This document shows positions 1 to 64,000 of a DNA stretch of 64,000 bases, in pieces. The notes under the pieces were generated by a model, which saw only the letters and a program-made list of their open reading frames with translations, ran no database searches and had not been told where the DNA came from. A program made the translations under genes and the position numbers. The DNA comes from an uncultured Dehalococcoidia bacterium (GTDB taxonomy: Bacteria > Chloroflexota > Dehalococcoidia > Lucifugimonadales > UBA1123). The stretch is from contig OY282441.1 of NCBI GenBank assembly GCA_958296105.1, positions 2,625,800 through 2,689,799 on the forward strand, given 5' to 3'. Position 1 is the first letter of the stretch, and the number at the start of each line of letters is the position of its first letter.

Positions 1-61
1 CAGCCGCACCCGCGAGCGCGCCGCAGCCACCCCGTCCACCGCCGGAGTCGGCGGCGTCTAG
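1..61 (+). CDS. C-terminal tail of an upstream gene (partial)
   Basis: Frame 2 is open from the window edge to a TAG at 59-61, giving about 19 residues rich in Ala, Thr, Pro and Gly. A strong hairpin that could be a terminator follows 30 bases later, which fits the end of a gene. No family can be recognised from so short a tail, and the open frame could be chance. Confidence 0.3.
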   Translation, partial: SRTRERAAATPSTAGVGGV

Positions 62-90
62 CCCGAAACACGTCACGTTCGGATAAGTCA

Positions 91-120
91 GGGGACTTCT
101 CGGTAATCTGGGAAGTCCCC
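91..120 (+). terminator. Hairpin, possible transcription terminator
   Basis: GGGGACTTC at 91-99 pairs perfectly with GAAGTCCCC at 112-120 around a 12-base loop. Only a mixed T/C stretch follows, so it is not a textbook intrinsic terminator, but it lies just after the open frame that ends at 61. Confidence 0.45.
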
Positions 121-163
121 GCTGTTCTGTCCCCTCTCACTCCTCATAACCGTACAACCGCTC

Positions 164-184
164 CCTCTCCCTCGATGGGAGAGG
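164..184. repeat. Small palindromic REP-like element
   Basis: CCTCTCCC at 164-171 and GGGAGAGG at 177-184 form a perfect 8-bp stem around TCGAT. Short elements of the form CCCTCTCCC-N5-GGGAGAGGG are common dispersed intergenic repeats in bacteria. A related inverted repeat with GAGAGGGG/CCCCTCTC arms lies at 49214-49251. Confidence 0.45.
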
Positions 185-283
185 TCCGGGGGTGAGAAGG
201 TGAACGGGGAACCCACCAAACTTAACCGCATCTTCCATCCCTATCCATTATGAAGATGCGATTGACTTGGGCTTGATCGGCGG

Positions 284-312
284 TTGCCGTCAATTCCGAT
301 TGCCATTACACT
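284..312 (+). promoter_or_regulatory. Possible sigma70-type promoter
   Basis: TTGCCG at 284-289 and TACACT at 307-312 are separated by 17 bases. Each hexamer matches four of six consensus positions. It lies about 40 bases upstream of the small gene at 352, so it could drive the pair 352-1084. Confidence 0.3.
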
Positions 313-351
313 GTTGCTGACTAGGGGACGCCGTACTGGTGGAGATCACGG

Positions 352-615
352 ATGGCAGTAAAGACAAGACACAGGGTGATCGTCAGGCGCAGGCTGCGCA
401 GACCCGTATGGGATGGCATCGCGCGCATATTCGACTTCACAGGATCGCTGAACGCACATACGAGACCGCTTCCGCTTCCGCCTGATGTTGCCGATCAGCG
501 CGCGATCTGGATGGATTGGAAAGTGGTAGCCGATGATCTGGAGACGGTTATGGGCAGTCAGGCGTCGGGCAGGGCTCCTGATCACCGTCGCGGGGCATAT
601 CTGAAAGGTGGCTGA
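352..615 (+). CDS. Small basic hypothetical protein upstream of a DUF2335 gene
   Basis: This 87-residue product has a very basic N terminus (Arg-rich, residues 4-17) and an acidic-aromatic middle (AIWMDWKVVADDLETVMG, about residues 51-68). The ATG at 352 follows GGAGATCA by a few bases, a usable ribosome binding site. Its stop overlaps the GTG start of the next gene by 8 bases, which suggests translational coupling. I do not recognise a domain. The coupling makes a shared role with the DUF2335 membrane protein plausible, but that is inference. Confidence 0.55.
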   Translation: MAVKTRHRVIVRRRLRRPVWDGIARIFDFTGSLNAHTRPLPLPPDVADQRAIWMDWKVVADDLETVMGSQASGRAPDHRRGAYLKGG

Positions 616-1084
616 CGACAGGCTCGCAGCCGGTCCGCCCGATTCTACTGATCGAACATCTATCGAATCGGACAGGCGAACTGTCAAGGATGAATCACTT
701 CCTGTTGCGTTTCAGCATACTTGGTCTGCGCCTTTGCCCCCACCTGCTACGCTTATCGAGTACAACGACGCCGTACCAGACGGGGCGGGACGAATCTTCT
801 CGATGGTGGAAAGGCAGGCAAGCCACCGCATGGAGATGGAAGCTGTAACGACTGCGGCTGATTACAGGCTCGCTCAGACAGGGCAGTGGATCGGGTTGAC
901 AGTGGTCATCGCTGTCCTAGCTCTGGCAGGATACTTGGCTTATCTGGGCGCGACCACTGCGGCGGCGGCGGTTGCGGGAATTGACTTGATTGGTCTTGCA
1001 GCAGTATTCGTATATGGCAGTCTCAGCAAGCGAGCCGTTCGTGAGATTCACCACGTAGAGGATGCCGACATAACTGTCGAGTAG
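608..1084 (+). CDS. DUF2335 family membrane protein
   Basis: The 158-residue product matches what I know of DUF2335. A hydrophilic N-terminal region carries the PLPPPATLIEYNDAVPDGA stretch (residues 43-61), then a motif around MVERQASHRMEME, then two hydrophobic segments (about residues 98-116 and 119-137). The C terminus is short and charged. The start is GTG at 608, overlapping the preceding stop. The function of DUF2335 is not established; members are small predicted membrane proteins often found among accessory genes. Confidence 0.75.
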   Translation: MADDRLAAGPPDSTDRTSIESDRRTVKDESLPVAFQHTWSAPLPPPATLIEYNDAVPDGAGRIFSMVERQASHRMEMEAVTTAADYRLAQTGQWIGLTVVIAVLALAGYLAYLGATTAAAAVAGIDLIGLAAVFVYGSLSKRAVREIHHVEDADITVE

Positions 1085-1102
1085 TCCGTCAGGAGTGGCA
1101 AC

Positions 1103-2437
1103 ATGCCGACAATCGAAGAGCGCTTCACGGAAAAGTTCAGCGGCTCGGTGGACTGGCACCGGCGCGGACACGAGTTGTTCGCCGGCGGAATCACCCATCA
1201 GACTCGGTTCACCTCGCCGTTCGCCGTCTACATCGAGCATGGCGAGGGTCCGTTCAAGTTCGATATAGACGGCAACGAGCTCGTCGATTACGTCATGGGC
1301 AACGGCAGCCTGATGATGGGACACAGCCCGGACGAGGTCACGGCTGCGGTCGTGGCTCAGGCGGCGCGAGGAACCCATCTCGGCGGCGCCACGACGCACG
1401 AGATACGCTACGCCGAGGCGGTCAAGCGGCTGATGCCCAGCCTGGAACGTGTGCGCTTTACGACATCCGGCACCGAGTCCACCTACCTAGCGCTCAGACT
1501 AGCGCGCGCGTACACCGGCAAGACCAAGATCGTAAAGTTCCACGAGCATTTCCACGGCTGGCACGACTACGTGACGCCGGAATCAGGCCAAGCGCTCGGA
1601 GGCGTGCCGCGCGAAGTCCTGGACACCGTGATCGTCTCGCCCGTCGACGTGGCAGCGCTCGACCGAATCCTCGCCGAGGACGACGACGTGGCAGCGGTGA
1701 TCGTGGAGTGCAACGGAGCGCACTACGGCACCTTCCCGCTGATGAACCCGAACTTCCTGCATGACGTCCGCGAGATCACGTCCAAGCGCGGCGTCGTGTT
1801 CATCATGGACGAGGTGATAACCGGATTCAGGCTGTCTCCCGGCGGCGCGCAGGTGCGCTGGGACCTGGAGCCTGACCTTACCACAATGGCGAAGATAGTC
1901 GCCGGAGGCCAGCCCGGAGCCGCGGTCGGCGGACGCGCCGACATCATGGAGCTTATGGCATTCAGAGACGATCCCGAGTGGGACAACATGCGCAGAGTGC
2001 CGCAGGGCGGCACGTTCAACGCCCAGCCCGTGACTGCCGCCGCGGGCATAGCCACGCTCGAAGCCATCGCCGGCGGCGAGGTGAACGCGAGGGCAGACGC
2101 CATGGCCGCCCGTCTGAAGGATGGACTCAACGACGCCTTCATCCAGAACGAGGTCACCGGCCACGCCCACGGCATCGCCTCCATCGTCCACGTCAATTTG
2201 GGCGCAGAGTGCAGCTGCGACCGCGACCTGTGCGACATGCCATACGACCAGATCTACAGCACGATGCCCGCGGAAAAGACCAGAGCGCTCAGGCGCGCCA
2301 TGCTGATCAACGGGGTGGACATGATGGGCGGGCGCGCCTTCTTGGTCTCCTCGTCCCATGACGAGGACGTGATCGAGCGCACGCTAGACGCCTTCTCACA
2401 GTCCCTGAAAGACCTCAGATCAGAGGGCGCGCTCTAG
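1103..2437 (+). CDS. Class III (GSAM-like) PLP-dependent aminotransferase
   Basis: The 444-residue product is an aspartate-aminotransferase-fold enzyme of class III, closest in style to glutamate-1-semialdehyde 2,1-aminomutase. The cofactor-binding motif is visible as VVFIMDEVITGFR (Asp for the pyridine nitrogen), and the Schiff-base lysine lies in TTMAKIVAGG. A glycine-rich GTFNAQPVTAAA segment follows. The C-terminal third contains an unusual Cys-rich insert (ECSCDRDLCDMP) that ordinary HemL lacks, so a catabolic aminotransferase is as likely as tetrapyrrole synthesis. The start ATG at 1103 follows AGGAG. An SDR gene follows 15 bases downstream, suggesting an operon acting on one substrate. 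Confidence 0.85.
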   Translation: MPTIEERFTEKFSGSVDWHRRGHELFAGGITHQTRFTSPFAVYIEHGEGPFKFDIDGNELVDYVMGNGSLMMGHSPDEVTAAVVAQAARGTHLGGATTHEIRYAEAVKRLMPSLERVRFTTSGTESTYLALRLARAYTGKTKIVKFHEHFHGWHDYVTPESGQALGGVPREVLDTVIVSPVDVAALDRILAEDDDVAAVIVECNGAHYGTFPLMNPNFLHDVREITSKRGVVFIMDEVITGFRLSPGGAQVRWDLEPDLTTMAKIVAGGQPGAAVGGRADIMELMAFRDDPEWDNMRRVPQGGTFNAQPVTAAAGIATLEAIAGGEVNARADAMAARLKDGLNDAFIQNEVTGHAHGIASIVHVNLGAECSCDRDLCDMPYDQIYSTMPAEKTRALRRAMLINGVDMMGGRAFLVSSSHDEDVIERTLDAFSQSLKDLRSEGAL

Positions 2438-2452
2438 CGCGGGAGATACGAA

Positions 2453-3202
2453 TTGGCGCGCTTCGACAATCAGGTCGCAATAGTTACAGGCGGCGCTACG
2501 GGCATCGGCTACGGCATCGCGCGCAGGCTGGGAAGCGAGGGCGCGAGCGTCGTAATTGTGGACGTGAACGGCGCGCTTGGCGAACAGGCGTCCAGCGAGC
2601 TGTCCGCGCGCGGCGTCCCCACGCGCCTGACCATCGGAGACGTGGCAGAGCCGGACACCGCAGAGCGCGCCTGCCGACACGCGCTCGAAGAGTGGGGCAG
2701 AATAGATATTCTGGTCAACAACGCAGGCATCGGCGGCGTCAACGGCAGCATCTGGGAGCTTCCCGTAGAGGAGATGGACCGCGTCTACAGGACGAACCTG
2801 CGCGGCGTGTTCTCGTTCACGCATACCGTGATTCCCCACATGCTGGAGCGAGACTATGGCAGAGTGGTCAACATCGCCTCCGTCGCCGGCAAGGAGGGCA
2901 ACCCGCGGATGGTTCCCTACTCGGCTACGAAGGCGGCGGTGATTGGGCTTACCAAGTCGGTCGGCAAGGAGCTTGCCAGAACCGGCGTGCGCGTCAACTG
3001 CGTGACCCCCGCCGTCGTTCAGACGCGCATACTGGACGAGTTCACCCCCGAGCAGATCGACTACATGGTCGAGCGAATCCCAATGGGGCGCACCGGAGAG
3101 ATAGACGAGATAGCCGCGCTGGTGGCATGGCTGGCATCCGAGGAGTGCTCGTTCAGCACGGGCGCCGTCTTCGACATAACCGGCGGCAGGGCGACGTATT
3201 AG
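2453..3202 (+). CDS. Short-chain dehydrogenase/reductase (SDR)
   Basis: The 249-residue product is a classical SDR, a NAD(P)-dependent oxidoreductase. The Rossmann motif TGGATGIG is at residues 12-19, the NNAG motif is in the middle, and the catalytic Tyr-x3-Lys is in YSATKAA. The usual length is 250. The start is TTG at 2453, set by GGGAG at 2441-2445. It lies in an apparent operon behind the aminotransferase. The C terminus (FSTGAVFDITGGRATY) resembles FabG-type enzymes. The substrate cannot be told from sequence. Confidence 0.9.
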   Translation: MARFDNQVAIVTGGATGIGYGIARRLGSEGASVVIVDVNGALGEQASSELSARGVPTRLTIGDVAEPDTAERACRHALEEWGRIDILVNNAGIGGVNGSIWELPVEEMDRVYRTNLRGVFSFTHTVIPHMLERDYGRVVNIASVAGKEGNPRMVPYSATKAAVIGLTKSVGKELARTGVRVNCVTPAVVQTRILDEFTPEQIDYMVERIPMGRTGEIDEIAALVAWLASEECSFSTGAVFDITGGRATY

Positions 3203-3224
3203 GAGAACCGGATGGTGAAACATC

Positions 3225-4418
3225 ATGCAGAAAGACATGAGCCCATTCACACCGGGAAGTCCGGTAGGCATCGACCTGTTTGCGGGGCGCGAACAGCAGC
3301 TCATGGAAATCACACGTTATATCAGGCAGGCAGGCAGCGGGCGTCAGGAGAATGTGTTCCTGATTGGTGATCGAGGTATTGGAAAGAGCTCCTTTGCTTC
3401 GGTCATGTGTGAGCTGGCAGATAGAAGACATGGAATGATAGGTGTTCATGTTCATCTGGGCGGCGCAGCTGCACTGGAGGAACTCACGCGCAGGGTACTT
3501 CAGGAAGTGATGAATGCGGTACAGGACAGGCCATGGTATGCCAGAATCACCGAGCGATATACCCCGTACATCCAGCAGGTTGGTTTGATGGGGATCAAAG
3601 TCTCATTCCATCCGCCGTCGCAAGACCTGTCCCAGATGGCTCAGCAATTTCCGCAAGTCTTGGGGGAGTTGCTGGCGCGCATTGCGAATGACCAAAAAGG
3701 GGTGGTCATAGTCTTGGACGACATTAACGGATTCGCTGAAACCAATACGTTCGCCAGGTGGTACAAGAGCGTAGTCGATGAGGTCGCCACCCACTTTCCC
3801 GCGTATCCTGCGCTGATAGCGCTGAGTGGCACTCCCGAAAGGCGCGATCAGCTTGCGAGACATGAACCCTCGCTGCTAAGAGTATTCAGGCTCATCGAGC
3901 TGGAACGGCTGTCGGACGACGAAGTGACAGACTTCTTTCAACGTGCCTTTGGGCAGGCGGACATGAGCGTATCCGACGAAGCTATGAACATGATGGTACA
4001 CTTCTCGAGCGGTCTGCCCGTAATGATGCAGGAGATAGGCGACGCAACCTTCTGGTCCGATTCTGACGGTATCATCGGTCTTGATGACGCACAGGCCGGA
4101 GTCACGGATTCCGCGATCACGGTTGGACGCAAATACCTCGAACCGAGTGTATTCCGGGATCTCAGGAGCCCAAGATACCATACGATCATACGAAAGATTG
4201 CCGACTCGATAGCGTCCACTTTCACGCGCAAGGAAGTGATGTCCCGGCTGACACATGACGAACAGAGGGTGTTCGACAACCTGCTGAGGCGGCTGCGCAA
4301 GGCTGGAGTCGTCGAACAAGACCGGGAACGCGGACGCGGCGCTTACAGATTTACGAACCAGATATACCCTGTTTACATGTGGATCGAATCTCAGCAGTCG
4401 CACTGGCTGAACAACTGA
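3225..4418 (+). CDS. AAA-type ATPase with C-terminal winged-helix-like region
   Basis: This 397-residue P-loop ATPase has Walker A GDRGIGKSS near residue 46 and Walker B GVVIVLDDING near residue 160. A sensor-like region follows, then a basic C-terminal portion (RRLRKAGVVEQDRERGRGAYRF) that looks like a winged helix. The family resembles the stand-alone STAND/AAA ATPases that begin with an SPFxPGSPV-like leader. A second, distantly similar ATPase lies at 28411-29595. Base composition is visibly more AT-rich and codon use more mixed than in both neighbours. It sits between metabolic genes, so recent acquisition is likely. An alternative ATG is at 3237. Confidence 0.8.
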   Translation: MQKDMSPFTPGSPVGIDLFAGREQQLMEITRYIRQAGSGRQENVFLIGDRGIGKSSFASVMCELADRRHGMIGVHVHLGGAAALEELTRRVLQEVMNAVQDRPWYARITERYTPYIQQVGLMGIKVSFHPPSQDLSQMAQQFPQVLGELLARIANDQKGVVIVLDDINGFAETNTFARWYKSVVDEVATHFPAYPALIALSGTPERRDQLARHEPSLLRVFRLIELERLSDDEVTDFFQRAFGQADMSVSDEAMNMMVHFSSGLPVMMQEIGDATFWSDSDGIIGLDDAQAGVTDSAITVGRKYLEPSVFRDLRSPRYHTIIRKIADSIASTFTRKEVMSRLTHDEQRVFDNLLRRLRKAGVVEQDRERGRGAYRFTNQIYPVYMWIESQQSHWLNN

Positions 4419-4444
4419 TGCAAACTCAAGAGGTGAATCTCTAA

Positions 4445-5422
4445 ATGCCCACTATGCCAGCCGCCATTGCCACCGGACTAGGGCAGATGCGCTGCGACGA
4501 GATACCCGTTCCCGACCCCGAGCCGGGCAGGGTTCTCGTCAAGACGACCCTCGCCTCCATTTGCGGGTCCGACCTGCACATCTGCTATATGGGCTGGAAC
4601 GTCTATGAGTGGCCTCTGCCGCACGGCTACCCCGGACACGAGGGAGTCGGCGTAGTCATAGACGGCGGCGGAACGAGCTTCGAGGAGGGCGAGCTGGTCC
4701 TAACCGCCCCCAACATCTGGGGATCGAAGACCTTCGCCGGATACCAGCTCATAGACCCCAAGTTCCTGCTCAGGCTGCCCACTGACGTTCCGCAGGCGCA
4801 TCTGCTCATGGCTCAGCAGCTCGGCACCGTGGTGTTCGGCTGCCGAAGGCTGCCATCCTTGGTTGGAAAGACGGTCGCAGTAGTCGGACAGGGGTCCGTG
4901 GGGCTGTTCCACGACTTCATGCTAAGACGAATCGGAGCGCACCGCATCATCGCAATAGAGCCAGTGCCGGAGCGCTTGCAGCACGCGCGGCGCATGGGCG
5001 TCGACGAGGTCATAGACGTGACCGGACAGCGGGCGACCGACGCGCTCGGCGATCTCACCAACGGCGAGGGCGCGGACCTCGTGATCGAGGCCGTCGGCAG
5101 CGTGGAGACACTCAACCAGTCACTCCAGCTGGTGAAGCCGCTCGGCAGAATCGCCGTCTTCGGACTGCCGCCCACTATGGAGCGCGTCCCATTCGACTGG
5201 GATACCTTCTTCCGAAAGCGGCTCGACCTCCACACCGTATTCGGAGCGCAGGACGAGCCGGGCTTGCCAGCGTTCCAGCTTGCGGTGGACTTCATCCGAA
5301 ACGGCGAGATAGACATGGAGCCGTTCGTCACCCACCAGTTCCCAATCTCGCGCGTTCAGGACGCCTTCGACTTGGCGGATTCCAGAGGAGACGGCGCGCT
5401 CAAAGTGTCCATGACGTTCTGA
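4445..5422 (+). CDS. Zinc-type medium-chain alcohol dehydrogenase
   Basis: The 325-residue product belongs to the MDR superfamily and should oxidise an alcohol or polyol with NAD(P). The catalytic zinc ligands are visible in SICGSDLHI (Cys, Asp) and GYPGHEGVGVV (His-Glu). The nucleotide-binding motif VGQGSVG starts the Rossmann half near residue 147. The four-cysteine structural zinc loop of typical alcohol dehydrogenases is absent, and the protein is somewhat short. It lies just after the ATPase gene and on the same strand as the aminotransferase and SDR, so it may have been part of their operon before the ATPase inserted. Confidence 0.85.
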   Translation: MPTMPAAIATGLGQMRCDEIPVPDPEPGRVLVKTTLASICGSDLHICYMGWNVYEWPLPHGYPGHEGVGVVIDGGGTSFEEGELVLTAPNIWGSKTFAGYQLIDPKFLLRLPTDVPQAHLLMAQQLGTVVFGCRRLPSLVGKTVAVVGQGSVGLFHDFMLRRIGAHRIIAIEPVPERLQHARRMGVDEVIDVTGQRATDALGDLTNGEGADLVIEAVGSVETLNQSLQLVKPLGRIAVFGLPPTMERVPFDWDTFFRKRLDLHTVFGAQDEPGLPAFQLAVDFIRNGEIDMEPFVTHQFPISRVQDAFDLADSRGDGALKVSMTF

Positions 5423-5479
5423 GAGCGTGTTTCCAAATGGTTGGCGGTCTCGAAAAATCGCGTTCGTGTCCTGAGCCCG

Positions 5480-6520
5480 TCAGCTAATCGGCCAATAGAC
5501 CCTCTTCAGGGGCACCAGAGCGCGTATGTCCGAATCGAGAGTTTCGTAGCAGTCCACCAGCAGTTCCCGCAGATCGGAGATGGCGACTAGGGTTAGCGGA
5601 ACTTGCGCGCGCTCCGCCTCGTAGCGCGCTTCCTTTGTGAACCCTCCGGTACTCACGTACAAGCATCTGTCGCCGTCGCGTCGACCTCCGATGAACGAAC
5701 GAATGGCTGGAGCGCCAACACTTCCGGATCGGTGCTTCACCTCCACGAAAATTCGCGGCTCCGCAAAACCGAGTCCATCCGGAGACGCGAAGATATCCAC
5801 TCCCCGATCAGGGCCTGGACTGGAAACCTTCGTCTTGTACCCCATAGTACGTATGATGCCGGCTACCAGCTCTTGAATGTCCTCCCAGCCTAGTTTCGCT
5901 ATCGCGTCTTCGATGAACTGCTCGGACTTGTCTATGTACTCCTGACTGTAGAAATCGTCGTCGATGGTTTCGTCATCAGTCGCCGGCGGGCTGTCTTGCG
6001 CGTCATCCGGCGTCGCGTCCGACACGCGTCGCATCAAATCCGCGCTCGGCTCGGCGGGCAGCCGATAGAGCGTCATCCGGAGTCCAAGGCTGTCTCGAGT
6101 GGATTGGGACAACGAGTCGCGCGGTATTCGGTCTGTCCACCTGACTTCTCTACAGTACATGAACCACTCTTCGCCGCCCTCGGGAGCGTGGAGCTTCCGC
6201 TCCGCTGACGACAGAATCTCGCCCAAGTGGTACGTCCTGCTCTCGTTGTCGTATGTGACGACCGGATCTCCGACCTTCACTTCTCTGAAGAACCTTTTGA
6301 CCTGTCCTGCCCCCGATCTGCGCGCCCCCCGTTTTTCGTTGGGGTATGCCTTGTCGAACCGCCTTGCGATCTCTTCATCGGCGTCATCGGCGCGAATCTC
6401 CCCCACCTCGCCCCATCCGAGGGCGACAATGGACTCGCTCAGGAAGTATGCCGCGTGGATGCCGCCTCTGCCGGCTCGGACCATCCATATATCGGAGTTG
6501 GACTGCTGTTCTTCGTTCAC
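5480..6520 (-). CDS. Mrr-like restriction endonuclease with N-terminal recognition-type domain
   Basis: The 346-residue product has two parts. The N-terminal part (WMVRAGRGGIHAAYFL onward, to about residue 150) resembles the beta-rich domain found at the front of many stand-alone restriction enzymes. The C-terminal part is an Mrr-type PD-(D/E)xK nuclease, with GVDIFASPDG supplying the acidic residue and VEVKH supplying ExK. The likely role is cleavage of modified or foreign DNA. I chose GTG at 6520 because GTGAGG lies 9 bases upstream; a GTG at 6535 has no spaced ribosome binding site. It converges on the dehydrogenase gene. No partner methyltransferase is adjacent, which fits a type IV enzyme. 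Confidence 0.75.
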   Translation of the reverse strand: MNEEQQSNSDIWMVRAGRGGIHAAYFLSESIVALGWGEVGEIRADDADEEIARRFDKAYPNEKRGARRSGAGQVKRFFREVKVGDPVVTYDNESRTYHLGEILSSAERKLHAPEGGEEWFMYCREVRWTDRIPRDSLSQSTRDSLGLRMTLYRLPAEPSADLMRRVSDATPDDAQDSPPATDDETIDDDFYSQEYIDKSEQFIEDAIAKLGWEDIQELVAGIIRTMGYKTKVSSPGPDRGVDIFASPDGLGFAEPRIFVEVKHRSGSVGAPAIRSFIGGRRDGDRCLYVSTGGFTKEARYEAERAQVPLTLVAISDLRELLVDCYETLDSDIRALVPLKRVYWPIS

Positions 6521-6568
6521 CGTGAATATCCTCACTTCTCGCGTATATTGTCCGCTTCTCGCGGTCGC

Positions 6569-6877
6569 CTAACACTCTCCGCAGCGGCACAGTCCCCGCA
6601 GAGTATCGAAAGGATAAATCCCCGTGTAGTGCGCGTCGCTCCAGAGAAACTGCACAGCGTACCGCCCGACCCGAAGGTAATCTTCCGCCTTCAGATCCGC
6701 GGGAACACTCGCCGGGTCCAGCAGACGGCGGTTCGTCCACTCCTCCACGCACTCGGCGCAGCTGCAGTTCAGCCGCAGGAACGTCGCCGTGAAGTCCGAG
6801 ACATGTCCATCGCTCCAGTTGACACGTACATTCTGCCCGTCCAGCTCCACGCTGGACACGCCCACGTTGGTAGTCAT
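6569..6877 (-). CDS. DUF971 (GBBH-like N-terminal domain) protein
   Basis: The product is about 102 residues and matches the DUF971 fold seen alone in bacteria and at the N terminus of gamma-butyrobetaine hydroxylase. Typical features are SSVELDGQNVRVNWSDGH, the paired cysteines in LNCSCAECVEEW, and the C-terminal GIYPFDTLRGLC. Stand-alone members are linked to iron-sulfur cluster biology, but the exact role here is unknown. I chose ATG at 6877 because AGGA lies about 8 bases upstream. The frame is open to an ATG at 6934, which would add 19 atypical residues. Confidence 0.75.
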   Translation of the reverse strand: MTTNVGVSSVELDGQNVRVNWSDGHVSDFTATFLRLNCSCAECVEEWTNRRLLDPASVPADLKAEDYLRVGRYAVQFLWSDAHYTGIYPFDTLRGLCRCGEC

Positions 6878-6987
6878 TAGCCAGTCCTGAATCCCTGAAT
6901 CGCTCTTGGTATATCCCCCTACATGGTAGCGCATCCCTTATACTGACACCATCGCGCCGCCGCTCGAATCTAGGAGCTAGATCGTAC

Positions 6988-8556
6988 ATGCTCGACCTTC
7001 TCATTGTGAACGGACTGATCATAGACGGGAGCGCCAGCCCCGGCTTTCACGCCGCCGTCGGTGTTCAGGGAGACGAGATATCGCTCCATCGGGGCGATGT
7101 TTCCTCCATCGAGGCAGCTCGGACGATAGACGCCGCCGGCCTCGTGGTCTGTCCCGGCTTCGTGGATCTCCACTCCCACGCCGGCCTCACGATCTTGGGC
7201 GAGCCGCATCACGACCCGAAGGTGCGGCAGGGCGTCACCACCGAGCTTGTGGGCATTGACGGCATCTCGCACGCCCCGTTCAGGACGAGGGACGAGCTTC
7301 ACCGCTACATCTGGCTGGATTCTGGACTCAACGGCTACCCTCCAATGCCCGCCGACTGGCTGAGCGTGGCTGACCTGCTGGGCAAGTACGATGGCGCTGT
7401 GGCGATAAACGTCGCCTACATACTCGGCAACTCGCCGGTTCGCATTTGGGGCGTTGGATGGAGCGACAGGCCCGCGACCGACGCCGAGATCGCCGACATG
7501 AGGGCTGTCGTACGCGAGGGCATGGAGGAGGGCGCATGGGGCATCTCCACCGGACTAGACTACCCGCCCGGAGCCTACGCCGACACCGATGAGCTAGTCG
7601 CCCTGTCCGAGGTCGCCGCAAGCATGGGCGGCTTCTACCACACCCACACCCGCGCCAGCCTGCGCTCGCGCGGCTTGCTCGCCCCTTGGGAGGAGGCGCT
7701 CGACATCGGGCGGCGCTCCGGCGTCCCCGTACACCTGACCCACTATCGCCAGAGCGCGCAGGGCGTCGGCAGCCACCTCGACTATCTCGGCCTCGTGGAG
7801 GACGCGCGCGCCGAGGGCATGGACGTTACCTTCGACTGCTACACCTACCCCTACTCTGGCACCACCGTCACCATAGGGCTGCCATTCTGGGCAAAAGACG
7901 GAGGCCCAGAGCGGCTGATGGCAGCCCTGCGCGACCCCGACGACCGCGCGCGAATGGCTGGAGAGCTTGCGGGCGACAGGCTCGAAAACAACTGGCTGAC
8001 CAACTTCACCCAGCCCCAGAACCGCCAGTACGACGGCAGACTGATAACCGACATAGCCGAAATGCGCGGCCAGGATGCGGCGGATGCGCTGTTCGATCTG
8101 CTTCTCGAAGAAAATCTGGGCATATCCACCGTCGGACTCGGAACCAACCCGCACACACTGCCCGCCTTCGTATCACATCCGGCGGGCATGATAGCGTCCG
8201 ATGCCATACTCTTCGGAGAGTATCCGAACCCGCGAACGTATGGCTGCTTCCCCATAGTCCTCGCAGAGTTCGTGCGCGCCGAAAGACATCTGCGCCTGCC
8301 CGAAGCCATACGCAAGATGACGTCCTTCCCCGCGCAGCGTCTCGGCTTGCGAGATCGCGGCATCTTGCGAGACGGCTTCAAGGCGGACATAGTGGCGTTC
8401 GACCCGCACACCGTAAAAACCCACGCCACACGCGAACACCCCAAGCGATACCCCGTGGGAATAGAGTACGTGATCGTCAATGGCGAGGTGGTCATCGAGC
8501 GCGGCGAAAACACTGGCGCGCTGGCGGGGCGCAGCCTGCGGCGAGGACGCGACTGA
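6988..8556 (+). CDS. N-acyl-D-amino-acid deacylase-like amidohydrolase
   Basis: The 522-residue product is a D-aminoacylase-type member of the amidohydrolase superfamily, hydrolysing N-acyl amino acids or related amides. It has the N-terminal beta-sandwich (DLLIVNGLIIDG) and the metal motif PGFVDLHSHAG. It also has the GISTGLDYPPG segment, metal histidines in YHTHTR and PVHLTHYR, and the C-terminal sandwich RDGFKADIVAFDP. Length is close to the family norm of about 480-530. Its TGA overlaps the ATG of the Kelch lipoprotein by one base, so the two are probably cotranslated. Confidence 0.88.
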   Translation: MLDLLIVNGLIIDGSASPGFHAAVGVQGDEISLHRGDVSSIEAARTIDAAGLVVCPGFVDLHSHAGLTILGEPHHDPKVRQGVTTELVGIDGISHAPFRTRDELHRYIWLDSGLNGYPPMPADWLSVADLLGKYDGAVAINVAYILGNSPVRIWGVGWSDRPATDAEIADMRAVVREGMEEGAWGISTGLDYPPGAYADTDELVALSEVAASMGGFYHTHTRASLRSRGLLAPWEEALDIGRRSGVPVHLTHYRQSAQGVGSHLDYLGLVEDARAEGMDVTFDCYTYPYSGTTVTIGLPFWAKDGGPERLMAALRDPDDRARMAGELAGDRLENNWLTNFTQPQNRQYDGRLITDIAEMRGQDAADALFDLLLEENLGISTVGLGTNPHTLPAFVSHPAGMIASDAILFGEYPNPRTYGCFPIVLAEFVRAERHLRLPEAIRKMTSFPAQRLGLRDRGILRDGFKADIVAFDPHTVKTHATREHPKRYPVGIEYVIVNGEVVIERGENTGALAGRSLRRGRD

Positions 8557-10799
8557 TGAAGCTGCGGGCGTCCATTCTGGCTGCCCTGTCGGTCTGCGCG
8601 TGCCTTGTACTGGCGTGCTACACTCCCGTATCCGAAGACGAGACGCCGATCCCCGCGCAGACTGCTCCCACCCCTTCGCCCCCGCCGCCTGCCGCCTCCC
8701 TCGTCGCCCCCGCCGGCACCAGCGAGGCGCGCTCGAATCACACCGCAACCCTGATGCCCGACGACACGATACTCGCCGTCGCAGGCGCTGGAGCAGATGA
8801 CGACCTGACGACCGTCGAGTCTCTTGACCCCTCCACTGGGGTATGGACGCTTCGCGCTCCAGTGCAGGACGCGAGAGAGCGCCACACGGCAACCCTCCTG
8901 ACGGACGGACGGCTGATGATCGCGGGCGGAACGTCCGACAGCCGAACGCTGGCATCGGTGGAGGTGTACGACCCCGCTTCGGACTCGTGGACTCCAGCTT
9001 CGCCCATGAGCGTGGCGCGCGCCGACCACACCGCAACCCTCTTGCCGGATGGCCGCGCGCTGATCGCGGGAGGCTCCACGGACGGCGTCTCCACTCCCAG
9101 CGCCGAGCTGTACGATCCCGCCTCCGACACGTGGGCGCCCGCGCCCGACATGGCGGACGCCAGAGCGAGCCACACCGCAACCCTCTTGCCGAATGGGAGC
9201 ATGTTGATAGTCGGCGGCGCGCAGGGCAGAGCGTCCATAGCTTCGGTGGAGATATTCGACCCGGCGAGCGGCGCATGGTCCGCCCTGCCCGCTATGGCGA
9301 CGGCGCGGAGCGACCACTCCGCCACCGTCTTGACGGACGGGCGAATCCTCGTCGCGGGCGGGCGCGATGGCACTGTGGCGCGCGACTCCACCGAGATATT
9401 CGATTCTGCGAGCGGCAGGTGGTCATTTGGGGATGCGATGCGCCACGCCCGAGCCGACCACACCGCTACGCTCTTGCACAGCGGGCGCGTGCTGGTCGTT
9501 GGCGGCGGCGGCGCAGTGCCTCTTCACACGGCGGAGATATACAACGCCGCATCGGACGACTGGATCCGCGCAGACAGCCTGCTGGCGCCGCGCAGAGGCC
9601 ACGCCGCCACGCTGCTGGCCAACGGCAGCGTGGTAGTCTCCGGCGGAAAGTCCGGGGTCGTCTCCTCGCTCACCCGAACCGAGATGTACGTCCCCGGCTC
9701 CGGTTCTTGGAAACCCGCCGCCGCCATTCGCCAGCCTCGCTGGGGCCATGCCGCCCTCGCGCTGGATGGCGGCGCTCCCCTGCTGATCGGCGGCTGGGAT
9801 CACGCAGGCCGCAGCCTTGCCAGCGTGGAGACGTTCGATTTCGAGTCGCGCAAGTGGCTGAGCCTACCTGACATGAGCGAAGGGCGCTGGGGACACGCGG
9901 CGGCGGCGCTGCCTGATGGCGGCGTCGTCGTGACGGGAGGATCGAGCGCGCCCGCTTCGCATCTGGCGACGGCGGAGATCCTAGAACCATCCGCCAAAGC
10001 GTGGCAGCCCATGGAGAACATGAGCAGGGCGCGAAGCCGCCACACACTCACCACACTCGCCGATGGCAGGCTGCTGGCGATCGGGGGATGGGACGGATCG
10101 CGCGCCATGTCGAGCGCGGAGATTCTGGACCCCGCCAGCGGTGTCTGGACACCCGCAGCCCAAGCCAGCTTCGCGCGCTGGGGACACTCCGCCACGCTGC
10201 TGGATGACGGCAGGGTTCTGGTGGTCGGAGGGGTTGGCGAAGACGACCTGAGCGGCGCATCGTCAGAGCTGTACGACCCCGCCAGCGACAGTTGGGCAGG
10301 CGTGGGCGATCTCGCAGAGGCGAGGGATGGCCACACTGCCACACTGCTGAGGGACGGCAGGGTTCTGGTGGTCGGCGGCGTTGGAGCCAGCGGCAAGTCG
10401 CTGGCGAGCGCCGAGCTGTTCCACTCCGATATCGGCGAGTGGTCTGGCGCGGGCGCGATGTCGGAGCGCAGGTCCGAGCATACCGCCACGCTTCTGTCGG
10501 ACGGACGCGCGCTCGTAGTCGGCGGCGCGAGAGATGGGACTGCGCCGCTGGCGCTGGCGGAGCTGTTCGACCCCGACGTCGGCGGCTGGCAGTCCGCCGG
10601 GTCGGTGGGAGACGCGCGCTGGGGACACAGCGCGGTTCGCCTGGACGACAAGACAGTGCAGATAGCCGGCGGCTTCGGCTTCAGCGCGCTGAGGTCTGTC
10701 GAGCTCTACACCTCCTCCGGCGGCGGCTGGTACTCCGGCGAAAAGCTGGCGCGGATGCGCGGCTTCATCTCGCAGCTGGCTGAACGGGAGACCGATTAG
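8556..10799 (+). CDS. Kelch-repeat lipoprotein, 14 repeats
   Basis: The 747-residue product starts with a lipoprotein signal peptide (MKLRASILAALSVCACLVLAC), lipobox cysteine near residue 21. A Pro/Thr-rich linker follows, then fourteen consecutive repeats of 47-49 residues. Each repeat starts R-x2-H-(T/S/A)-AT, continues DGR-hydrophobic-GG, then the (E/V)-(L/I/V)-(Y/F)DP-x4-W signature of Kelch/galactose-oxidase propellers. Fourteen repeats would build two seven-bladed propellers. It is expected on the outer face of the membrane, binding protein or glycan. The ATG at 8556 overlaps the amidohydrolase stop. The open frame extends far upstream, but that part is only the shadow of the amidohydrolase gene. 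Confidence 0.88.
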   Translation: MKLRASILAALSVCACLVLACYTPVSEDETPIPAQTAPTPSPPPPAASLVAPAGTSEARSNHTATLMPDDTILAVAGAGADDDLTTVESLDPSTGVWTLRAPVQDARERHTATLLTDGRLMIAGGTSDSRTLASVEVYDPASDSWTPASPMSVARADHTATLLPDGRALIAGGSTDGVSTPSAELYDPASDTWAPAPDMADARASHTATLLPNGSMLIVGGAQGRASIASVEIFDPASGAWSALPAMATARSDHSATVLTDGRILVAGGRDGTVARDSTEIFDSASGRWSFGDAMRHARADHTATLLHSGRVLVVGGGGAVPLHTAEIYNAASDDWIRADSLLAPRRGHAATLLANGSVVVSGGKSGVVSSLTRTEMYVPGSGSWKPAAAIRQPRWGHAALALDGGAPLLIGGWDHAGRSLASVETFDFESRKWLSLPDMSEGRWGHAAAALPDGGVVVTGGSSAPASHLATAEILEPSAKAWQPMENMSRARSRHTLTTLADGRLLAIGGWDGSRAMSSAEILDPASGVWTPAAQASFARWGHSATLLDDGRVLVVGGVGEDDLSGASSELYDPASDSWAGVGDLAEARDGHTATLLRDGRVLVVGGVGASGKSLASAELFHSDIGEWSGAGAMSERRSEHTATLLSDGRALVVGGARDGTAPLALAELFDPDVGGWQSAGSVGDARWGHSAVRLDDKTVQIAGGFGFSALRSVELYTSSGGGWYSGEKLARMRGFISQLAERETD

Positions 10800-10819
10800 G
10801 GAAGAGCCGAGTTAGCCAT

Positions 10820-11554
10820 CTAGTCTTTGCCCCGATTCCGAATGTGCGAGCGCAAGACGTTCTTGACGAAGATGGGCAAGTCTTCCCCCGATCTTTCCGC
10901 GTCTTCTCGGAGACTTTCGTAATCCGACGTCTCATCGCCGCGCCATGCTATGTCGAGCCTTCTGATGTCGCTCATTGCCACATGGCTATACCGCTCGGGG
11001 AATGCCCAATAGCAAGATCGGCAAACGTCGGCGTCGCGAAGACGCCAGTTCTCGCAGCGCTCGCAAGTCCAAGATTTCGCCCTATTCGCCGATGCGCATA
11101 GAAGCATGTAAGCGTCCGTGTCATCAGACAGTTCACCCTCGCCCGCTACTTCGAACGGCACTCGGTGATCGACTTGGAGTTCGTTTTCCGGGAAAGTGTC
11201 CATGTACAGGTTGCAGCGCATCCCAAATTTTTCGATCAGCGCCCGCTTGATTGCGGACAGAAACACCGTTCTTCCGGATAGCTGCGTCGCTCGCTGTTGT
11301 GAAGGGTCGCCAAACCTGTAAGCGGCTATTCTTCTGCCGTCCGATCCCGTCACCCGAAAAGTCTCGATTGGAATGCCGTGTTCCCGAACGTCGCGAATCG
11401 CTCGTGGAGGATGGTTGTATCCGTAAACGTCTCTCAGCTCTTCGGTTGTGATCTGCCCATGTTCGAGAATGTGATCTATTACGGTTCTAGGCCGTTTCGC
11501 CGAGACGCCGCGCAGTACATTCAGAAACCCCGGTGGAAAACGCTGTTCGGTCAT
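10820..11554 (-). CDS. HNH-type restriction endonuclease of a type II R-M pair
   Basis: The 244-residue product begins with a helix-turn-helix-like region (TVIDHILEHGQITTEELRDV, residues 24-43). A central HNH-like core follows, with QVDHRVPFE and then SANRAK. A zinc-binding element is made by CERCENW and CRSCYW. It overlaps the methyltransferase gene by 4 bases (ATGA), so translation is coupled. Known type II systems pair an HNH nuclease with a Dam-family methyltransferase, so this is inferred to be the cognate nuclease. The target site cannot be read from sequence. It is more AT-rich than its surroundings. Confidence 0.78.
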   Translation of the reverse strand: MTEQRFPPGFLNVLRGVSAKRPRTVIDHILEHGQITTEELRDVYGYNHPPRAIRDVREHGIPIETFRVTGSDGRRIAAYRFGDPSQQRATQLSGRTVFLSAIKRALIEKFGMRCNLYMDTFPENELQVDHRVPFEVAGEGELSDDTDAYMLLCASANRAKSWTCERCENWRLRDADVCRSCYWAFPERYSHVAMSDIRRLDIAWRGDETSDYESLREDAERSGEDLPIFVKNVLRSHIRNRGKD

Positions 11555-12453
11555 ACCAAAGCCCGCTGGGTGAAATTAGCCGAGTCGGGTTCGTAGGCTG
11601 TGTCTCGCAGACGCTGAGTCAGCGCTGGCGACAGATATAGGGATTCCACGGTTAGCGAGTCTTTGCCTAGAAGCGTAGCTTGGCTGGATCGCCCCGCATG
11701 GATATGGCGCTGAGTCAGAGCCAAGTATGACGGGAGGGATTTGCCGTGATTTTTACTGCCGGTCCTGCCATCGTAGCTCAGAATGTAGGAAATCCGCATA
11801 TCGTTCAGGTAGGATAGCGCATCCACCAAGTCGTCGTAGGCGACGCCCGCATAGTAGCGGTGGTCGCGCGCGAACGAAGTGCCTTGATAGGGCGGGTCCA
11901 GATACGCCAAATCGGTCTGCTTCAGGGACGAAAGAACCTCTCGAAAGTCCAAGCTCGAAAGTTCCGACCTTTGGCGAAGGAGGCCAGATACCCTCGAGAC
12001 ACTCTTGCGCATAGTCGCCGGCCTCATGCCCGAACGTCGGTTGTCCGGACTCTGATTGAACATCCCCTGCGAGCTGTATCTAATCGATCCCTTGACTATG
12101 CGCGCGAGCAGATAGAGAAGATGAGGCGGCTGGCGCGAAGAGTTGAATTCGTCGCGAATCCTGAAGAAGAAGTCCTTTCTGTGTGGATGCTGTTCGTTCC
12201 AAAGTCGCTCGTATTCTGACGCCAGCGCGTCGGGACGGTCTATGATCCACGACCAGAGATTCATCAAAGCGGGGTCTATGTCGTTGAGCCAAAAATGGCG
12301 GGCAATGTTTCGAGAGGCGGCGGCTATCGAGATGGCGGCGGACCCACAGAACGGTTCGACGAGGCGCGAGACGTCGCGCGGCACGAATGGGAGTATGTGA
12401 CGCGCGACGGTTCGCTTGCTGCCCTGATAGGGAAACGGGTGTGGGACTTGCAT
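11551..12453 (-). CDS. Dam-family (D12 class) DNA adenine-N6 methyltransferase
   Basis: The product, about 300 residues, methylates adenine in DNA with S-adenosylmethionine. Motif X is PYQGSKR near the N terminus, the AdoMet motif I is EPFCGSAAIS, and the catalytic motif IV is LAYLDPPYQGT. This order is the alpha-class Dam/DpnM arrangement. I take ATG at 12453, directly before VPHPFPYQGSK. A TTG at 12489 would add 12 residues. It is the modification half of the type II system whose nuclease overlaps its 3' end. Confidence 0.88.
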   Translation of the reverse strand: MQVPHPFPYQGSKRTVARHILPFVPRDVSRLVEPFCGSAAISIAAASRNIARHFWLNDIDPALMNLWSWIIDRPDALASEYERLWNEQHPHRKDFFFRIRDEFNSSRQPPHLLYLLARIVKGSIRYSSQGMFNQSPDNRRSGMRPATMRKSVSRVSGLLRQRSELSSLDFREVLSSLKQTDLAYLDPPYQGTSFARDHRYYAGVAYDDLVDALSYLNDMRISYILSYDGRTGSKNHGKSLPSYLALTQRHIHAGRSSQATLLGKDSLTVESLYLSPALTQRLRDTAYEPDSANFTQRALV

Positions 12454-12499
12454 CAATCGGGTTCTCTGCGTTCCTATTTTCCTGAACAAACATTCTGAT

Positions 12500-12505
12500 A
12501 TTATA
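12500..12505 (-). promoter_or_regulatory. Perfect -10 hexamer for the R-M operon
   Basis: The minus strand reads TATAAT at 12505-12500, about 45 bases upstream of the methyltransferase ATG. No good -35 lies at 16-18 bases; a TTGACA at 12536-12531 is 25 bases away. It may be an activated promoter or a promoter controlled by a regulator. Confidence 0.4.
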
Positions 12506-12558
12506 CTACGATAATCTGTCTGTTTGCCGTTGTCAATCCGTTGGCGCGCCCTCCAACA

Positions 12559-12586
12559 TTGACTTGCGCCCGCGCGCTGTTACACA
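12559..12586 (+). promoter_or_regulatory. Possible promoter for the lipoprotein stub and permeases
   Basis: TTGACT at 12559-12564 and TACACA at 12581-12586 are separated by 16 bases. Transcription would begin only a few bases before the ATG at 12596, giving a very short leader. Confidence 0.35.
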
Positions 12587-12595
12587 ATTCGCCAA

Positions 12596-12745
12596 ATGAA
12601 ACTACGGGCGGCAATTCCTATCGCATCGCTGGCTTGCGCGCTGTTCGCGCCGGCTTGCGCTCGATCCGTTGCGCTGGAGCCGGCGCCCGCTCCGCCGCCG
12701 ATTGCGTTTTCGTCCGAGAATACGCCCCTAGGGGGCGCGAGCTGA
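12596..12745 (+). CDS. Very short lipoprotein-like peptide (possible gene remnant)
   Basis: A 49-residue frame starts MKLRAAIPIASLACALFAPAC, a convincing lipoprotein signal peptide. A proline-rich stretch follows (ALEPAPAPPPI) and then TGA at 12743-12745. Its beginning resembles the Kelch lipoprotein at 8556: both start MKLRA and have a Pro-rich linker after the lipobox. It could be a genuine tiny lipoprotein or the decayed 5' end of a longer paralogue. The permease gene begins 18 bases later. No strong ribosome binding site precedes it. Confidence 0.5.
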   Translation: MKLRAAIPIASLACALFAPACARSVALEPAPAPPPIAFSSENTPLGGAS

Positions 12746-12762
12746 ACCCGAGCACCCATCCC

Positions 12763-15700
12763 GTGACCAGCATACGGCTGATCGTCCGCCGGCTGATCAC
12801 CGACTGGCGGCTGATGTCCACCGTCTTTCTGGGCATACTCGCCGCCACGCTGCTGATGTCCGCCGCGCCCGTGTATCTGGACGCGCTCGAACGCCAGAGC
12901 ATCCGCAGCGCGGTCGACTCTGCGGTCGCGCGCGAGGGCGAAGCGTACTTCGGAATCACCACGATCTCGAATTTCATACCGCTGGACTCCAGCGATCTGG
13001 AAGATGCCCACGCCGCGCAGTCCGAGGCAGTCGCCGCGCGCCTCGCCCCTCTGACCCTTGCCACGCGCCGCCATCTGCAAACGCCGTACTACGCTATGGC
13101 ACTGCCGCGCGTTCCAGAGTCCGACCTCGACGAAGCCGAGCCGCCCGACGGAGACCCCGAATCGGAGCGCGCTGACGTCGGCCCGCCTGTGGTCGAGGGC
13201 TTCTTCCAGTCTTTCGATGACGTGGCGGCGCATCTCACGTTCGTGGACGGACGGCCAGCTGAAGACGCCCTGCTGAGAGGAACGCTTGGCCCTATGGTCG
13301 AGGCGCTCGTCAGCGCGAGGACCGCCGCCGAGTTCGGCGAGCTGCGCCCCGGAGACGTGGTCGTGGCAGCGCCATCCATGGACTCGCCCCTGAAGGTGTC
13401 GGCGCGGATAGTGGGGATAGTGGAAGCCAAAGACGCCGAAGAACCGTACTGGCGAAACGATGCCGAAACGTTCCTCTTTCCTCGCATCCCGAACGCGGAG
13501 GGACAGACGACTGAAACCTCCGAGCCGGCGCTCGGCATGTTCGTGAGCGGCGGCGCGCTGGTTGGCGCGGCAAGAGCGGCATTCCCGGGCGCGACCGTCG
13601 ATTCGACGTGGTACAGCGACATAGACTCCGCCGCGCTCAGCGCGTGGTCGCGCGACGAGATGCGCTCCAGCATGGACGCCCTGCGCGAGGAGCTTTCGAT
13701 CTCGCTGCCAGACGCCTTCGTCTTTAGCGGCATAGACATCATGCTCGCCCGATTCGGCTTCGACAGCTTCCTGTCCAGCGTGCCGCTTCTTCTGCTAATG
13801 GCGGTCATGGCTGTCGCCGTCTTGTACTTCCTGTTTATGATCGTGTCTTACCTCGCCCCGAACCGCGAGAGCGACGTTGCGCTGTTCAGAAGTCGCGGCG
13901 CGAGCGGCTGGCATCTTTCCAAGCTGTACCTCGGCGAGGGCGCGATCTTGGTGCTGGCGGCGGCGGTTATCGCCCCCATTCCTGCAACGCTCGCCGTGTG
14001 GCTCGTCGGGTTCCTGCCGTACTTCTCGCATATAACGAACGGGGGGCCTCTGCCCGTCAGCCCCACTTGGCTTCCATTCGCCGCCGCCGCCGTGTCCGCC
14101 ATCCTGTGCCTGATCGTATTCGTCGTTCCCGGCGTACTCGGCGCGAGAGCCGGGCTGACCGCCCAGCGCATGATGTCGGCGCGCCCTCCGACCATGCCGC
14201 TCGTCCAGAGATACTATATAGACATCATGTTTCTCGTAGTTGGCGGCGCGCTGTTCTGGGAGCTTCAGGCGCGCGGCGAGCTGGTCTCCGGCAGCCTGTT
14301 CGGACAGCCGGACGTCAACGAGGCGCTGCTGATCGCCCCTGTGCTGTTCCTGATGACTGTCGGCTTGCTGTTCTTCCGCATCTTTCCGATGTTCGTAAGA
14401 TACGTCAGCGGCGAATCGCCACTGCTCGTTCATGCCTCTGCCGCCGTTACCCTCCCCGCGCTGGCGGCGGCTATTGGCATAGCCGATTTCCAGTCCGGAG
14501 ACCCAACCGGCTGGATTCCCCACGCCGCGCTTCTCGGCGGCTTCGGCGCGGCGTACTGGCTGACCGCCACATCGGGAGGACGGCTGTCACTCGCGCTTTG
14601 GGGCGCGCTCCAAGCCGCGCTGGCGCTGGCGTTCTTCTACGTGAGACCGCCCGATCCGGACGCGCCCGCCTTCGTGTTCATCGGCTCGGTCGCTCTCGCC
14701 GCGCTCGTTCCCGCGCAGATCGTATTCCACCTGTTGGCGAGCTTGTCCAGACGCGCCCCCGCGTGGGTCTCGATGAGCATGTGGCGGATGGCGCGCAATC
14801 CCCTTCGATACTCTTGGCTCGTGCTTCTGCTCGTCCTCGCCGGAGGCATCGGAGTACTCGCCACCACCGTCGGCGCCACGCTCGACCGAAGCTACGAGGA
14901 GCGGGTCAGATACAGCGTGGGCGCGGATGTCCGCGTCTCCTCGCTTCAGCCCCACGTCGGCCGTCGGGACGGCAGCTTGGATAGAACGTTCGGCGAAATT
15001 GCGGAAGTGGAGTCCATGACCATCGCGCTCAGGGGGCGGGGCAGAGTCGGCGCTGGCGATGGCGGGCCTGGCTTCTCGTACCTCGCGCTGGAAAAGGACG
15101 GCTTCGACGCATGGTTCAGGGAGGACTTCGCCGAGCTTTCCCTAGATCAGGCGCTGAGCAGACTGGACAGCGGCAAGCCGCTGAGCGCCATCCCCGCGCC
15201 GCGCGGGACGGGCAGGCTTCGGATGTGGGTCAAGCCCGCCATGTTCTATCCGCTCGTATTCCTCTGGGTGGTAGTGCAGGACGCGAACGGACGCTCGGAC
15301 ACGCTGAGCTTCGGCGAGCTGGACGATGCGCGATGGAGTCTGATGGGCGCGGACGTTCCCGACGGTCTGGCGCAGCCGCTGAGCGTGGTGTCCATCCAGA
15401 TCAACGAGCCGGGCTTCGGAGCGGTCGGAACCGTGGGCGAGGTGATGTTCGACGACCTTCAGGCAGTATCCCGCGCATCCGGCCAGACTACGATTCTGGA
15501 AGGGTTCGAGGGGGCGATGAGCTGGCTGCCGCTGCCGACCACCGCGATAGGCACGGACGAGATCGAGCGCGTGTCCGAGGGGGCGTACTCCGGGGACGGC
15601 GCGGCTCTGTTCACGTTCGGCAAGGAGACCAATAACGGAGTGCGCGGCATCTACCGCTCCGGCGGACACGGCTTCATACCCGCGCTCGCCAGCTCCTCGT

Positions 15701-16461
15701 TCGTGGCAGCCACCGGCGCCGCCGTTGGAAGCGGGCTGCTGGTGAACCTGCCCGGCGGAATCGTTCCCGTCGTGGTCAGGGGCGAGGTGAGCTACTTCCC
15801 CACTATGAACCCATCGGGCGGAGGCTTCCTGATATTCGATATCGAAACCCTGCTCTCTTACGTAGACGCGCTCAGCCCCCTCGGAGGCGCCGCCGTGAAC
15901 GAGCTGTTCCTGAACACGAAGCCGGGCAGCGGCGCAGCGGTCTTGCAGGAGGTGGATAGGCTCGTGCGCGGTCGGGGCAGCGCCATGGGCGTCGAAGCTC
16001 AGCTGGCGGCGCAAGCCCGCGACCCTCTCATCTCCGCCGGATGGCGCACTATGGCGCTGGTCGCGCTGGGAGTGGCGCTGTTCATCGCCGCGCTGGGCTA
16101 CATCGTATATCTGCTGGCGTTTGCGCAGCGCAGCGAGGGCGAGATGGGCGCGCTGAGATCGCTCGGCTTCAGCCGCGCCCAGACTGTTGGCTTAGTTGCG
16201 GTCGAGCATATGACACTGGCGCTCGTGGGCTTGGGAGTGGGCGCGTGGGCTGGATTTCAGATGAGCCGAATAACGGTCTCGGCGGTGGCAGTAACCGAGA
16301 GCGGCGGCCGCGCTCTGCCGCCTTTCATACTCACCACCGACTGGATGCTCATGGGGGCGCTGTACGCCGCGCTGATCGCCATATTCGCCGCGTCCGCGCT
16401 GACCTTCGGCAAACGAGTCTTCAGCCTCGATCTCCGGCGGCTGTCTCGGATGGAGGAGTAG
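12763..16461 (+). CDS. Giant MacB/FtsX-type ABC transporter permease
   Basis: The product, about 1232 residues, is a membrane permease of the FtsX/MacB class. It starts with a cytosolic helix and a membrane segment (STVFLGILAATLLMSAAPVYL), followed by a large outer domain. A first FtsX-type membrane block follows, with the ALFRSRGASGWHLSKL motif. Several extra membrane segments, a second outer domain, and a C-terminal FtsX block (EMGALRSLGFSRAQTVGLV) complete it. I take GTG at 12763; the frame is open back to 12541, but that overlaps the stub lipoprotein. A second permease follows with one base between stop and start. No ATPase gene is present nearby. Confidence 0.85.
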   Translation: MTSIRLIVRRLITDWRLMSTVFLGILAATLLMSAAPVYLDALERQSIRSAVDSAVAREGEAYFGITTISNFIPLDSSDLEDAHAAQSEAVAARLAPLTLATRRHLQTPYYAMALPRVPESDLDEAEPPDGDPESERADVGPPVVEGFFQSFDDVAAHLTFVDGRPAEDALLRGTLGPMVEALVSARTAAEFGELRPGDVVVAAPSMDSPLKVSARIVGIVEAKDAEEPYWRNDAETFLFPRIPNAEGQTTETSEPALGMFVSGGALVGAARAAFPGATVDSTWYSDIDSAALSAWSRDEMRSSMDALREELSISLPDAFVFSGIDIMLARFGFDSFLSSVPLLLLMAVMAVAVLYFLFMIVSYLAPNRESDVALFRSRGASGWHLSKLYLGEGAILVLAAAVIAPIPATLAVWLVGFLPYFSHITNGGPLPVSPTWLPFAAAAVSAILCLIVFVVPGVLGARAGLTAQRMMSARPPTMPLVQRYYIDIMFLVVGGALFWELQARGELVSGSLFGQPDVNEALLIAPVLFLMTVGLLFFRIFPMFVRYVSGESPLLVHASAAVTLPALAAAIGIADFQSGDPTGWIPHAALLGGFGAAYWLTATSGGRLSLALWGALQAALALAFFYVRPPDPDAPAFVFIGSVALAALVPAQIVFHLLASLSRRAPAWVSMSMWRMARNPLRYSWLVLLLVLAGGIGVLATTVGATLDRSYEERVRYSVGADVRVSSLQPHVGRRDGSLDRTFGEIAEVESMTIALRGRGRVGAGDGGPGFSYLALEKDGFDAWFREDFAELSLDQALSRLDSGKPLSAIPAPRGTGRLRMWVKPAMFYPLVFLWVVVQDANGRSDTLSFGELDDARWSLMGADVPDGLAQPLSVVSIQINEPGFGAVGTVGEVMFDDLQAVSRASGQTTILEGFEGAMSWLPLPTTAIGTDEIERVSEGAYSGDGAALFTFGKETNNGVRGIYRSGGHGFIPALASSSFVAATGAAVGSGLLVNLPGGIVPVVVRGEVSYFPTMNPSGGGFLIFDIETLLSYVDALSPLGGAAVNELFLNTKPGSGAAVLQEVDRLVRGRGSAMGVEAQLAAQARDPLISAGWRTMALVALGVALFIAALGYIVYLLAFAQRSEGEMGALRSLGFSRAQTVGLVAVEHMTLALVGLGVGAWAGFQMSRITVSAVAVTESGGRALPPFILTTDWMLMGALYAALIAIFAASALTFGKRVFSLDLRRLSRMEE

Positions 16462-16462
16462 A

Positions 16463-19400
16463 TTGAGCGTCCAGACACTCGTTCGCATACTGTCCGCGTG
16501 GCCCATGGTGGCAAGGCGCAGCCTCGCCAACTGGCGGCTGCTCTCATCGGTCGTAATCGGGGTCGTGCTGGCGTCCGCTGTCATGGCTGGAACGGTCATC
16601 TACTTCGACTCACTGCGCGAGCTGGCGCTGAGATCCGCGCTGTCCAAACACGACCCCATGGATCTGCACGTCCTCACCAAGACGACCAAAGGCCCGACCA
16701 GCCGCGATGAGTACCAAGCGGTTCGCGGCTTCATGGAGCGCGAATACGCCAGCAGGCTGGGCTGGCTGCTCGAAGACGTCCAGCGCGGCGGCAGAAGCGC
16801 GACTTTCTTTATGACTGCGACAGGCATGGAGCATCTCGCCGGCGAAGACAACTCGCGCGCGTACTTTCAGTTTCTTCACGAAATCGAAGACAAGATAGAG
16901 ATACTGCCCGGCGGCAGGATGCCCGCGCCGCTGACGAGCTTCACCCACGACGGCCGCCCCCTGGCGATCGAGGCGATGATCCCGGATGACGCGGCGGCGA
17001 TGCTCGGCGCGGGCGTGGGCGACACCCTCTCCGCAGTCCCGCACTGGAACGAGACCACGCCCCACGCCTCCGCGCTGATCACCGGCGTCTACAGGCGGCT
17101 GGATCCCGAGCATCCCATCTGGCGCTTCAACGACGAGATACTGCACACCTTCAGCGCCGGCAGCTTCAGAACGGCGCCGTTCCTCGTGTCCGAAGATACT
17201 CTGCTCGATGGAGTGGGCGCGGCGTTCACCGATATGAACAGCAACTACGGCTGGATGCTGATGGTGGATCAGGGGCGGCTAGACGCATCCAACGCCGCCG
17301 CAGCGCGCCAGTCCATAGCGCTCATGCGCCGCAGCATGACCAGCGTCTTTCTGAGCTACCGCCAGATAACGGATCTGGATGACGCGCTGGCCGTCTACGA
17401 CAGGCGGCTGCTGTTCACCAGACTTCAGATGTTCGTGGTGCTGATCCTGATAGCGGTGGTGGTGCTGTACTACGTGGTCACGCTCTCGTCTCTGGTGGCA
17501 GAGCAGCGCCGCGCCGAGATCACCCTGCTTCAGGGACGCGGCGCAACCGAGCGGCAGGTGTTGATCGTGTTCGCGCTGGAGGGCGTCACCATAGCCGCAC
17601 TGGCGATAGCGGCGGCGCCCTTCCTTGCCGCCCTGCTGATAAGTATGCTCGGATACGCGCCCGGCTTCTCTGACCTGAGCGGCGGCTCCATGCTGCCCGT
17701 CAGACTCACGAGGGGCGCGTTCGTCATGAGCATACTAGGCGGCGTCCTCAGCTTCGGCGCGCTGATGATCCCCGCCTATGCCATGTCGCGCTCCTCGATC
17801 TCGCGGGGCAGGCAGGAGTCGGCAAGGCCCTCGCGCCTGACCTTCTTTCAGCGATACTACATAGACGTAATGCTGCTCGCGCTCGGCATCGTGCTGTTTC
17901 GCCAGCTCACCGAGCAGGGGTCGCTCGCCGCCACCAACCTTCTGGGCGAAGTGGCAGTGAACCAGCTGCTGCTTGCCGTCCCCGCCGTAACCCTGCTCGC
18001 CGCCGCTATGGTGCTGCTCAGGCTGTTCCCGCTGGTGATGAGCTTGGCAAGCCGTCTGCTCGCGCCGCATCTCGCCCCCGGCCTCGTCATGGGGCTGTGG
18101 CAGATGTCGCGCAGCCCCACCCACTACGCGCGGCTGGCGCTGCTGCTCATACTCATGTCCGGGCTGGGCATCTTCGCCGCCAGCTTTGGAGGAACGCTCA
18201 CGCGCAGCTTCACCGAGCGCGCCCTGTACGCATCCGGCGCAGACGTCAGGCTGTCCAGCGTGTCACTGAACAACAGGGGGACTTCCAGGCCCTTCGTCGA
18301 GCCATACGAAGACATCTCCAGCGTTCAGGCGGTCGCGCCCGCCATGCGCTCTATAGGATCGCATCGCTCCATGCGCGGCGGAGACACGACCTTCGACGTC
18401 CTCGCCGTAGACTCCGAGCGCATAGCGGACGTGGCATGGTTCAGACAAGACTTCGCAGGCGATCCGCTGCCGCAGCTGATGGCGCGTCTCGACGAACAAG
18501 ACTTGCCGCTGGGCATTCCCCTGCCTGACGACGCCCGCGCCATACAGGTTCTGATGAAGGCAGACCGCCCGCACCCCTCGCTCGGAGCAGCGGCGCGGCT
18601 CAGAGACGCCAACGGACGCTACTTCACCTACCGGCTCGGCTTCATCGAGTCCGGCAGCTGGCGGCTGTACAGCGCCGAGCTGTTCGAGGGGCGCAGCGTC
18701 AGGTTCGGGCTGTTCCCAGCGCGCCCGTTCTCGCTGGTGTCCATCGCCGTAGCGGAGACCGACATCGAGCTTGGCTTGCGCCCCGGCTCCATCCTGATAG
18801 ACACCGTTCGCGCGCGCCGATCCAACGGAGAGACAGCCGTTCTCGAAGACTTCAGCGACATCGAAGACTGGCACGTGCTGAGAGAGACATCGGACTCTCG
18901 GCAGGACAGGGCGCGCTGGTCGACGGTATCGGCGCGCGGAGATGGCTCGCTCATGTTCGCGTGGAGCGCGGGACGCGCCAACGTCGCGCGCGGCGTATCG
19001 CCGGAAGCCGAACCCGCGCCCGTGCCGGTGGTCGCCAGCGCATCGTTCTTCAGGAGATTCGGCGGCTCGATAGGCGACGAGATCGAGGTCTACATCGGAG
19101 GGCGCAGGCTGAACGTCCTGCTGGCAGACACCATAGACTTCTTCCCCACGCTGGACAGCTACACCGACAGCTTCATTCTGGCAGACCTCGACACCGTGCG
19201 CGCCCATGCCAACTTGGGGCTGATGCGAGGAGAGGTCAACCCGAACGAGGTGTGGCTGAAGACCGACCTGAGCGGAGACGAGCGAAAGAGACTCCTAGAC
19301 CGCTTTCGGGACGGCAGACCCTTTCAAGTCTCCACGGTGATCGACACCGAAGCCAGCTTGGAGTCCGCGCAGTACGACCCTCTCGTGCTGGCGGGCTGGA

Positions 19401-19819
19401 AGGCGCTCTTGCTGATAGCCTTCGGCGCGATACTCATACTGAGCGGCTTGGGCTTCCTTGTCCACGCCTACATATCTTTCAGGAACCGCGAGCTTCAGTT
19501 CGCGCTGATGCGCACCATGGGCTTCTCCACGCGCCAGCTCGTATCGCTCATGTGGCTCGAGCAGGCGCTCGTGATCGCGGCTGGCATGGCGCTCGGAACG
19601 TGGATGGGCGGCAGGCTGGGCGCGGCGATCATGCCCTTCCTCGCCCACGACGAGCGCGGCGCTCGGGTGCTGCCGCCTTTCGTCATAGAAGTCGGCTGGC
19701 AGAACCTCCTGTTCACCTACGGCGCAATGGCAGCCATCTTCACCGCCATCATACTGGGCGTAATCTGGTTCATCCGCCGTATGTCCCTGAGCCGCGTCCT
19801 GCGGCTTGGGGACGGCTGA
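16463..19819 (+). CDS. Second giant MacB/FtsX-type ABC transporter permease
   Basis: The 1118-residue product has the same architecture as its upstream neighbour. An N-terminal membrane helix (LLSSVVIGVVLASAVMAGTVIY) leads into a large outer domain and a first FtsX block containing EITLLQGRGATERQVL. Further membrane helices, a second outer domain, and a C-terminal block with FALMRTMGFSTRQLVSLM follow. TTG at 16463 starts one base after the stop of the first permease, so they are cotranslated and probably form a heterodimer. Such permeases usually work with a LolD/MacB ATPase in lipoprotein, peptide or cell-envelope export. The partner must be encoded elsewhere. Confidence 0.86.
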   Translation: MSVQTLVRILSAWPMVARRSLANWRLLSSVVIGVVLASAVMAGTVIYFDSLRELALRSALSKHDPMDLHVLTKTTKGPTSRDEYQAVRGFMEREYASRLGWLLEDVQRGGRSATFFMTATGMEHLAGEDNSRAYFQFLHEIEDKIEILPGGRMPAPLTSFTHDGRPLAIEAMIPDDAAAMLGAGVGDTLSAVPHWNETTPHASALITGVYRRLDPEHPIWRFNDEILHTFSAGSFRTAPFLVSEDTLLDGVGAAFTDMNSNYGWMLMVDQGRLDASNAAAARQSIALMRRSMTSVFLSYRQITDLDDALAVYDRRLLFTRLQMFVVLILIAVVVLYYVVTLSSLVAEQRRAEITLLQGRGATERQVLIVFALEGVTIAALAIAAAPFLAALLISMLGYAPGFSDLSGGSMLPVRLTRGAFVMSILGGVLSFGALMIPAYAMSRSSISRGRQESARPSRLTFFQRYYIDVMLLALGIVLFRQLTEQGSLAATNLLGEVAVNQLLLAVPAVTLLAAAMVLLRLFPLVMSLASRLLAPHLAPGLVMGLWQMSRSPTHYARLALLLILMSGLGIFAASFGGTLTRSFTERALYASGADVRLSSVSLNNRGTSRPFVEPYEDISSVQAVAPAMRSIGSHRSMRGGDTTFDVLAVDSERIADVAWFRQDFAGDPLPQLMARLDEQDLPLGIPLPDDARAIQVLMKADRPHPSLGAAARLRDANGRYFTYRLGFIESGSWRLYSAELFEGRSVRFGLFPARPFSLVSIAVAETDIELGLRPGSILIDTVRARRSNGETAVLEDFSDIEDWHVLRETSDSRQDRARWSTVSARGDGSLMFAWSAGRANVARGVSPEAEPAPVPVVASASFFRRFGGSIGDEIEVYIGGRRLNVLLADTIDFFPTLDSYTDSFILADLDTVRAHANLGLMRGEVNPNEVWLKTDLSGDERKRLLDRFRDGRPFQVSTVIDTEASLESAQYDPLVLAGWKALLLIAFGAILILSGLGFLVHAYISFRNRELQFALMRTMGFSTRQLVSLMWLEQALVIAAGMALGTWMGGRLGAAIMPFLAHDERGARVLPPFVIEVGWQNLLFTYGAMAAIFTAIILGVIWFIRRMSLSRVLRLGDG

Positions 19820-19846
19820 AGGCTGGTCCAAAACCGCTCCCGGGCA

Positions 19847-19875
19847 AAGAGGGCGCCCATGTCGGACGCCCTCTT
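19847..19875 (+). terminator. Terminator after the permease pair
   Basis: AAGAGGGCG at 19847-19855 pairs with CGCCCTCTT at 19867-19875, a perfect 9-bp stem ending in T residues. It lies between the convergent permease and dnaK genes and may serve both directions. Confidence 0.65.
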
Positions 19876-19973
19876 GCATGGCTAGACATCGAGCGGGGCT
19901 TGGACGGCGTCCCGGAGCCGTCGAGCCGCTCACACTCCGAGAAGGCGCGGAAGCGGCGGCGCTCCGGCCCCCC

Positions 19974-21878
19974 TTACACCTCTCGGAACTTCCCCTCCAC
20001 CGTGTTGTCGTCGTCCGCTGGCCCATGTTCGCCCGAAGGCGGCGCGTCCGCGTCCGCGCCCGGCGCGCCTCCGGCTTGGCTGTAGACCGCCTGGCCCACC
20101 TTCTGGAGCGACTCCTGAAGCTCGCCGTTCGTGGCTTCGATGCGCGCTATGTCGTCCTGCTGGAGCGCCGACCTGAGCGCGGCGACTTTGCCCTCGACCT
20201 CCGACTTCAGATCTTCGGGAATGCTGGCGGCGTTGTCGTTGATCATCCTCTCGGCGGCGTAGGCGGCGTTCTCCGCGTTGTTGCGCGTCTGCGCCTCCTG
20301 CCGCTTGCGCTCGTCCTCTTTGGCGAAGCGCTCCGCGTCCGATACCATATCCTCGATCTCACTCTGCGAGAGGCCCGAGCTTGCCGTGATCGTGATGCGC
20401 TGCTCCTTGCCCGTTCCCTTGTCCTTCGCAGACACGTTCAGAATGCCGTTGGCGTCTATGTCGAACGCCACCTCGATCTGCGGCATACCGCGCGGCGCGG
20501 GCAGGATGCCGTCCAGAACGAACCTGCCGATAGACTTGTTCTCCCTCGCCATCGCGCGCTCCCCCTGCACCACGTGAACCTCAACGCTCATCTGGTTGTC
20601 GGCGGCGGTGGTGAACGTCTCGCTCTTGGACGTGGGTATGGTGGTGTTGCGCGTGATCAGCCCGGTGGACACGCCGCCCAGCGTCTCTATGCCCAGCGTC
20701 AGCGGCGTCACGTCCAGCAGCAGAATATCCTGAACGTCCCCTTGCAAGACGCCCGCCTGTATCGCCGCGCCTATGGCTACCACCTCATCCGGGTTCACCC
20801 CTTGGTGCGCCTCCTTGCCGAACAGCGCGACCACCGCTTCCCGAACGGCGGGCATCCGCGTCATGCCGCCCACCAGAACCACCTCGTCTATCTCCGAAGC
20901 CGAAACGCCCGCGTCGCTCAGCGCCTTGCGGCACGGCTCCACCGTGCGCTGCACCAGATCGCCAACCAGCTGCTCCATCCTCGAACGGCTCAGGCTCATT
21001 ATCAGGTGCTTGGGTCCGGATGCGTCCGCTGTGATGAACGGCAGGTTGATCTCCGTCTGCATCAGCGTCGAAAGCTCTATCTTCGCGCGCTCGGCGGCCT
21101 CGCGCAGACGCTGGAGCGCCATGCGGTCGTGCTTCAGGTCTATGCCCTGCCCCTTCTGGAACTCCTCCGCTATCCAGTCTATGATTCGCTGATCGAAGTC
21201 GTCGCCGCCCAGATGAGTGTCGCCGTTCGTCGCCATCACCTCGACCACCGAGTCGCCTATGTCCAGTATGGTGATGTCGAACGTGCCGCCTCCCAGATCG
21301 TAGACGGCTATCTTCTCGTCGCTCTTCTTGTCCAGCCCGTAGGCGAGCGATGCCGCCGTAGGCTCGTTGATGATCCGCAGCACCTCCAAGCCCGCTATCC
21401 GCCCCGCGTCCTTGGTGGCGTTGCGCTGGCTGTCGTCGAAGTAGGCCGGAACCGTGATCACAGCCTGCGTCACAGCCTCCCCCAGGTTCGCCTCCGCGTC
21501 CTGCTTCATCTTCTGAAGCACCATCGCCGCGATCTCCGGCGGCGCGTGGCTCTGCCCCGCCATCTCCACGTGAGCGTCCGAGTTCGAGTGGCGCACTATC
21601 TTGTACGGCATCAGGCCGATGTCTCTCTGGACGTTGGGGTCTTCGAATCGGCGTCCCATGAATCGCTTGATGGAAAACACCGTGTTCTCCGGGTTCGTGA
21701 CTGCTTGGCGCTTCGCCGTCGTGCCTACGTAGCGCTCGCTGGAGCGTGGATTGACCGCGACCATGGACGGCGTGGTTCGTCCCCCCTCCGCGTTCTCTAT
21801 CACCCGCGCTTCGCCCCCGTCCATGACTGCCATGCACGAGTTCGTCGTGCCGAGGTCTATTCCGAGTATCTTTGGCAT
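19974..21878 (-). CDS. dnaK: Chaperone protein DnaK (Hsp70)
   Basis: The 634-residue product is a full-length Hsp70. The ATPase domain starts with [19 protein letters not shown] and contains the [15 protein letters not shown] phosphate loop, [12 protein letters not shown], and the hydrophobic linker [18 protein letters not shown]. The substrate-binding and lid domains end in an acidic tail. It folds and refolds cytosolic proteins with GrpE. It starts 2 bases after the grpE stop. No dnaJ gene follows, so the J-protein partner must be elsewhere. Confidence 0.98.
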
Positions 21879-21880
21879 AT

Positions 21881-22462
21881 CTACTGCGTCTCCTGTTGCT
21901 GACTGGTCTGGTTGTCTGGCTGGGGCGGCGTCTGCGCAACGCTGACCTGCGCCGCTCTCAGCACGCGATTATGAAGTTTGTAGCCGTCTCGGACGACCCG
22001 CGCCACCGCGCCCTCGTCCACCTCGTCCGTTGGCTCGAAGAAGACAGCCTCGTGTTCGCTCACGTCGAAGGGCTGGCCTATGACTGCCTCGATGCGCGCG
22101 ACTCCCTCCGCGCGAAGCACGCTCTCCATACTCCGCTGCACCAGCCGCACACCTTCCAGCCAGCCCACGTCGAGCGTGTCCTCCGGCATGTGGCTGAGCG
22201 CGCGGCCGAAGTCGTCAGCCACCGAGATCAGCTTGAGCAGCAGCCGCGCGTTGGCGCGCTCCTTCGTATCGGACATCTCCTGAGCCGCGCGCTTCTTGTA
22301 GTTGTCCAGATCCGCCCTGAAGCGCAGCGCCATGGACTTGAACTGCTCCCTCTCGCGCTCCGCCTCTTCGAGGAGCGCCCGAAGCCGAGCCGTCTCGTCC
22401 GGCTCGCAGTCCATACCCTCCTCGATCGTCAGGCTCTCGTCCGACTGTCGCTCTTCCGTCAT
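21881..22462 (-). CDS. grpE: Nucleotide exchange factor GrpE
   Basis: The product, 193 residues, is the DnaK nucleotide exchange factor. An acidic N terminus and a long coiled-coil ([19 protein letters not shown]) precede the GrpE core ([31 protein letters not shown]) and the C-terminal beta-wing. ATG at 22462 is fixed by GGAGGAAG about 8 bases upstream. The frame stays open to 22522, but the extra residues come from a microsatellite. It lies between hspR and dnaK in one operon. Confidence 0.95.
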
Positions 22463-22478
22463 CTGGCCGCTTCCTCCT

Positions 22479-22545
22479 CTGTCTGTCTGCCTGCCTGCCT
22501 GTATATATGTCCGTGTGTCCATGTGTCCATGTGTGTATGTGTTCG
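22479..22545. repeat. Microsatellite in the grpE leader
   Basis: The plus strand carries CTGT units then CTGC units (22479-22501), followed by a TATATA stretch and two GTGTCCAT-type units to about 22545. It fills almost the whole hspR-grpE intergenic space just upstream of the grpE ribosome binding site. Confidence 0.75.
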
Positions 22546-22558
22546 CCGCAGGGCATAT

Positions 22559-22891
22559 TCAGCCCGAAAGCACCTCGAACATATCGTCAAGGCTCTCGTT
22601 GAGCGCGTCTCTGAGCTGCTGCCCTTCGAGCTGCGCCAGCTGCGCCTTCATCCTGATCATTCGGTTGAACAGCTTCGTGGCTACCCGAACGCCCGCCAGA
22701 TTCAGCCCCAGGTTGTCCACCAGATGCTTGATGAGCTTCAGCCGCGCTATGTCTTCGTCCGAGTACAGCCGAGACATCCCCAGCGTGCGCGAGGGCATTA
22801 TCAGCCCCACCCTCTCGTATTTTCGTAAAGTTTGGGGGTGCATGTCCAGAATGCGCGCGGCGACGCTTATGACGTAGACACCTTCCTGCAT
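22559..22891 (-). CDS. hspR: Heat-shock repressor HspR (MerR family)
   Basis: The 110-residue product is a MerR-type DNA-binding protein with the HspR signature: YVISVAARILDMHPQTLRKYERVGLIMPSRT (helix-turn-helix and wing), then DEDIARLKLIKHLV and a C-terminal coiled segment. HspR in actinobacteria and related groups represses its own dnaK operon and uses DnaK as co-repressor. Here it is the first gene of hspR-grpE-dnaK, the reverse of the Streptomyces dnaK-grpE-dnaJ-hspR order. A HAIR-like operator overlaps the upstream promoter. Confidence 0.93.
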   Translation of the reverse strand: MQEGVYVISVAARILDMHPQTLRKYERVGLIMPSRTLGMSRLYSDEDIARLKLIKHLVDNLGLNLAGVRVATKLFNRMIRMKAQLAQLEGQQLRDALNESLDDMFEVLSG

Positions 22892-22994
22892 GGCCCTTTC
22901 ACACTCCCCGCGCCCGCCCGCGCCGGGAGGACGCTAACCTATTCTGACCCTGTGGCGTTGTACTGTTCGAACGAGCCGAAACAGTGATGATACG

Positions 22995-23023
22995 ATGATA
23001 CGCATTGATACGAGCCGTGTCAA
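22995..23023 (-). promoter_or_regulatory. Promoter of the hspR-grpE-dnaK operon
   Basis: On the minus strand TTGACA (23023-23018) and TATCAT (23000-22995) are spaced by 17 bases. Transcription would start near 22988, about 95 bases before the hspR ATG. Confidence 0.7.
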
Positions 23024-23024
23024 G
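23004..23024 (-). promoter_or_regulatory. HAIR-like HspR operator
   Basis: The minus strand reads CTTGACA-N7-TATCAAT. The HspR consensus (HAIR) is CTTGAGT-N7-ACTCAAG. The 7-7-7 spacing is exact, and nine of fourteen arm positions match (CTTGA in the left arm, TCAA in the right). It covers the -35 box and part of the spacer, the right place for repression. Confidence 0.6.
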
Positions 23025-23116
23025 AGATATACTGAAATCCAGTCACATTAGCTAATCGCCAATGGCGCGCCGAGGGGATGGACTCCCGCGCGCGCCGAGA
23101 TCGGAGGGAGGACGAA

Positions 23117-23287
23117 ATGCTCACACTAAGAGCCTGCCCAAGATGCGGAGGAGACCTGCACGCGAACCGAGACATGTACGGCAGCTACACGCAGTGCCTT
23201 CAGTGCGGCTACATGAAAGACCTCGATGACCCCAGTCGGCTGTCGAAGCTGCTGGAGTACGCCGCCAACAAGAAGAAAGTCGCCTGA
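23117..23287 (+). CDS. Small zinc-ribbon protein
   Basis: The 56-residue product carries two CxxC pairs: CPRCGGDL near the N terminus and CLQCGYMKDL about 25 residues later. This makes a one-knuckle zinc ribbon with a helical Lys-rich tail. ATG at 23117 follows GGAGG. The frame opens at 23078, but the added residues are basic and carry no motif. It is divergent from hspR and ends before a strong terminator, so it is a single-gene transcript. Function unknown; nucleic-acid binding is a reasonable guess. Confidence 0.75.
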   Translation: MLTLRACPRCGGDLHANRDMYGSYTQCLQCGYMKDLDDPSRLSKLLEYAANKKKVA

Positions 23288-23310
23288 GCGCGGATCAGCC
23301 TCGATCAAGT

Positions 23311-23344
23311 AGAACGCCCCCTTGCGAGAGGGGGCGTTCTTTTG
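23311..23344 (+). terminator. Intrinsic terminator
   Basis: AGAACGCCCCC at 23311-23321 pairs with GGGGGCGTTCT at 23330-23340, an 11-bp stem with an 8-base loop followed by T residues. It ends the zinc-ribbon gene and can also act for the convergent nuclease gene. Confidence 0.9.
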
Positions 23345-23358
23345 GTTGCGCGGATAAC

Positions 23359-24609
23359 CTAGTGGCTATCCGATTTCTTCAAGTTGCAGCTCGGACACAG
23401 CACTTGTCCATTGTTTACGACCGTCCTGCCTCCTGATGAGTAAGGAACGATATGGTCGGCGTGGAAGTTATCCCACACGCACTTTCCCACACAGTCGGGA
23501 TTGCTGGATGGATCAGCGCATTTGCCGTTCGACTTGCGAAAGATGGATGCTCTCTGCTCACTGGTGAACAGACGCTGATCGTCTAGCAGACGCAGGTCTG
23601 GCATGTATGTAAGCAGGTCTTCGATCAGCACACGTCGACGTTCTCTCTGAGAGGGTTCGCTCGCACTCGCCTGAAGTATCGCCAACTGGTAGGAGTACAT
23701 TTCTGGCTCTATCTGGTCTTCGGGCTTTTCCTGATGCTCTTTGCGCCGTTTCTCGAAATCCACGAACCACTTGCCGAAGCTCTTCGCCCTATTGGAAATC
23801 GCGTACTTGCTCAGTGATTCAGAGGCGACGGTATAGAGGGAAAGAACGTTCGTCTTGGTCAGTTCCGGAGACTTCTCAGGAAACGATTGGGCAAGGAAGT
23901 TCAAGACTCTCTTGAACTTGCTCGCAGAAGCGGATCTCTCGTTGAAGCGGCTTCCGTTTTCGTACATCGCTCTGAGTCTGGATGACGTGACTGGGGCGGG
24001 GCCGCCGTTTATCTCGATCATCAGCATCTGAGCCACGATTTCATCGTGCGCGAATCTTCTGTTGGGAAAAGCGATGGAATCAGTTATCAACTGGTGCGTC
24101 GACGCTACGTTCCTAACGAAGTCTCTGATGGGGCCAGAAATCGCATTCCTGTTCTCAGCGGCGTTCAACGGCATTCCACTCTGGAGACGAATGAACATAT
24201 CTTCGATCTCTTGGTCCTCGGACTCTTCGAGTTCGACGATGTTAAGCTCGTATCCCTGAAGCTGCTCTTGGACGTTCGCATTGAGGTCCTTGAAGAGTTT
24301 GCCGCCGATTCTGTGGTTGCCCACGGGAGCCGCGTCGTTCGAGACAGGATACTCGTTCCCCAAGAATTCCCAGATAGCGTTCAGTCTCTGCTGTCCATCC
24401 ACCACTTCCCATTCGTACTGAGAGTTGGCGTCATCTGTCCTTCTCAGGTACAGCTTCGGAATGTCAAAGTCTCGGATCAAGGAATCAATGAACAGCTGCT
24501 TCTTGCTCCTCGACCAGACTAGCCCTCTTTGGTAGGGCGGGCTGGGGTCGATTCGAGACCTCCGTGTATTGACGCTGAAAACTGGCCACGTTCTAGTGTT
24601 TCTTCTCAT
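23359..24609 (-). CDS. DUF262 nuclease with C-terminal HNH domain
   Basis: The 416-residue product begins with a DUF262 (ParB/GmrS-like) domain. PPYQRGLVWS is followed by the VVDGQQRL motif near residue 70 that marks NTP-dependent nucleases of this class. The middle is helical. The last 70 residues form an HNH module: CVGKCVWDNFHADHIVPYS, then NNGQVLCPSCNLKK. Relatives act in defence against phage with modified DNA. ATG at 24609 has GGAGAG about 5 bases upstream. Base composition is lower in GC than flanking genes, so acquisition is likely. Confidence 0.82.
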   Translation of the reverse strand: MRRNTRTWPVFSVNTRRSRIDPSPPYQRGLVWSRSKKQLFIDSLIRDFDIPKLYLRRTDDANSQYEWEVVDGQQRLNAIWEFLGNEYPVSNDAAPVGNHRIGGKLFKDLNANVQEQLQGYELNIVELEESEDQEIEDMFIRLQSGMPLNAAENRNAISGPIRDFVRNVASTHQLITDSIAFPNRRFAHDEIVAQMLMIEINGGPAPVTSSRLRAMYENGSRFNERSASASKFKRVLNFLAQSFPEKSPELTKTNVLSLYTVASESLSKYAISNRAKSFGKWFVDFEKRRKEHQEKPEDQIEPEMYSYQLAILQASASEPSQRERRRVLIEDLLTYMPDLRLLDDQRLFTSEQRASIFRKSNGKCADPSSNPDCVGKCVWDNFHADHIVPYSSGGRTVVNNGQVLCPSCNLKKSDSH

Positions 24610-24643
24610 ACTGCTCTCCGACTGTTGCGCTCGAAGCGGATAT

Positions 24644-24985
24644 TCACCACCTCAAATTCTGGATTGCATCTTTCACTGCGGCAAACTCTACGGGATCCCC
24701 GACCCCGCTGGTGTCGAACTCCCACATCCAATCCCTTATCCAGTCAGGCAAGATGTACGCAGCCATCCCCTCCTCGCTTTCTACGACCCCCCACTTACCC
24801 ACTACCCAGACTTGCACGACCTTTGACGTGAACACCTCACGGAATGCCAACGCTATGGGGCAGAATTGCTCTGAATCGGGGCGTCCGAGCTCTATGAGTG
24901 AGTCTGAAACGTTGACCTCTATTTTGTTGGGGAACATGCCTGCAATTCCTCTTCCCGAATCTCTATCATCGAGATAATAGAACAT
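24644..24985 (-). CDS. Hypothetical protein upstream of the DUF262 nuclease
   Basis: The product has 113 residues from ATG 24985, with a Trp-rich C-terminal half (VVQVWVVGKWGVVE, WIRDWMWEFD). No family is recognised. It ends 34 bases before the nuclease gene, so the two may be cotranscribed. No ribosome binding site precedes 24985. The frame remains open for 31 more codons upstream, up to the stop of the heptad-repeat gene, and those codons look protein-like (RPLLRIGNFQYEKPLDLC). The true 5' end may therefore lie further up, perhaps with a frameshift. Confidence 0.55.
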   Translation of the reverse strand: MFYYLDDRDSGRGIAGMFPNKIEVNVSDSLIELGRPDSEQFCPIALAFREVFTSKVVQVWVVGKWGVVESEEGMAAYILPDWIRDWMWEFDTSGVGDPVEFAAVKDAIQNLRW

Positions 24986-25075
24986 TTGGGCGCATAGGTC
25001 AAGAGGTTTCTCGTATTGAAAATTGCCAATTCTCAGAAGCGGTCGAGTTGGGCAGTCGTTGACATAGATCGTCGC

Positions 25076-25492
25076 TTACTGAGCCGTTTCAGACTCGTGA
25101 GTGTGAGTTTGCTGCATCAGCACGCTGTTCACCCCGTTGAGCCTAGCCTGATCTAGCTCCGCTTGGCTGACGCGGGATCCCACACCGTCGATGCGATCTC
25201 CCATGCCGTCGATGCGATCTCCCATGCCGTCGATGCGATCTCCCATGCCATCGATGCGATCTCCCATGCCATCGATGCGAGCCCCCATGTCGTCGATGCG
25301 AGCCCCCATGTCGTCGATACGAGCCCCCATGCTGTCGATACGATCTCCCATGCCGTCGATACGCTCTCCCATGCTGTCCTGGAGCCTGTCTATCTTGCCT
25401 TGGATCGATGTCCACATTGCAACTATGGCGATCGTAACCGCCACCGCCGCTCCTGCCACCGATATCACTCCGATCCATTCTGCCGTTCCCAC
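25076..25492 (-). CDS. Membrane-anchored heptad-repeat coiled-coil protein
   Basis: The 138-residue product has one N-terminal membrane helix (IGVISVAGAAVAVTIAIVAMW). A run of about eleven seven-residue units of the type MGDRIDG/MGARIDD follows, then a short polar tail. Ile and Met fall at a and d positions, so it should form a coiled coil, probably trimeric. GTG at 25492 is preceded by AAGGAGA. The function is unknown; such proteins often are scaffolds or fibre-like parts. Confidence 0.75.
   Translation of the reverse strand: MGTAEWIGVISVAGAAVAVTIAIVAMWTSIQGKIDRLQDSMGERIDGMGDRIDSMGARIDDMGARIDDMGARIDGMGDRIDGMGDRIDGMGDRIDGMGDRIDGVGSRVSQAELDQARLNGVNSVLMQQTHTHESETAQ
25186..25375. repeat. 21-bp coding minisatellite
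   Basis: About nine tandem copies of a 21-bp unit (plus strand GATCTCCCATGCCGTCGATGC, with variants) encode the seven-residue repeats of the coiled-coil protein. Four of the copies encode identical peptide units and are nearly identical in DNA. In-frame expansion or contraction is expected. Confidence 0.85.
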
Positions 25493-25598
25493 GGCTTTCT
25501 CCTTGAGGCTCTAAGAGGCTCTAACATGAATACTATCTCGAGCAGAGAGCGCCTTCTATGGAACTTTCGCGCATGATTGCGCCGGCTCGAATCCGCCC

Positions 25599-26741
25599 CT
25601 ACTCCAGCCCCAGCTGGTGGTGCTTGCCCTCCGTCTTGATCGAGGGCGCGACCACCACCTCCGCCACCTCGTGCATCTCGCGGATGTTCTCCGCGCCCAC
25701 CATCCCTAGGCATATGTTCAGCGCGCCCACGAGGTTCTGCGTCCCGTCCACTACGGAGCTGGGCCCGAACAGTATCTGCTCCAGCGTTCCCTTGACGCCC
25801 ACCTCTACCCGCGTGCCTCGCGGCAGGTTGGGGTCGGGGTTCGCCATGCCCCAGTTGTAGCCCTTGCCCGGCGCCTCCTTCGCCTGCGCCAGCGGCGTGC
25901 CGATCATCACCGCGTCCGCGCCGGACGCCATAGCCTTGCACAGGTCGCCGCCCGTCCTGATGCCGCCGTCCGTGATGATGGGAACGTACCTGCCGCTGCG
26001 CTCGAAGTACTCGTCCCGCGCCGCTGCCGTGTCCATCGTGGCAGTCACCTGCGGAATGCCCACGCCCGTAACCTCTCGCGTGGTACACGCCGCGCCCGGC
26101 CCAACGCCCACCAGCACGCCGTGAATGCCCGTCTCCATCAGCTCCAGCGCCACCTCGTAGCTAACGCAGTTGCCCACCATTACAGGCACGTCCACCATCT
26201 CCAGCAGCTGCGGAAACCTCAGCCCGCGCGCGCTCTTGGATACGTGCCGCGCCGTGGTGACGGTGGACTGCACCACGATCACGTCCGCGCCCGCCTCCGC
26301 GGCCAGCGGAGCAAGCCTCTTCGTGCGCGCTGGAGTAAACGAAACGGCGCACTTGGCGCCGCTCCGCTTTATCTCGTCCACCCGCTCGCCGATCAGATCC
26401 TCTCGGATGGGGGCGGAATATACCCTCTGAAGCAGCGAAGTCACCTCCGCCTGCGGCGTCCCCACTATCTCCTCGATCACCGCCTGCGGGTCTTCGTAAC
26501 GGCTGTGGACGCCCTCCATGTTGGTAACCGCCATGCCGCCGAGCCTGTCCATCTCCCCCGCGAATTCGGGAGACGAAACCGCGTCCATCGCCCCGCCCAG
26601 AACGGGGGTCGAGAGCGTTATGCCGTCCACCGAGAAGTCCGTGCTGGTAAGCTCGGGGTTTATCGTTATCGAGCCTGGCGCTATCGCCACCTCATCGAAT
26701 CCATATACTCGCCGAAGCTCTCTGAGACGGGAAACCCTCAT
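25599..26741 (-). CDS. guaB3: GuaB3-type IMP dehydrogenase family protein
   Basis: The 380-residue product is a (beta/alpha)8 IMPDH/GMPR family enzyme without a CBS insert, the GuaB3 type. It begins [20 protein letters not shown] and has the [15 protein letters not shown] segment. The active-site loop [15 protein letters not shown] contains the catalytic cysteine, and the phosphate site is [11 protein letters not shown]. It may oxidise IMP in GTP synthesis, but GuaB3 function is less certain than GuaB. ATG 26741 gives the usual N terminus; the frame is open to 26798. Confidence 0.88.
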
Positions 26742-26817
26742 AGTGCAGAAACCCCCACTGGGCTGGTGTGGACGTGCTGGATGGCATGTGTGGAACACGG
26801 GCGCGCCGCGCCTGCGC

Positions 26818-27075
26818 TCACAGACGGGCGAGAATAGCGGCCATCATGTCCTGAAGATCGGGGAACAGATGCGCGTCCGGCAGGTGCTGGTGCGATGCCA
26901 CCAGCTCGCCGTCTACGAAGATGTGGAACTTGCCGTGCGAGCTGGGAACCAGCGTGAACTCCGCGATATGCTCGCCGCTGCGACTGAGAGCTTCTCCCGC
27001 CATCCAGGCGGCGCGCAGAGCGTGGCCTCAATGCTGACAGTACTCCAACCGAACCCTGAGACCATCGCCAGCCAT
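26818..27075 (-). CDS. selW: SelW-like (Rdx family) selenoprotein, Sec at in-frame TGA
   Basis: Reading from ATG 27075 through the TGA at 27030-27028 gives 85 residues. They begin with LRVRLEYCQHUGHALRAA and continue GKFHIFVDGELVASHQHLP and FPDLQDMMAAILARL. This is the thioredoxin-like Rdx fold of SelW/SelT/SelH. The TGA falls exactly at the second redox position, making CxxU (Cys13, Sec16), as in known SelW proteins. The upstream start has GAGGTG 6 bases before it, and a hairpin lies downstream of the TGA. A conventional caller would report only the 61-residue remainder from ATG 27003, which lacks the active site. Likely a thiol/selenol redox protein. A nonsense mutation in a CxxC gene is the alternative. 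Confidence 0.75.
26997..27011 (-). promoter_or_regulatory. SECIS-like hairpin after the selW TGA
   Basis: On the minus strand CCGCC-TGGAT-GGCGG forms a 5-bp GC stem with a five-base loop. The loop starts 21 bases after the TGA and has G at its second position. Bacterial SECIS elements are reported as hairpins close behind the UGA with a G in the first loop positions, so this fits. The short lower stem is the weak point. Confidence 0.5.
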
Positions 27076-27081
27076 AAAGCC

Positions 27082-27092
27082 CACCTCTCCTT
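27082..27092 (-). promoter_or_regulatory. Ribosome binding site that fixes the selW start
   Basis: The minus strand reads AAGGAGAGGTG, ending 6 bases before ATG 27075. No comparable site precedes the internal ATG at 27003. The site therefore argues that translation starts upstream of the TGA. Confidence 0.7.
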
Positions 27093-27108
27093 GACAGTAC
27101 GTTCGACT

Positions 27109-27138
27109 ATGATATGCCCTGAAGGGATATTTGGTCAA
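27109..27138 (-). promoter_or_regulatory. Possible selW promoter
   Basis: TTGACC (27138-27133) and TATCAT (27114-27109) on the minus strand are 18 bases apart, placing the start about 27 bases before ATG 27075. The hexamers match five and five of six consensus bases. Confidence 0.45.
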
Positions 27139-27214
27139 TTGTCAGGGTATATATCTCACCTCCGCTTTTTGTCAACCTGCGACCGCGCCCCCATCTTGGA
27201 CGACTCCCCGATTC

Positions 27215-28414
27215 ATGGAGATCGTGTACAATCACCGCAAGAGACCCGTGACCATCGAGCAAGACATAAAATCCCTAGCCCTCTCCATCGGCTTCGACCG
27301 GGTCGGCATCACGGACGCCGCGCCGTTCGTCCGAGACGAGGCCGCCGCCGCCGAGCGCGTGCGCAGCGGGCTGATGGACGGCCTCCACTGGTACACGGAG
27401 GAGCGCGTTCGACGCATGAACCGCCCCAAGACCCTGCTGGAAGGCGCGCGCTCGGTCATATCGCTCGCCATGAGCTACAAGACGACCGAGCCGCCGCACG
27501 CTTCCGATGTCCCGCGCGGGAGCGTGGCGAGATACGCCTGGGGACGCGACTACCACAGCCTGATGAAGAGCAGGGTGAGACGGTTCATCCGCGAAATGCC
27601 CGAAGTCGCAGGCGCGCCGCTCAGAGCGCGCTACTTCGTGGACGACGGCCCAATGAACGACCGAGCCGCCGCCGAGCGCGCAGGCGTGGGCTGGTTCGGG
27701 AAGAACACCAACATACTGACCGCCACACATGGCTCATGGGTATTCCTCGCCGAGGTGGTCACCGACCTGAAGCTGAAGCCCGACCGCCCGCTGAAGAAGA
27801 CGTGCGGCGAGTGTGTCCGCTGCATCCCCGCCTGTCCCACGGACGCGATCGTGGCCCCCTACGTCATCGACAACCGCAAGTGCATCTCTTTTCTCACCAT
27901 AGAGCTGCGCGGCGCGATTCCCAAGCCCCTGCGCCCGCTGATGGGCGACTGGGTGTTCGGCTGCGACATATGCCAAGAGGTCTGCCCGGTCAACCGCAAA
28001 GCCGCATCCAGCCGCGAGGCGGACTTCGGGAAGCGCCACGACTTCGACGCGCCCGATCTGCTGCCCCTGCTGTCGCTGGACGAGGACGGCTTCCGACAGA
28101 GATTCGAGGGCAGCCCGATCAGGCGCGCCAAGCTGAGCGGACTTAAGCGAAACGTATGCGTGGCGCTCGGCAACATAGGCGACCCGTCCGCAGCGCCCGC
28201 GCTGGCGCGCGCCCTCCACTCCGAAGATGCGCTCGTGAGGTCTCACGCAGCGTGGGCGCTCGGACGCATAGGCGGGGACGTCGCCAAGCCCGCGCTGGAA
28301 GCCGCCCTAGTCCGAGAGCGAAACGCCGAGACGCTGGAAGAGATCGAATCCGCGCTGAAAGCCGCCCTAGTCCGAGAGCGAAACGCCGAGACGCCGAAGG
28401 AGACGAGCGCCTAG
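27215..28414 (+). CDS. queG: Epoxyqueuosine reductase QueG with HEAT-like tail
   Basis: The product, about 399 residues, reduces epoxyqueuosine to queuosine in tRNA using a cobalamin and two 4Fe-4S clusters. Visible features are GFDRVGITDAAPF at the N terminus, RYAWGRDYH, and the cluster motifs CGECVRCIPACPTDAI and CDICQEVCPVN. The C terminus is a PBS/HEAT-like helical repeat (DPSAAPALARALHSED, RSHAAWALGRIGG). ATG 27215 has no good ribosome binding site; GTG 27248 is an equally possible start. The last 40 residues contain a 20-residue duplication. Its end overlaps the convergent ATPase gene by 4 bases. Confidence 0.92.
   Translation: MEIVYNHRKRPVTIEQDIKSLALSIGFDRVGITDAAPFVRDEAAAAERVRSGLMDGLHWYTEERVRRMNRPKTLLEGARSVISLAMSYKTTEPPHASDVPRGSVARYAWGRDYHSLMKSRVRRFIREMPEVAGAPLRARYFVDDGPMNDRAAAERAGVGWFGKNTNILTATHGSWVFLAEVVTDLKLKPDRPLKKTCGECVRCIPACPTDAIVAPYVIDNRKCISFLTIELRGAIPKPLRPLMGDWVFGCDICQEVCPVNRKAASSREADFGKRHDFDAPDLLPLLSLDEDGFRQRFEGSPIRRAKLSGLKRNVCVALGNIGDPSAAPALARALHSEDALVRSHAAWALGRIGGDVAKPALEAALVRERNAETLEEIESALKAALVRERNAETPKETSA
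28291..28393. repeat. 60-bp tandem duplication in the queG 3' end
   Basis: The segment 28291-28333 recurs at 28351-28393 with a period of exactly 60 bases and near identity. It duplicates the peptide AALVRERNAET in frame, so it lengthens the QueG tail without breaking it. Confidence 0.85.
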
Positions 28415-29595
28415 CGCCAGTCATCCCCGGGCATGATGCGCCGCATGAACTCATCGAACATTGGGACGGTGAACGCAGTGTCCCCGTGGCTTGGACTCCA
28501 GATCATGCCCTTGTAGATAAGCTGGCTGCGAGTGGGCGCCAGAGACGTAACGCGCCGTCCCAGAGCGTGAGCTATGTCGCCGGAGCGGTGCGGGCCGGGG
28601 CCCATCTCCGACATAGCGCGCAGGTATCGCCTCTCGGTCGGCGTAAGCCTGTCGAACCTCACGCGAAAGAAACTCTCGTCGAGGTCCGTCACCACCTGCT
28701 TGGATGCCGATTCCACATTCGAGTACGTGATGGGGGAGCGCTCGGCTGCGTCCCATACATGCTTGCCCCACACCTGAAGGAAGTACGGATAGCGTCCAGT
28801 GTTCTCTACGATGGCGTCCAGCGCGCGCGCTTCTATCTTCACGCCCTCCTTCAGCGCGGGCTTGGCGATGGCGCGCTTGGCGTCTTCAGGAGAGAGAGCG
28901 CCGATTTCGGGAAACTCGAAGAGCCTTTCAGCGTAGGACTTGGCCCTGCCCAAGCGTCCGCGTATCTGGGGAAGACCGGCGCCAGCCATCGTAACGGGAA
29001 GCTGGCGCTGAGCTATACGGTGCAGAGCGGTAATCAGCGCGGCAAGCTCGTCCTCTTTGACGTACTGAAGCTCGTCCACCAGCAAGACGATGCAGCTTCC
29101 ATCCGCTCGGGCGGCTTCTCCGACAGCCCCCATCAGGTCCTGAAGGTCCGTCTCCAAGTCGCCGTTGTCCGCAAGGCCGGGTTCGGGGTTCAGATCCAGT
29201 CCAACTTCGATGTCTTGGTACTTCACCTTGAGCGCGTTGGCGAATCCGGCGAGCGCGCCCAGAGCGCGCCGCGCCAGCCGCGCCGCCTCCCCGGTCGAGA
29301 GCTTCAGCAAGACGATCCTAAGCTGTGGGGCTAGAATCGAGGGCAGAGACCGATTTTCGAGCGCCTCGATTCGGAGGGCGTGTATGCCGTTCTGCTCGGC
29401 GTCCTCGCGTATTCTGTCGAGCAGAACGGTTTTGCCCACGCCGCGCAGCCCAATCATAATTACGCTTCGGCTGAAGCGCCCCGCCTTGGTGCGCCCCAGC
29501 GCGATGCGAGCCGTTTCGCGCACCTCGTCGCGCCCCGCCATCTCAGGGGGCCGAGTTCCCGCGTCCGGCGCATATGGGTTGCGGATTGGGTCCAT
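28411..29595 (-). CDS. AAA ATPase of the RNPYAPDAGTRPP type
   Basis: The 394-residue product starts RNPYAPDAGTRPPEMAGRDE, a leader typical of a widespread but uncharacterised family of stand-alone ATPases. Walker A is IGLRGVGKT near residue 53, and Walker B is CIVLLVDELQYV near residue 170. The C-terminal third has a winged-helix-like region (TPTERRYLRAMSEMG, GDIAHALGR). Relatives are scattered by transfer. ATG 29595 lies only 5 bases from a large palindrome, which suggests self-regulation or a mobile origin. Confidence 0.82.
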   Translation of the reverse strand: MDPIRNPYAPDAGTRPPEMAGRDEVRETARIALGRTKAGRFSRSVIMIGLRGVGKTVLLDRIREDAEQNGIHALRIEALENRSLPSILAPQLRIVLLKLSTGEAARLARRALGALAGFANALKVKYQDIEVGLDLNPEPGLADNGDLETDLQDLMGAVGEAARADGSCIVLLVDELQYVKEDELAALITALHRIAQRQLPVTMAGAGLPQIRGRLGRAKSYAERLFEFPEIGALSPEDAKRAIAKPALKEGVKIEARALDAIVENTGRYPYFLQVWGKHVWDAAERSPITYSNVESASKQVVTDLDESFFRVRFDRLTPTERRYLRAMSEMGPGPHRSGDIAHALGRRVTSLAPTRSQLIYKGMIWSPSHGDTAFTVPMFDEFMRRIMPGDDWR

Positions 29596-29599
29596 GAGT

Positions 29600-29667
29600 G
29601 GAGTTTATAGCGAAGTTACCCCAGTTTACAAGAATTCGATAAACTCGCTAACCTTGCTATAAACTCC
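29600..29667. promoter_or_regulatory. 68-bp nested palindrome upstream of the ATPase
   Basis: GGAGTTTATAGC at 29600-29611 is perfectly inverted at 29656-29667. Inside, AGTTTA at 29623-29628 is inverted at 29640-29645 around almost the same centre. Between them GTTA is conserved in both halves. The two 33-base halves match at about 24 positions, allowing one gap. It covers the promoter and leader region of the ATPase gene. Confidence 0.7.
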
Positions 29668-29722
29668 GCCGAGTGCAGGGGATCCGCCGCCGCTGACGCT
29701 CGCCGCGTCTTGGTTCGCGCCC

Positions 29723-30451
29723 CTATCGCGGCTTGACGCGCACCTTCGCCGCTACGTCGTAGCTGAAGACCAGCTCCGACCCGCCGCTCTCGATTGTGAT
29801 GACGCCGCGCGTCCTGGCAGCCTCTTTCACCTCCACCTCGCAGCCCGGTATCAGATTATGGCTTACGAAGTAGGTCAGCAGCTCCTGATCGTCCTCCGGC
29901 ACCGAGTCTATGACCAGCTCCTCGCCCCGCTCCGCCAAGTCGAGGGTTTTGGATCGCCTGTCCGCCCTGTAGGCGGAGCCGGGTATCGGATGTCCGAAAG
30001 GGCAGGTAGTGGGGTGACCTAGCGCGCTGATGATCTTCCCCTCCAAGTACGGGGAGATGGCATGTTCCAGACGGTGCGCCTCTATGTGCGCGAGATGAAG
30101 CTCGATTCCGAGCAGATCCACCACGAGACACTCGGCGAGGCGATGTCTGCGAACGATACTCTCAGCCGACTTGCGACCGCCGACAGTCAGGACGACTTCC
30201 TTGTTGGCGGTGGTTTCGACGAGACGCTCGCGCACCATGCGACGGATCATCCCGCCAACCGAAGGCAGAGAGGTACCCATCCCCTCATCCACGGGGAGCG
30301 TCTTGAGATGCTCGGCAAGCACCGTCAGCGTCACGCGGACGCCCTGCTCCTCCAGCCTGAATATGGACAGCAGATAGTTCTCCATCGCCATCGAAAGGCG
30401 CGCAACGGTGTTTCGTGACCTTCGACCGCGCGATTTGGATGGAGAAGTCAT
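29723..30451 (-). CDS. DtxR/MntR-type metal-dependent transcriptional regulator
   Basis: The 242-residue product has an N-terminal winged helix (MENYLLSIFRLEEQG, SVGGMIRRMVRERLVE). A dimerisation and metal-binding domain follows (RRHRLAECLVVDLLG, HIEAHRLEHAISP, GHPTTCPFGHPIP). A C-terminal FeoA/SH3-like domain completes it (LTYFVSHNLIPGCEVEV). It should bind operator DNA when loaded with Fe2+ or Mn2+. It lies 56 bases after rpsI, at the end of the ribosomal block, so it may be partly cotranscribed with ribosomal genes. Confidence 0.9.
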   Translation of the reverse strand: MTSPSKSRGRRSRNTVARLSMAMENYLLSIFRLEEQGVRVTLTVLAEHLKTLPVDEGMGTSLPSVGGMIRRMVRERLVETTANKEVVLTVGGRKSAESIVRRHRLAECLVVDLLGIELHLAHIEAHRLEHAISPYLEGKIISALGHPTTCPFGHPIPGSAYRADRRSKTLDLAERGEELVIDSVPEDDQELLTYFVSHNLIPGCEVEVKEAARTRGVITIESGGSELVFSYDVAAKVRVKPR

Positions 30452-30507
30452 GGCGATTGTGCGACCATCATATTCTGGGCTGTCGGTCTATTGCAGCAGG
30501 AGCGGAG

Positions 30508-30906
30508 TCAGCGCTTGGTCCACTGCTTGGCTTTGCGCGCGCGCGCCAGACCGTACTTCTTGCGCTCCTTCTCTCTCGCGTCGCGAGTGAGCAGGCCCGC
30601 GCGCTTCAGCGGACTTCTGAGCGTCGGGTCGGCGATCTGGAGCGCTCTGGATATGCCGTGCCGCAGCGCCCCCGCTTGGCTGACGACTCCCCCGCCCCGT
30701 ATCTTCGCCACCACGCGAAACTGCCCGTGCGAGCTGGTCACGTCGAAAGGCTCGTTTATGAGCTGCTGCCACGAGTCCCACGGAAAGACCTCTTCGAGCG
30801 GCTTTCCGTTGACCTGATCGGCTCCGGTGTCCGTGTACAGGCGCACCTGCGCCACAGACGTCTTTCGCTTTCCGACAGCGTAGTAGTAGTGTCGCTCCTG
30901 AACCAT
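30508..30906 (-). CDS. rpsI: Small ribosomal subunit protein uS9
   Basis: The 132-residue product is S9, which contacts P-site tRNA with its C-terminal tail. YYYAVGKRKTSVAQVRLY opens the protein, and the conserved tail ends KYGLARARKAKQWTKR, with Lys-Arg at the tRNA-contacting end. It starts directly after the rplM stop, the usual rplM-rpsI pair. Confidence 0.97.
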   Translation of the reverse strand: MVQERHYYYAVGKRKTSVAQVRLYTDTGADQVNGKPLEEVFPWDSWQQLINEPFDVTSSHGQFRVVAKIRGGGVVSQAGALRHGISRALQIADPTLRSPLKRAGLLTRDAREKERKKYGLARARKAKQWTKR

Positions 30907-31347
30907 TTACCCCTCCACCTTGTGGGAAACCTGCGCCGCGTGTGGATGATCAGGCCCAGCGTACACCTTCAGACGCTTCAGCATCTTTCTGCCGAGCGAG
31001 TTCTTTGGCAGCATACCCTTCACCGCCTGCGTGATCACCCTATTAGGCTGCCTTCGCAGCATCTGTTCCAGCGTCCGCTCCGTCAGCCCGCCGTGGTATC
31101 CGCTGTGCCGATAGTATATCTTCTGCTGAACCTTGTTGCCGGTGACGCGGATCTTGGCGGCGTTGGTGACCACCACGAAATCGCCGGTCAGCAGGTGCGG
31201 CACGTACAGCGGGTTGTGCTTTCCGTTCAGAATAGCTGCGATTCGGGTTGCCAGCCGCCCCAGAGTCTGCCCTTCGGCGTCCACCACGTGCCACTTTGGT
31301 TTCAGGTCCGAAGCCTTAGTCTCATACGGCTTTGAGCTTATCGCCAT
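30907..31347 (-). CDS. rplM: Large ribosomal subunit protein uL13
   Basis: The 146-residue product is L13, an early 50S assembly protein. Conserved stretches are [38 protein letters not shown] and [20 protein letters not shown]. It follows truA with about 20 bases between them and is paired with rpsI. Confidence 0.97.
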
Positions 31348-31366
31348 CTCTGCCCTCGTCCTGTCT

Positions 31367-32116
31367 CTATGGGGGGAAGTCGTCGTAGCGCACTTCCACC
31401 AAGCACAGCCCCTGCGACGGCAGAGACCGCGTCGGCGGAGCGTCCTTCGCCCCTGAAATCTGCTTGTGTATATGTTCGATCGTCAATCGGCCCATGCCCA
31501 CGTCCACCAGCGCGCCTGCCATTCGTCTGACCTGATGCGGCAGAAAGGCGTTCCCCTCCACCTCGATTCGGATGAAGCGCCCCGATTCGTCTATGCTGAC
31601 GCGGTCCACCCTGCGCACCGTGCTGGCGTTTGGCGTCTCTGGCGTCCCCCCGAAGTTTGCGAAGTCGCGCGTTCCCTCCATCAGCGAAGCCGCCGCGCGC
31701 ATCGAATCCAGATCCAGCGGCCCGCGAAGCGTGTGCGATGTCCGTCTCGCCATGGGAGACCTGACACCAGCCACGCGCAGACAGTATCTGTACAGCCTGC
31801 TCGTGGCGTCTCTCCTCGGGTCGAAGTTCGGCCTGACTCGGTACACCGCCCTGATCGCCACGTCCTGCGGCAGGCGCGCGTTCAGCGCCCGCTGGACGGT
31901 GGACGTCGGATACTGCGCTTCGGTGTCGAACGCAGCCACCTGCCCCAGCGCGTGAACGCCCGCGTCCGTGCGCCCCGCCGCCTTGATCCTCACCGCTTCC
32001 GCCGTGAGCGCCTCTATAGCCTTTTCAATCTGCTGCTGGACCGTCGGCACGTTCTTCTGATACTGAAACCCGCTGTATTCGGTCCCGTCGTACTCGACTG
32101 TCATCGCCAGGCGCAT
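31367..32116 (-). CDS. truA: tRNA pseudouridine(38-40) synthase TruA
   Basis: The 249-residue enzyme makes pseudouridine at positions 38-40 in tRNA anticodon arms. The catalytic Asp is in [14 protein letters not shown], and the C terminus has [24 protein letters not shown] 32116 follows AGGAAGG. The frame is open to 32251 but overlaps rplQ there. The order rplQ-truA-rplM-rpsI is common in bacteria. Confidence 0.95.
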
Positions 32117-32144
32117 GGCATGACCTTCCTGTCCGACATGTGGG

Positions 32145-32498
32145 TCAGCCGACCAGCTCCACCAGAGCCATGTCCGCCGCGTCCCCCTTTCGCTTTCCGA
32201 GCTTGTAGGCGCGCGTGTAGCCCCCTTCGCGCTCCTCGTAGCGCTCGGCAAGCTCGGTGAACACCTTGCGCACCGCCTCTTTGCTCGTCAGCATCGCGGC
32301 TGCCTGCCGCCGATGGTGCAGCGTCCCCTTCTTGCCCAGCGTTATCACCTTCTCCGTCATGCGCCGCGCTTCGTATGCCTTCGCCTCCGTAGTCTTCAGC
32401 GTCTCGTTGAGGACGAGATTGGTCACCATGCCCCGCAGCATCAGTAGCCTGTGCTGAGTGGGACGGTTCAGCTTCTTGCCTGAGAGCCGGTGTCTCAT
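32145..32498 (-). CDS. rplQ: Large ribosomal subunit protein bL17
   Basis: The 117-residue product starts MRHRLSGKKLNRPTQHRLLM, the L17 signature. ATG 32498 has AGGAG at the right distance. The frame extends to 32570, but that overlaps rpoA. It closes the alpha operon core after rpoA. Confidence 0.97.
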   Translation of the reverse strand: MRHRLSGKKLNRPTQHRLLMLRGMVTNLVLNETLKTTEAKAYEARRMTEKVITLGKKGTLHHRRQAAAMLTSKEAVRKVFTELAERYEEREGGYTRAYKLGKRKGDAADMALVELVG

Positions 32499-32514
32499 TT
32501 CGGATTCACTCCTG

Positions 32515-33558
32515 CTAGTCGACGGCGCCGGCCGTCTCGGCCTCTTCTTCTTGGCTGTGCGACTCTTCATCCGGGTCCATGTCCGGCGGCAGCAGATCGT
32601 TCTCGCGCAGCTTGTCGTACAGCTCGGTGTAAGACTTCTCGCCGAAGTTCCTGATCTTCAGAAGCTCGTCTCGGCTCATGTCCAGCACCTCGCCCACCTT
32701 GTTGACGCCGGCGCGCTTGAGGCAGTTGAGGGTTCTGGAGCTGAGAACGAGCCGCTCGACCGGCACGTTGTAGTGTTCGGGCGCTATCTTTAGGGCGACG
32801 CTCGGCCTGTCCTCGCCCCCGTCTTGAGTGTTCTGCTGAGCGTTGGCGAACATGAAGAACTGCGCCGCCAGCAGGTTGGATGCGTTCTTCATCGCCTCGA
32901 CCGGGGTGATCGAGCCGTCCGTCCATATCTCCAAGACGAGGCGCTCGAAGTCGGTGCGCTGGCCTACGCGGGTGCGCTCCACCGTGTAGTTGACCTTACG
33001 GGTGGGAGTGAAGATCGCATCCACCGGAAGCACGCCGATAGGCTGCCCATCGTTCTGAGGAGCTTCGCGGTAGCCCTTGTCGCGCTCTACGTTCATCTCT
33101 ATGGATATCCTCGCCTCGTTCGAGTCGAGCGTGGCTATGTGAAGCTCGGGGTTGACGACCTCGAAGTCTGCGGACGCCATGATGTCTGCGGCGCTGACCT
33201 GCCCCTCGCCCGCTACCTCGAGCCTGAGCTTGCCCGGCCTGTCCACCTCCGAGCGCAGCCTGATGGCTTTGACGTTGAGGATGATCTCCGTGACCTGCTC
33301 CTGGACGTTCGGAATGGTCTGGTACTCGTGCTGAACCCCCTCTATCTTCACGGACGTTATGGCAGTGCCTTCGAGTCCATTGTACAGCACCCGCCGCATG
33401 GGGTTGCCGAGCGTGACGCCGTAGCCCGGCTCCAGAGGCTCGATGACGAACTTGCCGTACTCGTCATCGGCAGTCTCGACCGAGATGGACGGGTCGGGTA
33501 TCTGCTCCTCGACCTCCGGCTCTTCCAGAATGCTGAATGTCGTCAGATCATAGACCAT
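32515..33558 (-). CDS. rpoA: RNA polymerase subunit alpha
   Basis: The 347-residue product has the full N-terminal assembly domain (FVIEPLEPGYGVTLGNPMRRVLY) and the C-terminal helix-hairpin domain (LVLSSRTLNCLKRAGVNKVGE, LLKIRNFGEKSYTELYDKL) that contacts UP elements and activators. An acidic tail of about 20 residues follows, slightly longer than usual. It lies between rpsD and rplQ as in most bacteria. Confidence 0.98.
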   Translation of the reverse strand: MVYDLTTFSILEEPEVEEQIPDPSISVETADDEYGKFVIEPLEPGYGVTLGNPMRRVLYNGLEGTAITSVKIEGVQHEYQTIPNVQEQVTEIILNVKAIRLRSEVDRPGKLRLEVAGEGQVSAADIMASADFEVVNPELHIATLDSNEARISIEMNVERDKGYREAPQNDGQPIGVLPVDAIFTPTRKVNYTVERTRVGQRTDFERLVLEIWTDGSITPVEAMKNASNLLAAQFFMFANAQQNTQDGGEDRPSVALKIAPEHYNVPVERLVLSSRTLNCLKRAGVNKVGEVLDMSRDELLKIRNFGEKSYTELYDKLRENDLLPPDMDPDEESHSQEEEAETAGAVD

Positions 33559-33594
33559 ATTCTGCCGCTCTCCTTCTCCAGCCCCTTGCCGTCG

Positions 33595-34230
33595 CTACTT
33601 CGAGTAGAACTCGACTACCAGCCTCGCGTCTATGCCGGTCTCTATCTCGGATATATCCGGCAGCGAGGCGACCTCGCCGCTCAGACTGCCAACGTCCAGC
33701 CTCAGCCAGGGCGGCACCGGGCGCTTGGGCAGGCCGTCCGTAAGATCCCGTATGAACTTGGGCGTGGAGCCGTTTCGTCCGCCTCGCTTCCACGCGATCA
33801 CGTCGCCCGGCTCTACCAGATACGAAGGTATGTCCATACGCTGCCCGTTCACGGTGAAGTGGCCGTGGTTGACGAGCTGCCTCCCCTGCTGACGCGAATC
33901 CGCCATCGACAGCCTGAACACCACGTTGTCCAGGCGCGTCTCCAGCACCTGAAGCAAGTTGTCGCCCGTCACCCCCGGCCGGCCGCGCGCCATGTCGAAG
34001 TACTTCCTGAACTGTCGCTCCAGCACCCCGTAGGTGAAGCGCGCCTTCTGCTTCTCCCGAAGCTGAAGCGCCCAGTCGGACGGCCTCCGCCTCCTCGGAG
34101 TCGCGTCTCCCGGGGGCCTGCGCCTGCGCTCCACCGCGCATCGCGGCGTGTAGCAGCGCTCACCCTTCAGAAACAGCTTCTCGCCTATGCGTCGGCACTT
34201 TCGGCAGACCGCATCCTTGTATCTCGCCAT
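33595..34230 (-). CDS. rpsD: Small ribosomal subunit protein uS4
   Basis: The 211-residue product nucleates 30S assembly. MARYKDAVCRKCRRIGEKLFLKGERC provides a CxxC zinc-type N terminus. The S4 RNA-binding domain has LETRLDNVVFRLSMADSRQQGRQLVNHGHFTVNG. The usual partner rpsK is displaced by an inserted membrane-protein gene upstream. Confidence 0.97.
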   Translation of the reverse strand: MARYKDAVCRKCRRIGEKLFLKGERCYTPRCAVERRRRPPGDATPRRRRPSDWALQLREKQKARFTYGVLERQFRKYFDMARGRPGVTGDNLLQVLETRLDNVVFRLSMADSRQQGRQLVNHGHFTVNGQRMDIPSYLVEPGDVIAWKRGGRNGSTPKFIRDLTDGLPKRPVPPWLRLDVGSLSGEVASLPDISEIETGIDARLVVEFYSK

Positions 34231-34252
34231 CAGACTCCCTTGCCTCTGTTGC

Positions 34253-35173
34253 TCATGCGGGCGCGACTCCCATCTCTCTGGAGAGCCAAGACACGTCGTA
34301 CCCTTCTTTTCTCACCCTCAGATCGCAGTACAGCAGCGTCGTCGCTATCGAGACCACAGGCGGAACCAGGATTCCAACCGTCAGCCCGCCCAGCGCCAGC
34401 GGGACGCTGAACGCCGCCGCCCCTCCCTCGGCCGGAGCGGCAATGAAGCCGTCCGCCAGCGCGAACGGCAGGATCAGCGCCACGTACAGCCCGAACGCCA
34501 CCAGCCAGTACACCATCAGATGCCCGAATATCCTCAGCTCGCTGCCGCGCGCCAGCCTGACGCCCATGGCTACGGCTCGCATGGATCTGTACCCTTGCAC
34601 CACTATCGCCGCCACTACCGTAGTCATGTATATCGAAAACGCTACGATTGCCACGAGTACGGCAAGCAGCGCCAGCAGCAGCAGAGGCGACGGGCTCTCC
34701 GGAGCCCCCGCCGTCTCTGACGTCTGCGCCGCCTGCGCCAGCGGCTCGACCAGCAGAAACAGCGCGGCGGTCAGCGCGGCCATCGGCAGAGCGACCACCG
34801 CCAGAGACACCGCGCGCCACGCCACCCGCTCGTAACAGCCCCCGACGGAGACCCTCCCCAGCGCGTAGTGCTGTCCAACCGCCGAGATAACCGCCCCATG
34901 CACCATCATCAGCGCCACGCCGCTGATCGCGGACACCAAGACCGTGAACCACCAGCCCGCTATTGGAACCAGGATCAGCGCAGTCACCGGCGCCTGCGCC
35001 AGCGCCGACATGATCACGAGTTTGCGGAAGTGTCTGCCGTATATGAGGAACGTCTCGCTGAGTATGTCGCCCAGCCCGCGCTCCTCCAGCCGATTCTCCT
35101 GCTCGCGCTGTTCCAAAGTCGAAATCCCCAGCCCGCTCGCCGCTACACCCGCCGACGCTTGGGCGGCCTGCAT
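34253..35173 (-). CDS. Integral membrane protein inserted in the alpha operon
   Basis: The product, about 306 residues from ATG 35173, has a short polar N terminus ([14 protein letters not shown]), then [18 protein letters not shown]. About six hydrophobic segments follow, including [24 protein letters not shown] and the stretch [20 protein letters not shown]. The YGRHFRKL entry and the [21 protein letters not shown] loop recall YciC/GPDPase-membrane-type families, but identity is uncertain. ATG 35173 overlaps rpsK by 31 bases; TTG 35116, behind GGGGAT, is the alternative. Its place between rpsK and rpsD is unusual and implies expression at ribosomal-protein levels. Confidence 0.75.
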
Positions 35174-35529
35174 CCGTTGTGCGGTATGGGCGTGACGTCT
35201 CTGATGGACGTCACCAAGATTCCCGCCCCTTGGATTGCGCGAATCGCCGCCTCGCGCCCGGATCCGGGCCCTCGCACGAACACCTCCACTTGGCGGATGC
35301 CGTGTTCCATGCCCTTGCGCGCCGCGTCCTCCCCGGCTCTCTGCGCAACGAAGGCGGTGGACTTTCTCGACCCGCGGAAGCCCACCGTGCCGGAGCTTCC
35401 CCACGCTATGGGGTTGCCCTGCGGGTCCGTAATCGTGATTATCGTGTTGTTGAAGGTGGACTGTATATAGGCGCGCCCCACAGGGATGGACTTGCGCTCT
35501 CTTCGTCTCGACCGTGGTCTTCTTGCCAT
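35143..35529 (-). CDS. rpsK: Small ribosomal subunit protein uS11
   Basis: The 128-residue product lies at the 30S platform near the Shine-Dalgarno helix. Conserved are [40 protein letters not shown] and the C-terminal [20 protein letters not shown]. It follows rpsM. Confidence 0.97.
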
Positions 35530-35559
35530 ATCCCGTTCTCTGCCTCTCTTGCGGAGGGT

Positions 35560-35943
35560 TTACTTCTTGTTGGTGGTGCGACCGCGACCGGCGACCGCGA
35601 CCCGCTTGCCGCGCTTCGTCCTCGCGTTGGTCTTGGTGCGCTGGCCTCGCACTGGCAGCCCGCGCCGGTGGCGCAGGCCTCGGTACGAGCCTATGTCCAT
35701 CAGCCTGCGGATGTTCATGTTGACCTCGCGCCTCAGATCGCCCTCGACCACCTTCTGCCGGTCGATGATCTCGCGTATCCGCGCAAGATCACTGTCCGAA
35801 AGCTCCCTCACTCTGGGGTTGTCTTCGATGCCCGCCCGCTCGCAGACGTCTTTCGCCTGATGGGGGCCTATGCCGTAGATGCTTCTGAGGGATATTTCGA
35901 CCCTCTTGTTGTCGGGGATGTTGACCCCTGAGACTATTGCCAT
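35560..35943 (-). CDS. rpsM: Small ribosomal subunit protein uS13
   Basis: The 127-residue product of the 30S head begins [20 protein letters not shown] and continues [17 protein letters not shown]. It has the conserved [25 protein letters not shown]-type segment and a basic tail. ATG 35943 is the family start. The frame opens 97 codons earlier but overlaps rpmJ. Confidence 0.97.
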
Positions 35944-36029
35944 ATCCGTTTCACCTGCCCTATTCTCCCGCGTGTGAACATGAAGCGCCGTCCTGCCGAT
36001 GGGGATGGAAGCGGCGACTCCGCCTTCCG

Positions 36030-36143
36030 CTATCCCTGCCTCTGCTTGTGCTTGCGGTTCTCGCAGATGATCATGACTCTGCCATGTCGTCTGATCACCT
36101 TGCACTTGGCGCACCTGACTTTGACCGATGCTGAAACTTTCAT
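36030..36143 (-). CDS. rpmJ: Large ribosomal subunit protein bL36 (zinc form)
   Basis: A 37-residue frame reads [19 protein letters not shown] and continues with [16 protein letters not shown]. The CxxC, C and H zinc ligands of the C+ form are all present. It lies between infA and rpsM, its standard place. About 130 bases without a gene separate it from infA. Confidence 0.95.
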
Positions 36144-36273
36144 TTTGGACCTCGGCTGTCCGCTTCTTCAGTAGATTAGCGGACGGGGGGCTGACCTCGC
36201 GCCGCAGCGCGCCTTTGTCGCCACCCGTCATCATGAGGACGGAAGCTCGTTCTGTCCAGTTCGTTCGGAGGTC

Positions 36274-36498
36274 TTACCTGAAGCGGTACGTGATCCTTCC
36301 GCGAGTCAGGTCGTAGGGGGAAAGCTCTACCAGCACACGGTCTCCGGGAAGCACGCGAATGAAATTCAGCTTCAGCTTGCCGGATACGTAAGCTAGAACC
36401 TTATGCTCGTTCGCCAGCTCCACCCTGAAGCTGGCATTGGGCAGAGATTCGGTGACCGTACCCTCTACTTCGATTGCCTCCTTCTGTTTCTTCGCCAT
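36274..36498 (-). CDS. infA: Translation initiation factor IF-1
   Basis: The 74-residue OB-fold protein binds the 30S A site during initiation. [22 protein letters not shown] and [23 protein letters not shown] are diagnostic. ATG 36498 overlaps the map stop (TAATG) and has AAGGAG just upstream. Confidence 0.97.
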
Positions 36499-37319
36499 TA
36501 GACTCCTTTCGAGTCGCACCCGCCGCCGTCCACACTCAGGCGTGTGGTGACAACCGGGCCGTTCAATGTAATCGCCACCGTATCTTCGAAGTGGGCGGAT
36601 AGACTTCCGTCCGCTGTGGAAACCGTCCAGCCGTCTGCCAAGACCCGCGTCTCTCGCGTACCCACGTTCAGCATCGGCTCTATCGCCAGAGCCATGCCCC
36701 CGCGAAGCAGAGGCCCCTGACCAGACTTTCCGAAGTTGGGAACGTGCGGCTCCTCGTGCATTTCGAAGCCGATCCCGTGACCAACGTACTTCCTCACTAC
36801 TTCGTATCCCAAGCCTTCGGCATAAGTCTGGACTGCGTTGGATATGTCCCCGACTCGCCCTCCGACCCGCGCCTTTGCGATGCCCCGATCGAGCGACTCT
36901 CTGGTCGCCTCTATCAGGTTCTTCGCCTCCTCGCTGATCTCGCCCACTCCCACGCTGAACGCGCTGTCCCCGTGCATTCCTCCGTAGATCGCCCCTACGT
37001 CCACACTCAGCACGTCGCCCTCGTCCAGCCTGCGCCTGCTCGGTATTCCATGCACGATCTCATCGTTGATAGACGCGCATATCGTGGCGGGGAACGCATA
37101 CGGCATCGTCATACCTGGGTTGTATCCCTTGAACGAGGGGATCCCTCCCAGCTCTCTTATCGCACTCTCCGCGATCGCGTCGAGTTCCCGCGTCTCCACA
37201 CCCGGCTGAACGGCGTCCATCATCCGAGACTTGGCATGAGCGACTATCTGCCCCGCCTCGAACATCAGCTTGAGCTCCCGCTCGGACTTTATGGTTATCC
37301 CGTTTGACCTTCTGGCCAT
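36498..37319 (-). CDS. map: Methionine aminopeptidase type I
   Basis: The 273-residue enzyme removes initiator methionine. Five metal ligands fit the family: Asp in [18 protein letters not shown] (two), His in [13 protein letters not shown], Glu in MALAIEPM and Glu in [12 protein letters not shown] 37319 starts [19 protein letters not shown]. The frame runs upstream into secY territory, which is not coding in that frame. It is coupled to infA by a one-base overlap. Confidence 0.96.
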
Positions 37320-37399
37320 CCGCGCCTCGTTTCCCTTCCAGGGTCCTCTGATCGCCTCGAATTCGTACAGTTTACATAAACCCCTGTCCACACGACAAG

Positions 37400-38041
37400 C
37401 TAGATTCCCAGCGCCTGCGAAAGCGCCTCGCCAACCGCCTCGACCGGCTGCTCCCCGTCCACCTCCGCGAGCAGCCCCGAGCTGCGGTAGTAGTCCACCA
37501 CCGGCTGGGTCTCCTCGTTGTACACCTCGATTCGTCTGGCAACCACCTCGGCCTTGTCGTCGTCTCGCTGGTAGAGATCGCCGCCGCAGTCGTCGCACCT
37601 GCCCTCCGCGCTCGGGGGCGACGAGCTCAGGTTGAACGGCCTCTGACACGCGGCGCAGATGATCCGACCGCCCAGCCGTCGCGTCAGCTCCTCGTCCGAC
37701 ACCCTGATGAACGCCACGCGGTCTATGCCGCCCGTGTCCGCCAGCGCCTCGTCCAGCGCCTGCGCCTGCGCCTGCGTGCGAGGGAAGCCGTCCAGCACGA
37801 ACCCCGAAGCGTGATCCGGCTCTTCGATCCACTCCATCACCATTCTGATGGTGACGTCGTCCGGGACGTACACCCCGCGCTCCATGTACGAGCGCGCCAG
37901 CTGGCCCAGCTCGGTATTGCGGCGCTGGTGATCCCTGAACAGGTCGCCGGAAGATACGGCGCGAACGTTCAGCCTTTCTGCCAGATTCGCCGCTTGAGTG
38001 CCTTTGCCGGAGCCTGGCGGCCCCATGAGTATAACGTTCAT
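37400..38041 (-). CDS. adk: Adenylate kinase (zinc-lid form)
   Basis: The 213-residue enzyme interconverts ATP, AMP and ADP. The P loop is MGPPGSGKGTQ, the AMP site is SSGDLFRDH and GFPRTQAQA, and the lid carries CAAC and CDDC, the four-cysteine zinc form. ATG 38041 gives the normal MNVILMGPPGSGK start with AGAAGGG upstream. It lies between secY and map as usual. Confidence 0.96.
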   Translation of the reverse strand: MNVILMGPPGSGKGTQAANLAERLNVRAVSSGDLFRDHQRRNTELGQLARSYMERGVYVPDDVTIRMVMEWIEEPDHASGFVLDGFPRTQAQAQALDEALADTGGIDRVAFIRVSDEELTRRLGGRIICAACQRPFNLSSSPPSAEGRCDDCGGDLYQRDDDKAEVVARRIEVYNEETQPVVDYYRSSGLLAEVDGEQPVEAVGEALSQALGI

Positions 38042-38128
38042 GTCCCTTCTTGCCACAGGTTGGCTTGCCACAGGTGGGACGATGGCGATTTTCGCCCTTC
38101 GTCCAATGCTCGCCGCCGCTATCGGCCG

Positions 38129-39469
38129 CTATCGGATGAATCCCTCGTAGTTGCGCATCAACAGCTGCGCCTCCAGCTGGCGCATCGTGTCCAGCGCCAC
38201 GCCCACCATGATCAACATGCTGGTGCTGGAAAGCGTGAGCGCTCGCACGTCCGTAGCCAGCGTGACGAAGTACGGCAGAATGGCGATCACCCCCAGGAAC
38301 AGCGCGCCTCCCCACGTGATCCGAAGGATGACCCTGTTCAGGTAGTCCTGCGTTGGCGCGCCCGGCCTGATGCCTGGAATGAACCCGCCGTTCCTCTGTA
38401 GGTTCTCCGCCAAGTTCTGCTGCTGGAACACCACTAGGGTGTAGAAGAAGGTGAATATCACCACCAAGATGAACACCGCCACCCAGTACGGGAAGTTGGA
38501 CGGGTCCAGCGTATCTGTGAAGAACCGCGCCAGCCGCGCGAAGAAGGAGGTCGACATTGGGTTCTGGAAGTAGCTGAAGACCGTCGCCGGCAGGATGATG
38601 ATGCTGAAGGCGAAGATCAGCGGAATCATACCCGCGCTGTTCACCCTGAGCGGCAGGAACGTCGCGCCCGATTGCCGCTGCATCTGTCCGCCGCGATAGA
38701 CGCTGCGCCCGTACTGCACCGGCACGCGCCGCTGCGCCTCGTTGAACAGCACTATCACGTATATGATGCCGAAGCTGAAGAGCGCCAGCAGAATCAGGTT
38801 GCCCGCCTGATCGCTCTCCAAGAAGCCGCGTCCGATGAGAGACGGAAAGCTGGCGACTATGCCGCCGAATATGATCAGCGATATGCCGTTGCCCAGCCCC
38901 CTCTCGCTGATCAGCTCGCCCAGCCACACCAGGAACATAGTTCCCGCGACCATCGAGAGCAGCATGGCGGCGGTGCCGATGTTCAGCCCGAAATCCACTC
39001 CGGGCAGCACGCCGGACTGTCTCAGCAGCGTGAGCTGACCCCATGACTGGAGAAAGGCTATCGGAACCGTGGCGTAGTGCGTTATCTGGTTGATCCTCTG
39101 GCGGCCGTAATCGCCCTCCTGAGAGAGAGCTTTGAGGCTCGGCACCGCCGGCACCAGTATCTGCATCACGATGGACGCCGTAATGTAGGGATAGACCCCC
39201 AGCGCCGCCACGCTCAGGTTCGCCAGCGCGCCGCCGCTGAACAGGTTCAGGAATCCGAGAAGCTCCTGCTGCTCGAACGCCTGGGACAGCGCCTGCGTAT
39301 CTACGCCCGGTATAGGCACTTGCGCCACGAACCTGAACACCACCAGCATAGCGAGCGTGAACAGGATCCTCCCGCGCAGATCCGGGATGCGCATTGCGTC
39401 GATCATCGACTGCAACAGCTGGGGTCTGGAGGTCTGCTGCTGTGACCTTGCCGACTGAGCTTGGCGCAT
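38129..39469 (-). CDS. secY: Protein translocase subunit SecY
   Basis: The 446-residue product is the channel of the Sec translocase with ten predicted membrane helices. Conserved are RIPDLRGRILFTLAMLVVFR, the plug region around NLFSGGALANLSVAALGVYPYI, and the C-terminal GFIPGIRPG followed by QLLMRNYEGF. The N terminus is Gln/Ser-rich and about 20 residues longer than typical. It follows rplO with 5 bases between. Confidence 0.97.
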   Translation of the reverse strand: MRQAQSARSQQQTSRPQLLQSMIDAMRIPDLRGRILFTLAMLVVFRFVAQVPIPGVDTQALSQAFEQQELLGFLNLFSGGALANLSVAALGVYPYITASIVMQILVPAVPSLKALSQEGDYGRQRINQITHYATVPIAFLQSWGQLTLLRQSGVLPGVDFGLNIGTAAMLLSMVAGTMFLVWLGELISERGLGNGISLIIFGGIVASFPSLIGRGFLESDQAGNLILLALFSFGIIYVIVLFNEAQRRVPVQYGRSVYRGGQMQRQSGATFLPLRVNSAGMIPLIFAFSIIILPATVFSYFQNPMSTSFFARLARFFTDTLDPSNFPYWVAVFILVVIFTFFYTLVVFQQQNLAENLQRNGGFIPGIRPGAPTQDYLNRVILRITWGGALFLGVIAILPYFVTLATDVRALTLSSTSMLIMVGVALDTMRQLEAQLLMRNYEGFIR

Positions 39470-39474
39470 GGAGC

Positions 39475-39930
39475 TTACTCTACGACCGTGACCTTGCCGC
39501 CCGCCGCCTCGATCTTCGCTCGCGCGGACGCGGAAAACTTCTGAGCCGATACGCTTATGGCAACGTCTATGTCGCCCCTGCCGAGAATCTTGATCGGGTT
39601 GCTCAGGTTTCTCACGCAGCCGACTTCAGCCAGCGTCTCCGGCGTCACCTCGTAGTTCGGAGGGAAGGCGGCGAGCTGATCCACGTTCACTATGCTGTAC
39701 TCTTGGCGGAATATGTTCGTGAAGCCGCGTATGCTGGGCAGACGCTTGAGCAGCGACAGCTGGCCGCCTTGGAAGTTGGTCATCAGCCCCTTGCCGCTGC
39801 GCGCCTTCTGCCCCTTGAGGCCCTTGCCCGAATACGTGCCTTTGCCGCTGCCGTCTCCTCGCCCAACGCGCTTCCTGTTCTTCTTCGCGCTCTTTGGCGA
39901 GCGCATCATGTGCTGCTGCATTTCGATCAC
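39475..39930 (-). CDS. rplO: Large ribosomal subunit protein uL15
   Basis: The 151-residue 50S protein has KKNRKRVGRGDGSGKGTYSGKG and QKARSGKGL near the N terminus, then the globular C-terminal domain (SAQKFSASARAKIEAAGGKV). GTG 39930 overlaps the rpmD stop by 4 bases; an ATG at 39921 is an alternative. Confidence 0.97.
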   Translation of the reverse strand: MIEMQQHMMRSPKSAKKNRKRVGRGDGSGKGTYSGKGLKGQKARSGKGLMTNFQGGQLSLLKRLPSIRGFTNIFRQEYSIVNVDQLAAFPPNYEVTPETLAEVGCVRNLSNPIKILGRGDIDVAISVSAQKFSASARAKIEAAGGKVTVVE

Positions 39931-40124
39931 TCTTGGCCCTCGATCTCGACAGGCGTCACTTCGACCAAGTGGCGCACCTTGTGAACCACCCCCATTATGG
40001 AGGGCGTGTCCTCATGCTCCACCGTGTGGTTGAGCCGTCTGAGTCCCAGCCCCTCGAGCGCCCGCTTCTGGGAGCTTTCGTAGCCTATGGCGCTCTTCTT
40101 CCAGGTTATCGCTATCTTTGCCAT
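39927..40124 (-). CDS. rpmD: Large ribosomal subunit protein uL30
   Basis: The 65-residue product reads MAKIAITWKKSAIGYESSQK then LGLRRLNHTVEHEDTPSIMGVVHKVRHLV, a complete short bacterial L30. It lies between rpsE and rplO. Confidence 0.96.
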   Translation of the reverse strand: MAKIAITWKKSAIGYESSQKRALEGLGLRRLNHTVEHEDTPSIMGVVHKVRHLVEVTPVEIEGQE

Positions 40125-40139
40125 GTTCGCTTTCCCGGC

Positions 40140-40751
40140 CTACTCTGTGGCGGCGGCTTGGTTTGTCTGTGCGGCTTCAGCGGCTCTGGCGGCTTCTCGC
40201 GCGGCGAGCCGCTCCGCCTGCACCCTCTGACGCTCCTTCATCTCCTCCACCAGCTGGCGGCGCTTGGCGAACTCCTCTTCGGGAAGACGGAGCTTCTTCA
40301 GACCCTCGAACGTTGCCTTGACCACGTTCACCGGGTTGTTGCTGCGCCTAGACTTGGTGAGTATGTCGCGTATTCCCGCAAGCTCCACCACCGCGCGCAC
40401 CGCGCCGCCGGCGATTACGCCGGTTCCCGGCGCCGCAGGCTTCATCATCACCTGAGAGCCGCCGTACTTCGATACGATGTCGTGCGGAATCGTAGACCCC
40501 TTCAGAGGCACGTTGATCATGTTGGCGCGCGCCTTGACCGCGCCCTTCCTGACGGCATCCGGCACCGCATCGGCCTTGCCCATGCCTATTCCCACGTTCC
40601 CCTCGCCGTCTCCCACCACCACCACGGCGTTGAATCTGAGGTGTCGCCCGCCCTTGACCACTTTGGCAACGCGCGAGATGCGCACCACCCGCTCTAGGAT
40701 ATGCTGCTCGTCCTGATCCTCGTCGCGCCGAGATCGAAAGTTCGTAGTCAC
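40140..40751 (-). CDS. rpsE: Small ribosomal subunit protein uS5
   Basis: The 203-residue 30S protein contributes to decoding fidelity. [23 protein letters not shown] and [17 protein letters not shown] are conserved, with GSTIPHDI and [15 protein letters not shown] later. The C terminus has a 35-residue Ala/Glu-rich extension. GTG 40751 overlaps the rplR stop by one base. Confidence 0.97.
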
Positions 40752-41122
40752 TAGAAAACCAGACCTTCCTCACGGGCGGCATCGGCCAGCGCCTTGGTCC
40801 TTCCGTGATACCTGAATCCTCCGCGGTCGAAGACCACGCTCGTTACACCTTTGAGCGCGGCGCGCTCGGCTATGAGCTTGCCCACCAGCGCCGAAACATC
40901 GGACTTGGGGATGCCGCCGTTGACCTGCCCTCTGATTGCCGGGTCCAAGCTCGAAGCCGCCGCTACCGTATGCCCCTCGGAGTCGTCTATCACCTGCGCG
41001 TAGATGTGGTTCGAGCTGCGAAACACCGACATCCTCGGGCGCTCCGAAGTTCCGAAGATCTTCCTGCGCACCCTTCTGTGGCGCATCTGCCGACGCGCCT
41101 TGCGCATTCCTGACTTTGGCAC
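40751..41122 (-). CDS. rplR: Large ribosomal subunit protein uL18
   Basis: The 123-residue protein binds 5S r[43 protein letters not shown] and [24 protein letters not shown] are diagnostic. GTG 41122 follows GGAGG. It lies between rplF and rpsE. Confidence 0.97.
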
Positions 41123-41125
41123 TCT

Positions 41126-41668
41126 CTACACCCTCCTGCCGCTCTTGCCCGGCTTGATATGCACGACCTCATCGGCGTACCTAATGCCCTTGCCCGTAAA
41201 GATGTTGGGCGGGCGCACCTTTCTTATCTCGGCCGCGATCTGCCCGACTGCCTGCTTGTCTATTCCCCTGACTCGTATCCGGGTGGTGCCCTGAACCTCA
41301 ACGGTTATGCCGGGAGGCGGCTCGACGGTCACCTGATGGCTGAGCATTACGCTGAGCGTGACGCCCTTGCCGCTCTGCGCCGCGCGATAGCCCACTCCCA
41401 CCAGCTGGAGATTCTTCTCGAACCCCGCGCTCACTCCGATCACCATGTTGTTGATGAGGCTTCGAGTGAGACCGTGAAGCGCCTTATGCTCTCCCGAATC
41501 GCTGGGCCTCGTCACAACGACGGTCCCGTTGTCTCTGGAGATCGACATGTCGCGGTGGAAGCTCTGGCTGAGCGCGCCGAGCGGCCCCTGCACCGTCACC
41601 GCCTGACCGTCGATCTGGACGTCCACGCCAGAGGGCAGCGCGACTGCCTGTTTTCCTATTCTCGACAT
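41126..41668 (-). CDS. rplF: Large ribosomal subunit protein uL6
   Basis: The 180-residue protein begins MSRIGKQAVALPSGVDVQID, has the duplicated L6 fold, and ends GKGIRYADEVVHIKPGKSG. ATG 41668 has a GGGGG-type binding site; a TTG two codons upstream is also in frame. Confidence 0.97.
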   Translation of the reverse strand: MSRIGKQAVALPSGVDVQIDGQAVTVQGPLGALSQSFHRDMSISRDNGTVVVTRPSDSGEHKALHGLTRSLINNMVIGVSAGFEKNLQLVGVGYRAAQSGKGVTLSVMLSHQVTVEPPPGITVEVQGTTRIRVRGIDKQAVGQIAAEIRKVRPPNIFTGKGIRYADEVVHIKPGKSGRRV

Positions 41669-41687
41669 CTGCAATCCCCCCTCGTGT

Positions 41688-42089
41688 TCACCACACGTAG
41701 CACAAGAGCTCTCCGCCCGTGCCTTGCCGCCACGCCTGCCGCCCGGTCATCACGCCCTGAGAAGTGGAGAGTATGGACACTCCAAGCCCGCCGTAGTATC
41801 TGGGAATCTCTCCCTTCCCCACGTACACCCGCAGGCCCGGCTTGCTCACACGCTTCAGCCCGGCGATTGCCGGCTCGCTGCGGCTTCTGTAGTGCAGCCT
41901 GACCTTTATGGTGGCTTGAGGAGCGCTGGACTGGATGATCTCGTACCCCTCGACGAAGCCCTCCTCGGCGAGTATTCGCGCCATCTCCACCTTGATCTTG
42001 GAAGCCGGGATGTTTACCGACTCGTGCCGCGCATTCACCGCGTTGCGGATGCGCGTGAGCATGTCCGCGATGGGATCTGTCACTGCCAT
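41688..42089 (-). CDS. rpsH: Small ribosomal subunit protein uS8
   Basis: The 133-residue protein starts [20 protein letters not shown] and ends with [18 protein letters not shown], both S8 signatures. It binds the central domain of 16S rRNA and in many bacteria regulates the spc operon. Confidence 0.97.
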
Positions 42090-42101
42090 TCTGTCGTTCC
42101 C

Positions 42102-42287
42102 TTACCAGCTGGCCTTTCGCACTCCGGGCAGAAGCCCATTGAGCGCCATGTTCCTGAAGCAGATGCGGCACAGGCCGAAGTGCCTGATGTACGCCTTGGG
42201 CCTGCCGCAGCTGTTGCACCTGTTGTGTTCGCGCACCTTGAAGCGCTGAGGCTTCTTCCAGCGCGCTATCTTAGACTTCTTCGCCAT
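42102..42287 (-). CDS. rpsN: Small ribosomal subunit protein uS14, zinc (type Z) form
   Basis: The 61-residue protein carries CNSCGRP and CRICFRN, the four zinc ligands of the short C+ form, and the tail [13 protein letters not shown]. It lies between rplE and rpsH. In the gap upstream, a perfect GCGCGC-TTC-GCGCGC hairpin occupies 42312-42326. Confidence 0.97.
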
Positions 42288-42346
42288 ATCTGCCCCGTAA
42301 TCTCCGAATTCGCGCGCTTCGCGCGCGCCTGTGTCCCTCGCCGTCG

Positions 42347-42970
42347 CTACGCCAAAGCCGATTCTCTGGGCCGCGTGAACGGCATTCCCAGAAGCTCCAG
42401 CATTCGCAGTCCCTCCTGATCGCTTCGCGCGGTGGTCACGATTACCACCTGAAGGCCGCGTATGCGGTCAACGGAGTTGTAGTCTATCTCCGGGAACATC
42501 ACCTGCTCCCTGAGACCCAGCGAGTAGTTGCCGCGACCGTCGAACGAGTTTCTCGATACCCCTTGGAAGTCCCTTATGCGCGGGAGCGCAGAGTTGACCA
42601 GACGGTCGTAGAACTCGTACATGCGATGCCCCCTGAGCGTTACACTCAGGCCGATGGGCATACCGTCGCGGATCTTGAACTGCGCTATGGATCTCTTGGC
42701 GCGGGTCACCATCGGCTTCTGTCCGCTGATGGCAGTGAGATCCGCTGTGGCGGCCTCCATCGCGCGTGCGTTCTGAAGCGCCTCCCCCATGCCGATGTTC
42801 AGAACTATCTTCTCCAGCTTCGGAATCTGCATTCGGCTGGTGTAGCCGAACTCCTGCATCAGCTGGGGGCCGATGTCGTTCCTGAGCCGCTCCAGCAGGC
42901 GCGGAAGCGGACGCTGCGCGCTCTGTCCATTGGCTGAGCCGTTCTTAGCCGATTGTTCCCTCTGTGTCAT
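42347..42970 (-). CDS. rplE: Large ribosomal subunit protein uL5
   Basis: The 207-residue 5S-rRNA binding protein has [39 protein letters not shown] and FRDF-type [20 protein letters not shown] polar N-terminal extension of about 20 residues is unusual. It overlaps rplX by 4 bases. Confidence 0.97.
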
Positions 42971-43278
42971 TCGATCACTTCACCGCAGCTCTTGCACACT
43001 CTCGCCTTGCTGCCGTCCGCCATCAGCCGATGCCCCAGCCTGGAAGCGCTGTCGCAGTCTTCATGGTAGAACATCAGGTTGGAGAGCGGCAGCGGCAGCT
43101 CCTTCTCTATGATGCCGCCCTGACGGAACGCGCCCGCGGGCTTCTGGTGGCGCGTGACCACGTTGACGCCCTCCACGACCGCGCGGCCGCGCTTGGGCAA
43201 GACCTTAGACACGCGCCCGCGCTTGCCCCTGTCGCGCCCCTTGGTGATCAGCACGTTGTCGTTCGAGCGAAGTCTCAT
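42967..43278 (-). CDS. rplX: Large ribosomal subunit protein uL24
   Basis: The 103-residue assembly-initiator protein has the KOW motif [20 protein letters not shown] and [11 protein letters not shown], and ends with a CKSCGEVIE element. It directly follows rplN. Confidence 0.97.
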
Positions 43279-43647
43279 CTAAAGCACCTCCGGCGCCAGC
43301 GACACGATTCGCATGAAATCCTTGTCCCTCAGCTCGCGCGCGACCGGGCCGAAGATGCGCGTGCCTCTGGGCATACGGTCGTCCGTGAGGATCACCGCGG
43401 CGTTGTCGTCGAACTTGATCCGCGAGCCGTCCACCCGCCGAGACGGATGCCTGGTGCGCACCACGACAGCCCTGATCACCTCCCCCTTGCGAACCGCCGC
43501 CGCCGGAGTGGACTCCTTGACAGACGCCACGATCACGTCGCCCACGTGGGCGTACTGCCTGCCGCTTCCGCCCGGTATGCCTATGCAGCTGATGGTCTTG
43601 GCGCCGGAGTTGTCCGCCACCTTGAGCCTCGTGTATATCTGGATCAT
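43279..43647 (-). CDS. rplN: Large ribosomal subunit protein uL14
   Basis: The 122-residue protein starts [20 protein letters not shown] and contains the L14 signature around [12 protein letters not shown], ending [12 protein letters not shown] 120-base repeat-bearing gap separates it from rpsQ. Confidence 0.98.
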
Positions 43648-43689
43648 CTTGACCGTCTCGCTTTGGCTGCTGGGTTGTTGGCTCGTGAG

Positions 43690-43745
43690 CGCAGCGGCTC
43701 GTGAGCAGTGTCTTGTGAGCGCAGTGGCTCGTGAGCAGTGTCTTG
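43690..43745. repeat. 30-bp tandem repeat between rpsQ and rplN
   Basis: The plus-strand block GCAG(C/T)GGCTCGTGAGCAGTG with its flank occurs twice with a 30-base period, with partial further copies on both sides (about 43675-43750). It fills a gap that is normally a few bases long in spc operons. Confidence 0.75.
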
Positions 43746-43768
43746 AGAGCGTTTCCCAAGCCTTTCGT

Positions 43769-44167
43769 TCATTCCCCCGCTCTTCTCTCCTCTTGTCCGA
43801 CTGGCGAGGGCTGTGGCGAGGGCGTCTCCGCCCCTTCGCTCTGGGCAGCGGACGTGGCGGCCGAGGAGAGGATATCCTCGTCTATCTGTATCTCCTCCGG
43901 CTGCACCTCGGCGATTTCGATGCTCGACAGTATCTCGGCAACCTTCCATCGCTTGCTCTTGGAGTATGGGCGCGATTCGATGATCCTCACCGTATCGCCC
44001 AGCTTGCACAGGTTCTCCTCGTCGTGAGCGTAGAATCTGGTCTGCCGCCGCACCGACTTCCGATAGATCGGATGAGGATGGCTCCACTCATAGACCACGA
44101 CAACCGTCTTGTCCATCTTGTCGCTCACCACCCGGCCCACACGTATCTTTCGTCTCTCGTAGCTCAT
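43769..44167 (-). CDS. rpsQ: Small ribosomal subunit protein uS17 with long C-terminal extension
   Basis: The 132-residue product has the normal S17 core in its first 90 residues ([40 protein letters not shown]). It then continues about 40 residues, ending with [19 protein letters not shown]17 is normally 80-90 residues. The PSPQPSP-type tail is what translated GC-rich intergenic repeats often look like, so the gene probably grew into repeat DNA. It overlaps rpmC by 4 bases. Confidence 0.95.
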
Positions 44168-44367
44168 GCGCTCGCACCTTCGAGCTGACGCTCCCTCATC
44201 ACTGTGAGAATTTGGGCAACGCGCTTCTTCGTTCTCTTTATCTCGTTTACGTTGGAAAGCTGCATGGTGGCGGCGCGAAAGCGGAGGTTCATCAGCTCCC
44301 GCCTTGTCTCGTACAGCTCCTCAGCCAAGTCGTCAGCCGACATGCCTCTGAGGTCATCTACCGGCAT
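44164..44367 (-). CDS. rpmC: Large ribosomal subunit protein uL29
   Basis: The 67-residue protein near the exit tunnel reads [20 protein letters not shown], with [21 protein letters not shown] later. The latter is the L29 signature. It lies between rplP and rpsQ. Confidence 0.96.
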
Positions 44368-44391
44368 TGCAGGTTCCTCACTCTCCGGTTG

Positions 44392-44805
44392 CTATGCGGC
44401 GTGTCTGCTCACAACTTTGGTGGCGAGGGGCAGCTTGGAAGACGCCAGTCTGAGCGCCTCCTTGGCCGTCTCCTCCGGCACGCCTGCGATCTCGAACATC
44501 ACCCGCCCCGGCTTGACCACCGCCACCCAGTGGTCCACCGCGCCCTTGCCGCTTCCCATGCGCGTCTCTGCGGCGCGCGCGGTCACGCTCTTGTCCGGGA
44601 AAATGCGAATCCACAGCTTCCCTCCGCGCCGCGCGTAGCGCGTCATCGCCCGTCTAGCGGCCTCTATCTGGCGAGACGATACCCACGCCGACTCCGTCGC
44701 CTTGAGTCCGAACTCGCCGAAGTTCAGCTGGCTTCCCGCAACCGAAACCCCCTTGCGACGGCCTCGGTGCATGTTTCGGAACTTGACTCTATTGGGCTGA
44801 AGCAT
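44392..44805 (-). CDS. rplP: Large ribosomal subunit protein uL16
   Basis: The 137-residue protein starts [20 protein letters not shown] and has [29 protein letters not shown] plus [23 protein letters not shown], all conserved. It follows rpsC with 6 bases between. Confidence 0.97.
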
Positions 44806-44811
44806 CGTTTC

Positions 44812-45609
44812 TCACCTCCTGCGATCGTCTCGGATAGGCGCGGGCTGCCCGAACTGCCTCTGCTGCGCCGCTGCCCCCATCGGCATACGGGCGGCATCCG
44901 AAGCCTGTTCGGGCGTGGCGGAAAGCGTGACCTCGATGGAGGGTATCTCCTCCTCGACCTCCGGCTCCGGCGGCGCCTCCGGCAAGATGTCGCCCTTGTA
45001 TATCCAGACCTTCACGCCGATGCGCCCGAACTCGGTGGCAGCCTCCGCCAGCCCGTAGTCTATATCCGCTCTCAGCGTGTGCAGAGGAACGCGCCCCTCC
45101 ATAGCCTTCTCGGATCTGGCGATATCCGCCCCTCCGAGCCTGCCCGAGCAGATGATCTTTATGCCCTGAGCCCCCGCCTGCATGGTGCGCCCCAGAGTCT
45201 GCCTGATGGCGCGTCTGAACGCTATTCTTCGCTCCAGCTGGTCTGCGACGGCTCGCGCCACCAGATAGGCGTCCAGCTCGGTCTGCCGTATCTCCTGAAC
45301 GTTCACCCGCGCGCGGCGTCTGATTATCCGCTCGATCTCCTTGCGCAGCTCCTCGACTCGCTGGCCTCCGCGCCCGATGACTATACCCGGCCGCCCCGTG
45401 TGAACGGTGATGGTCACGTCGTTGTTGTTGCGCTCGATCTCCACCCGCGAGATGCCCGCGTCCGGGTAGCTGGACGCTATCTTGTCGCGTATCTGGATGT
45501 CTTCGTACACCAGAGCGCGGTACGCATCCGGCTTGTGGGCAAACCACTTCGCATTCCAGTCTTTGACGATTCCCAGCCGGAACCCTATGGGATGAGTTTT
45601 CTGACCCAA
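44812..45609 (-). CDS. rpsC: Small ribosomal subunit protein uS3
   Basis: The 265-residue mRNA-entry protein starts MGQKTHPIGFRLGIVKDWNA. It has the KH motif GRPGIVIGRGGQRVEELR and ends after PLHTLRADIDYGLAEAATEFGRIGVKVWIYKGD with a Pro/Glu/Ala tail of about 50 residues. Confidence 0.97.
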   Translation of the reverse strand: MGQKTHPIGFRLGIVKDWNAKWFAHKPDAYRALVYEDIQIRDKIASSYPDAGISRVEIERNNNDVTITVHTGRPGIVIGRGGQRVEELRKEIERIIRRRARVNVQEIRQTELDAYLVARAVADQLERRIAFRRAIRQTLGRTMQAGAQGIKIICSGRLGGADIARSEKAMEGRVPLHTLRADIDYGLAEAATEFGRIGVKVWIYKGDILPEAPPEPEVEEEIPSIEVTLSATPEQASDAARMPMGAAAQQRQFGQPAPIRDDRRR

Positions 45610-45610
45610 G

Positions 45611-45952
45611 CTACAGCTCCTCGCTCTCGTCCACTACCACGGTGATGTGGCTGTTGCGCTTGATGATTCTGTTCGCCCTGCCCCGCGCTCTGGCGCGAAA
45701 CCTCTTGAGACTCGTCCCCTCGTTGGCGTATATCTCGGTTATGGTCAGATCGGAAGGCCGCGCGAAGATCTCGTTCTCCGCGTTCGATGCCGCAGACTTC
45801 ACCACCTTCGCCACCTGAGACGCCGCCGGCGACGGCAGGAACGCCAGCATGTCCAGCGCCTCTTCCACGTTCTTTCCCCGAACGAGGTCCACAATGGGAA
45901 CCATCTTCCTCACCGAGACGCCCGTATTCTTGGCGGTTGCGCTTATAGGCAT
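45611..45952 (-). CDS. rplV: Large ribosomal subunit protein uL22
   Basis: The 113-residue exit-tunnel protein has VRKMVPIVDLVRGKNVEEAL, VKSAASNAENE and the beta-hairpin FRARARGRANRIIKRNSHITVVV. Confidence 0.97.
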   Translation of the reverse strand: MPISATAKNTGVSVRKMVPIVDLVRGKNVEEALDMLAFLPSPAASQVAKVVKSAASNAENEIFARPSDLTITEIYANEGTSLKRFRARARGRANRIIKRNSHITVVVDESEEL

Positions 45953-45962
45953 TGGCTGTCCC

Positions 45963-46247
45963 CTACCTCACGGACGAGGCGCGCTCGGACTTGGACGAGT
46001 GGCCCCTGAACGTGCGAGTCGGCGCGAACTCGCCCAGCTTGTGTCCCACCATGTTCTCGGTGATGAACAGCGGGATGTGCCTTCTGCCATCGTGGACGGC
46101 GATCGTCAGCCCGAGCATGTCCGGCATTATGGTCGATGCCCGCGACCAAGTGCGGATCATCTGCTGCGACCTGCTGTTCATGGCTTGTTCGACCTTCTTC
46201 GCCAGCTTTTCGTGTACGTAAGGCCCCTTCTTTACAGACCTAGACAT
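45963..46247 (-). CDS. rpsS: Small ribosomal subunit protein uS19
   Basis: The 94-residue 30S-head protein has [40 protein letters not shown] and the C-terminal [15 protein letters not shown] signature. Confidence 0.97.
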
Positions 46248-46271
46248 CTTTCCACCTCTCCGTTCGCGCGC

Positions 46272-47102
46272 CTACTTCTGATAGCGCCTTCGCACGATGA
46301 ACCTGTCCGTTCGCTTGTTCCTGCGCGTCCTGTAGCCGAGCGCAGGCTTGCCCCAGGGCGTCTTGGGGCCGGGCATTCCGATGGGCGAACGCCCCTCGCC
46401 GCCCCCGTGCGGATGGTCCCTGGGCGACATGACCACGCCGCGCACCTCTGGCCTGCGCCCAAGATGCCGCTTGCGTCCCGCCTTGCCCAGCTTCGTGTTC
46501 TTGTGATCCAGCGCGCTGAGCTGTCCGACCGTCGCCATGCAGTCGCTCAGCACGTTGCGCATCTCGCCGGATGGCAGCCTCAGAAGGGTGTATCTCCCCT
46601 CCTTCGCCAGTACCTGCGCGCTGGTTCCCGCTCCTCTGACTATCTGCCCGCCGCGCCCAACGTGCAGCTCCACGTTGTGAACCTGCGTTCCTGACGGAAT
46701 AGCTCTCAGCGGCAGCGCGTTTCCCGTCCTGATCGGAGCGTTCTCGCCCGCCTCGACGGGGTCGCCGACCTTCAGACCGTTGGGCGCCAGAATGTAGCGC
46801 CAGTCCCCATCCGGGTACTTGATCAGCGCTATGCGCGAGGAGCGGTTGGGGTCGTACTCGATGGAGACAGTCTCGCCCGGAACCCCCGTCTTGTTGCGCT
46901 TGAAGTCTATCACACGGTAGCGGCGCTTGTGGCCTCCGCCCCTGTGCCGAACGGTCAGCCGCCCGCTGTGGTTCCTGCCAGACCGCTTCTTCAGCGGCCT
47001 GAGCAGCGACTTCTTGGGACGAGACGTCGTGATGTCTTCGGTCGTCTGGCGCACCTGACCGCGCTGGCCGGGGGTCATTGGTCTCTGTACCTTGAGAGGC
47101 AT
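46272..47102 (-). CDS. rplB: Large ribosomal subunit protein uL2
   Basis: The 276-residue protein, central to the peptidyl-transferase region, contains [37 protein letters not shown] and the invariant [19 protein letters not shown] histidine loop. Confidence 0.98.
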
Positions 47103-47105
47103 AGC

Positions 47106-47396
47106 CTACACCCCCTCGAATATGGTTATGGTGTTGCCGGGCGCGAGCTGCACCACGGCCTTCTTCCACGTCTTGGCTTTGGTGAATCTGGGACCGAGCC
47201 GCCGCCGCTTGCCTCTTACCGTCATGGTGTTGACCTTCAGCACGCGAACGTTGAACGCCTCCTCCACCGCCTCTTTCACCTGATGCTTAGTCGCAGACTT
47301 CGCCACCTCGAATGTGTAGCGGTCATCGTCCTGAAGCAGCGTACTCTTCTCGGTGACTATCGGACGGCGAATGATCTCGAATGGATGCAGGTCCAT
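47106..47396 (-). CDS. rplW: Large ribosomal subunit protein uL23
   Basis: The 96-residue exit-site protein has IIRRPIVTEKSTLLQDDDRYTFEVAKSATKHQVKEAVEEAF. This region docks SRP and trigger factor. Confidence 0.97.
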   Translation of the reverse strand: MDLHPFEIIRRPIVTEKSTLLQDDDRYTFEVAKSATKHQVKEAVEEAFNVRVLKVNTMTVRGKRRRLGPRFTKAKTWKKAVVQLAPGNTITIFEGV

Positions 47397-47398
47397 CT

Positions 47399-48151
47399 TT
47401 ACACCTCCGCTCCCGCCGCCGCGCCTTCGGGCTGAGCGCTCCGCGTGAATCTGCCGCCCCAGATCGACTCCACGTTTCGCACCGCCTCGACGGTCATTAT
47501 CACCGTGCGGTGGTTCAGCAGGTCTATGGTGTTCAGAGTGTGGCTCGGCTCCATCTTCAGGCGGGGAATGTTGCGCGCCGCTCGCAGAGCGTCCGAAGAC
47601 GCGCCGTCCGCGACCAGCAAGACCGAAGGGCCTGCGCCCAGATCCCTCAGCGCCCGAGCCGCGACCTTCGTCTTCGGCTCGGCGATGTCGAAATTCTCGA
47701 TGACTACGAGACTGCCTTCCGCCGCCTTCCCGGACAGCGCGCTGATCAGCGCCCCCCTTCGCATCTGCTTGGGGGTATTGTGTCGGTAGCTCCTCGGACT
47801 TGGGCCGAACGTCACGCCGCCGCCCTTCCAGATGGGCGAGCGGATGGAGCCGGCGCGCGCGCGCCCCGTGTGCTTCTGGGGACGAGGCTTCGCGCCGCCC
47901 CCCGCGACCTCGGCGCGCGTCTTGGTCTTGGCAGTGCCTTGCCGACGATTCGCCAGCTGCCCCACCAGAACCTGATGGATGAGAGCGGGATTGAGCTTCG
48001 CCCCGAACACGTCGTCGCGCGCCTCGATCTCGCCGGCGGTCTCGCCCCGTATGTTTCTAACTTGCAGCTTCACTTCAGCCTTCTTCTGTCTTTGGTGATC
48101 GGCCTTTGGTGATCGGTGGTTGGCGATCAGCGTCTGGCTCTCGCCGCTCAT
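47399..48151 (-). CDS. rplD: Large ribosomal subunit protein uL4
   Basis: The 250-residue product has an extended loop with RRQGTAKTKTRAEVAGGGAKPRPQKHTGRARAGSIRSPIW and the C-terminal globular part. The first 27 residues are atypical and partly encoded by a 14-base-period repeat. It overlaps rplC by 4 bases, so the long start is accepted. Confidence 0.96.
   Translation of the reverse strand: MSGESQTLIANHRSPKADHQRQKKAEVKLQVRNIRGETAGEIEARDDVFGAKLNPALIHQVLVGQLANRRQGTAKTKTRAEVAGGGAKPRPQKHTGRARAGSIRSPIWKGGGVTFGPSPRSYRHNTPKQMRRGALISALSGKAAEGSLVVIENFDIAEPKTKVAARALRDLGAGPSVLLVADGASSDALRAARNIPRLKMEPSHTLNTIDLLNHRTVIMTVEAVRNVESIWGGRFTRSAQPEGAAAGAEV
48091..48116. repeat. Short direct repeat in the rplD 5' end
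   Basis: TTTGGTGATCGG occurs at 48091-48102 and 48105-48116 (period 14), with a degenerate third copy ending near 48130. It encodes the non-conserved N terminus of L4. Confidence 0.7.
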
Positions 48152-48789
48152 CCCAGTTTCCGCTTGCGCGCGCCTGCCCTCTTTATCAGCACCAGCGAGT
48201 TGCGCGCGCCCGGCACCGCGCCCTTGACGAACAGCAGGTTGCGCTCGGAGTCCGCTTCCACCACTTCCAGCTTGCGCACGGTCACGCGGCTGTTGCCCAT
48301 GTGTCCGGCCATTCGCAGCCCCTTGAGGACCTTCCCCGGCGTGCTGCCGGCTCCGATGGATCCCGGAGCGCGATGACGGTCTGATTGCCCGTGCGTCTTT
48401 GGTCCGCCCTTGAAGTTGTACCGCTTGACTCCCCCTTGGAAGCCGCGCCCCTTGGAGCGGCTGGTGGCGTCCACCAGCTCTCCGGACTCGAACAGCGAAA
48501 CGTCTATCCGCTGTCCCAGCTCCACCTCGTCCACGTCGTCCACCCCGAACTCGCGCAGCACGCGGAAGCGTCCGTCCACCCTCTTGAGATGCCCTGTTCT
48601 GGGCTTGCTCAGCCGCTTCGCCTCTTCGTATCCGAGCTGGACGCCGACGTAGCCGTCTGTCTGCTCGGTCTTGATCTGCGTTACGGTGCAGGGGCCGGCC
48701 TGAATCACCGTAACCGCGTCCGAGCGCCCATCTTCGCGGAAGACCTGAGTCGTCCCCAGCTTCTTTCCTATGATTCCGTGTACTGGCAT
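48148..48789 (-). CDS. rplC: Large ribosomal subunit protein uL3
   Basis: The 213-residue protein starts MPVHGIIGKKLGTTQVFRED and contains RSKGRGFQGGVKRYNFKGGPKTHGQSDRHRAPGSIG, reaching the peptidyl-transferase centre. Confidence 0.98.
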   Translation of the reverse strand: MPVHGIIGKKLGTTQVFREDGRSDAVTVIQAGPCTVTQIKTEQTDGYVGVQLGYEEAKRLSKPRTGHLKRVDGRFRVLREFGVDDVDEVELGQRIDVSLFESGELVDATSRSKGRGFQGGVKRYNFKGGPKTHGQSDRHRAPGSIGAGSTPGKVLKGLRMAGHMGNSRVTVRKLEVVEADSERNLLFVKGAVPGARNSLVLIKRAGARKRKLG

Positions 48790-48847
48790 TTTCGTCCCGT
48801 CACCATCCCGATACGGTCGGGCTAGGCAGCTGCATCGCGCTCGGCGC

Positions 48848-49165
48848 TCACAGCTTGATCTGTATATCCACGCCCGCAGGCACGTTCAGCCGCGTCAGCT
48901 GGTCTATGGTCTTGGACGTGGGATCCAGAATATCTATCAGGCGGTTGTGCGTCCTGATCTCGAAATGCTCCCGCGAGTCTTTGTCTATGTGCGGGGAGCG
49001 GATTACGCAGAACCTCTTGATGGAAGTCGGCAGCGGAACAGGCCCCGACACCCTGGCGCCGGTGCGCTCCGCCGTCTCCACGATCTGACCAGCGGACTGG
49101 TCGAGAATCCTGTGGTCGAACGCCTTGAGAATTATCCGAATCTTCTGTCGCCTGTCGGTTACCAT
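48848..49165 (-). CDS. rpsJ: Small ribosomal subunit protein uS10
   Basis: The 105-residue protein (also NusE) has [59 protein letters not shown]. It opens the S10 part of the block, 150 bases after fusA, with no tuf in between. Confidence 0.98.
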
Positions 49166-49213
49166 CTCGAACTCAACTGAATAGTGCTGCTCTTCGGCTT
49201 GCCCTGCCCATGT

Positions 49214-49290
49214 GAGAGGGGGCCGAAGCGAGAGCGGGAAGAACCCCTCTCGTCCTCTGATCGAATTTCGGGGGCCAGTATACCGCCCCC
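49214..49290. promoter_or_regulatory. Two strong hairpins in the fusA-rpsJ gap
   Basis: GAGAGGGG at 49214-49221 pairs with CCCCTCTC at 49244-49251. GGGGGC at 49270-49275 pairs with GCCCCC at 49285-49290. They occupy the space where tuf or an S10 leader usually lies. They may be attenuator or terminator structures or REP-like elements. No clear promoter is seen between them and rpsJ. Confidence 0.4.
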
Positions 49291-49312
49291 TCTTGCCGGG
49301 AGAAGAGATGCG

Positions 49313-51388
49313 CTAGACACCTGCCAGCTCCTTGGAAACCTCGATGTAGTTGTCGAACTCCATCGTGTAGCTCGCGCGCCCTTGCGTCAGAGACCTGATC
49401 GCGTTGGCGTAGCCGAAGCTCTCAGCCAGCGGAATCTCTGCGCGCACGGACTGAATGCCGCCCTGTCCCTCGATATTGCGTATCTGCGCTCGCCTTCGCG
49501 CCAGATCTCCCAGCACGTCTCCGAGGAAGTCGCCGGGCGTGACCACCTCGATCTTCATTACCGGCTCCAGCAGCGCCGGCTTGCCGCGTGTCATCAGCGA
49601 CTTCGCCGCCATGGACCCCGCTATCTGGAAGCTCATCTTGGACGAATCCACCTCGTGGTAGCTTCCGTCCACCAGCGTCATCTTGGCGTCCACCATTGGG
49701 AAGCCCGAAAGCGGCCCCGTGGACAGCGCCTCGCGCGCGCCGTCCTCCACGGACGAGATGAACTCGTTGGGGATGACGCCGCCTCTGATCTTGCTCTCGA
49801 ACTGGATGCCGCCGCCGCGCTCCAGCGGCTCTATCTCCATCCACACGTGACCGTACTGCCCATGTCCGCCCGTCTGCCGAACGAAGCGCCCCTCCGCTCG
49901 CGCCGCCGCCTTCACCGTCTCGCGGTATGCCACGCGCGGCTTGCCAACGTTCGCCTCCACCTTGTACTCGCGCTTGATGCGGTCGACCATGATGTCCAGA
50001 TGAAGCTCGCCCATGCCGGAGATGATCGTCTGCCCGGTCTCGTTGTCGTAGGCGACCTTGAAGGTCGGGTCCTCGTCGGACATGTAGATGAGCGAGTCCG
50101 AGAGCTTGTCTTGGTCTCCCCTCGACTTCGGCTCAATGGCGACTGATACCACCGGATCCGGGAACGTGATGGTCTCCAGAGACGCCGCGTCCTGCTGGCT
50201 TCCGCAGATCGTATCCCCGGTCGTAGTATCCTTCAGTCCGACTGCCGCGACGATCTGCCCCGAGCTCGCCTCTTCGATGTCCTCGCGCCTGTTGGCGTGC
50301 ATCTGAACCAGCCGCCCCAGCCGCTCGCGCCGCCCATTGGTCGAGTTGAACACCATGGAGCCTGCGGGCGCGCTCCCTGAGTAGACCCTGAAATACACCA
50401 GACGGCCTATGTACGGGTCCGCCACTGTCTTGAAGGCGAGGGCAGTGAACGGAGAATCGGGGTCGCCGGGATGTCGGGTAACGGTTTCGCCCGTGCTGTA
50501 CGACTTGCACTCGGTGGGCGGAACGTCTAGGGGAGAGGGCAGGTAGTCGCCTATGGCGTCCAGCAGCGGCTGGATGCCCCGATGTCGCACTGCGGCGCCG
50601 CACAGCACCGGCACGACCTTGTAGTCGAGCGTCGCCTTGCGCAGCGCGCGCTTGATCTCCCCCTTGCTTATCTCCTCGTCTTCAAGATACTTGATGAGCA
50701 GCTCGTCGTCGGTCTCGGCGACCTTCTCCACCAGAGCGCTGCGGTATCTGCTGAACTCCTCGATCATCTCCTCCGGCACGGGGCCTTCTCTCGGCGACAC
50801 GGGACCCTCTCCTTCGTAGAAGATGGCTTTCCCGTCCACCAGGTCGATGACCCCTTGGAACTCGTCCTCCTGCCCAATGGGTATCTGGATAGCCACCGGG
50901 TTGGCGTTGAGCCTGCGCGCTATCGAGTCCATCGCCCCAAAAAAATTAGCCCCCACCCTGTCCATCTTATTGATGAAGCAGATGCGGGGGACGTGGTAGT
51001 GGTCGGCCTGTCGCCACACGGTCTCGGACTGCGGCTGTACACCGGCGACGGCATCGAAGACGACGACGCCTCCGTCGAGTATGCGGAGGCTTCGTTCCAC
51101 TTCGGCGGTAAAGTCCACGTGGCCCGGGGTGTCGATGATGTTGATGGTGTACTGATTCCAGATGCAGGTCGTGGCGGCGGACGTTATCGTAATGCCGCGC
51201 TCTCGCTCCTGCGCCATCCAGTCCATCGCCGTGGTGCCTTCGTCGACTCCGCCGATCTTGTAGATTCGGCCCGCGAAGTACAGCACACGCTCGGTGACAG
51301 TCGTCTTGCCGGCGTCGATGTGCGCTATGAACCCTATGTTTCGGGTGTTCTTTAGAATCTCTTTTTGCATCTCTGATGAGTACGGCAT
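49313..51388 (-). CDS. fusA: Elongation factor G
   Basis: The 691-residue GTPase drives ribosomal translocation. G1 is [10 protein letters not shown]3 DTPGHVDF, G4 NKMD, and the C-terminal domains IV-V ([34 protein letters not shown]) are complete. About 200 bases of non-coding DNA separate it from rpsG. Confidence 0.98.
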
Positions 51389-51594
51389 ACAGCCTGCTGC
51401 GTCGATGTCGATTGAGTGGCAACCGCCCCGAGAGCAGCCCCTCCCGCCCCTGCGGAGGCGTCTTGTCTCTCCGGTTAGTCCGCCGATTAGTCCGATAGGG
51501 GGATCGGACGTTGCATTATGACAAATCTAGGCGTTCTGATGGAAGTCCAAAATCGCCGTCTGGGATGTTTCGGAATCCAGCGCGGGAATCCGAG

Positions 51595-52065
51595 CTACCA
51601 GCGGTAGTGCGCGAACGCGCGGTTCGCCTCCGCCATGCGGTAGAGGTCCTCGCGCCGCTTGACTGCCGTCCCCTGTCCTCGCGCCGCCTCTGCAAGCTCG
51701 GCGGATAGGCGCTGCGCCATCGGTCGCCCCCGCCTCCCTCTGGCAGCGGTGATTATCCAGCGCATCGCCAGCGCCAGCCTGCGCTCCGGGCGAACCTCAG
51801 TGGGAACCTGGTAGGTAGCGCCGCCAACCCTGCGAGACTTCACCTCGACCATGGGCGTGGTGTTGCGGATCGCCTGCTCGAACACTTCGAGCTCGGGCCG
51901 CCTCACCTCGTCGGACGCCATCTCCAGCGCCTCGTAAACTATGCGCTGCGCCACCGTCTTCTTGCCGTTCAGCATCATCTTGTTGATGAACTGCGCCAGC
52001 TCTTCGTTGTTGTACTTGGGGTCCGGAGTGATCTTGCGTCTCTCCGCGCGTCGTCTTCGAGCCAT
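51595..52065 (-). CDS. rpsG: Small ribosomal subunit protein uS7
   Basis: The 156-residue 30S-head assembly protein has [48 protein letters not shown] and the tail [12 protein letters not shown]. Confidence 0.98.
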
Positions 52066-52128
52066 GCCCCCCTCCTCATCGAATCATTAGAGCGCGGGCG
52101 TATCGCCCGCCAACATTCGCCTCGCCGC

Positions 52129-52551
52129 TTACAGAACGCTCGGCGCGCGCTTCGCGCCGTACTTGCTGCGTCCGCGCTTGCGATCCGCTACGCCCTCGGT
52201 GTCCAGCGCGCCGCGCACCACGTGGTAGCGGACTCCCGGAAGGTCCTTGACTCGACCGCCCCTGATCAGCACCACCGAATGCTCCTGAAGGTTGTGTCCC
52301 TCGCCCGGTATGTAGGCGGTGACCTCCATCTGGTTGGTCAGCCTCACTCTGGCGACCTTCCGCAGCGCGGAGTTGGGCTTCTTCGGCGTCTGCGTCCTGA
52401 CCTGCACGCACACGCCGCGCTTCTGAGGAGATCCCGAGCCTCTGCGCACCCGGTTCTTGAGCGAGTTGAAGGAGTAACGCAGCGCGGGGGCCTTCTCCTT
52501 CTTGTTCTTGGAGCGTCTGGGCTTTCTGATTAGCTGGTTGACCGTGGGCAT
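52129..52551 (-). CDS. rpsL: Small ribosomal subunit protein uS12
   Basis: The 140-residue decoding-centre protein has [39 protein letters not shown] and [19 protein letters not shown]. The lysines where streptomycin-resistance changes occur (PKKPNS and VKDLPG) are wild type. Confidence 0.98.
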
Positions 52552-52623
52552 CGCCTACCTCTAGAGCATTCACTTCCGAAAGACACGCAGAAATCCGCCG
52601 CCAGCAAGTAACGACAAAAAGGA

Positions 52624-52652
52624 ATTCTACCTGCGCCGTCGGCTCGTGTCAA
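52624..52652 (-). promoter_or_regulatory. Strong promoter of the str operon
   Basis: On the minus strand TTGACA (52652-52647) and TAGAAT (52629-52624) are spaced by exactly 17 bases, 11 of 12 consensus bases. It lies 73 bases upstream of the rpsL ATG and is the best promoter in the window. Confidence 0.85.
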
Positions 52653-52705
52653 ATCGAATCGCGCGCGCCGCGCTGTATGCCCAAGTGGTTCGAGCGAGTG
52701 GGCAT

Positions 52706-53524
52706 TCAGTTCTTGAGCAGCATCCCCGGCTGGCAGGCGCGGCAGTAGCTGGTTATCCGCTGGTTCGCCCGCAGCTCGGTAATCGGCCTGCCGCAGCGCG
52801 GGCAGGGCTGCCCCTTACGGCTGTGTATCTTGAGAAAGTCGCGCGCCTTGTGGTCGATCCGGTCGCCCATCCGCTCCCTGAGCGCCTCGATGGAATCCAG
52901 CGCCACCCGGCGCGAGCAGTCGTAGATGCGCCTGAGCTCGTCCGAGGACAGCGCCTTGCGACGCTTGAACGGATAGACGCGCGCCTCGAAGAGAATCTCA
53001 TCCGCATAGGCGTTGCCGATTCCCGATACTACCCTTCCCCTCGTCAGCACGCCCTTGATCTCGCCGTGGAACGCCCTGAGACGCTCTTGGAACTCTCTGA
53101 AGCTGAAATCGTCCAAGACGTCCGGCCCCTGCTCCATCAGCCCCGGAACCCTGCCCAAGTCCTCCGCTGGCACGTAGTAGAACTGCCCCATCTGGCGGTC
53201 GTCCGTGTATCTGAGATCCATATTCCCGTCCAGTCCGAAGCGGACGCAGGTTCGCTTTTGGACGCGCTGCTTGGCGGGACAGTATTGGAGTCCTCCGGTC
53301 AGCTTGGGGTTGATCACCACCTGCCGCCCGCCCGACATGCCCAAGAGCAGGAACTTTCCTCTGCGCTCGACGCTCTCGAACCTGCGCCCCACAGCGTCCT
53401 CGACCATCTCATGGGGAAGCGATCTGACGATTGGCTTAAGAACCTCGACCGTTCGCGCGATCTCACCCGTCAGACGAGACTGTAGGAACTCCGCCACAAC
53501 CTGCATCTCCGGCGCTTCAGGCAT
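52706..53524 (-). CDS. mutM: Fpg/Nei-type DNA glycosylase (formamidopyrimidine-DNA glycosylase)
   Basis: The 272-residue enzyme excises oxidised bases. The catalytic N-terminal proline is in MPEAPEMQ (usual form PELPEV). The conserved lysine is in RRGKFLLLGM, the helix-two-turn-helix is around VVSGIGNAYADEILFEARVYP, and the C-terminal zinc finger is CPRCG...CRACQ. The Leu-to-Ala change in the first motif and the YCPAKQRVQ segment differ from E. coli MutM, so a Nei-like substrate range is possible. Confidence 0.88.
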   Translation of the reverse strand: MPEAPEMQVVAEFLQSRLTGEIARTVEVLKPIVRSLPHEMVEDAVGRRFESVERRGKFLLLGMSGGRQVVINPKLTGGLQYCPAKQRVQKRTCVRFGLDGNMDLRYTDDRQMGQFYYVPAEDLGRVPGLMEQGPDVLDDFSFREFQERLRAFHGEIKGVLTRGRVVSGIGNAYADEILFEARVYPFKRRKALSSDELRRIYDCSRRVALDSIEALRERMGDRIDHKARDFLKIHSRKGQPCPRCGRPITELRANQRITSYCRACQPGMLLKN

Positions 53525-53547
53525 CTTCGCGCCCCCTCGTCCTTGGG

Positions 53548-53970
53548 TCAGCCACAGGCGCAGCCGCCTCTGTCACTCTGCCACGCATCCGCGAAGTCAG
53601 ACTCCATCCACCCGTACTTTCTGAAGCTGACTCTGCCGCGCGAATCGAACTCGACGCCTTCTTCTACGAGAAGCTCCCGCTGAAGCTGGCTTCCGTGTCC
53701 CGTACTTCTGGGACTCACCATGCCCTTGTGATTTATGATCCTATGCCAAGGAACGTCGGAATCGTGATCCAGAGACGCCAGACAGTACCCAACCATCCTA
53801 GGAGTGCAGCCTCCCACGATCAGCGCAATCTGCCCGTAAGTCGCCACCTGCCCATGCGGCACCGAGCGCGCCACGTCCAAGATGCGCGCGTACAGAGGAG
53901 ACCTATCGGAGCTGTCGAACACCACCTTCACCCTGCCTTCATCCCAAGATACCACTACGCCGCCGCTCAT
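53548..53970 (-). CDS. Alkyltransferase-like protein (ATL)
   Basis: The 140-residue product has the C-terminal domain fold of O6-alkylguanine-DNA alkyltransferase: ILDVARSVPHGQVATYGQIA with the helix-turn-helix, then DVPWHRIINHKGMVS. The active-site cysteine of PCHR is replaced by Trp, the defining change of ATL proteins. ATLs bind alkylated guanine and pass it to nucleotide excision repair. ATG 53970 gives a natural start; the frame is open to 54027. It neighbours another base-repair gene, mutM. Confidence 0.85.
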   Translation of the reverse strand: MSGGVVVSWDEGRVKVVFDSSDRSPLYARILDVARSVPHGQVATYGQIALIVGGCTPRMVGYCLASLDHDSDVPWHRIINHKGMVSPRSTGHGSQLQRELLVEEGVEFDSRGRVSFRKYGWMESDFADAWQSDRGGCACG

Positions 53971-54082
53971 TCGACCACTGCCACGCCCAATTCCCGCGCC
54001 ATTTCGCCATATCTGGTTGTCACCCAATCCCGGCTATCGCTATGCTATGATGGAATGGATTCGTCGTCCTATTCGTATTCGT

Positions 54083-54160
54083 GGGCCGGTAGCTCAGTTT
54101 GGCCAGAGCGTCGGACTTTTAATCCGGGTGTCCTGGGTTCGAATCCCAGCCGGCCCACCA
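54083..54160 (+). tRNA. trnK: tRNA-Lys (anticodon TTT)
   Basis: A complete 78-base cloverleaf. Acceptor GGGCCGG pairs with CCGGCCC, the D arm is AGCTCAGTTTGGCCAGAGC, and the T arm is CTGGGTTCGAATCCCAG. The anticodon stem TCGGA/TCCGG encloses CTTTTAA with TTT at 54118-54120. CCA is encoded at 54158-54160. Confidence 0.97.
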
Positions 54161-54173
54161 TTGTCTATCGAAA

Positions 54174-54191
54174 GCCGAAATCCCTTTCGGC
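54174..54191 (+). terminator. Hairpin after tRNA-Lys
   Basis: GCCGAAA at 54174-54180 pairs with TTTCGGC at 54185-54191 around TCCC, a perfect 7-bp stem 13 bases behind the tRNA. No T tract follows. Three GCATAT units lie just downstream, up to 54230. Confidence 0.45.
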
Positions 54192-54322
54192 AGGCGGGCG
54201 CATATCCCGCATATCCGCGCATATCTCATAGTTCTTTACCCGCCCACGCGCTCGATCCCCTCGCTTTCGTGGACTGATACCAATGAAGAGCGAAGAGCTA
54301 CTGATGATAAAGAGCGGGGGTT

Positions 54323-55273
54323 TCAGCTCCCCAGCTTGGATCCAGCGAAATCCCGCCCTCGGCAGAAGTCCTCGGCGGGCAGGCGGACGCCTCCTTCGAT
54401 CTGCACTTCGATAAGCTCCAGCGAACCCGCTCCCGCAGCGACGACGACCGCCCCGCCTCCCAGCCGCGTCACCGTTCCCGGCGCGCCGCCACCGCCAGCG
54501 GCTTCCACTGCCCGCGCTTCCCATATCTTGAGCGTCTTGCCCCGCCACGTGGTGAACGTTCCGGGCCACGGGTGGAATGCCCGCGCCTTTCGTTCCAGCA
54601 GAGCCGCCGGCTCCGTCCAGTCTATGCGCCCGTCCTCGCGTTTCAGAAGTCGGGTGCTGGTCGCCTGCGATTCGTCCTGAGCCTGCGGGTCGATGCGTCC
54701 CTCGTTCCAGTCATCCAGCGTATCCGCCAGCAGCGCGGATCCGATAGAGAACAGCCTGTGGGTCAGCGCATCCGCCTTCTCCGCGCGCAGGATGTCCGTA
54801 TGTCGCCGCGCCAAGACGGGGCCCGTGTCCACACCCTCATCGAGCAGGATTACACTCACGCCCGTAATCTCGTCGCCTTCCAGAATGGCGCTTGCGACGG
54901 GCGACGGCCCCCGCCACCTCGGAAGCAGCGAGGGGTGGATGTTTAGGCATCCGAGGCGGGGGAGGTCGAGCGTCTCTTTGGGCAGAAACGCCCCGTATGC
55001 CGCGACCACGATGGCTTCGGGCGCGAGGCTCGCCATCTCGGATATGGCATCTGGCGCGCGCATGAGAGAGGCGGGCTGAAACACGGCCAAGCCGCGATCC
55101 AGAGCGAACCGCTTGACCGCGGACTGCCCAAGCCTGCGTCCGCGCCCTGCGCGACGGTCGGGGCGCGTGTAGACGCCCGCCACCTCGTGGCCTCGCTCCA
55201 GAAGCGCGCGCAGCGGCGGGACGGCGAACGGCGGCGTCCCCATGAACACCAGCCTGAGAGAGTCTTTCTTCAC
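54323..55273 (-). CDS. fmt: Methionyl-tRNA formyltransferase
   Basis: The 316-residue enzyme formylates initiator Met-tRNA. It has LRLVFMGTPPFAVPPLRALLE, the catalytic LNIHPSLLPRWRGPSPVASAILEGDEITGVSVILLDEGVDTGPVL, and the C-terminal OB-type domain. GTG 55273 overlaps the DUF192 stop by 4 bases (GTGA). The frame is open further but is non-coding there. No def gene is adjacent. Confidence 0.95.
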   Translation of the reverse strand: MKKDSLRLVFMGTPPFAVPPLRALLERGHEVAGVYTRPDRRAGRGRRLGQSAVKRFALDRGLAVFQPASLMRAPDAISEMASLAPEAIVVAAYGAFLPKETLDLPRLGCLNIHPSLLPRWRGPSPVASAILEGDEITGVSVILLDEGVDTGPVLARRHTDILRAEKADALTHRLFSIGSALLADTLDDWNEGRIDPQAQDESQATSTRLLKREDGRIDWTEPAALLERKARAFHPWPGTFTTWRGKTLKIWEARAVEAAGGGGAPGTVTRLGGGAVVVAAGAGSLELIEVQIEGGVRLPAEDFCRGRDFAGSKLGS

Positions 55274-55905
55274 CTGCAAGTAGCCCCCTCCCCCGAGAAT
55301 CCGATGAACTTCACCTCGTCGCCGATTTCGATGCCGAGCGCGGCAGCCGCGCCCGCGTTGACTTCCAGATTGTAGCGCGCCGCGCGCTCGGAGCTGTAAA
55401 CATGCAGAGCCGATCCCTCCGCTCCGGGAGGCGGAGCAGGCACGTCTGCGTGGATATCCACCACAGCGCAATCGTCGCCGATCCACACGAAATCGAGCGG
55501 GAATCGCATCCCATTCATCCAGAACGAGGAAGCCCTGCCAGACTCGAACACGAACAGCATTCCCGCCCCCTCTCGCAGCTCGTCCCTGCCGGACAGCCCC
55601 CTGATCCTGTGCGCAGGCGTGAACGCGATCTCGACCTCGAACAGTGCGTCTCCGACGGAGACTACGGGGCTGGCATCTCCGCCGTCCAGCGCGATCAGTG
55701 GCGTCGTCTCCTCGCTGGGGGCGATGCCCTCGCCGAGCTGAGACGGAGTCGCCGTAGGCTCGTTTCGGCGCAGACGCTTTGCCACCGCCTCCTTCGCGCC
55801 CTCCGCCGCGCCAGTGGACGCGCTCGGAGATACTTCAGGCAGATCCTCGACCGCCGCGCCGCAAGACAGAATGAATACCAGCGTGACGAAAGCCGCCAGA
55901 GTCAT
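55270..55905 (-). CDS. DUF192 lipoprotein
   Basis: The 211-residue product has a lipoprotein-like signal (TLAAFVTLVFILSC, lipobox Cys15). A Ser/Thr/Glu-rich linker follows, then a DUF192 domain in its C-terminal 130 residues: IRGLSGRDELREGAGMLFVFE, FWMNGMRFPLDFVWIGDDCAVVDI, ERAARYNLEVNAGAAAALGIEIGDEV. DUF192 proteins are extracytoplasmic and of unknown function. It is coupled to fmt. Confidence 0.85.
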   Translation of the reverse strand: MTLAAFVTLVFILSCGAAVEDLPEVSPSASTGAAEGAKEAVAKRLRRNEPTATPSQLGEGIAPSEETTPLIALDGGDASPVVSVGDALFEVEIAFTPAHRIRGLSGRDELREGAGMLFVFESGRASSFWMNGMRFPLDFVWIGDDCAVVDIHADVPAPPPGAEGSALHVYSSERAARYNLEVNAGAAAALGIEIGDEVKFIGFSGEGATCR

Positions 55906-55924
55906 CGCAGCGCGCCGTTTCCGC

Positions 55925-58336
55925 TCAAGCCAGCTCGATCCACGTGGCGCCGTTTCCGCCTCTCTCTCTTGGCTCTGCGCCGAAGTCTCTGACGGCTCGA
56001 TGATGGCGCAGGTGGTCTCGAACCATGTTCCGCAGCGCGCCGCTGCCGCGACCGTGAATCACCCTCAGCTTGGAAAGCCCGTCTCGCGTCGCGTGATCCA
56101 GGAACTCGTCCAAGTTCAGCTGAGCGTCCCCAGCCCTCATGCCGCGCAGGTCCAGCTCGATGCTGTCCATAGCCGGAGCCAGATCGGTTGTGACCGCATG
56201 ATCCTCCGCGCCCGTGTCCTCGCCGTCCTCCTCCTCGACACGCGAAAGCCTGTGAAGATCGACGTTGACGCGCACCTTTCCGATGCTCACCTCGACCTCC
56301 TCGTTCTGGCTGCTGATGGCGATTATCCTGCCCTTGAGATTCATGCCCCTTATGAACACCGAATCGCCCTCGGCGAGCGGACGCGCTGCCATCTTGCGCC
56401 TGCGTATCCGCTCTGGCGGCGGAATCTGCACGGCGGCGAGATCGCGGCGGATGCGCTCGACGCGCTCGGACGGACTCGGCGCGGCTGCGTTGGACGGAGC
56501 CGCCACCCCCCACGTCAGCGATGCTTCCGCGCCCTCCAGCCGTCGGCTGATCTCGCGGAATCTGCCCATGATCTCCTTGCGCGCCGCGTCCAGCATGTCC
56601 TCGCGGTGGCCCGCCAGATATTCCACCTGCCGCTCCAGCTCCGCGCGCAGAGCCTCCGCCTCGGCTCGCGCTCTCGATGCGCGCTCCACGCTGTCCTGAA
56701 GCTGGTGACGCTCGCGCTGAAGCTCGTTCAGCCAGTCCTCGAACAGCAGATGCTGCGGCTCCGTCAGGCCGCGCGCCTCCTCCAGTATCTCGCGCGGCAG
56801 GCCAAGCCGTTCGGCGACCGCCATGGCATAGCTTCTGCCGGGAACGCCCAGCGTCATCTCGTAAGTCGGCTCCAGCGTCTCGGGGTCCAGCTGGAAGCTG
56901 GCGTTCGTCATCTCCCCGGACGCCTCGGCAAAGACGGCTACGTTCCTGTGGTGGGTGGTGACGATGGTCGTTGCGCCCGCGCGCGCCAGATGGCCGATGA
57001 TCGCCTTGGCGAGCGCCGATCCCTCATCCGGGTCGGTGCTGGTTCCCAGCTCGTCCAGAAGAACCAGCGAGCTGGGGCCAGCGCGCCGCAAAATCCGAAT
57101 GACGTTGAGCATGTGCGAGCCGAAGGTGGACACCGATTCCGCTATGCTCTGCTGGTCTCCGATGTCTGCGAACACCCCGTCGAAAACGGGCAGCGCGCAC
57201 CCGTCCTCAGCGGGAATCCGCAGGCCCGACTGGTGCATCAGCGCGCACAGCCCCACCGTCTTCATGGCTACCGTCTTGCCCCCGGTGTTCGGACCTGTGA
57301 CCACCAGCGCAGACCAGCCCGGCCCCACGCTCACCGTGAGCGGCACCACGTCCCGCCCCAGCAGCGGGTGGCGCGCGCGGATCAGCCGAAGCCGCTCGCC
57401 GTCGCTGACGGCAGTCGCGTTCAGCCTGCGGCTGTACCTTGCGCGGGCGAGCGCGAAATCTATCTTCGCCGTGGTTCGGTTCGCCAGATGGATGTCCTCG
57501 GCTACCTCCCCTACTAGGGAAGACAGGTCGCGCAGAATGCGCATCACCTCGCGCTCCTCCTCCAGCGCAAGCTCGCGCCACTCGTTGCACAGCTCCACCG
57601 TCGAGAACGGCTCCACGAACACCGTTGCGCCGGTGTTCGATGCGTCGTGGACTATGCCCGATACCTGCCGCCGCCTGTCCGCGCGCACGGGAACCACGAG
57701 CCGATCTCCGCGCACTGCGATTACGGCTTCCTGAAGCGCGCCGCGCCCTGCCGAAGACTGGATGAAACGCTGAAGCGCCTCGTTCACTCGCTCGTAGGCG
57801 GCTATCGTCTGCCTGCGAAGCGCTCTGAGGGTTGGGCTTGCGTCGTCTGCGACCTCGCCTCGCGGCCCGATCTTGGAGCGAATCTGCCGCTGAAGCTCGC
57901 GCAGATCCGGGATCAGCCGCGCCATCTCCGCCATCATCGGCGCCGCCCGCTCTGCCCTGACGAGCGCCGACCGCGCGCGCCGATGCACCCCCAGACTGTC
58001 CGCGACCGCCAGCAGATCGCCGCCAGTCAGAACGCCCCCCAGCGCCGCCCGCGTGACCGACTCGGTCGTGTCCGCGTCCGACTCCAGGCTCAGGTCTCCG
58101 ACTTCTTCCAGCAGCGCGAGCGCGTCCGCGGTCTCCGTCTGAAGGCGCTCCACCTCGTGGGCGTCGAAGGACGGCGTGAGCGCAAGCGCAAGCGAGCGAG
58201 CGTCATGGAAAGTCGCGTGCTGCGCCAGACGCCGACGTATCTCGCCGAAGTCCAGCAGGCGCAGCGCAGACTCGCGCAGATCGGCAAGCTCGCCGGCGCT
58301 GTCAGCGCCCGGTTCGTGGCTGTGTGGCGGTTTCAA
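55925..58336 (-). CDS. mutS2: Endonuclease/ATPase MutS2
   Basis: The 803-residue product has the MutS ATPase core. Walker A is GPNTGGKT near residue 348, Walker B is SLVLLDELGTSTDP, and a signature STFGSHM lies between them. A coiled-coil and KOW-like region follow, then a C-terminal Smr domain (LDLRGMRAGDAQ, HGRGSGALR) with the nuclease motif. MutS2 acts on stalled ribosomes and in suppression of recombination. TTG 58336 is the only start upstream of the core; GGAGG lies 13 bases before it. Start and binding site lie inside a tandem repeat. Confidence 0.93.
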   Translation of the reverse strand: MKPPHSHEPGADSAGELADLRESALRLLDFGEIRRRLAQHATFHDARSLALALTPSFDAHEVERLQTETADALALLEEVGDLSLESDADTTESVTRAALGGVLTGGDLLAVADSLGVHRRARSALVRAERAAPMMAEMARLIPDLRELQRQIRSKIGPRGEVADDASPTLRALRRQTIAAYERVNEALQRFIQSSAGRGALQEAVIAVRGDRLVVPVRADRRRQVSGIVHDASNTGATVFVEPFSTVELCNEWRELALEEEREVMRILRDLSSLVGEVAEDIHLANRTTAKIDFALARARYSRRLNATAVSDGERLRLIRARHPLLGRDVVPLTVSVGPGWSALVVTGPNTGGKTVAMKTVGLCALMHQSGLRIPAEDGCALPVFDGVFADIGDQQSIAESVSTFGSHMLNVIRILRRAGPSSLVLLDELGTSTDPDEGSALAKAIIGHLARAGATTIVTTHHRNVAVFAEASGEMTNASFQLDPETLEPTYEMTLGVPGRSYAMAVAERLGLPREILEEARGLTEPQHLLFEDWLNELQRERHQLQDSVERASRARAEAEALRAELERQVEYLAGHREDMLDAARKEIMGRFREISRRLEGAEASLTWGVAAPSNAAAPSPSERVERIRRDLAAVQIPPPERIRRRKMAARPLAEGDSVFIRGMNLKGRIIAISSQNEEVEVSIGKVRVNVDLHRLSRVEEEDGEDTGAEDHAVTTDLAPAMDSIELDLRGMRAGDAQLNLDEFLDHATRDGLSKLRVIHGRGSGALRNMVRDHLRHHRAVRDFGAEPRERGGNGATWIELA

Positions 58337-58505
58337 TGGCGTGAATCGCCTCCGCTGTCAGTCTTTATTCCGAAGGGCATCGAGATAGCCGACTTCAGAC
58401 GGTTTCAATGGCGTGAATCGCCTCCGCTGTCAGCCTTTATTCCGAAGGTAGTCAGGACAGCCGACTTCGGACGGTTTCAGTGGCGTGAATCGCCTCCGCT
58501 GTCAA
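58329..58505. repeat. 72-bp tandem repeat, 2.5 copies, CRISPR-like in look
   Basis: A 32-base core (starting GGTTTCAATGGCGTGAATCG) recurs at 58329, 58401 and 58473. The third copy has one change and ends early. The 40-base segments between cores agree at 32 of 40 positions and differ mainly in a 10-base block. The core holds GGCG-TGAAT-CGCC. On the minus strand each unit contains GGAGG and TTG, the mutS2 initiation signals. Confidence 0.85.
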
Positions 58506-58565
58506 TTGTAGCAGGCGCGCCGCGCGTATCATCAGCTGCCCACTTGCCGGAATGACGACCATTTT

Positions 58566-60203
58566 TCAGAGCGTCACCGCGCCCTCCACTGCCAGAATTC
58601 GCAGCGTTTCCACTATCATTCTCGATGCCGCGCGCCTCTCTTCGGCTGAGGCGATGCCGCCGCTCAGCCGCGCTGCCAGATCGCGCGCAGCGGTTCGCCC
58701 GTCGATCTCGGACACCAGCGCAGCCACCATACGGCTCACCGGAACCCCCTCGGGGCGCTGCGGGCTGATCAGCGCCTCGCTCCACTGGAACTCGCCATCT
58801 GCGAAGATCGGCATTCGCTCGATCCGCGCGCCCGCCGCCATAGAGGGCTTCGCAGACATGATAGACTCGAAGCCGAGCGCGTCTGCCCTCGCGCGTCTGT
58901 CCGCCTCGATCTCGCGGATAGCCTCTCGCGCGCTGTCGGGAACGTGTCCCCTGTCCAGTACTGCCCTCTCGTACCCGCGAGGGGCTTGGCCCGCCACGGC
59001 GCGGATGAACGCCTTTCGAGAATCTTCGTCTTCGGACGCGCCCAAGAGTCTGCGCGCCTCCCAGAAGTAGGATTCGACAGCGCGGTTGCTGGCGTAGAAC
59101 AGGCGCGCAAGCTCCCTGAAGTGGCTGTACTCCGAGCGGAACATCCGCTCGTACACCCGCGCCGCCGGCGCGCGAAGAGAGGCGTCGCGCCCCGCCGCGT
59201 CTATGTACGCCGCCCCCATGACGGCGGACATCATGGCGAGATGCACCCCGGACGAGAACAGCGGATCGACGAAACAGGCGGCGTCTCCGACCAGCAGCCA
59301 GCCGTCCCCTGCCATCTTCGAGGATGTGTAAGACCAGTCTTTGACCACCTGCGGCGCGCGGAGCATTCGCGCCCCATCCAGCATCTCCTTCGTGTGCGCC
59401 GCCGCCTCTATCTGGCGCATGTAGTAGCCGTTCACGCCGCAAGACGAGATGCCGCGCTGACCGCGCTCCGAGTCCACCACCACGCCCACGCTCGCCGCGC
59501 CCTCGCTCAGCGGGATGTTCCACGCCCAGCCGTGTTCATACGATTCGATGAATATGTTCGTCTCGTTCGGGCTTGGCAGACGGCGCGCCCCATCGAAGTA
59601 GGCATAGACCGCCATGTTGCGAAAGTAGTCGTCCCAGCGGCGCAGCCTCATCGCTCTGCCGAGAACGGCGGCTTGGCCGCTCGCGTCCACCACCCATTCC
59701 GCCTCCAGCGCCCCGCTTCGCCCGTTCGAAGCCCTGAATCGGACGCCCTCTACGCGCCCCCCATCCTCGGCGGTCGTCAGGGGAGCGGTTGCCGCATACT
59801 CTTCGCGCACGTCCACACCTGCGGCGCGGGCGTTGTCCAGCAGTATCTTGTCGAAGGTCGGACGCCACACCTGATAGGCGTGCGGATAGCTGCGGTTGGT
59901 CTCTTGGAAGCGCCAGCTCCAAGGCGCGCGCTCCCGACCCCAGACCATCGTAGCGCCCCACTTCTTCGGGAAGCCCGCTCGCTCGACCTGCGCCAAGACG
60001 CCCAGAGACTCCAGCACGGGAATCGAGGCAGGCAGCAAGGACTCGCCCACGTGGTCGCGGGGGAAGCTCTCGCGCTCCAGCAGCGCCACGCGACAGCCCC
60101 CGCGAGCCAGGAGCGTCGCCGCCACGCTGCCCCCGGGCCCGCCACCGATCACCACCGCGTCGACCCGTTCCGAACGTCCGTGGACGCGCTCGAAATTACT
60201 CAA
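58566..60203 (-). CDS. Flavin-dependent halogenase-like FAD oxidoreductase
   Basis: The 545-residue product has an N-terminal FAD motif (VVIGGGPGGS, GxGxxG at residues 20-25) and GESLLPASIPVLESLG. It also has the WxWxIP motif (GWAWNIPL, residues 226-231) diagnostic of flavin halogenases, and GDAACFVDPLFSSGVHLAM. Lysines 80-81 in FPKKWGA lie where the halogenase catalytic lysine is expected. About 100 C-terminal residues are not part of the usual core. TTG 60203 overlaps the methyltransferase stop by 4 bases. Relatives also include geranylgeranyl-reductase-type hydroxylases, so halogenation is not proven. Confidence 0.82.
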   Translation of the reverse strand: MSNFERVHGRSERVDAVVIGGGPGGSVAATLLARGGCRVALLERESFPRDHVGESLLPASIPVLESLGVLAQVERAGFPKKWGATMVWGRERAPWSWRFQETNRSYPHAYQVWRPTFDKILLDNARAAGVDVREEYAATAPLTTAEDGGRVEGVRFRASNGRSGALEAEWVVDASGQAAVLGRAMRLRRWDDYFRNMAVYAYFDGARRLPSPNETNIFIESYEHGWAWNIPLSEGAASVGVVVDSERGQRGISSCGVNGYYMRQIEAAAHTKEMLDGARMLRAPQVVKDWSYTSSKMAGDGWLLVGDAACFVDPLFSSGVHLAMMSAVMGAAYIDAAGRDASLRAPAARVYERMFRSEYSHFRELARLFYASNRAVESYFWEARRLLGASEDEDSRKAFIRAVAGQAPRGYERAVLDRGHVPDSAREAIREIEADRRARADALGFESIMSAKPSMAAGARIERMPIFADGEFQWSEALISPQRPEGVPVSRMVAALVSEIDGRTAARDLAARLSGGIASAEERRAASRMIVETLRILAVEGAVTL

Positions 60204-61042
60204 GATTCTCGTTTGGTTCCTATGGCTCTCGCGCTCGCGGTGGCGATATAGGCGTCTGGCAGCTTCGCCCACGCGCGCATCGCGGCGCGCATCGAGTCCA
60301 GCTCCGACTCCGTGGTGATGCCCAGCTCTATCGACTCTCGGAACAGCGGGACGTTGTCCATCCAAGTGATGTAGCCCTCGACAGCGGACGCGACCGCATC
60401 CGCGCCGACCACGTCGCCGATGCGAGCATCGAAGTAGGTGACGTCCAACCCGGCTTCCATCATGTAAGACCTGAGATAGCGTCCCCGGTTGAGCGAGCCG
60501 CCGATACGGTTGAATCCACCCTCGAACAGCTCGAAGAACCTGCTGAACTCCGGACACTGCGGCACGATGAACGGGAATGACCAGTCGGTCTTGATGATCG
60601 CCGTCATCCCGTCCGTCCTCGTGACGCGGCGCATCTCCCTGATCGCGCGAACGGGATCGGACAGATGCTCAGTCACTGCGCTGGAGAAGACCACGTCGAA
60701 CTCGCCGCTCTCGAAGGGCAGGTCGTAGATGTTGGCAACGCGGAACTCGAGGTTGTTCGCGCCGCTGTCGGCGGCAAGCGCGTTCGCCTTTTCGATCATC
60801 GTCGGCTCGATGTCGATTCCGACGACCCGCGAGGGCGCCGTCGCCTGCGCGAAGCCCACGGTGATCGCCCCCGGCCCGCAGCCGCAGTCGAGAACTCTCA
60901 TGCGCGGCTTCAGGAGCGGCATCAGAAAATCTGCCACCCCATCCGCCGCGCGCCGCGAGTAGCCCTGCTGAACTTCGTCCGAGTCGTACCCGTAGAACGA
61001 CCTGCCGCCGTACTCCGGGTTTGGTGGCGTTTGCGTAGTCAA
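60200..61042 (-). CDS. SAM-dependent class I methyltransferase
   Basis: The 280-residue product has the AdoMet motif VLDCGCGPGAITVGFA, the acidic end of beta-2 in VVGIDIEPTMIEKA, and FDVVFSSAVTEHLSDP. It is a UbiE/Methyltransf_11 type. TTG 61042 is fixed by GGAGAG 5 bases upstream; the frame extends to 61150 but without a binding site. Coupling to the halogenase-like gene suggests both act on one small molecule. Confidence 0.87.
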   Translation of the reverse strand: MTTQTPPNPEYGGRSFYGYDSDEVQQGYSRRAADGVADFLMPLLKPRMRVLDCGCGPGAITVGFAQATAPSRVVGIDIEPTMIEKANALAADSGANNLEFRVANIYDLPFESGEFDVVFSSAVTEHLSDPVRAIREMRRVTRTDGMTAIIKTDWSFPFIVPQCPEFSRFFELFEGGFNRIGGSLNRGRYLRSYMMEAGLDVTYFDARIGDVVGADAVASAVEGYITWMDNVPLFRESIELGITTESELDSMRAAMRAWAKLPDAYIATASARAIGTKRES

Positions 61043-61207
61043 GCGTACTCTCCGAATATAATTCAATGTAATTCTGCGATATTCTCGATATGCGGCTGGC
61101 GAAGTCCGCCGACCGCTGAAGCGGCAGCGCAGCGCAGCCTGCGCCGCCACTTTGCAGGCGAATGTATGGGTTCGCTTGGGCGGCGCTGACGGTCTCGAAC
61201 GCCGATT

Positions 61208-61792
61208 TCAGCTTATGCCAAGCTCCTCGCGCAGGGTGTCGATGGTCTCGGCGCGACCGCGAGACGGTCGGCGCTCGCGCAGGCCTATGGGCAGGTTCTG
61301 CACCTCTGGGTTGACCTTTATGGAGACGAACACCGGGCCGGTCTCGTCCATGATCTCGCCCATGCTGGTGCTGAGCTCTTCGAGGTCGTCGAAGCTGTAC
61401 GTGGCGGCGTAGCCCGCGCCCTTCGCCATCATCGCGTAGTCTATGCCCTGCGCGTTGGGGACGGGCTGCCCCCCGGTGGTCGCGTAGCACTCGTTATCCA
61501 GCAGGATGTGGTAGAAGTTCGCAGGCTTCATTCCCGCGATGGAGGCTATCGCGCCGAGGTTCATCAGCAGCGACCCCTCCGCGTCGAACAGAACGATCTT
61601 CTCGTCCGGCAGACCGAGCGCCAGACCGAGCGCCGCCGACGTCGTCTGACCCATCGCGCCGCCTAGCGAGACGTCCCGCCTCTCGTTCTCGCTGAAGTCG
61701 TTCCAGTAGCGCCCCGCCGTTCCAGTGGTGGATACTATCGCGTCTCCGCGGTGGGGCTTGAATGCCTCGAATACGTCTGATGCGTCTATCAA
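61208..61792 (-). CDS. TPP-dependent decarboxylase, beta (PP-domain) subunit, sulfopyruvate/phosphonopyruvate type
   Basis: The 194-residue product is a stand-alone C-terminal TPP domain. AMGQTTSAALGLALGLPDEKIVLFDAEGSLLMNLG is the cofactor motif (GDGS in most relatives, here DAEGS), followed by LLDNECYATTGGQ. It has the size and order of the ComE-type subunit. TTG 61792 follows AGGAG. The alpha subunit gene ends about 30 bases upstream. About 165 bases without a gene follow it, with a CCGCT-GA-AGCGG hairpin. Confidence 0.85.
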   Translation of the reverse strand: MIDASDVFEAFKPHRGDAIVSTTGTAGRYWNDFSENERRDVSLGGAMGQTTSAALGLALGLPDEKIVLFDAEGSLLMNLGAIASIAGMKPANFYHILLDNECYATTGGQPVPNAQGIDYAMMAKGAGYAATYSFDDLEELSTSMGEIMDETGPVFVSIKVNPEVQNLPIGLRERRPSRGRAETIDTLREELGIS

Positions 61793-61821
61793 GTTGCTCT
61801 CTCCTGTCTTGCGTGTTTGGG

Positions 61822-62340
61822 TTAGCGGTTGAAGCCGTGATACTCGTCGCCGACCAGTATGGCAACCGGGCGGCTGGTGGCGCGCGACTCCTCGAAGGCG
61901 GTGGATATGCGTTCGCCGTCCTCGTTCTGCTCTACGAGATAGTAGTTGATGCCGAATGCGTTGAGGAACGGCTCCGTGTACCGTGCCACCGAGTCGGCTA
62001 TTACGCCTCTGCGCGTCCAGCCCCTGTAGCCGATCACCATGACCAGAGGGAAGCCGGCGTCTATCGCCATGCCCCTGATCGAGTCGCCAGACTCCAGCAT
62101 ACCGGTGTTCTGCACCAGCACCACCGGCACCTTTCCCGCCACGTTCAGGCCGAACGCCGTTCCCCACGCCTCGCCCTCGCGCGATACGGGGACGACCTCC
62201 AGCCAGTCCTGCTCCTCCATCAGCTCGTAAAGGTAGTTGGTCTCGCTGTCCGGGATGGTGACCACGTGGGTTACGCCGTTCTTCTTGAACTCCGCGACCA
62301 TCGTCTCCGGCCTGAGAATTGCGGCTTGCTGATGTACCAC
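61822..62340 (-). CDS. TPP-dependent decarboxylase, alpha (PYR-domain) subunit, sulfopyruvate/phosphonopyruvate type
   Basis: The 172-residue product is a stand-alone PYR domain: MVAEFKKNGVTHVVTIPDSETNYLYEL, VPVSREGEAWGTAFGLNVAG (with the catalytic Glu), VVLVQNTGMLESGDSIRGMA. Splitting the enzyme into two short subunits is typical of sulfopyruvate decarboxylase ComDE. GTG 62340 has GGAGGAG upstream. The reaction removes CO2 from a 3-substituted pyruvate. Whether the substituent is sulfonate or phosphonate cannot be read. Confidence 0.85.
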   Translation of the reverse strand: MVHQQAAILRPETMVAEFKKNGVTHVVTIPDSETNYLYELMEEQDWLEVVPVSREGEAWGTAFGLNVAGKVPVVLVQNTGMLESGDSIRGMAIDAGFPLVMVIGYRGWTRRGVIADSVARYTEPFLNAFGINYYLVEQNEDGERISTAFEESRATSRPVAILVGDEYHGFNR

Positions 62341-62430
62341 TGTTCGCTCCTCCGTTGTCTGATCTTGTTTCCGAGCTTCCGCCGATCTGCCGCTATTATA
62401 GCCTGATGCGCCCAACAGTGCGCGCTCGGC

Positions 62431-64000
62431 TCAGTCTGTCCGAAAACTCGCCGCTCGATCGCCGTGAATGAAGTCCGCCAGCCGCTCGCCTATCATCATG
62501 GTGGTAACGTTCGTGTTGGCGCGAACGGTATTGGGCATGACCGAAGCGTCTGCCACGCGCAGCCCTTCCAGCCCGTACACCTTCAGCCGCTGATCGACCA
62601 CCGCCAGCGGGTCGGACGCAGGCCCCATCTTGCAGGTGCTGGTGAGATGCTGGCCTGTGGTGACCTCCCTCAGCATCCACTCGTCCAGCGCCTCGTCCGA
62701 CTCCAGATCCGAGTCCAGCGGCTCTATCCGCTCCTCGACCATGGAAGCCAGCTCGGGATGCTCGAACAGGTCGACTGCCAGCCTCACCGCCTCCCTCATG
62801 CGCCGTCGATCTTCCGGGTCTTCCAGCAGATGATAGTCCAAGAACGGCTGCACGCGCGGATCGGTGGACGTGAGGGTGACGCGCCCCTTGCTCGCCGCCA
62901 GATAGACCGAGCCGGTGATGCGAATGCCGAGCGGAACCATGCGCTCGCCCCCGCGATTTATGCGCTCGGACGCGAACGACTGCATCCACATCATCATGTC
63001 GTTTGGGCGGCTCGATCCGCTGGCGGTGTAGCGCAGCCCCACCTGAAGCCTCGGCGCGAGACCGTCCAGCTCCACGCCGTCCTTCACTCTGGCGGTGATG
63101 AAGATTAGCGGGTGGTCGCTGAAGCTCCTCCCAACGCCGGGCAGATCGTGTACTACCGGAATCCCCATCTCTCGAAGATGGTCCGCAGGCCCCACGCCCG
63201 AAAGCATCAAGAGCTGCGGGTTGGCTATCGTGCCGCCGCTGAGAACCGTCTCGTCCGCCTCGACCGCGAACCTCTCGCCCCCGCTTTCGACCTCCACCCC
63301 CACTGCGCGCCTGCCCTCGAACAGCAGCCTGCGCGCCGTGCAGCCGGCTCTGATCGTGAGGTTCAGGCGGTGGCGCGCTTGGCTCAGGTAGCCGAGGTTG
63401 GTACTCCACCGAATGCCGTTCGGGTTGTTGCACGGAAGGGGGCCGACTCCGTGCGCGTCTGGCGAGTTGAAGTCGGCTGTCTCGGCGTAGCCCGCGTCTA
63501 CGCACGCCGCATAGAAGGCGGTCTGCGCCGGCAGCCACTCCTCGCGCTCGAAGCGATGGCACATTATCGGGCCGTCAGTCCCATGGAAGTCGTCGTGGAA
63601 GTCGGTATCGGTCTCCAGCTTCCTGAAGAACGGCAGGACGTTCTCGAACTTCCACTCGTCGTTTCCGCAGGCGGCCCAGTCCTCGAAGTCGTGGGTTAGC
63701 CCGCGCAGGAACACCTGGCCGTTGATCGCGCTGGTGCCGCCCGTAACCTTCCCTCTGGGAACCAGCATTGGCTCGGCGACGTCGTTGCCCTTGCCGATGA
63801 ACTGCCAGTTGTGTTCGTCGCTGACCATGATATCCGTGCCGGTGGCGTACCCCATCTTGAGCTCCTCCGGGAGCGTGTCCAGATCGGGATAGTCCGGCCC
63901 CGCTTCCAGCAGCAGCACCGACTTGCTCGGGTCTTCGGACAGCCTGCTGGCAGCCGCCGCTCCGGCCGATCCCGCGCCCACAACGATTACGTCATACTTC
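62431..64000 (-). CDS. GMC-family FAD oxidoreductase (choline dehydrogenase-like), 5' end cut by window
   Basis: The frame is open from the window edge and contains 523 residues. It starts KYDVIVVGAGSAGAAAASRL, the FAD motif of GMC oxidoreductases, then VPRGKVTGGTSAINGQVFLRG. The second signature is VLSGGTIANPQLLMLSGVGP, and the C-terminal catalytic part has GQHLTSTCKMG and GLRVADASVMPNTVRANTNVTTMMIGERLAD. Only a few N-terminal residues can be missing. It oxidises an alcohol such as choline or a polyol, and it reads in the same direction as the decarboxylase genes. Confidence 0.93.
   Translation of the reverse strand, partial: KYDVIVVGAGSAGAAAASRLSEDPSKSVLLLEAGPDYPDLDTLPEELKMGYATGTDIMVSDEHNWQFIGKGNDVAEPMLVPRGKVTGGTSAINGQVFLRGLTHDFEDWAACGNDEWKFENVLPFFRKLETDTDFHDDFHGTDGPIMCHRFEREEWLPAQTAFYAACVDAGYAETADFNSPDAHGVGPLPCNNPNGIRWSTNLGYLSQARHRLNLTIRAGCTARRLLFEGRRAVGVEVESGGERFAVEADETVLSGGTIANPQLLMLSGVGPADHLREMGIPVVHDLPGVGRSFSDHPLIFITARVKDGVELDGLAPRLQVGLRYTASGSSRPNDMMMWMQSFASERINRGGERMVPLGIRITGSVYLAASKGRVTLTSTDPRVQPFLDYHLLEDPEDRRRMREAVRLAVDLFEHPELASMVEERIEPLDSDLESDEALDEWMLREVTTGQHLTSTCKMGPASDPLAVVDQRLKVYGLEGLRVADASVMPNTVRANTNVTTMMIGERLADFIHGDRAASFRTD

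Follow-up and report, generated by a model that had tools for sequence, protein, structure and literature searches.

A SelW-like gene of the Rdx family with an in-frame UGA probably decoded as selenocysteine in a Dehalococcoidia genome

In the 64,000-nucleotide stretch of DNA analysed here (the window) we have identified what is, with high confidence, a functional selenoprotein gene, SelW-like and belonging to the Rdx family, in which the UGA at codon 16 would be decoded as selenocysteine (Sec) by means of SelB, tRNA-Sec and a hairpin of the message. As far as sequences can tell, the structure of the gene, the presence of the decoding machinery and the conservation of the SECIS element are demonstrated by comparison with related genomes. 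The kind of protein and the mechanism are already known, and no new mechanism is proposed; the less expected features are a second paralogue of the TGA type in the same genome and the pairing of selW with guaB3 in part of the order.

The gene, its product and its fold

The selW-like frame occupies positions 27075-26818 of the minus strand, starting with the ATG at 27075 and terminating with the TGA at 26820-26818. Translation of this strand through the in-frame TGA at 27030-27028 gives a product of 85 residues (MAGDGLRVRLEYCQHUGHALRAAWMAGEALSRSGEHIAEFTLVPSSHGKFHIFVDGELVASHQHLPDAHLFPDLQDMMAAILARL), where the TGA corresponds to residue 16 and the motif C-Q-H-U spans residues 13-16. Just 5' of the ATG lies AAGGAGAGG (27081-27092, minus strand), the region of the ribosome binding site, and further upstream on the same strand there is a promoter-like site (27109-27138; TTGACC, a spacer of 18 nt, TATCAT), recognized by its match to the consensus only. 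The first-pass annotation had proposed that reading through the TGA joins this start and ribosome binding site to the remainder of an Rdx protein; the coordinates agree, and the joined protein passes the Rdx cut-offs. It had placed the TGA at the second position of the redox motif, which is correct in so far as the TGA encodes the second redox residue, but within the motif this is the fourth position. Without the read-through, as had also been pointed out, the sole listed open reading frame is one of 61 amino acids (26818-27003), from which the CXXU motif is missing. Among the other in-frame TGA candidates within the window none had a comparable redox motif context; in one read-through frame (349-831, minus strand) a Cys adjoins the TGA (DQVCU), probably by chance. 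A search of a phage collection gave no relative.

In profile searches the read-through protein scored 53.8 bits against the Pfam family Rdx (PF10262; curated cut-off 22.6) and 38.2 bits against TIGR02174, CXXU_selWTH (curated cut-off 34.2). Cys13 and residue 16 were invariant in the orthologue set A1. An AlphaFold2 model built from the alignment (pLDDT 94) consists of a strand, a long helix, further strands and a C-terminal helix, and the CXXU motif is situated between the first strand (residues 6-13) and the first helix (18-36). The best PDB matches of the model were the SelW-related bacterial proteins 2ojl, 2fa8, 2oka, 3dex, 2p0g and 2obk, with TM-scores of about 0.8 and a sequence identity of about 23-34%; thioredoxins were weaker matches and ranked after them, and a profile search against solved structures, to which the read-through protein could be aligned as well as to its homologues, was in agreement. 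In 2fa8 a Cys stands where our protein has Sec. According to the model the protein has the thioredoxin-like SelW fold.

Most likely the product is a small thiol/selenol oxidoreductase. SelB carrying the Sec-tRNA would bind the hairpin and insert Sec at residue 16; judging from the family, Sec16 and Cys13 would form the redox pair, where the Sec might attack a disulfide or an oxidised substrate and Cys13 would then resolve the selenenylsulfide. The cellular role of SelW is inferred. A His-rich segment (H-x-H-x-P-D-A-H; 26869-26892, minus strand), which most members of this orthologue group retain and the other Rdx groups lack, is a possible metal or substrate site.

Decoding machinery and homologues in the order

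The host genome, a single contig of 3.18 Mb, contains all four genes that the first-pass annotation had suggested looking for, including the two, selB and selC, whose absence would have spoken against its reading. tRNA-Sec (selC) scored 66 bits (gathering score 47) and was also called by ARAGORN as SeC with the anticodon TCA, while selA, selB and selD scored 524, 330 and 379 bits, respectively. The selD gene (L056:1501-2418, equal to G000:C1:539652-540569) carries an in-frame TGA of its own, in the motif CAGU, therefore the selenophosphate-supplying enzyme is itself a selenoprotein. A second, distinct Rdx/SelW paralogue was recognized in the same genome (L060, C1:874377-874601), whose TGA occupies the corresponding place in CXXU; this paralogue is a member of a different clade, of the CVPU type, that occurs widely in the order.

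For comparison 60 genomes were used, namely the host genome and 59 relatives of the same order; the relatives that bear names in the collection are metagenome-assembled genomes of Dehalococcoidia and Chloroflexi. Rdx was present in 48 of the 60, and in the 68 Rdx genes of the order extracted for codon comparison the codon at the position in question was TGA in 59 and TGC or TGT in the other nine, with no further variant. Since the first Cys is invariant and the A-A-W-M context after the TGA is conserved in the orthologue alignment, the frame across the TGA constitutes one gene. In close orthologues the changes 3' of the TGA fell mostly on the third codon position (L062 and L064 differ there by 3, 0 and 22 substitutions at codon positions 1, 2 and 3), and the frame was continuous upstream, where the 12 codons by themselves allow no strong test. 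In one locus (L110, 2482-2734) the SelW match was composed of two overlapping tblastn segments, which suggests a frameshift in the assembly or in the gene.

The distribution of the machinery was examined in the same genomes. Five relatives (G022, G034, G037, G048 and G059) had neither a selB above the cut-off nor a convincing tRNA-Sec; no Rdx gene of the TGA type was found in any of these five, and two of them have the Cys form. If genomes are taken as independent, although they are related, the chance that all five would lack the TGA-type gene is 0.0008. One genome, G052, has a TGA-type Rdx gene without a full selB or a tRNA-Sec; an assembly gap is the likely reason, because a fragment scoring as selB is present (206 bits, positions 2-185) and the assembly consists of 420 contigs. 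Sec-using forms of SelW are spread widely over this Dehalococcoidia order, and both types of Rdx gene, with TGA and with Cys, are common in the class at large.

The hairpin downstream of the UGA

A hairpin with a G in its loop had been noticed in the first-pass annotation at the distance usual for a bacterial SECIS element. It lies at 26997-27011 on the minus strand, with a stem of 5 bp (27011-27007/27001-26997), the apical loop UGGAU (27006-27002) and an energy of -10.2 kcal/mol; it begins 16 nt and its loop 21 nt after the UGA. The bacterial model of bSECISearch calls for a loop of 3-9 nt, a stem of 4-16 bp, a G at loop position 1 or 2, a spacing of 16-37 nt between UGA and loop, and a minimum free energy at or below -7.5 kcal/mol (PMC13188914). 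With its loop of 5, stem of 5, spacing of 21, the position of the G and its energy, the selW hairpin agrees with this consensus throughout, and no feature of it falls outside the model. It should be emphasized that a loose bacterial SECIS rule with a stem of at least five pairs is satisfied by roughly 37% of all TGA triplets in the window (n=1701), and it was dropped as evidence for being non-specific; since the rule is so loose, conservation was tested. An Rfam scan of the region gave no meaningful match, the best ones being far under the gathering scores. On its own the hairpin is weak evidence, and it is the comparative sequence data that make it significant.

In two pairs of the stem, 24-30 and 21-33, both partners are wobble positions, each in a separate codon, and these pairs covary as C-G, U-A, G-C and A-U. 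The pair 24-30 connects the third positions of two codons that have a single codon between them; among the 59 TGA genes the combinations were GCC with ATG in 34, GCT or TCT with ATA in 8 and GCG with ATC, CTC or TTC in 3, the rest being mostly GTC-ATG pairs or an unpaired ACG group. The pair 21-33 was G-C in 20, C-G in 19, U-A in 6, A-U in 6 and G-U in one of these 59 genes. When synonymous codons were shuffled, a control which overstates the independence of the sequences as they are related, the full stem was present in 25 of the 59 TGA genes against 4.7 expected, whereas in the Cys homologues the pairing was not in excess (2.33 pairs vs 2.31). Within the orthologue group (n=14) 98.6% of the cells are paired and 7 double changes occur; the covariation score of 0.345 (0.155 in the shuffled sets) was reached in none of 500 shuffles, to which the same reservation about relatedness applies. 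The form of the SECIS varies within the family, since in many genes from the second paralogue group pairing is limited to four of the five stem positions, and in a small group, ATW/AVW, to one or two. As judged from these substitutions, the RNA structure is under a constraint of its own in addition to that on the protein, and this constraint is specific to the TGA form. Translation through the UGA and the maintenance of the hairpin as an RNA structure are both supported by the comparison.

That the TGA might be an ordinary stop, arisen by nonsense mutation or sequencing error, so that the 61-residue downstream frame or nothing is made, is very improbable: the conventional frame does exist, but 59 homologous genes from dozens of families of the order retain the TGA, with coding sequence conserved on both sides of it, and the genome has the full Sec machinery. 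The first-pass annotation had named a plain stop with decay upstream of it in close relatives as an observation that would contradict the selenocysteine reading; what was found is a retained TGA and an intact upstream part. We regard as scarcely credible, to the same degree, a general reassignment or suppression of UGA in the lineage, by which Trp, Cys or another residue would be inserted. It would account for a TGA inside an otherwise open frame, but selW itself terminates with TGA, and this terminator is found in 9 of the 59 TGA-type genes; where the site does not hold TGA it invariably encodes Cys, the genome possesses SelB and a dedicated tRNA-Sec, and the TGA-type genes retain the hairpin whereas those of the Cys type do not. 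The homologues, the machinery and the covariation of the SECIS all favour selenocysteine, and the host cell almost certainly reads the in-frame TGA as such.

Genomic neighbourhood and relation to known selenoproteins

On the other side of selW, divergently oriented and outside the selenoprotein gene, lies queG for epoxyqueuosine reductase (27215-28414, plus strand; TIGR00276, 366 bits). Downstream by 76 nt on the same strand as selW is a gene related to IMP dehydrogenase of the guaB3 family (25599-26741, minus strand; TIGR01304, 409 bits), possibly co-transcribed with it. The same order, with selW directly 5' of guaB3 on one strand, is present in the window, in two relatives of the same genus and two of the same family, and also in one other family (L037/L103) and in L110. 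The orthologues of other families stand beside genes for a 2-hydroxyacid dehydrogenase, a protein with Rex-like domains, a CoA-transferase or a glyoxalase; a universal linkage was ruled out by these differing neighbours, and the selW-guaB3 linkage is therefore lineage-specific. In L104, L105, L106 and L107 the SelW orthologue lies near a gene which, in the two cases tested (L104 and L106), has the domains Put_DNA-bind_N and CoA_binding, the arrangement of the redox repressor Rex. A gene resembling D-2-hydroxyacid dehydrogenase adjoins the orthologue in L104, L106, L107 and L109.

Enzymes of the IMPDH type use a catalytic cysteine. Together with the adjacency, which weakly hints at a link with the GuaB3 enzyme, this could be taken to mean that the specific task of the selenoprotein is to keep the neighbouring GuaB3 reduced. 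We consider this specific task unlikely, since orthologues elsewhere have other neighbours and the gap between the two genes is 76 nt or more; equally doubtful is the wider proposal that selW has become fixed in this lineage beside guaB3 as an operon-like pair, its product maintaining the cysteines of the purine enzyme. Were it true, the pair would tie selenium supply to guanine nucleotide synthesis.

Descriptions of SelW-like selenoproteins from bacteria go back at least to 2006 (Zhang et al. 2006, PMC1794560); such proteins were found with the motif CxxU in the GOS survey of 2008 (PMC2398784), and are among the commonest selenoproteins in the sea, with which a later marine survey agrees (PMC9402790). 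As characterized in the first two sources, these are short proteins of the Rdx family with a CXXU motif, the UGA at the second redox residue and a SECIS just downstream, as is the case here; the His-rich segment before the C-terminal helix is an additional trait of the present orthologue group. The survey of 2006 counted three selenoproteins in Chloroflexi, among which SelW is not named in the passages dealing with them (PMC1794560). A search of the open literature for "selenoprotein" and "SAR202" together found no paper.

As a demonstration of a bacterial SECIS element by comparison, the wobble-position covariation of the hairpin is unusually clean. With conventional gene calling the active site of SelW would be lost in this genome and in dozens of related species.
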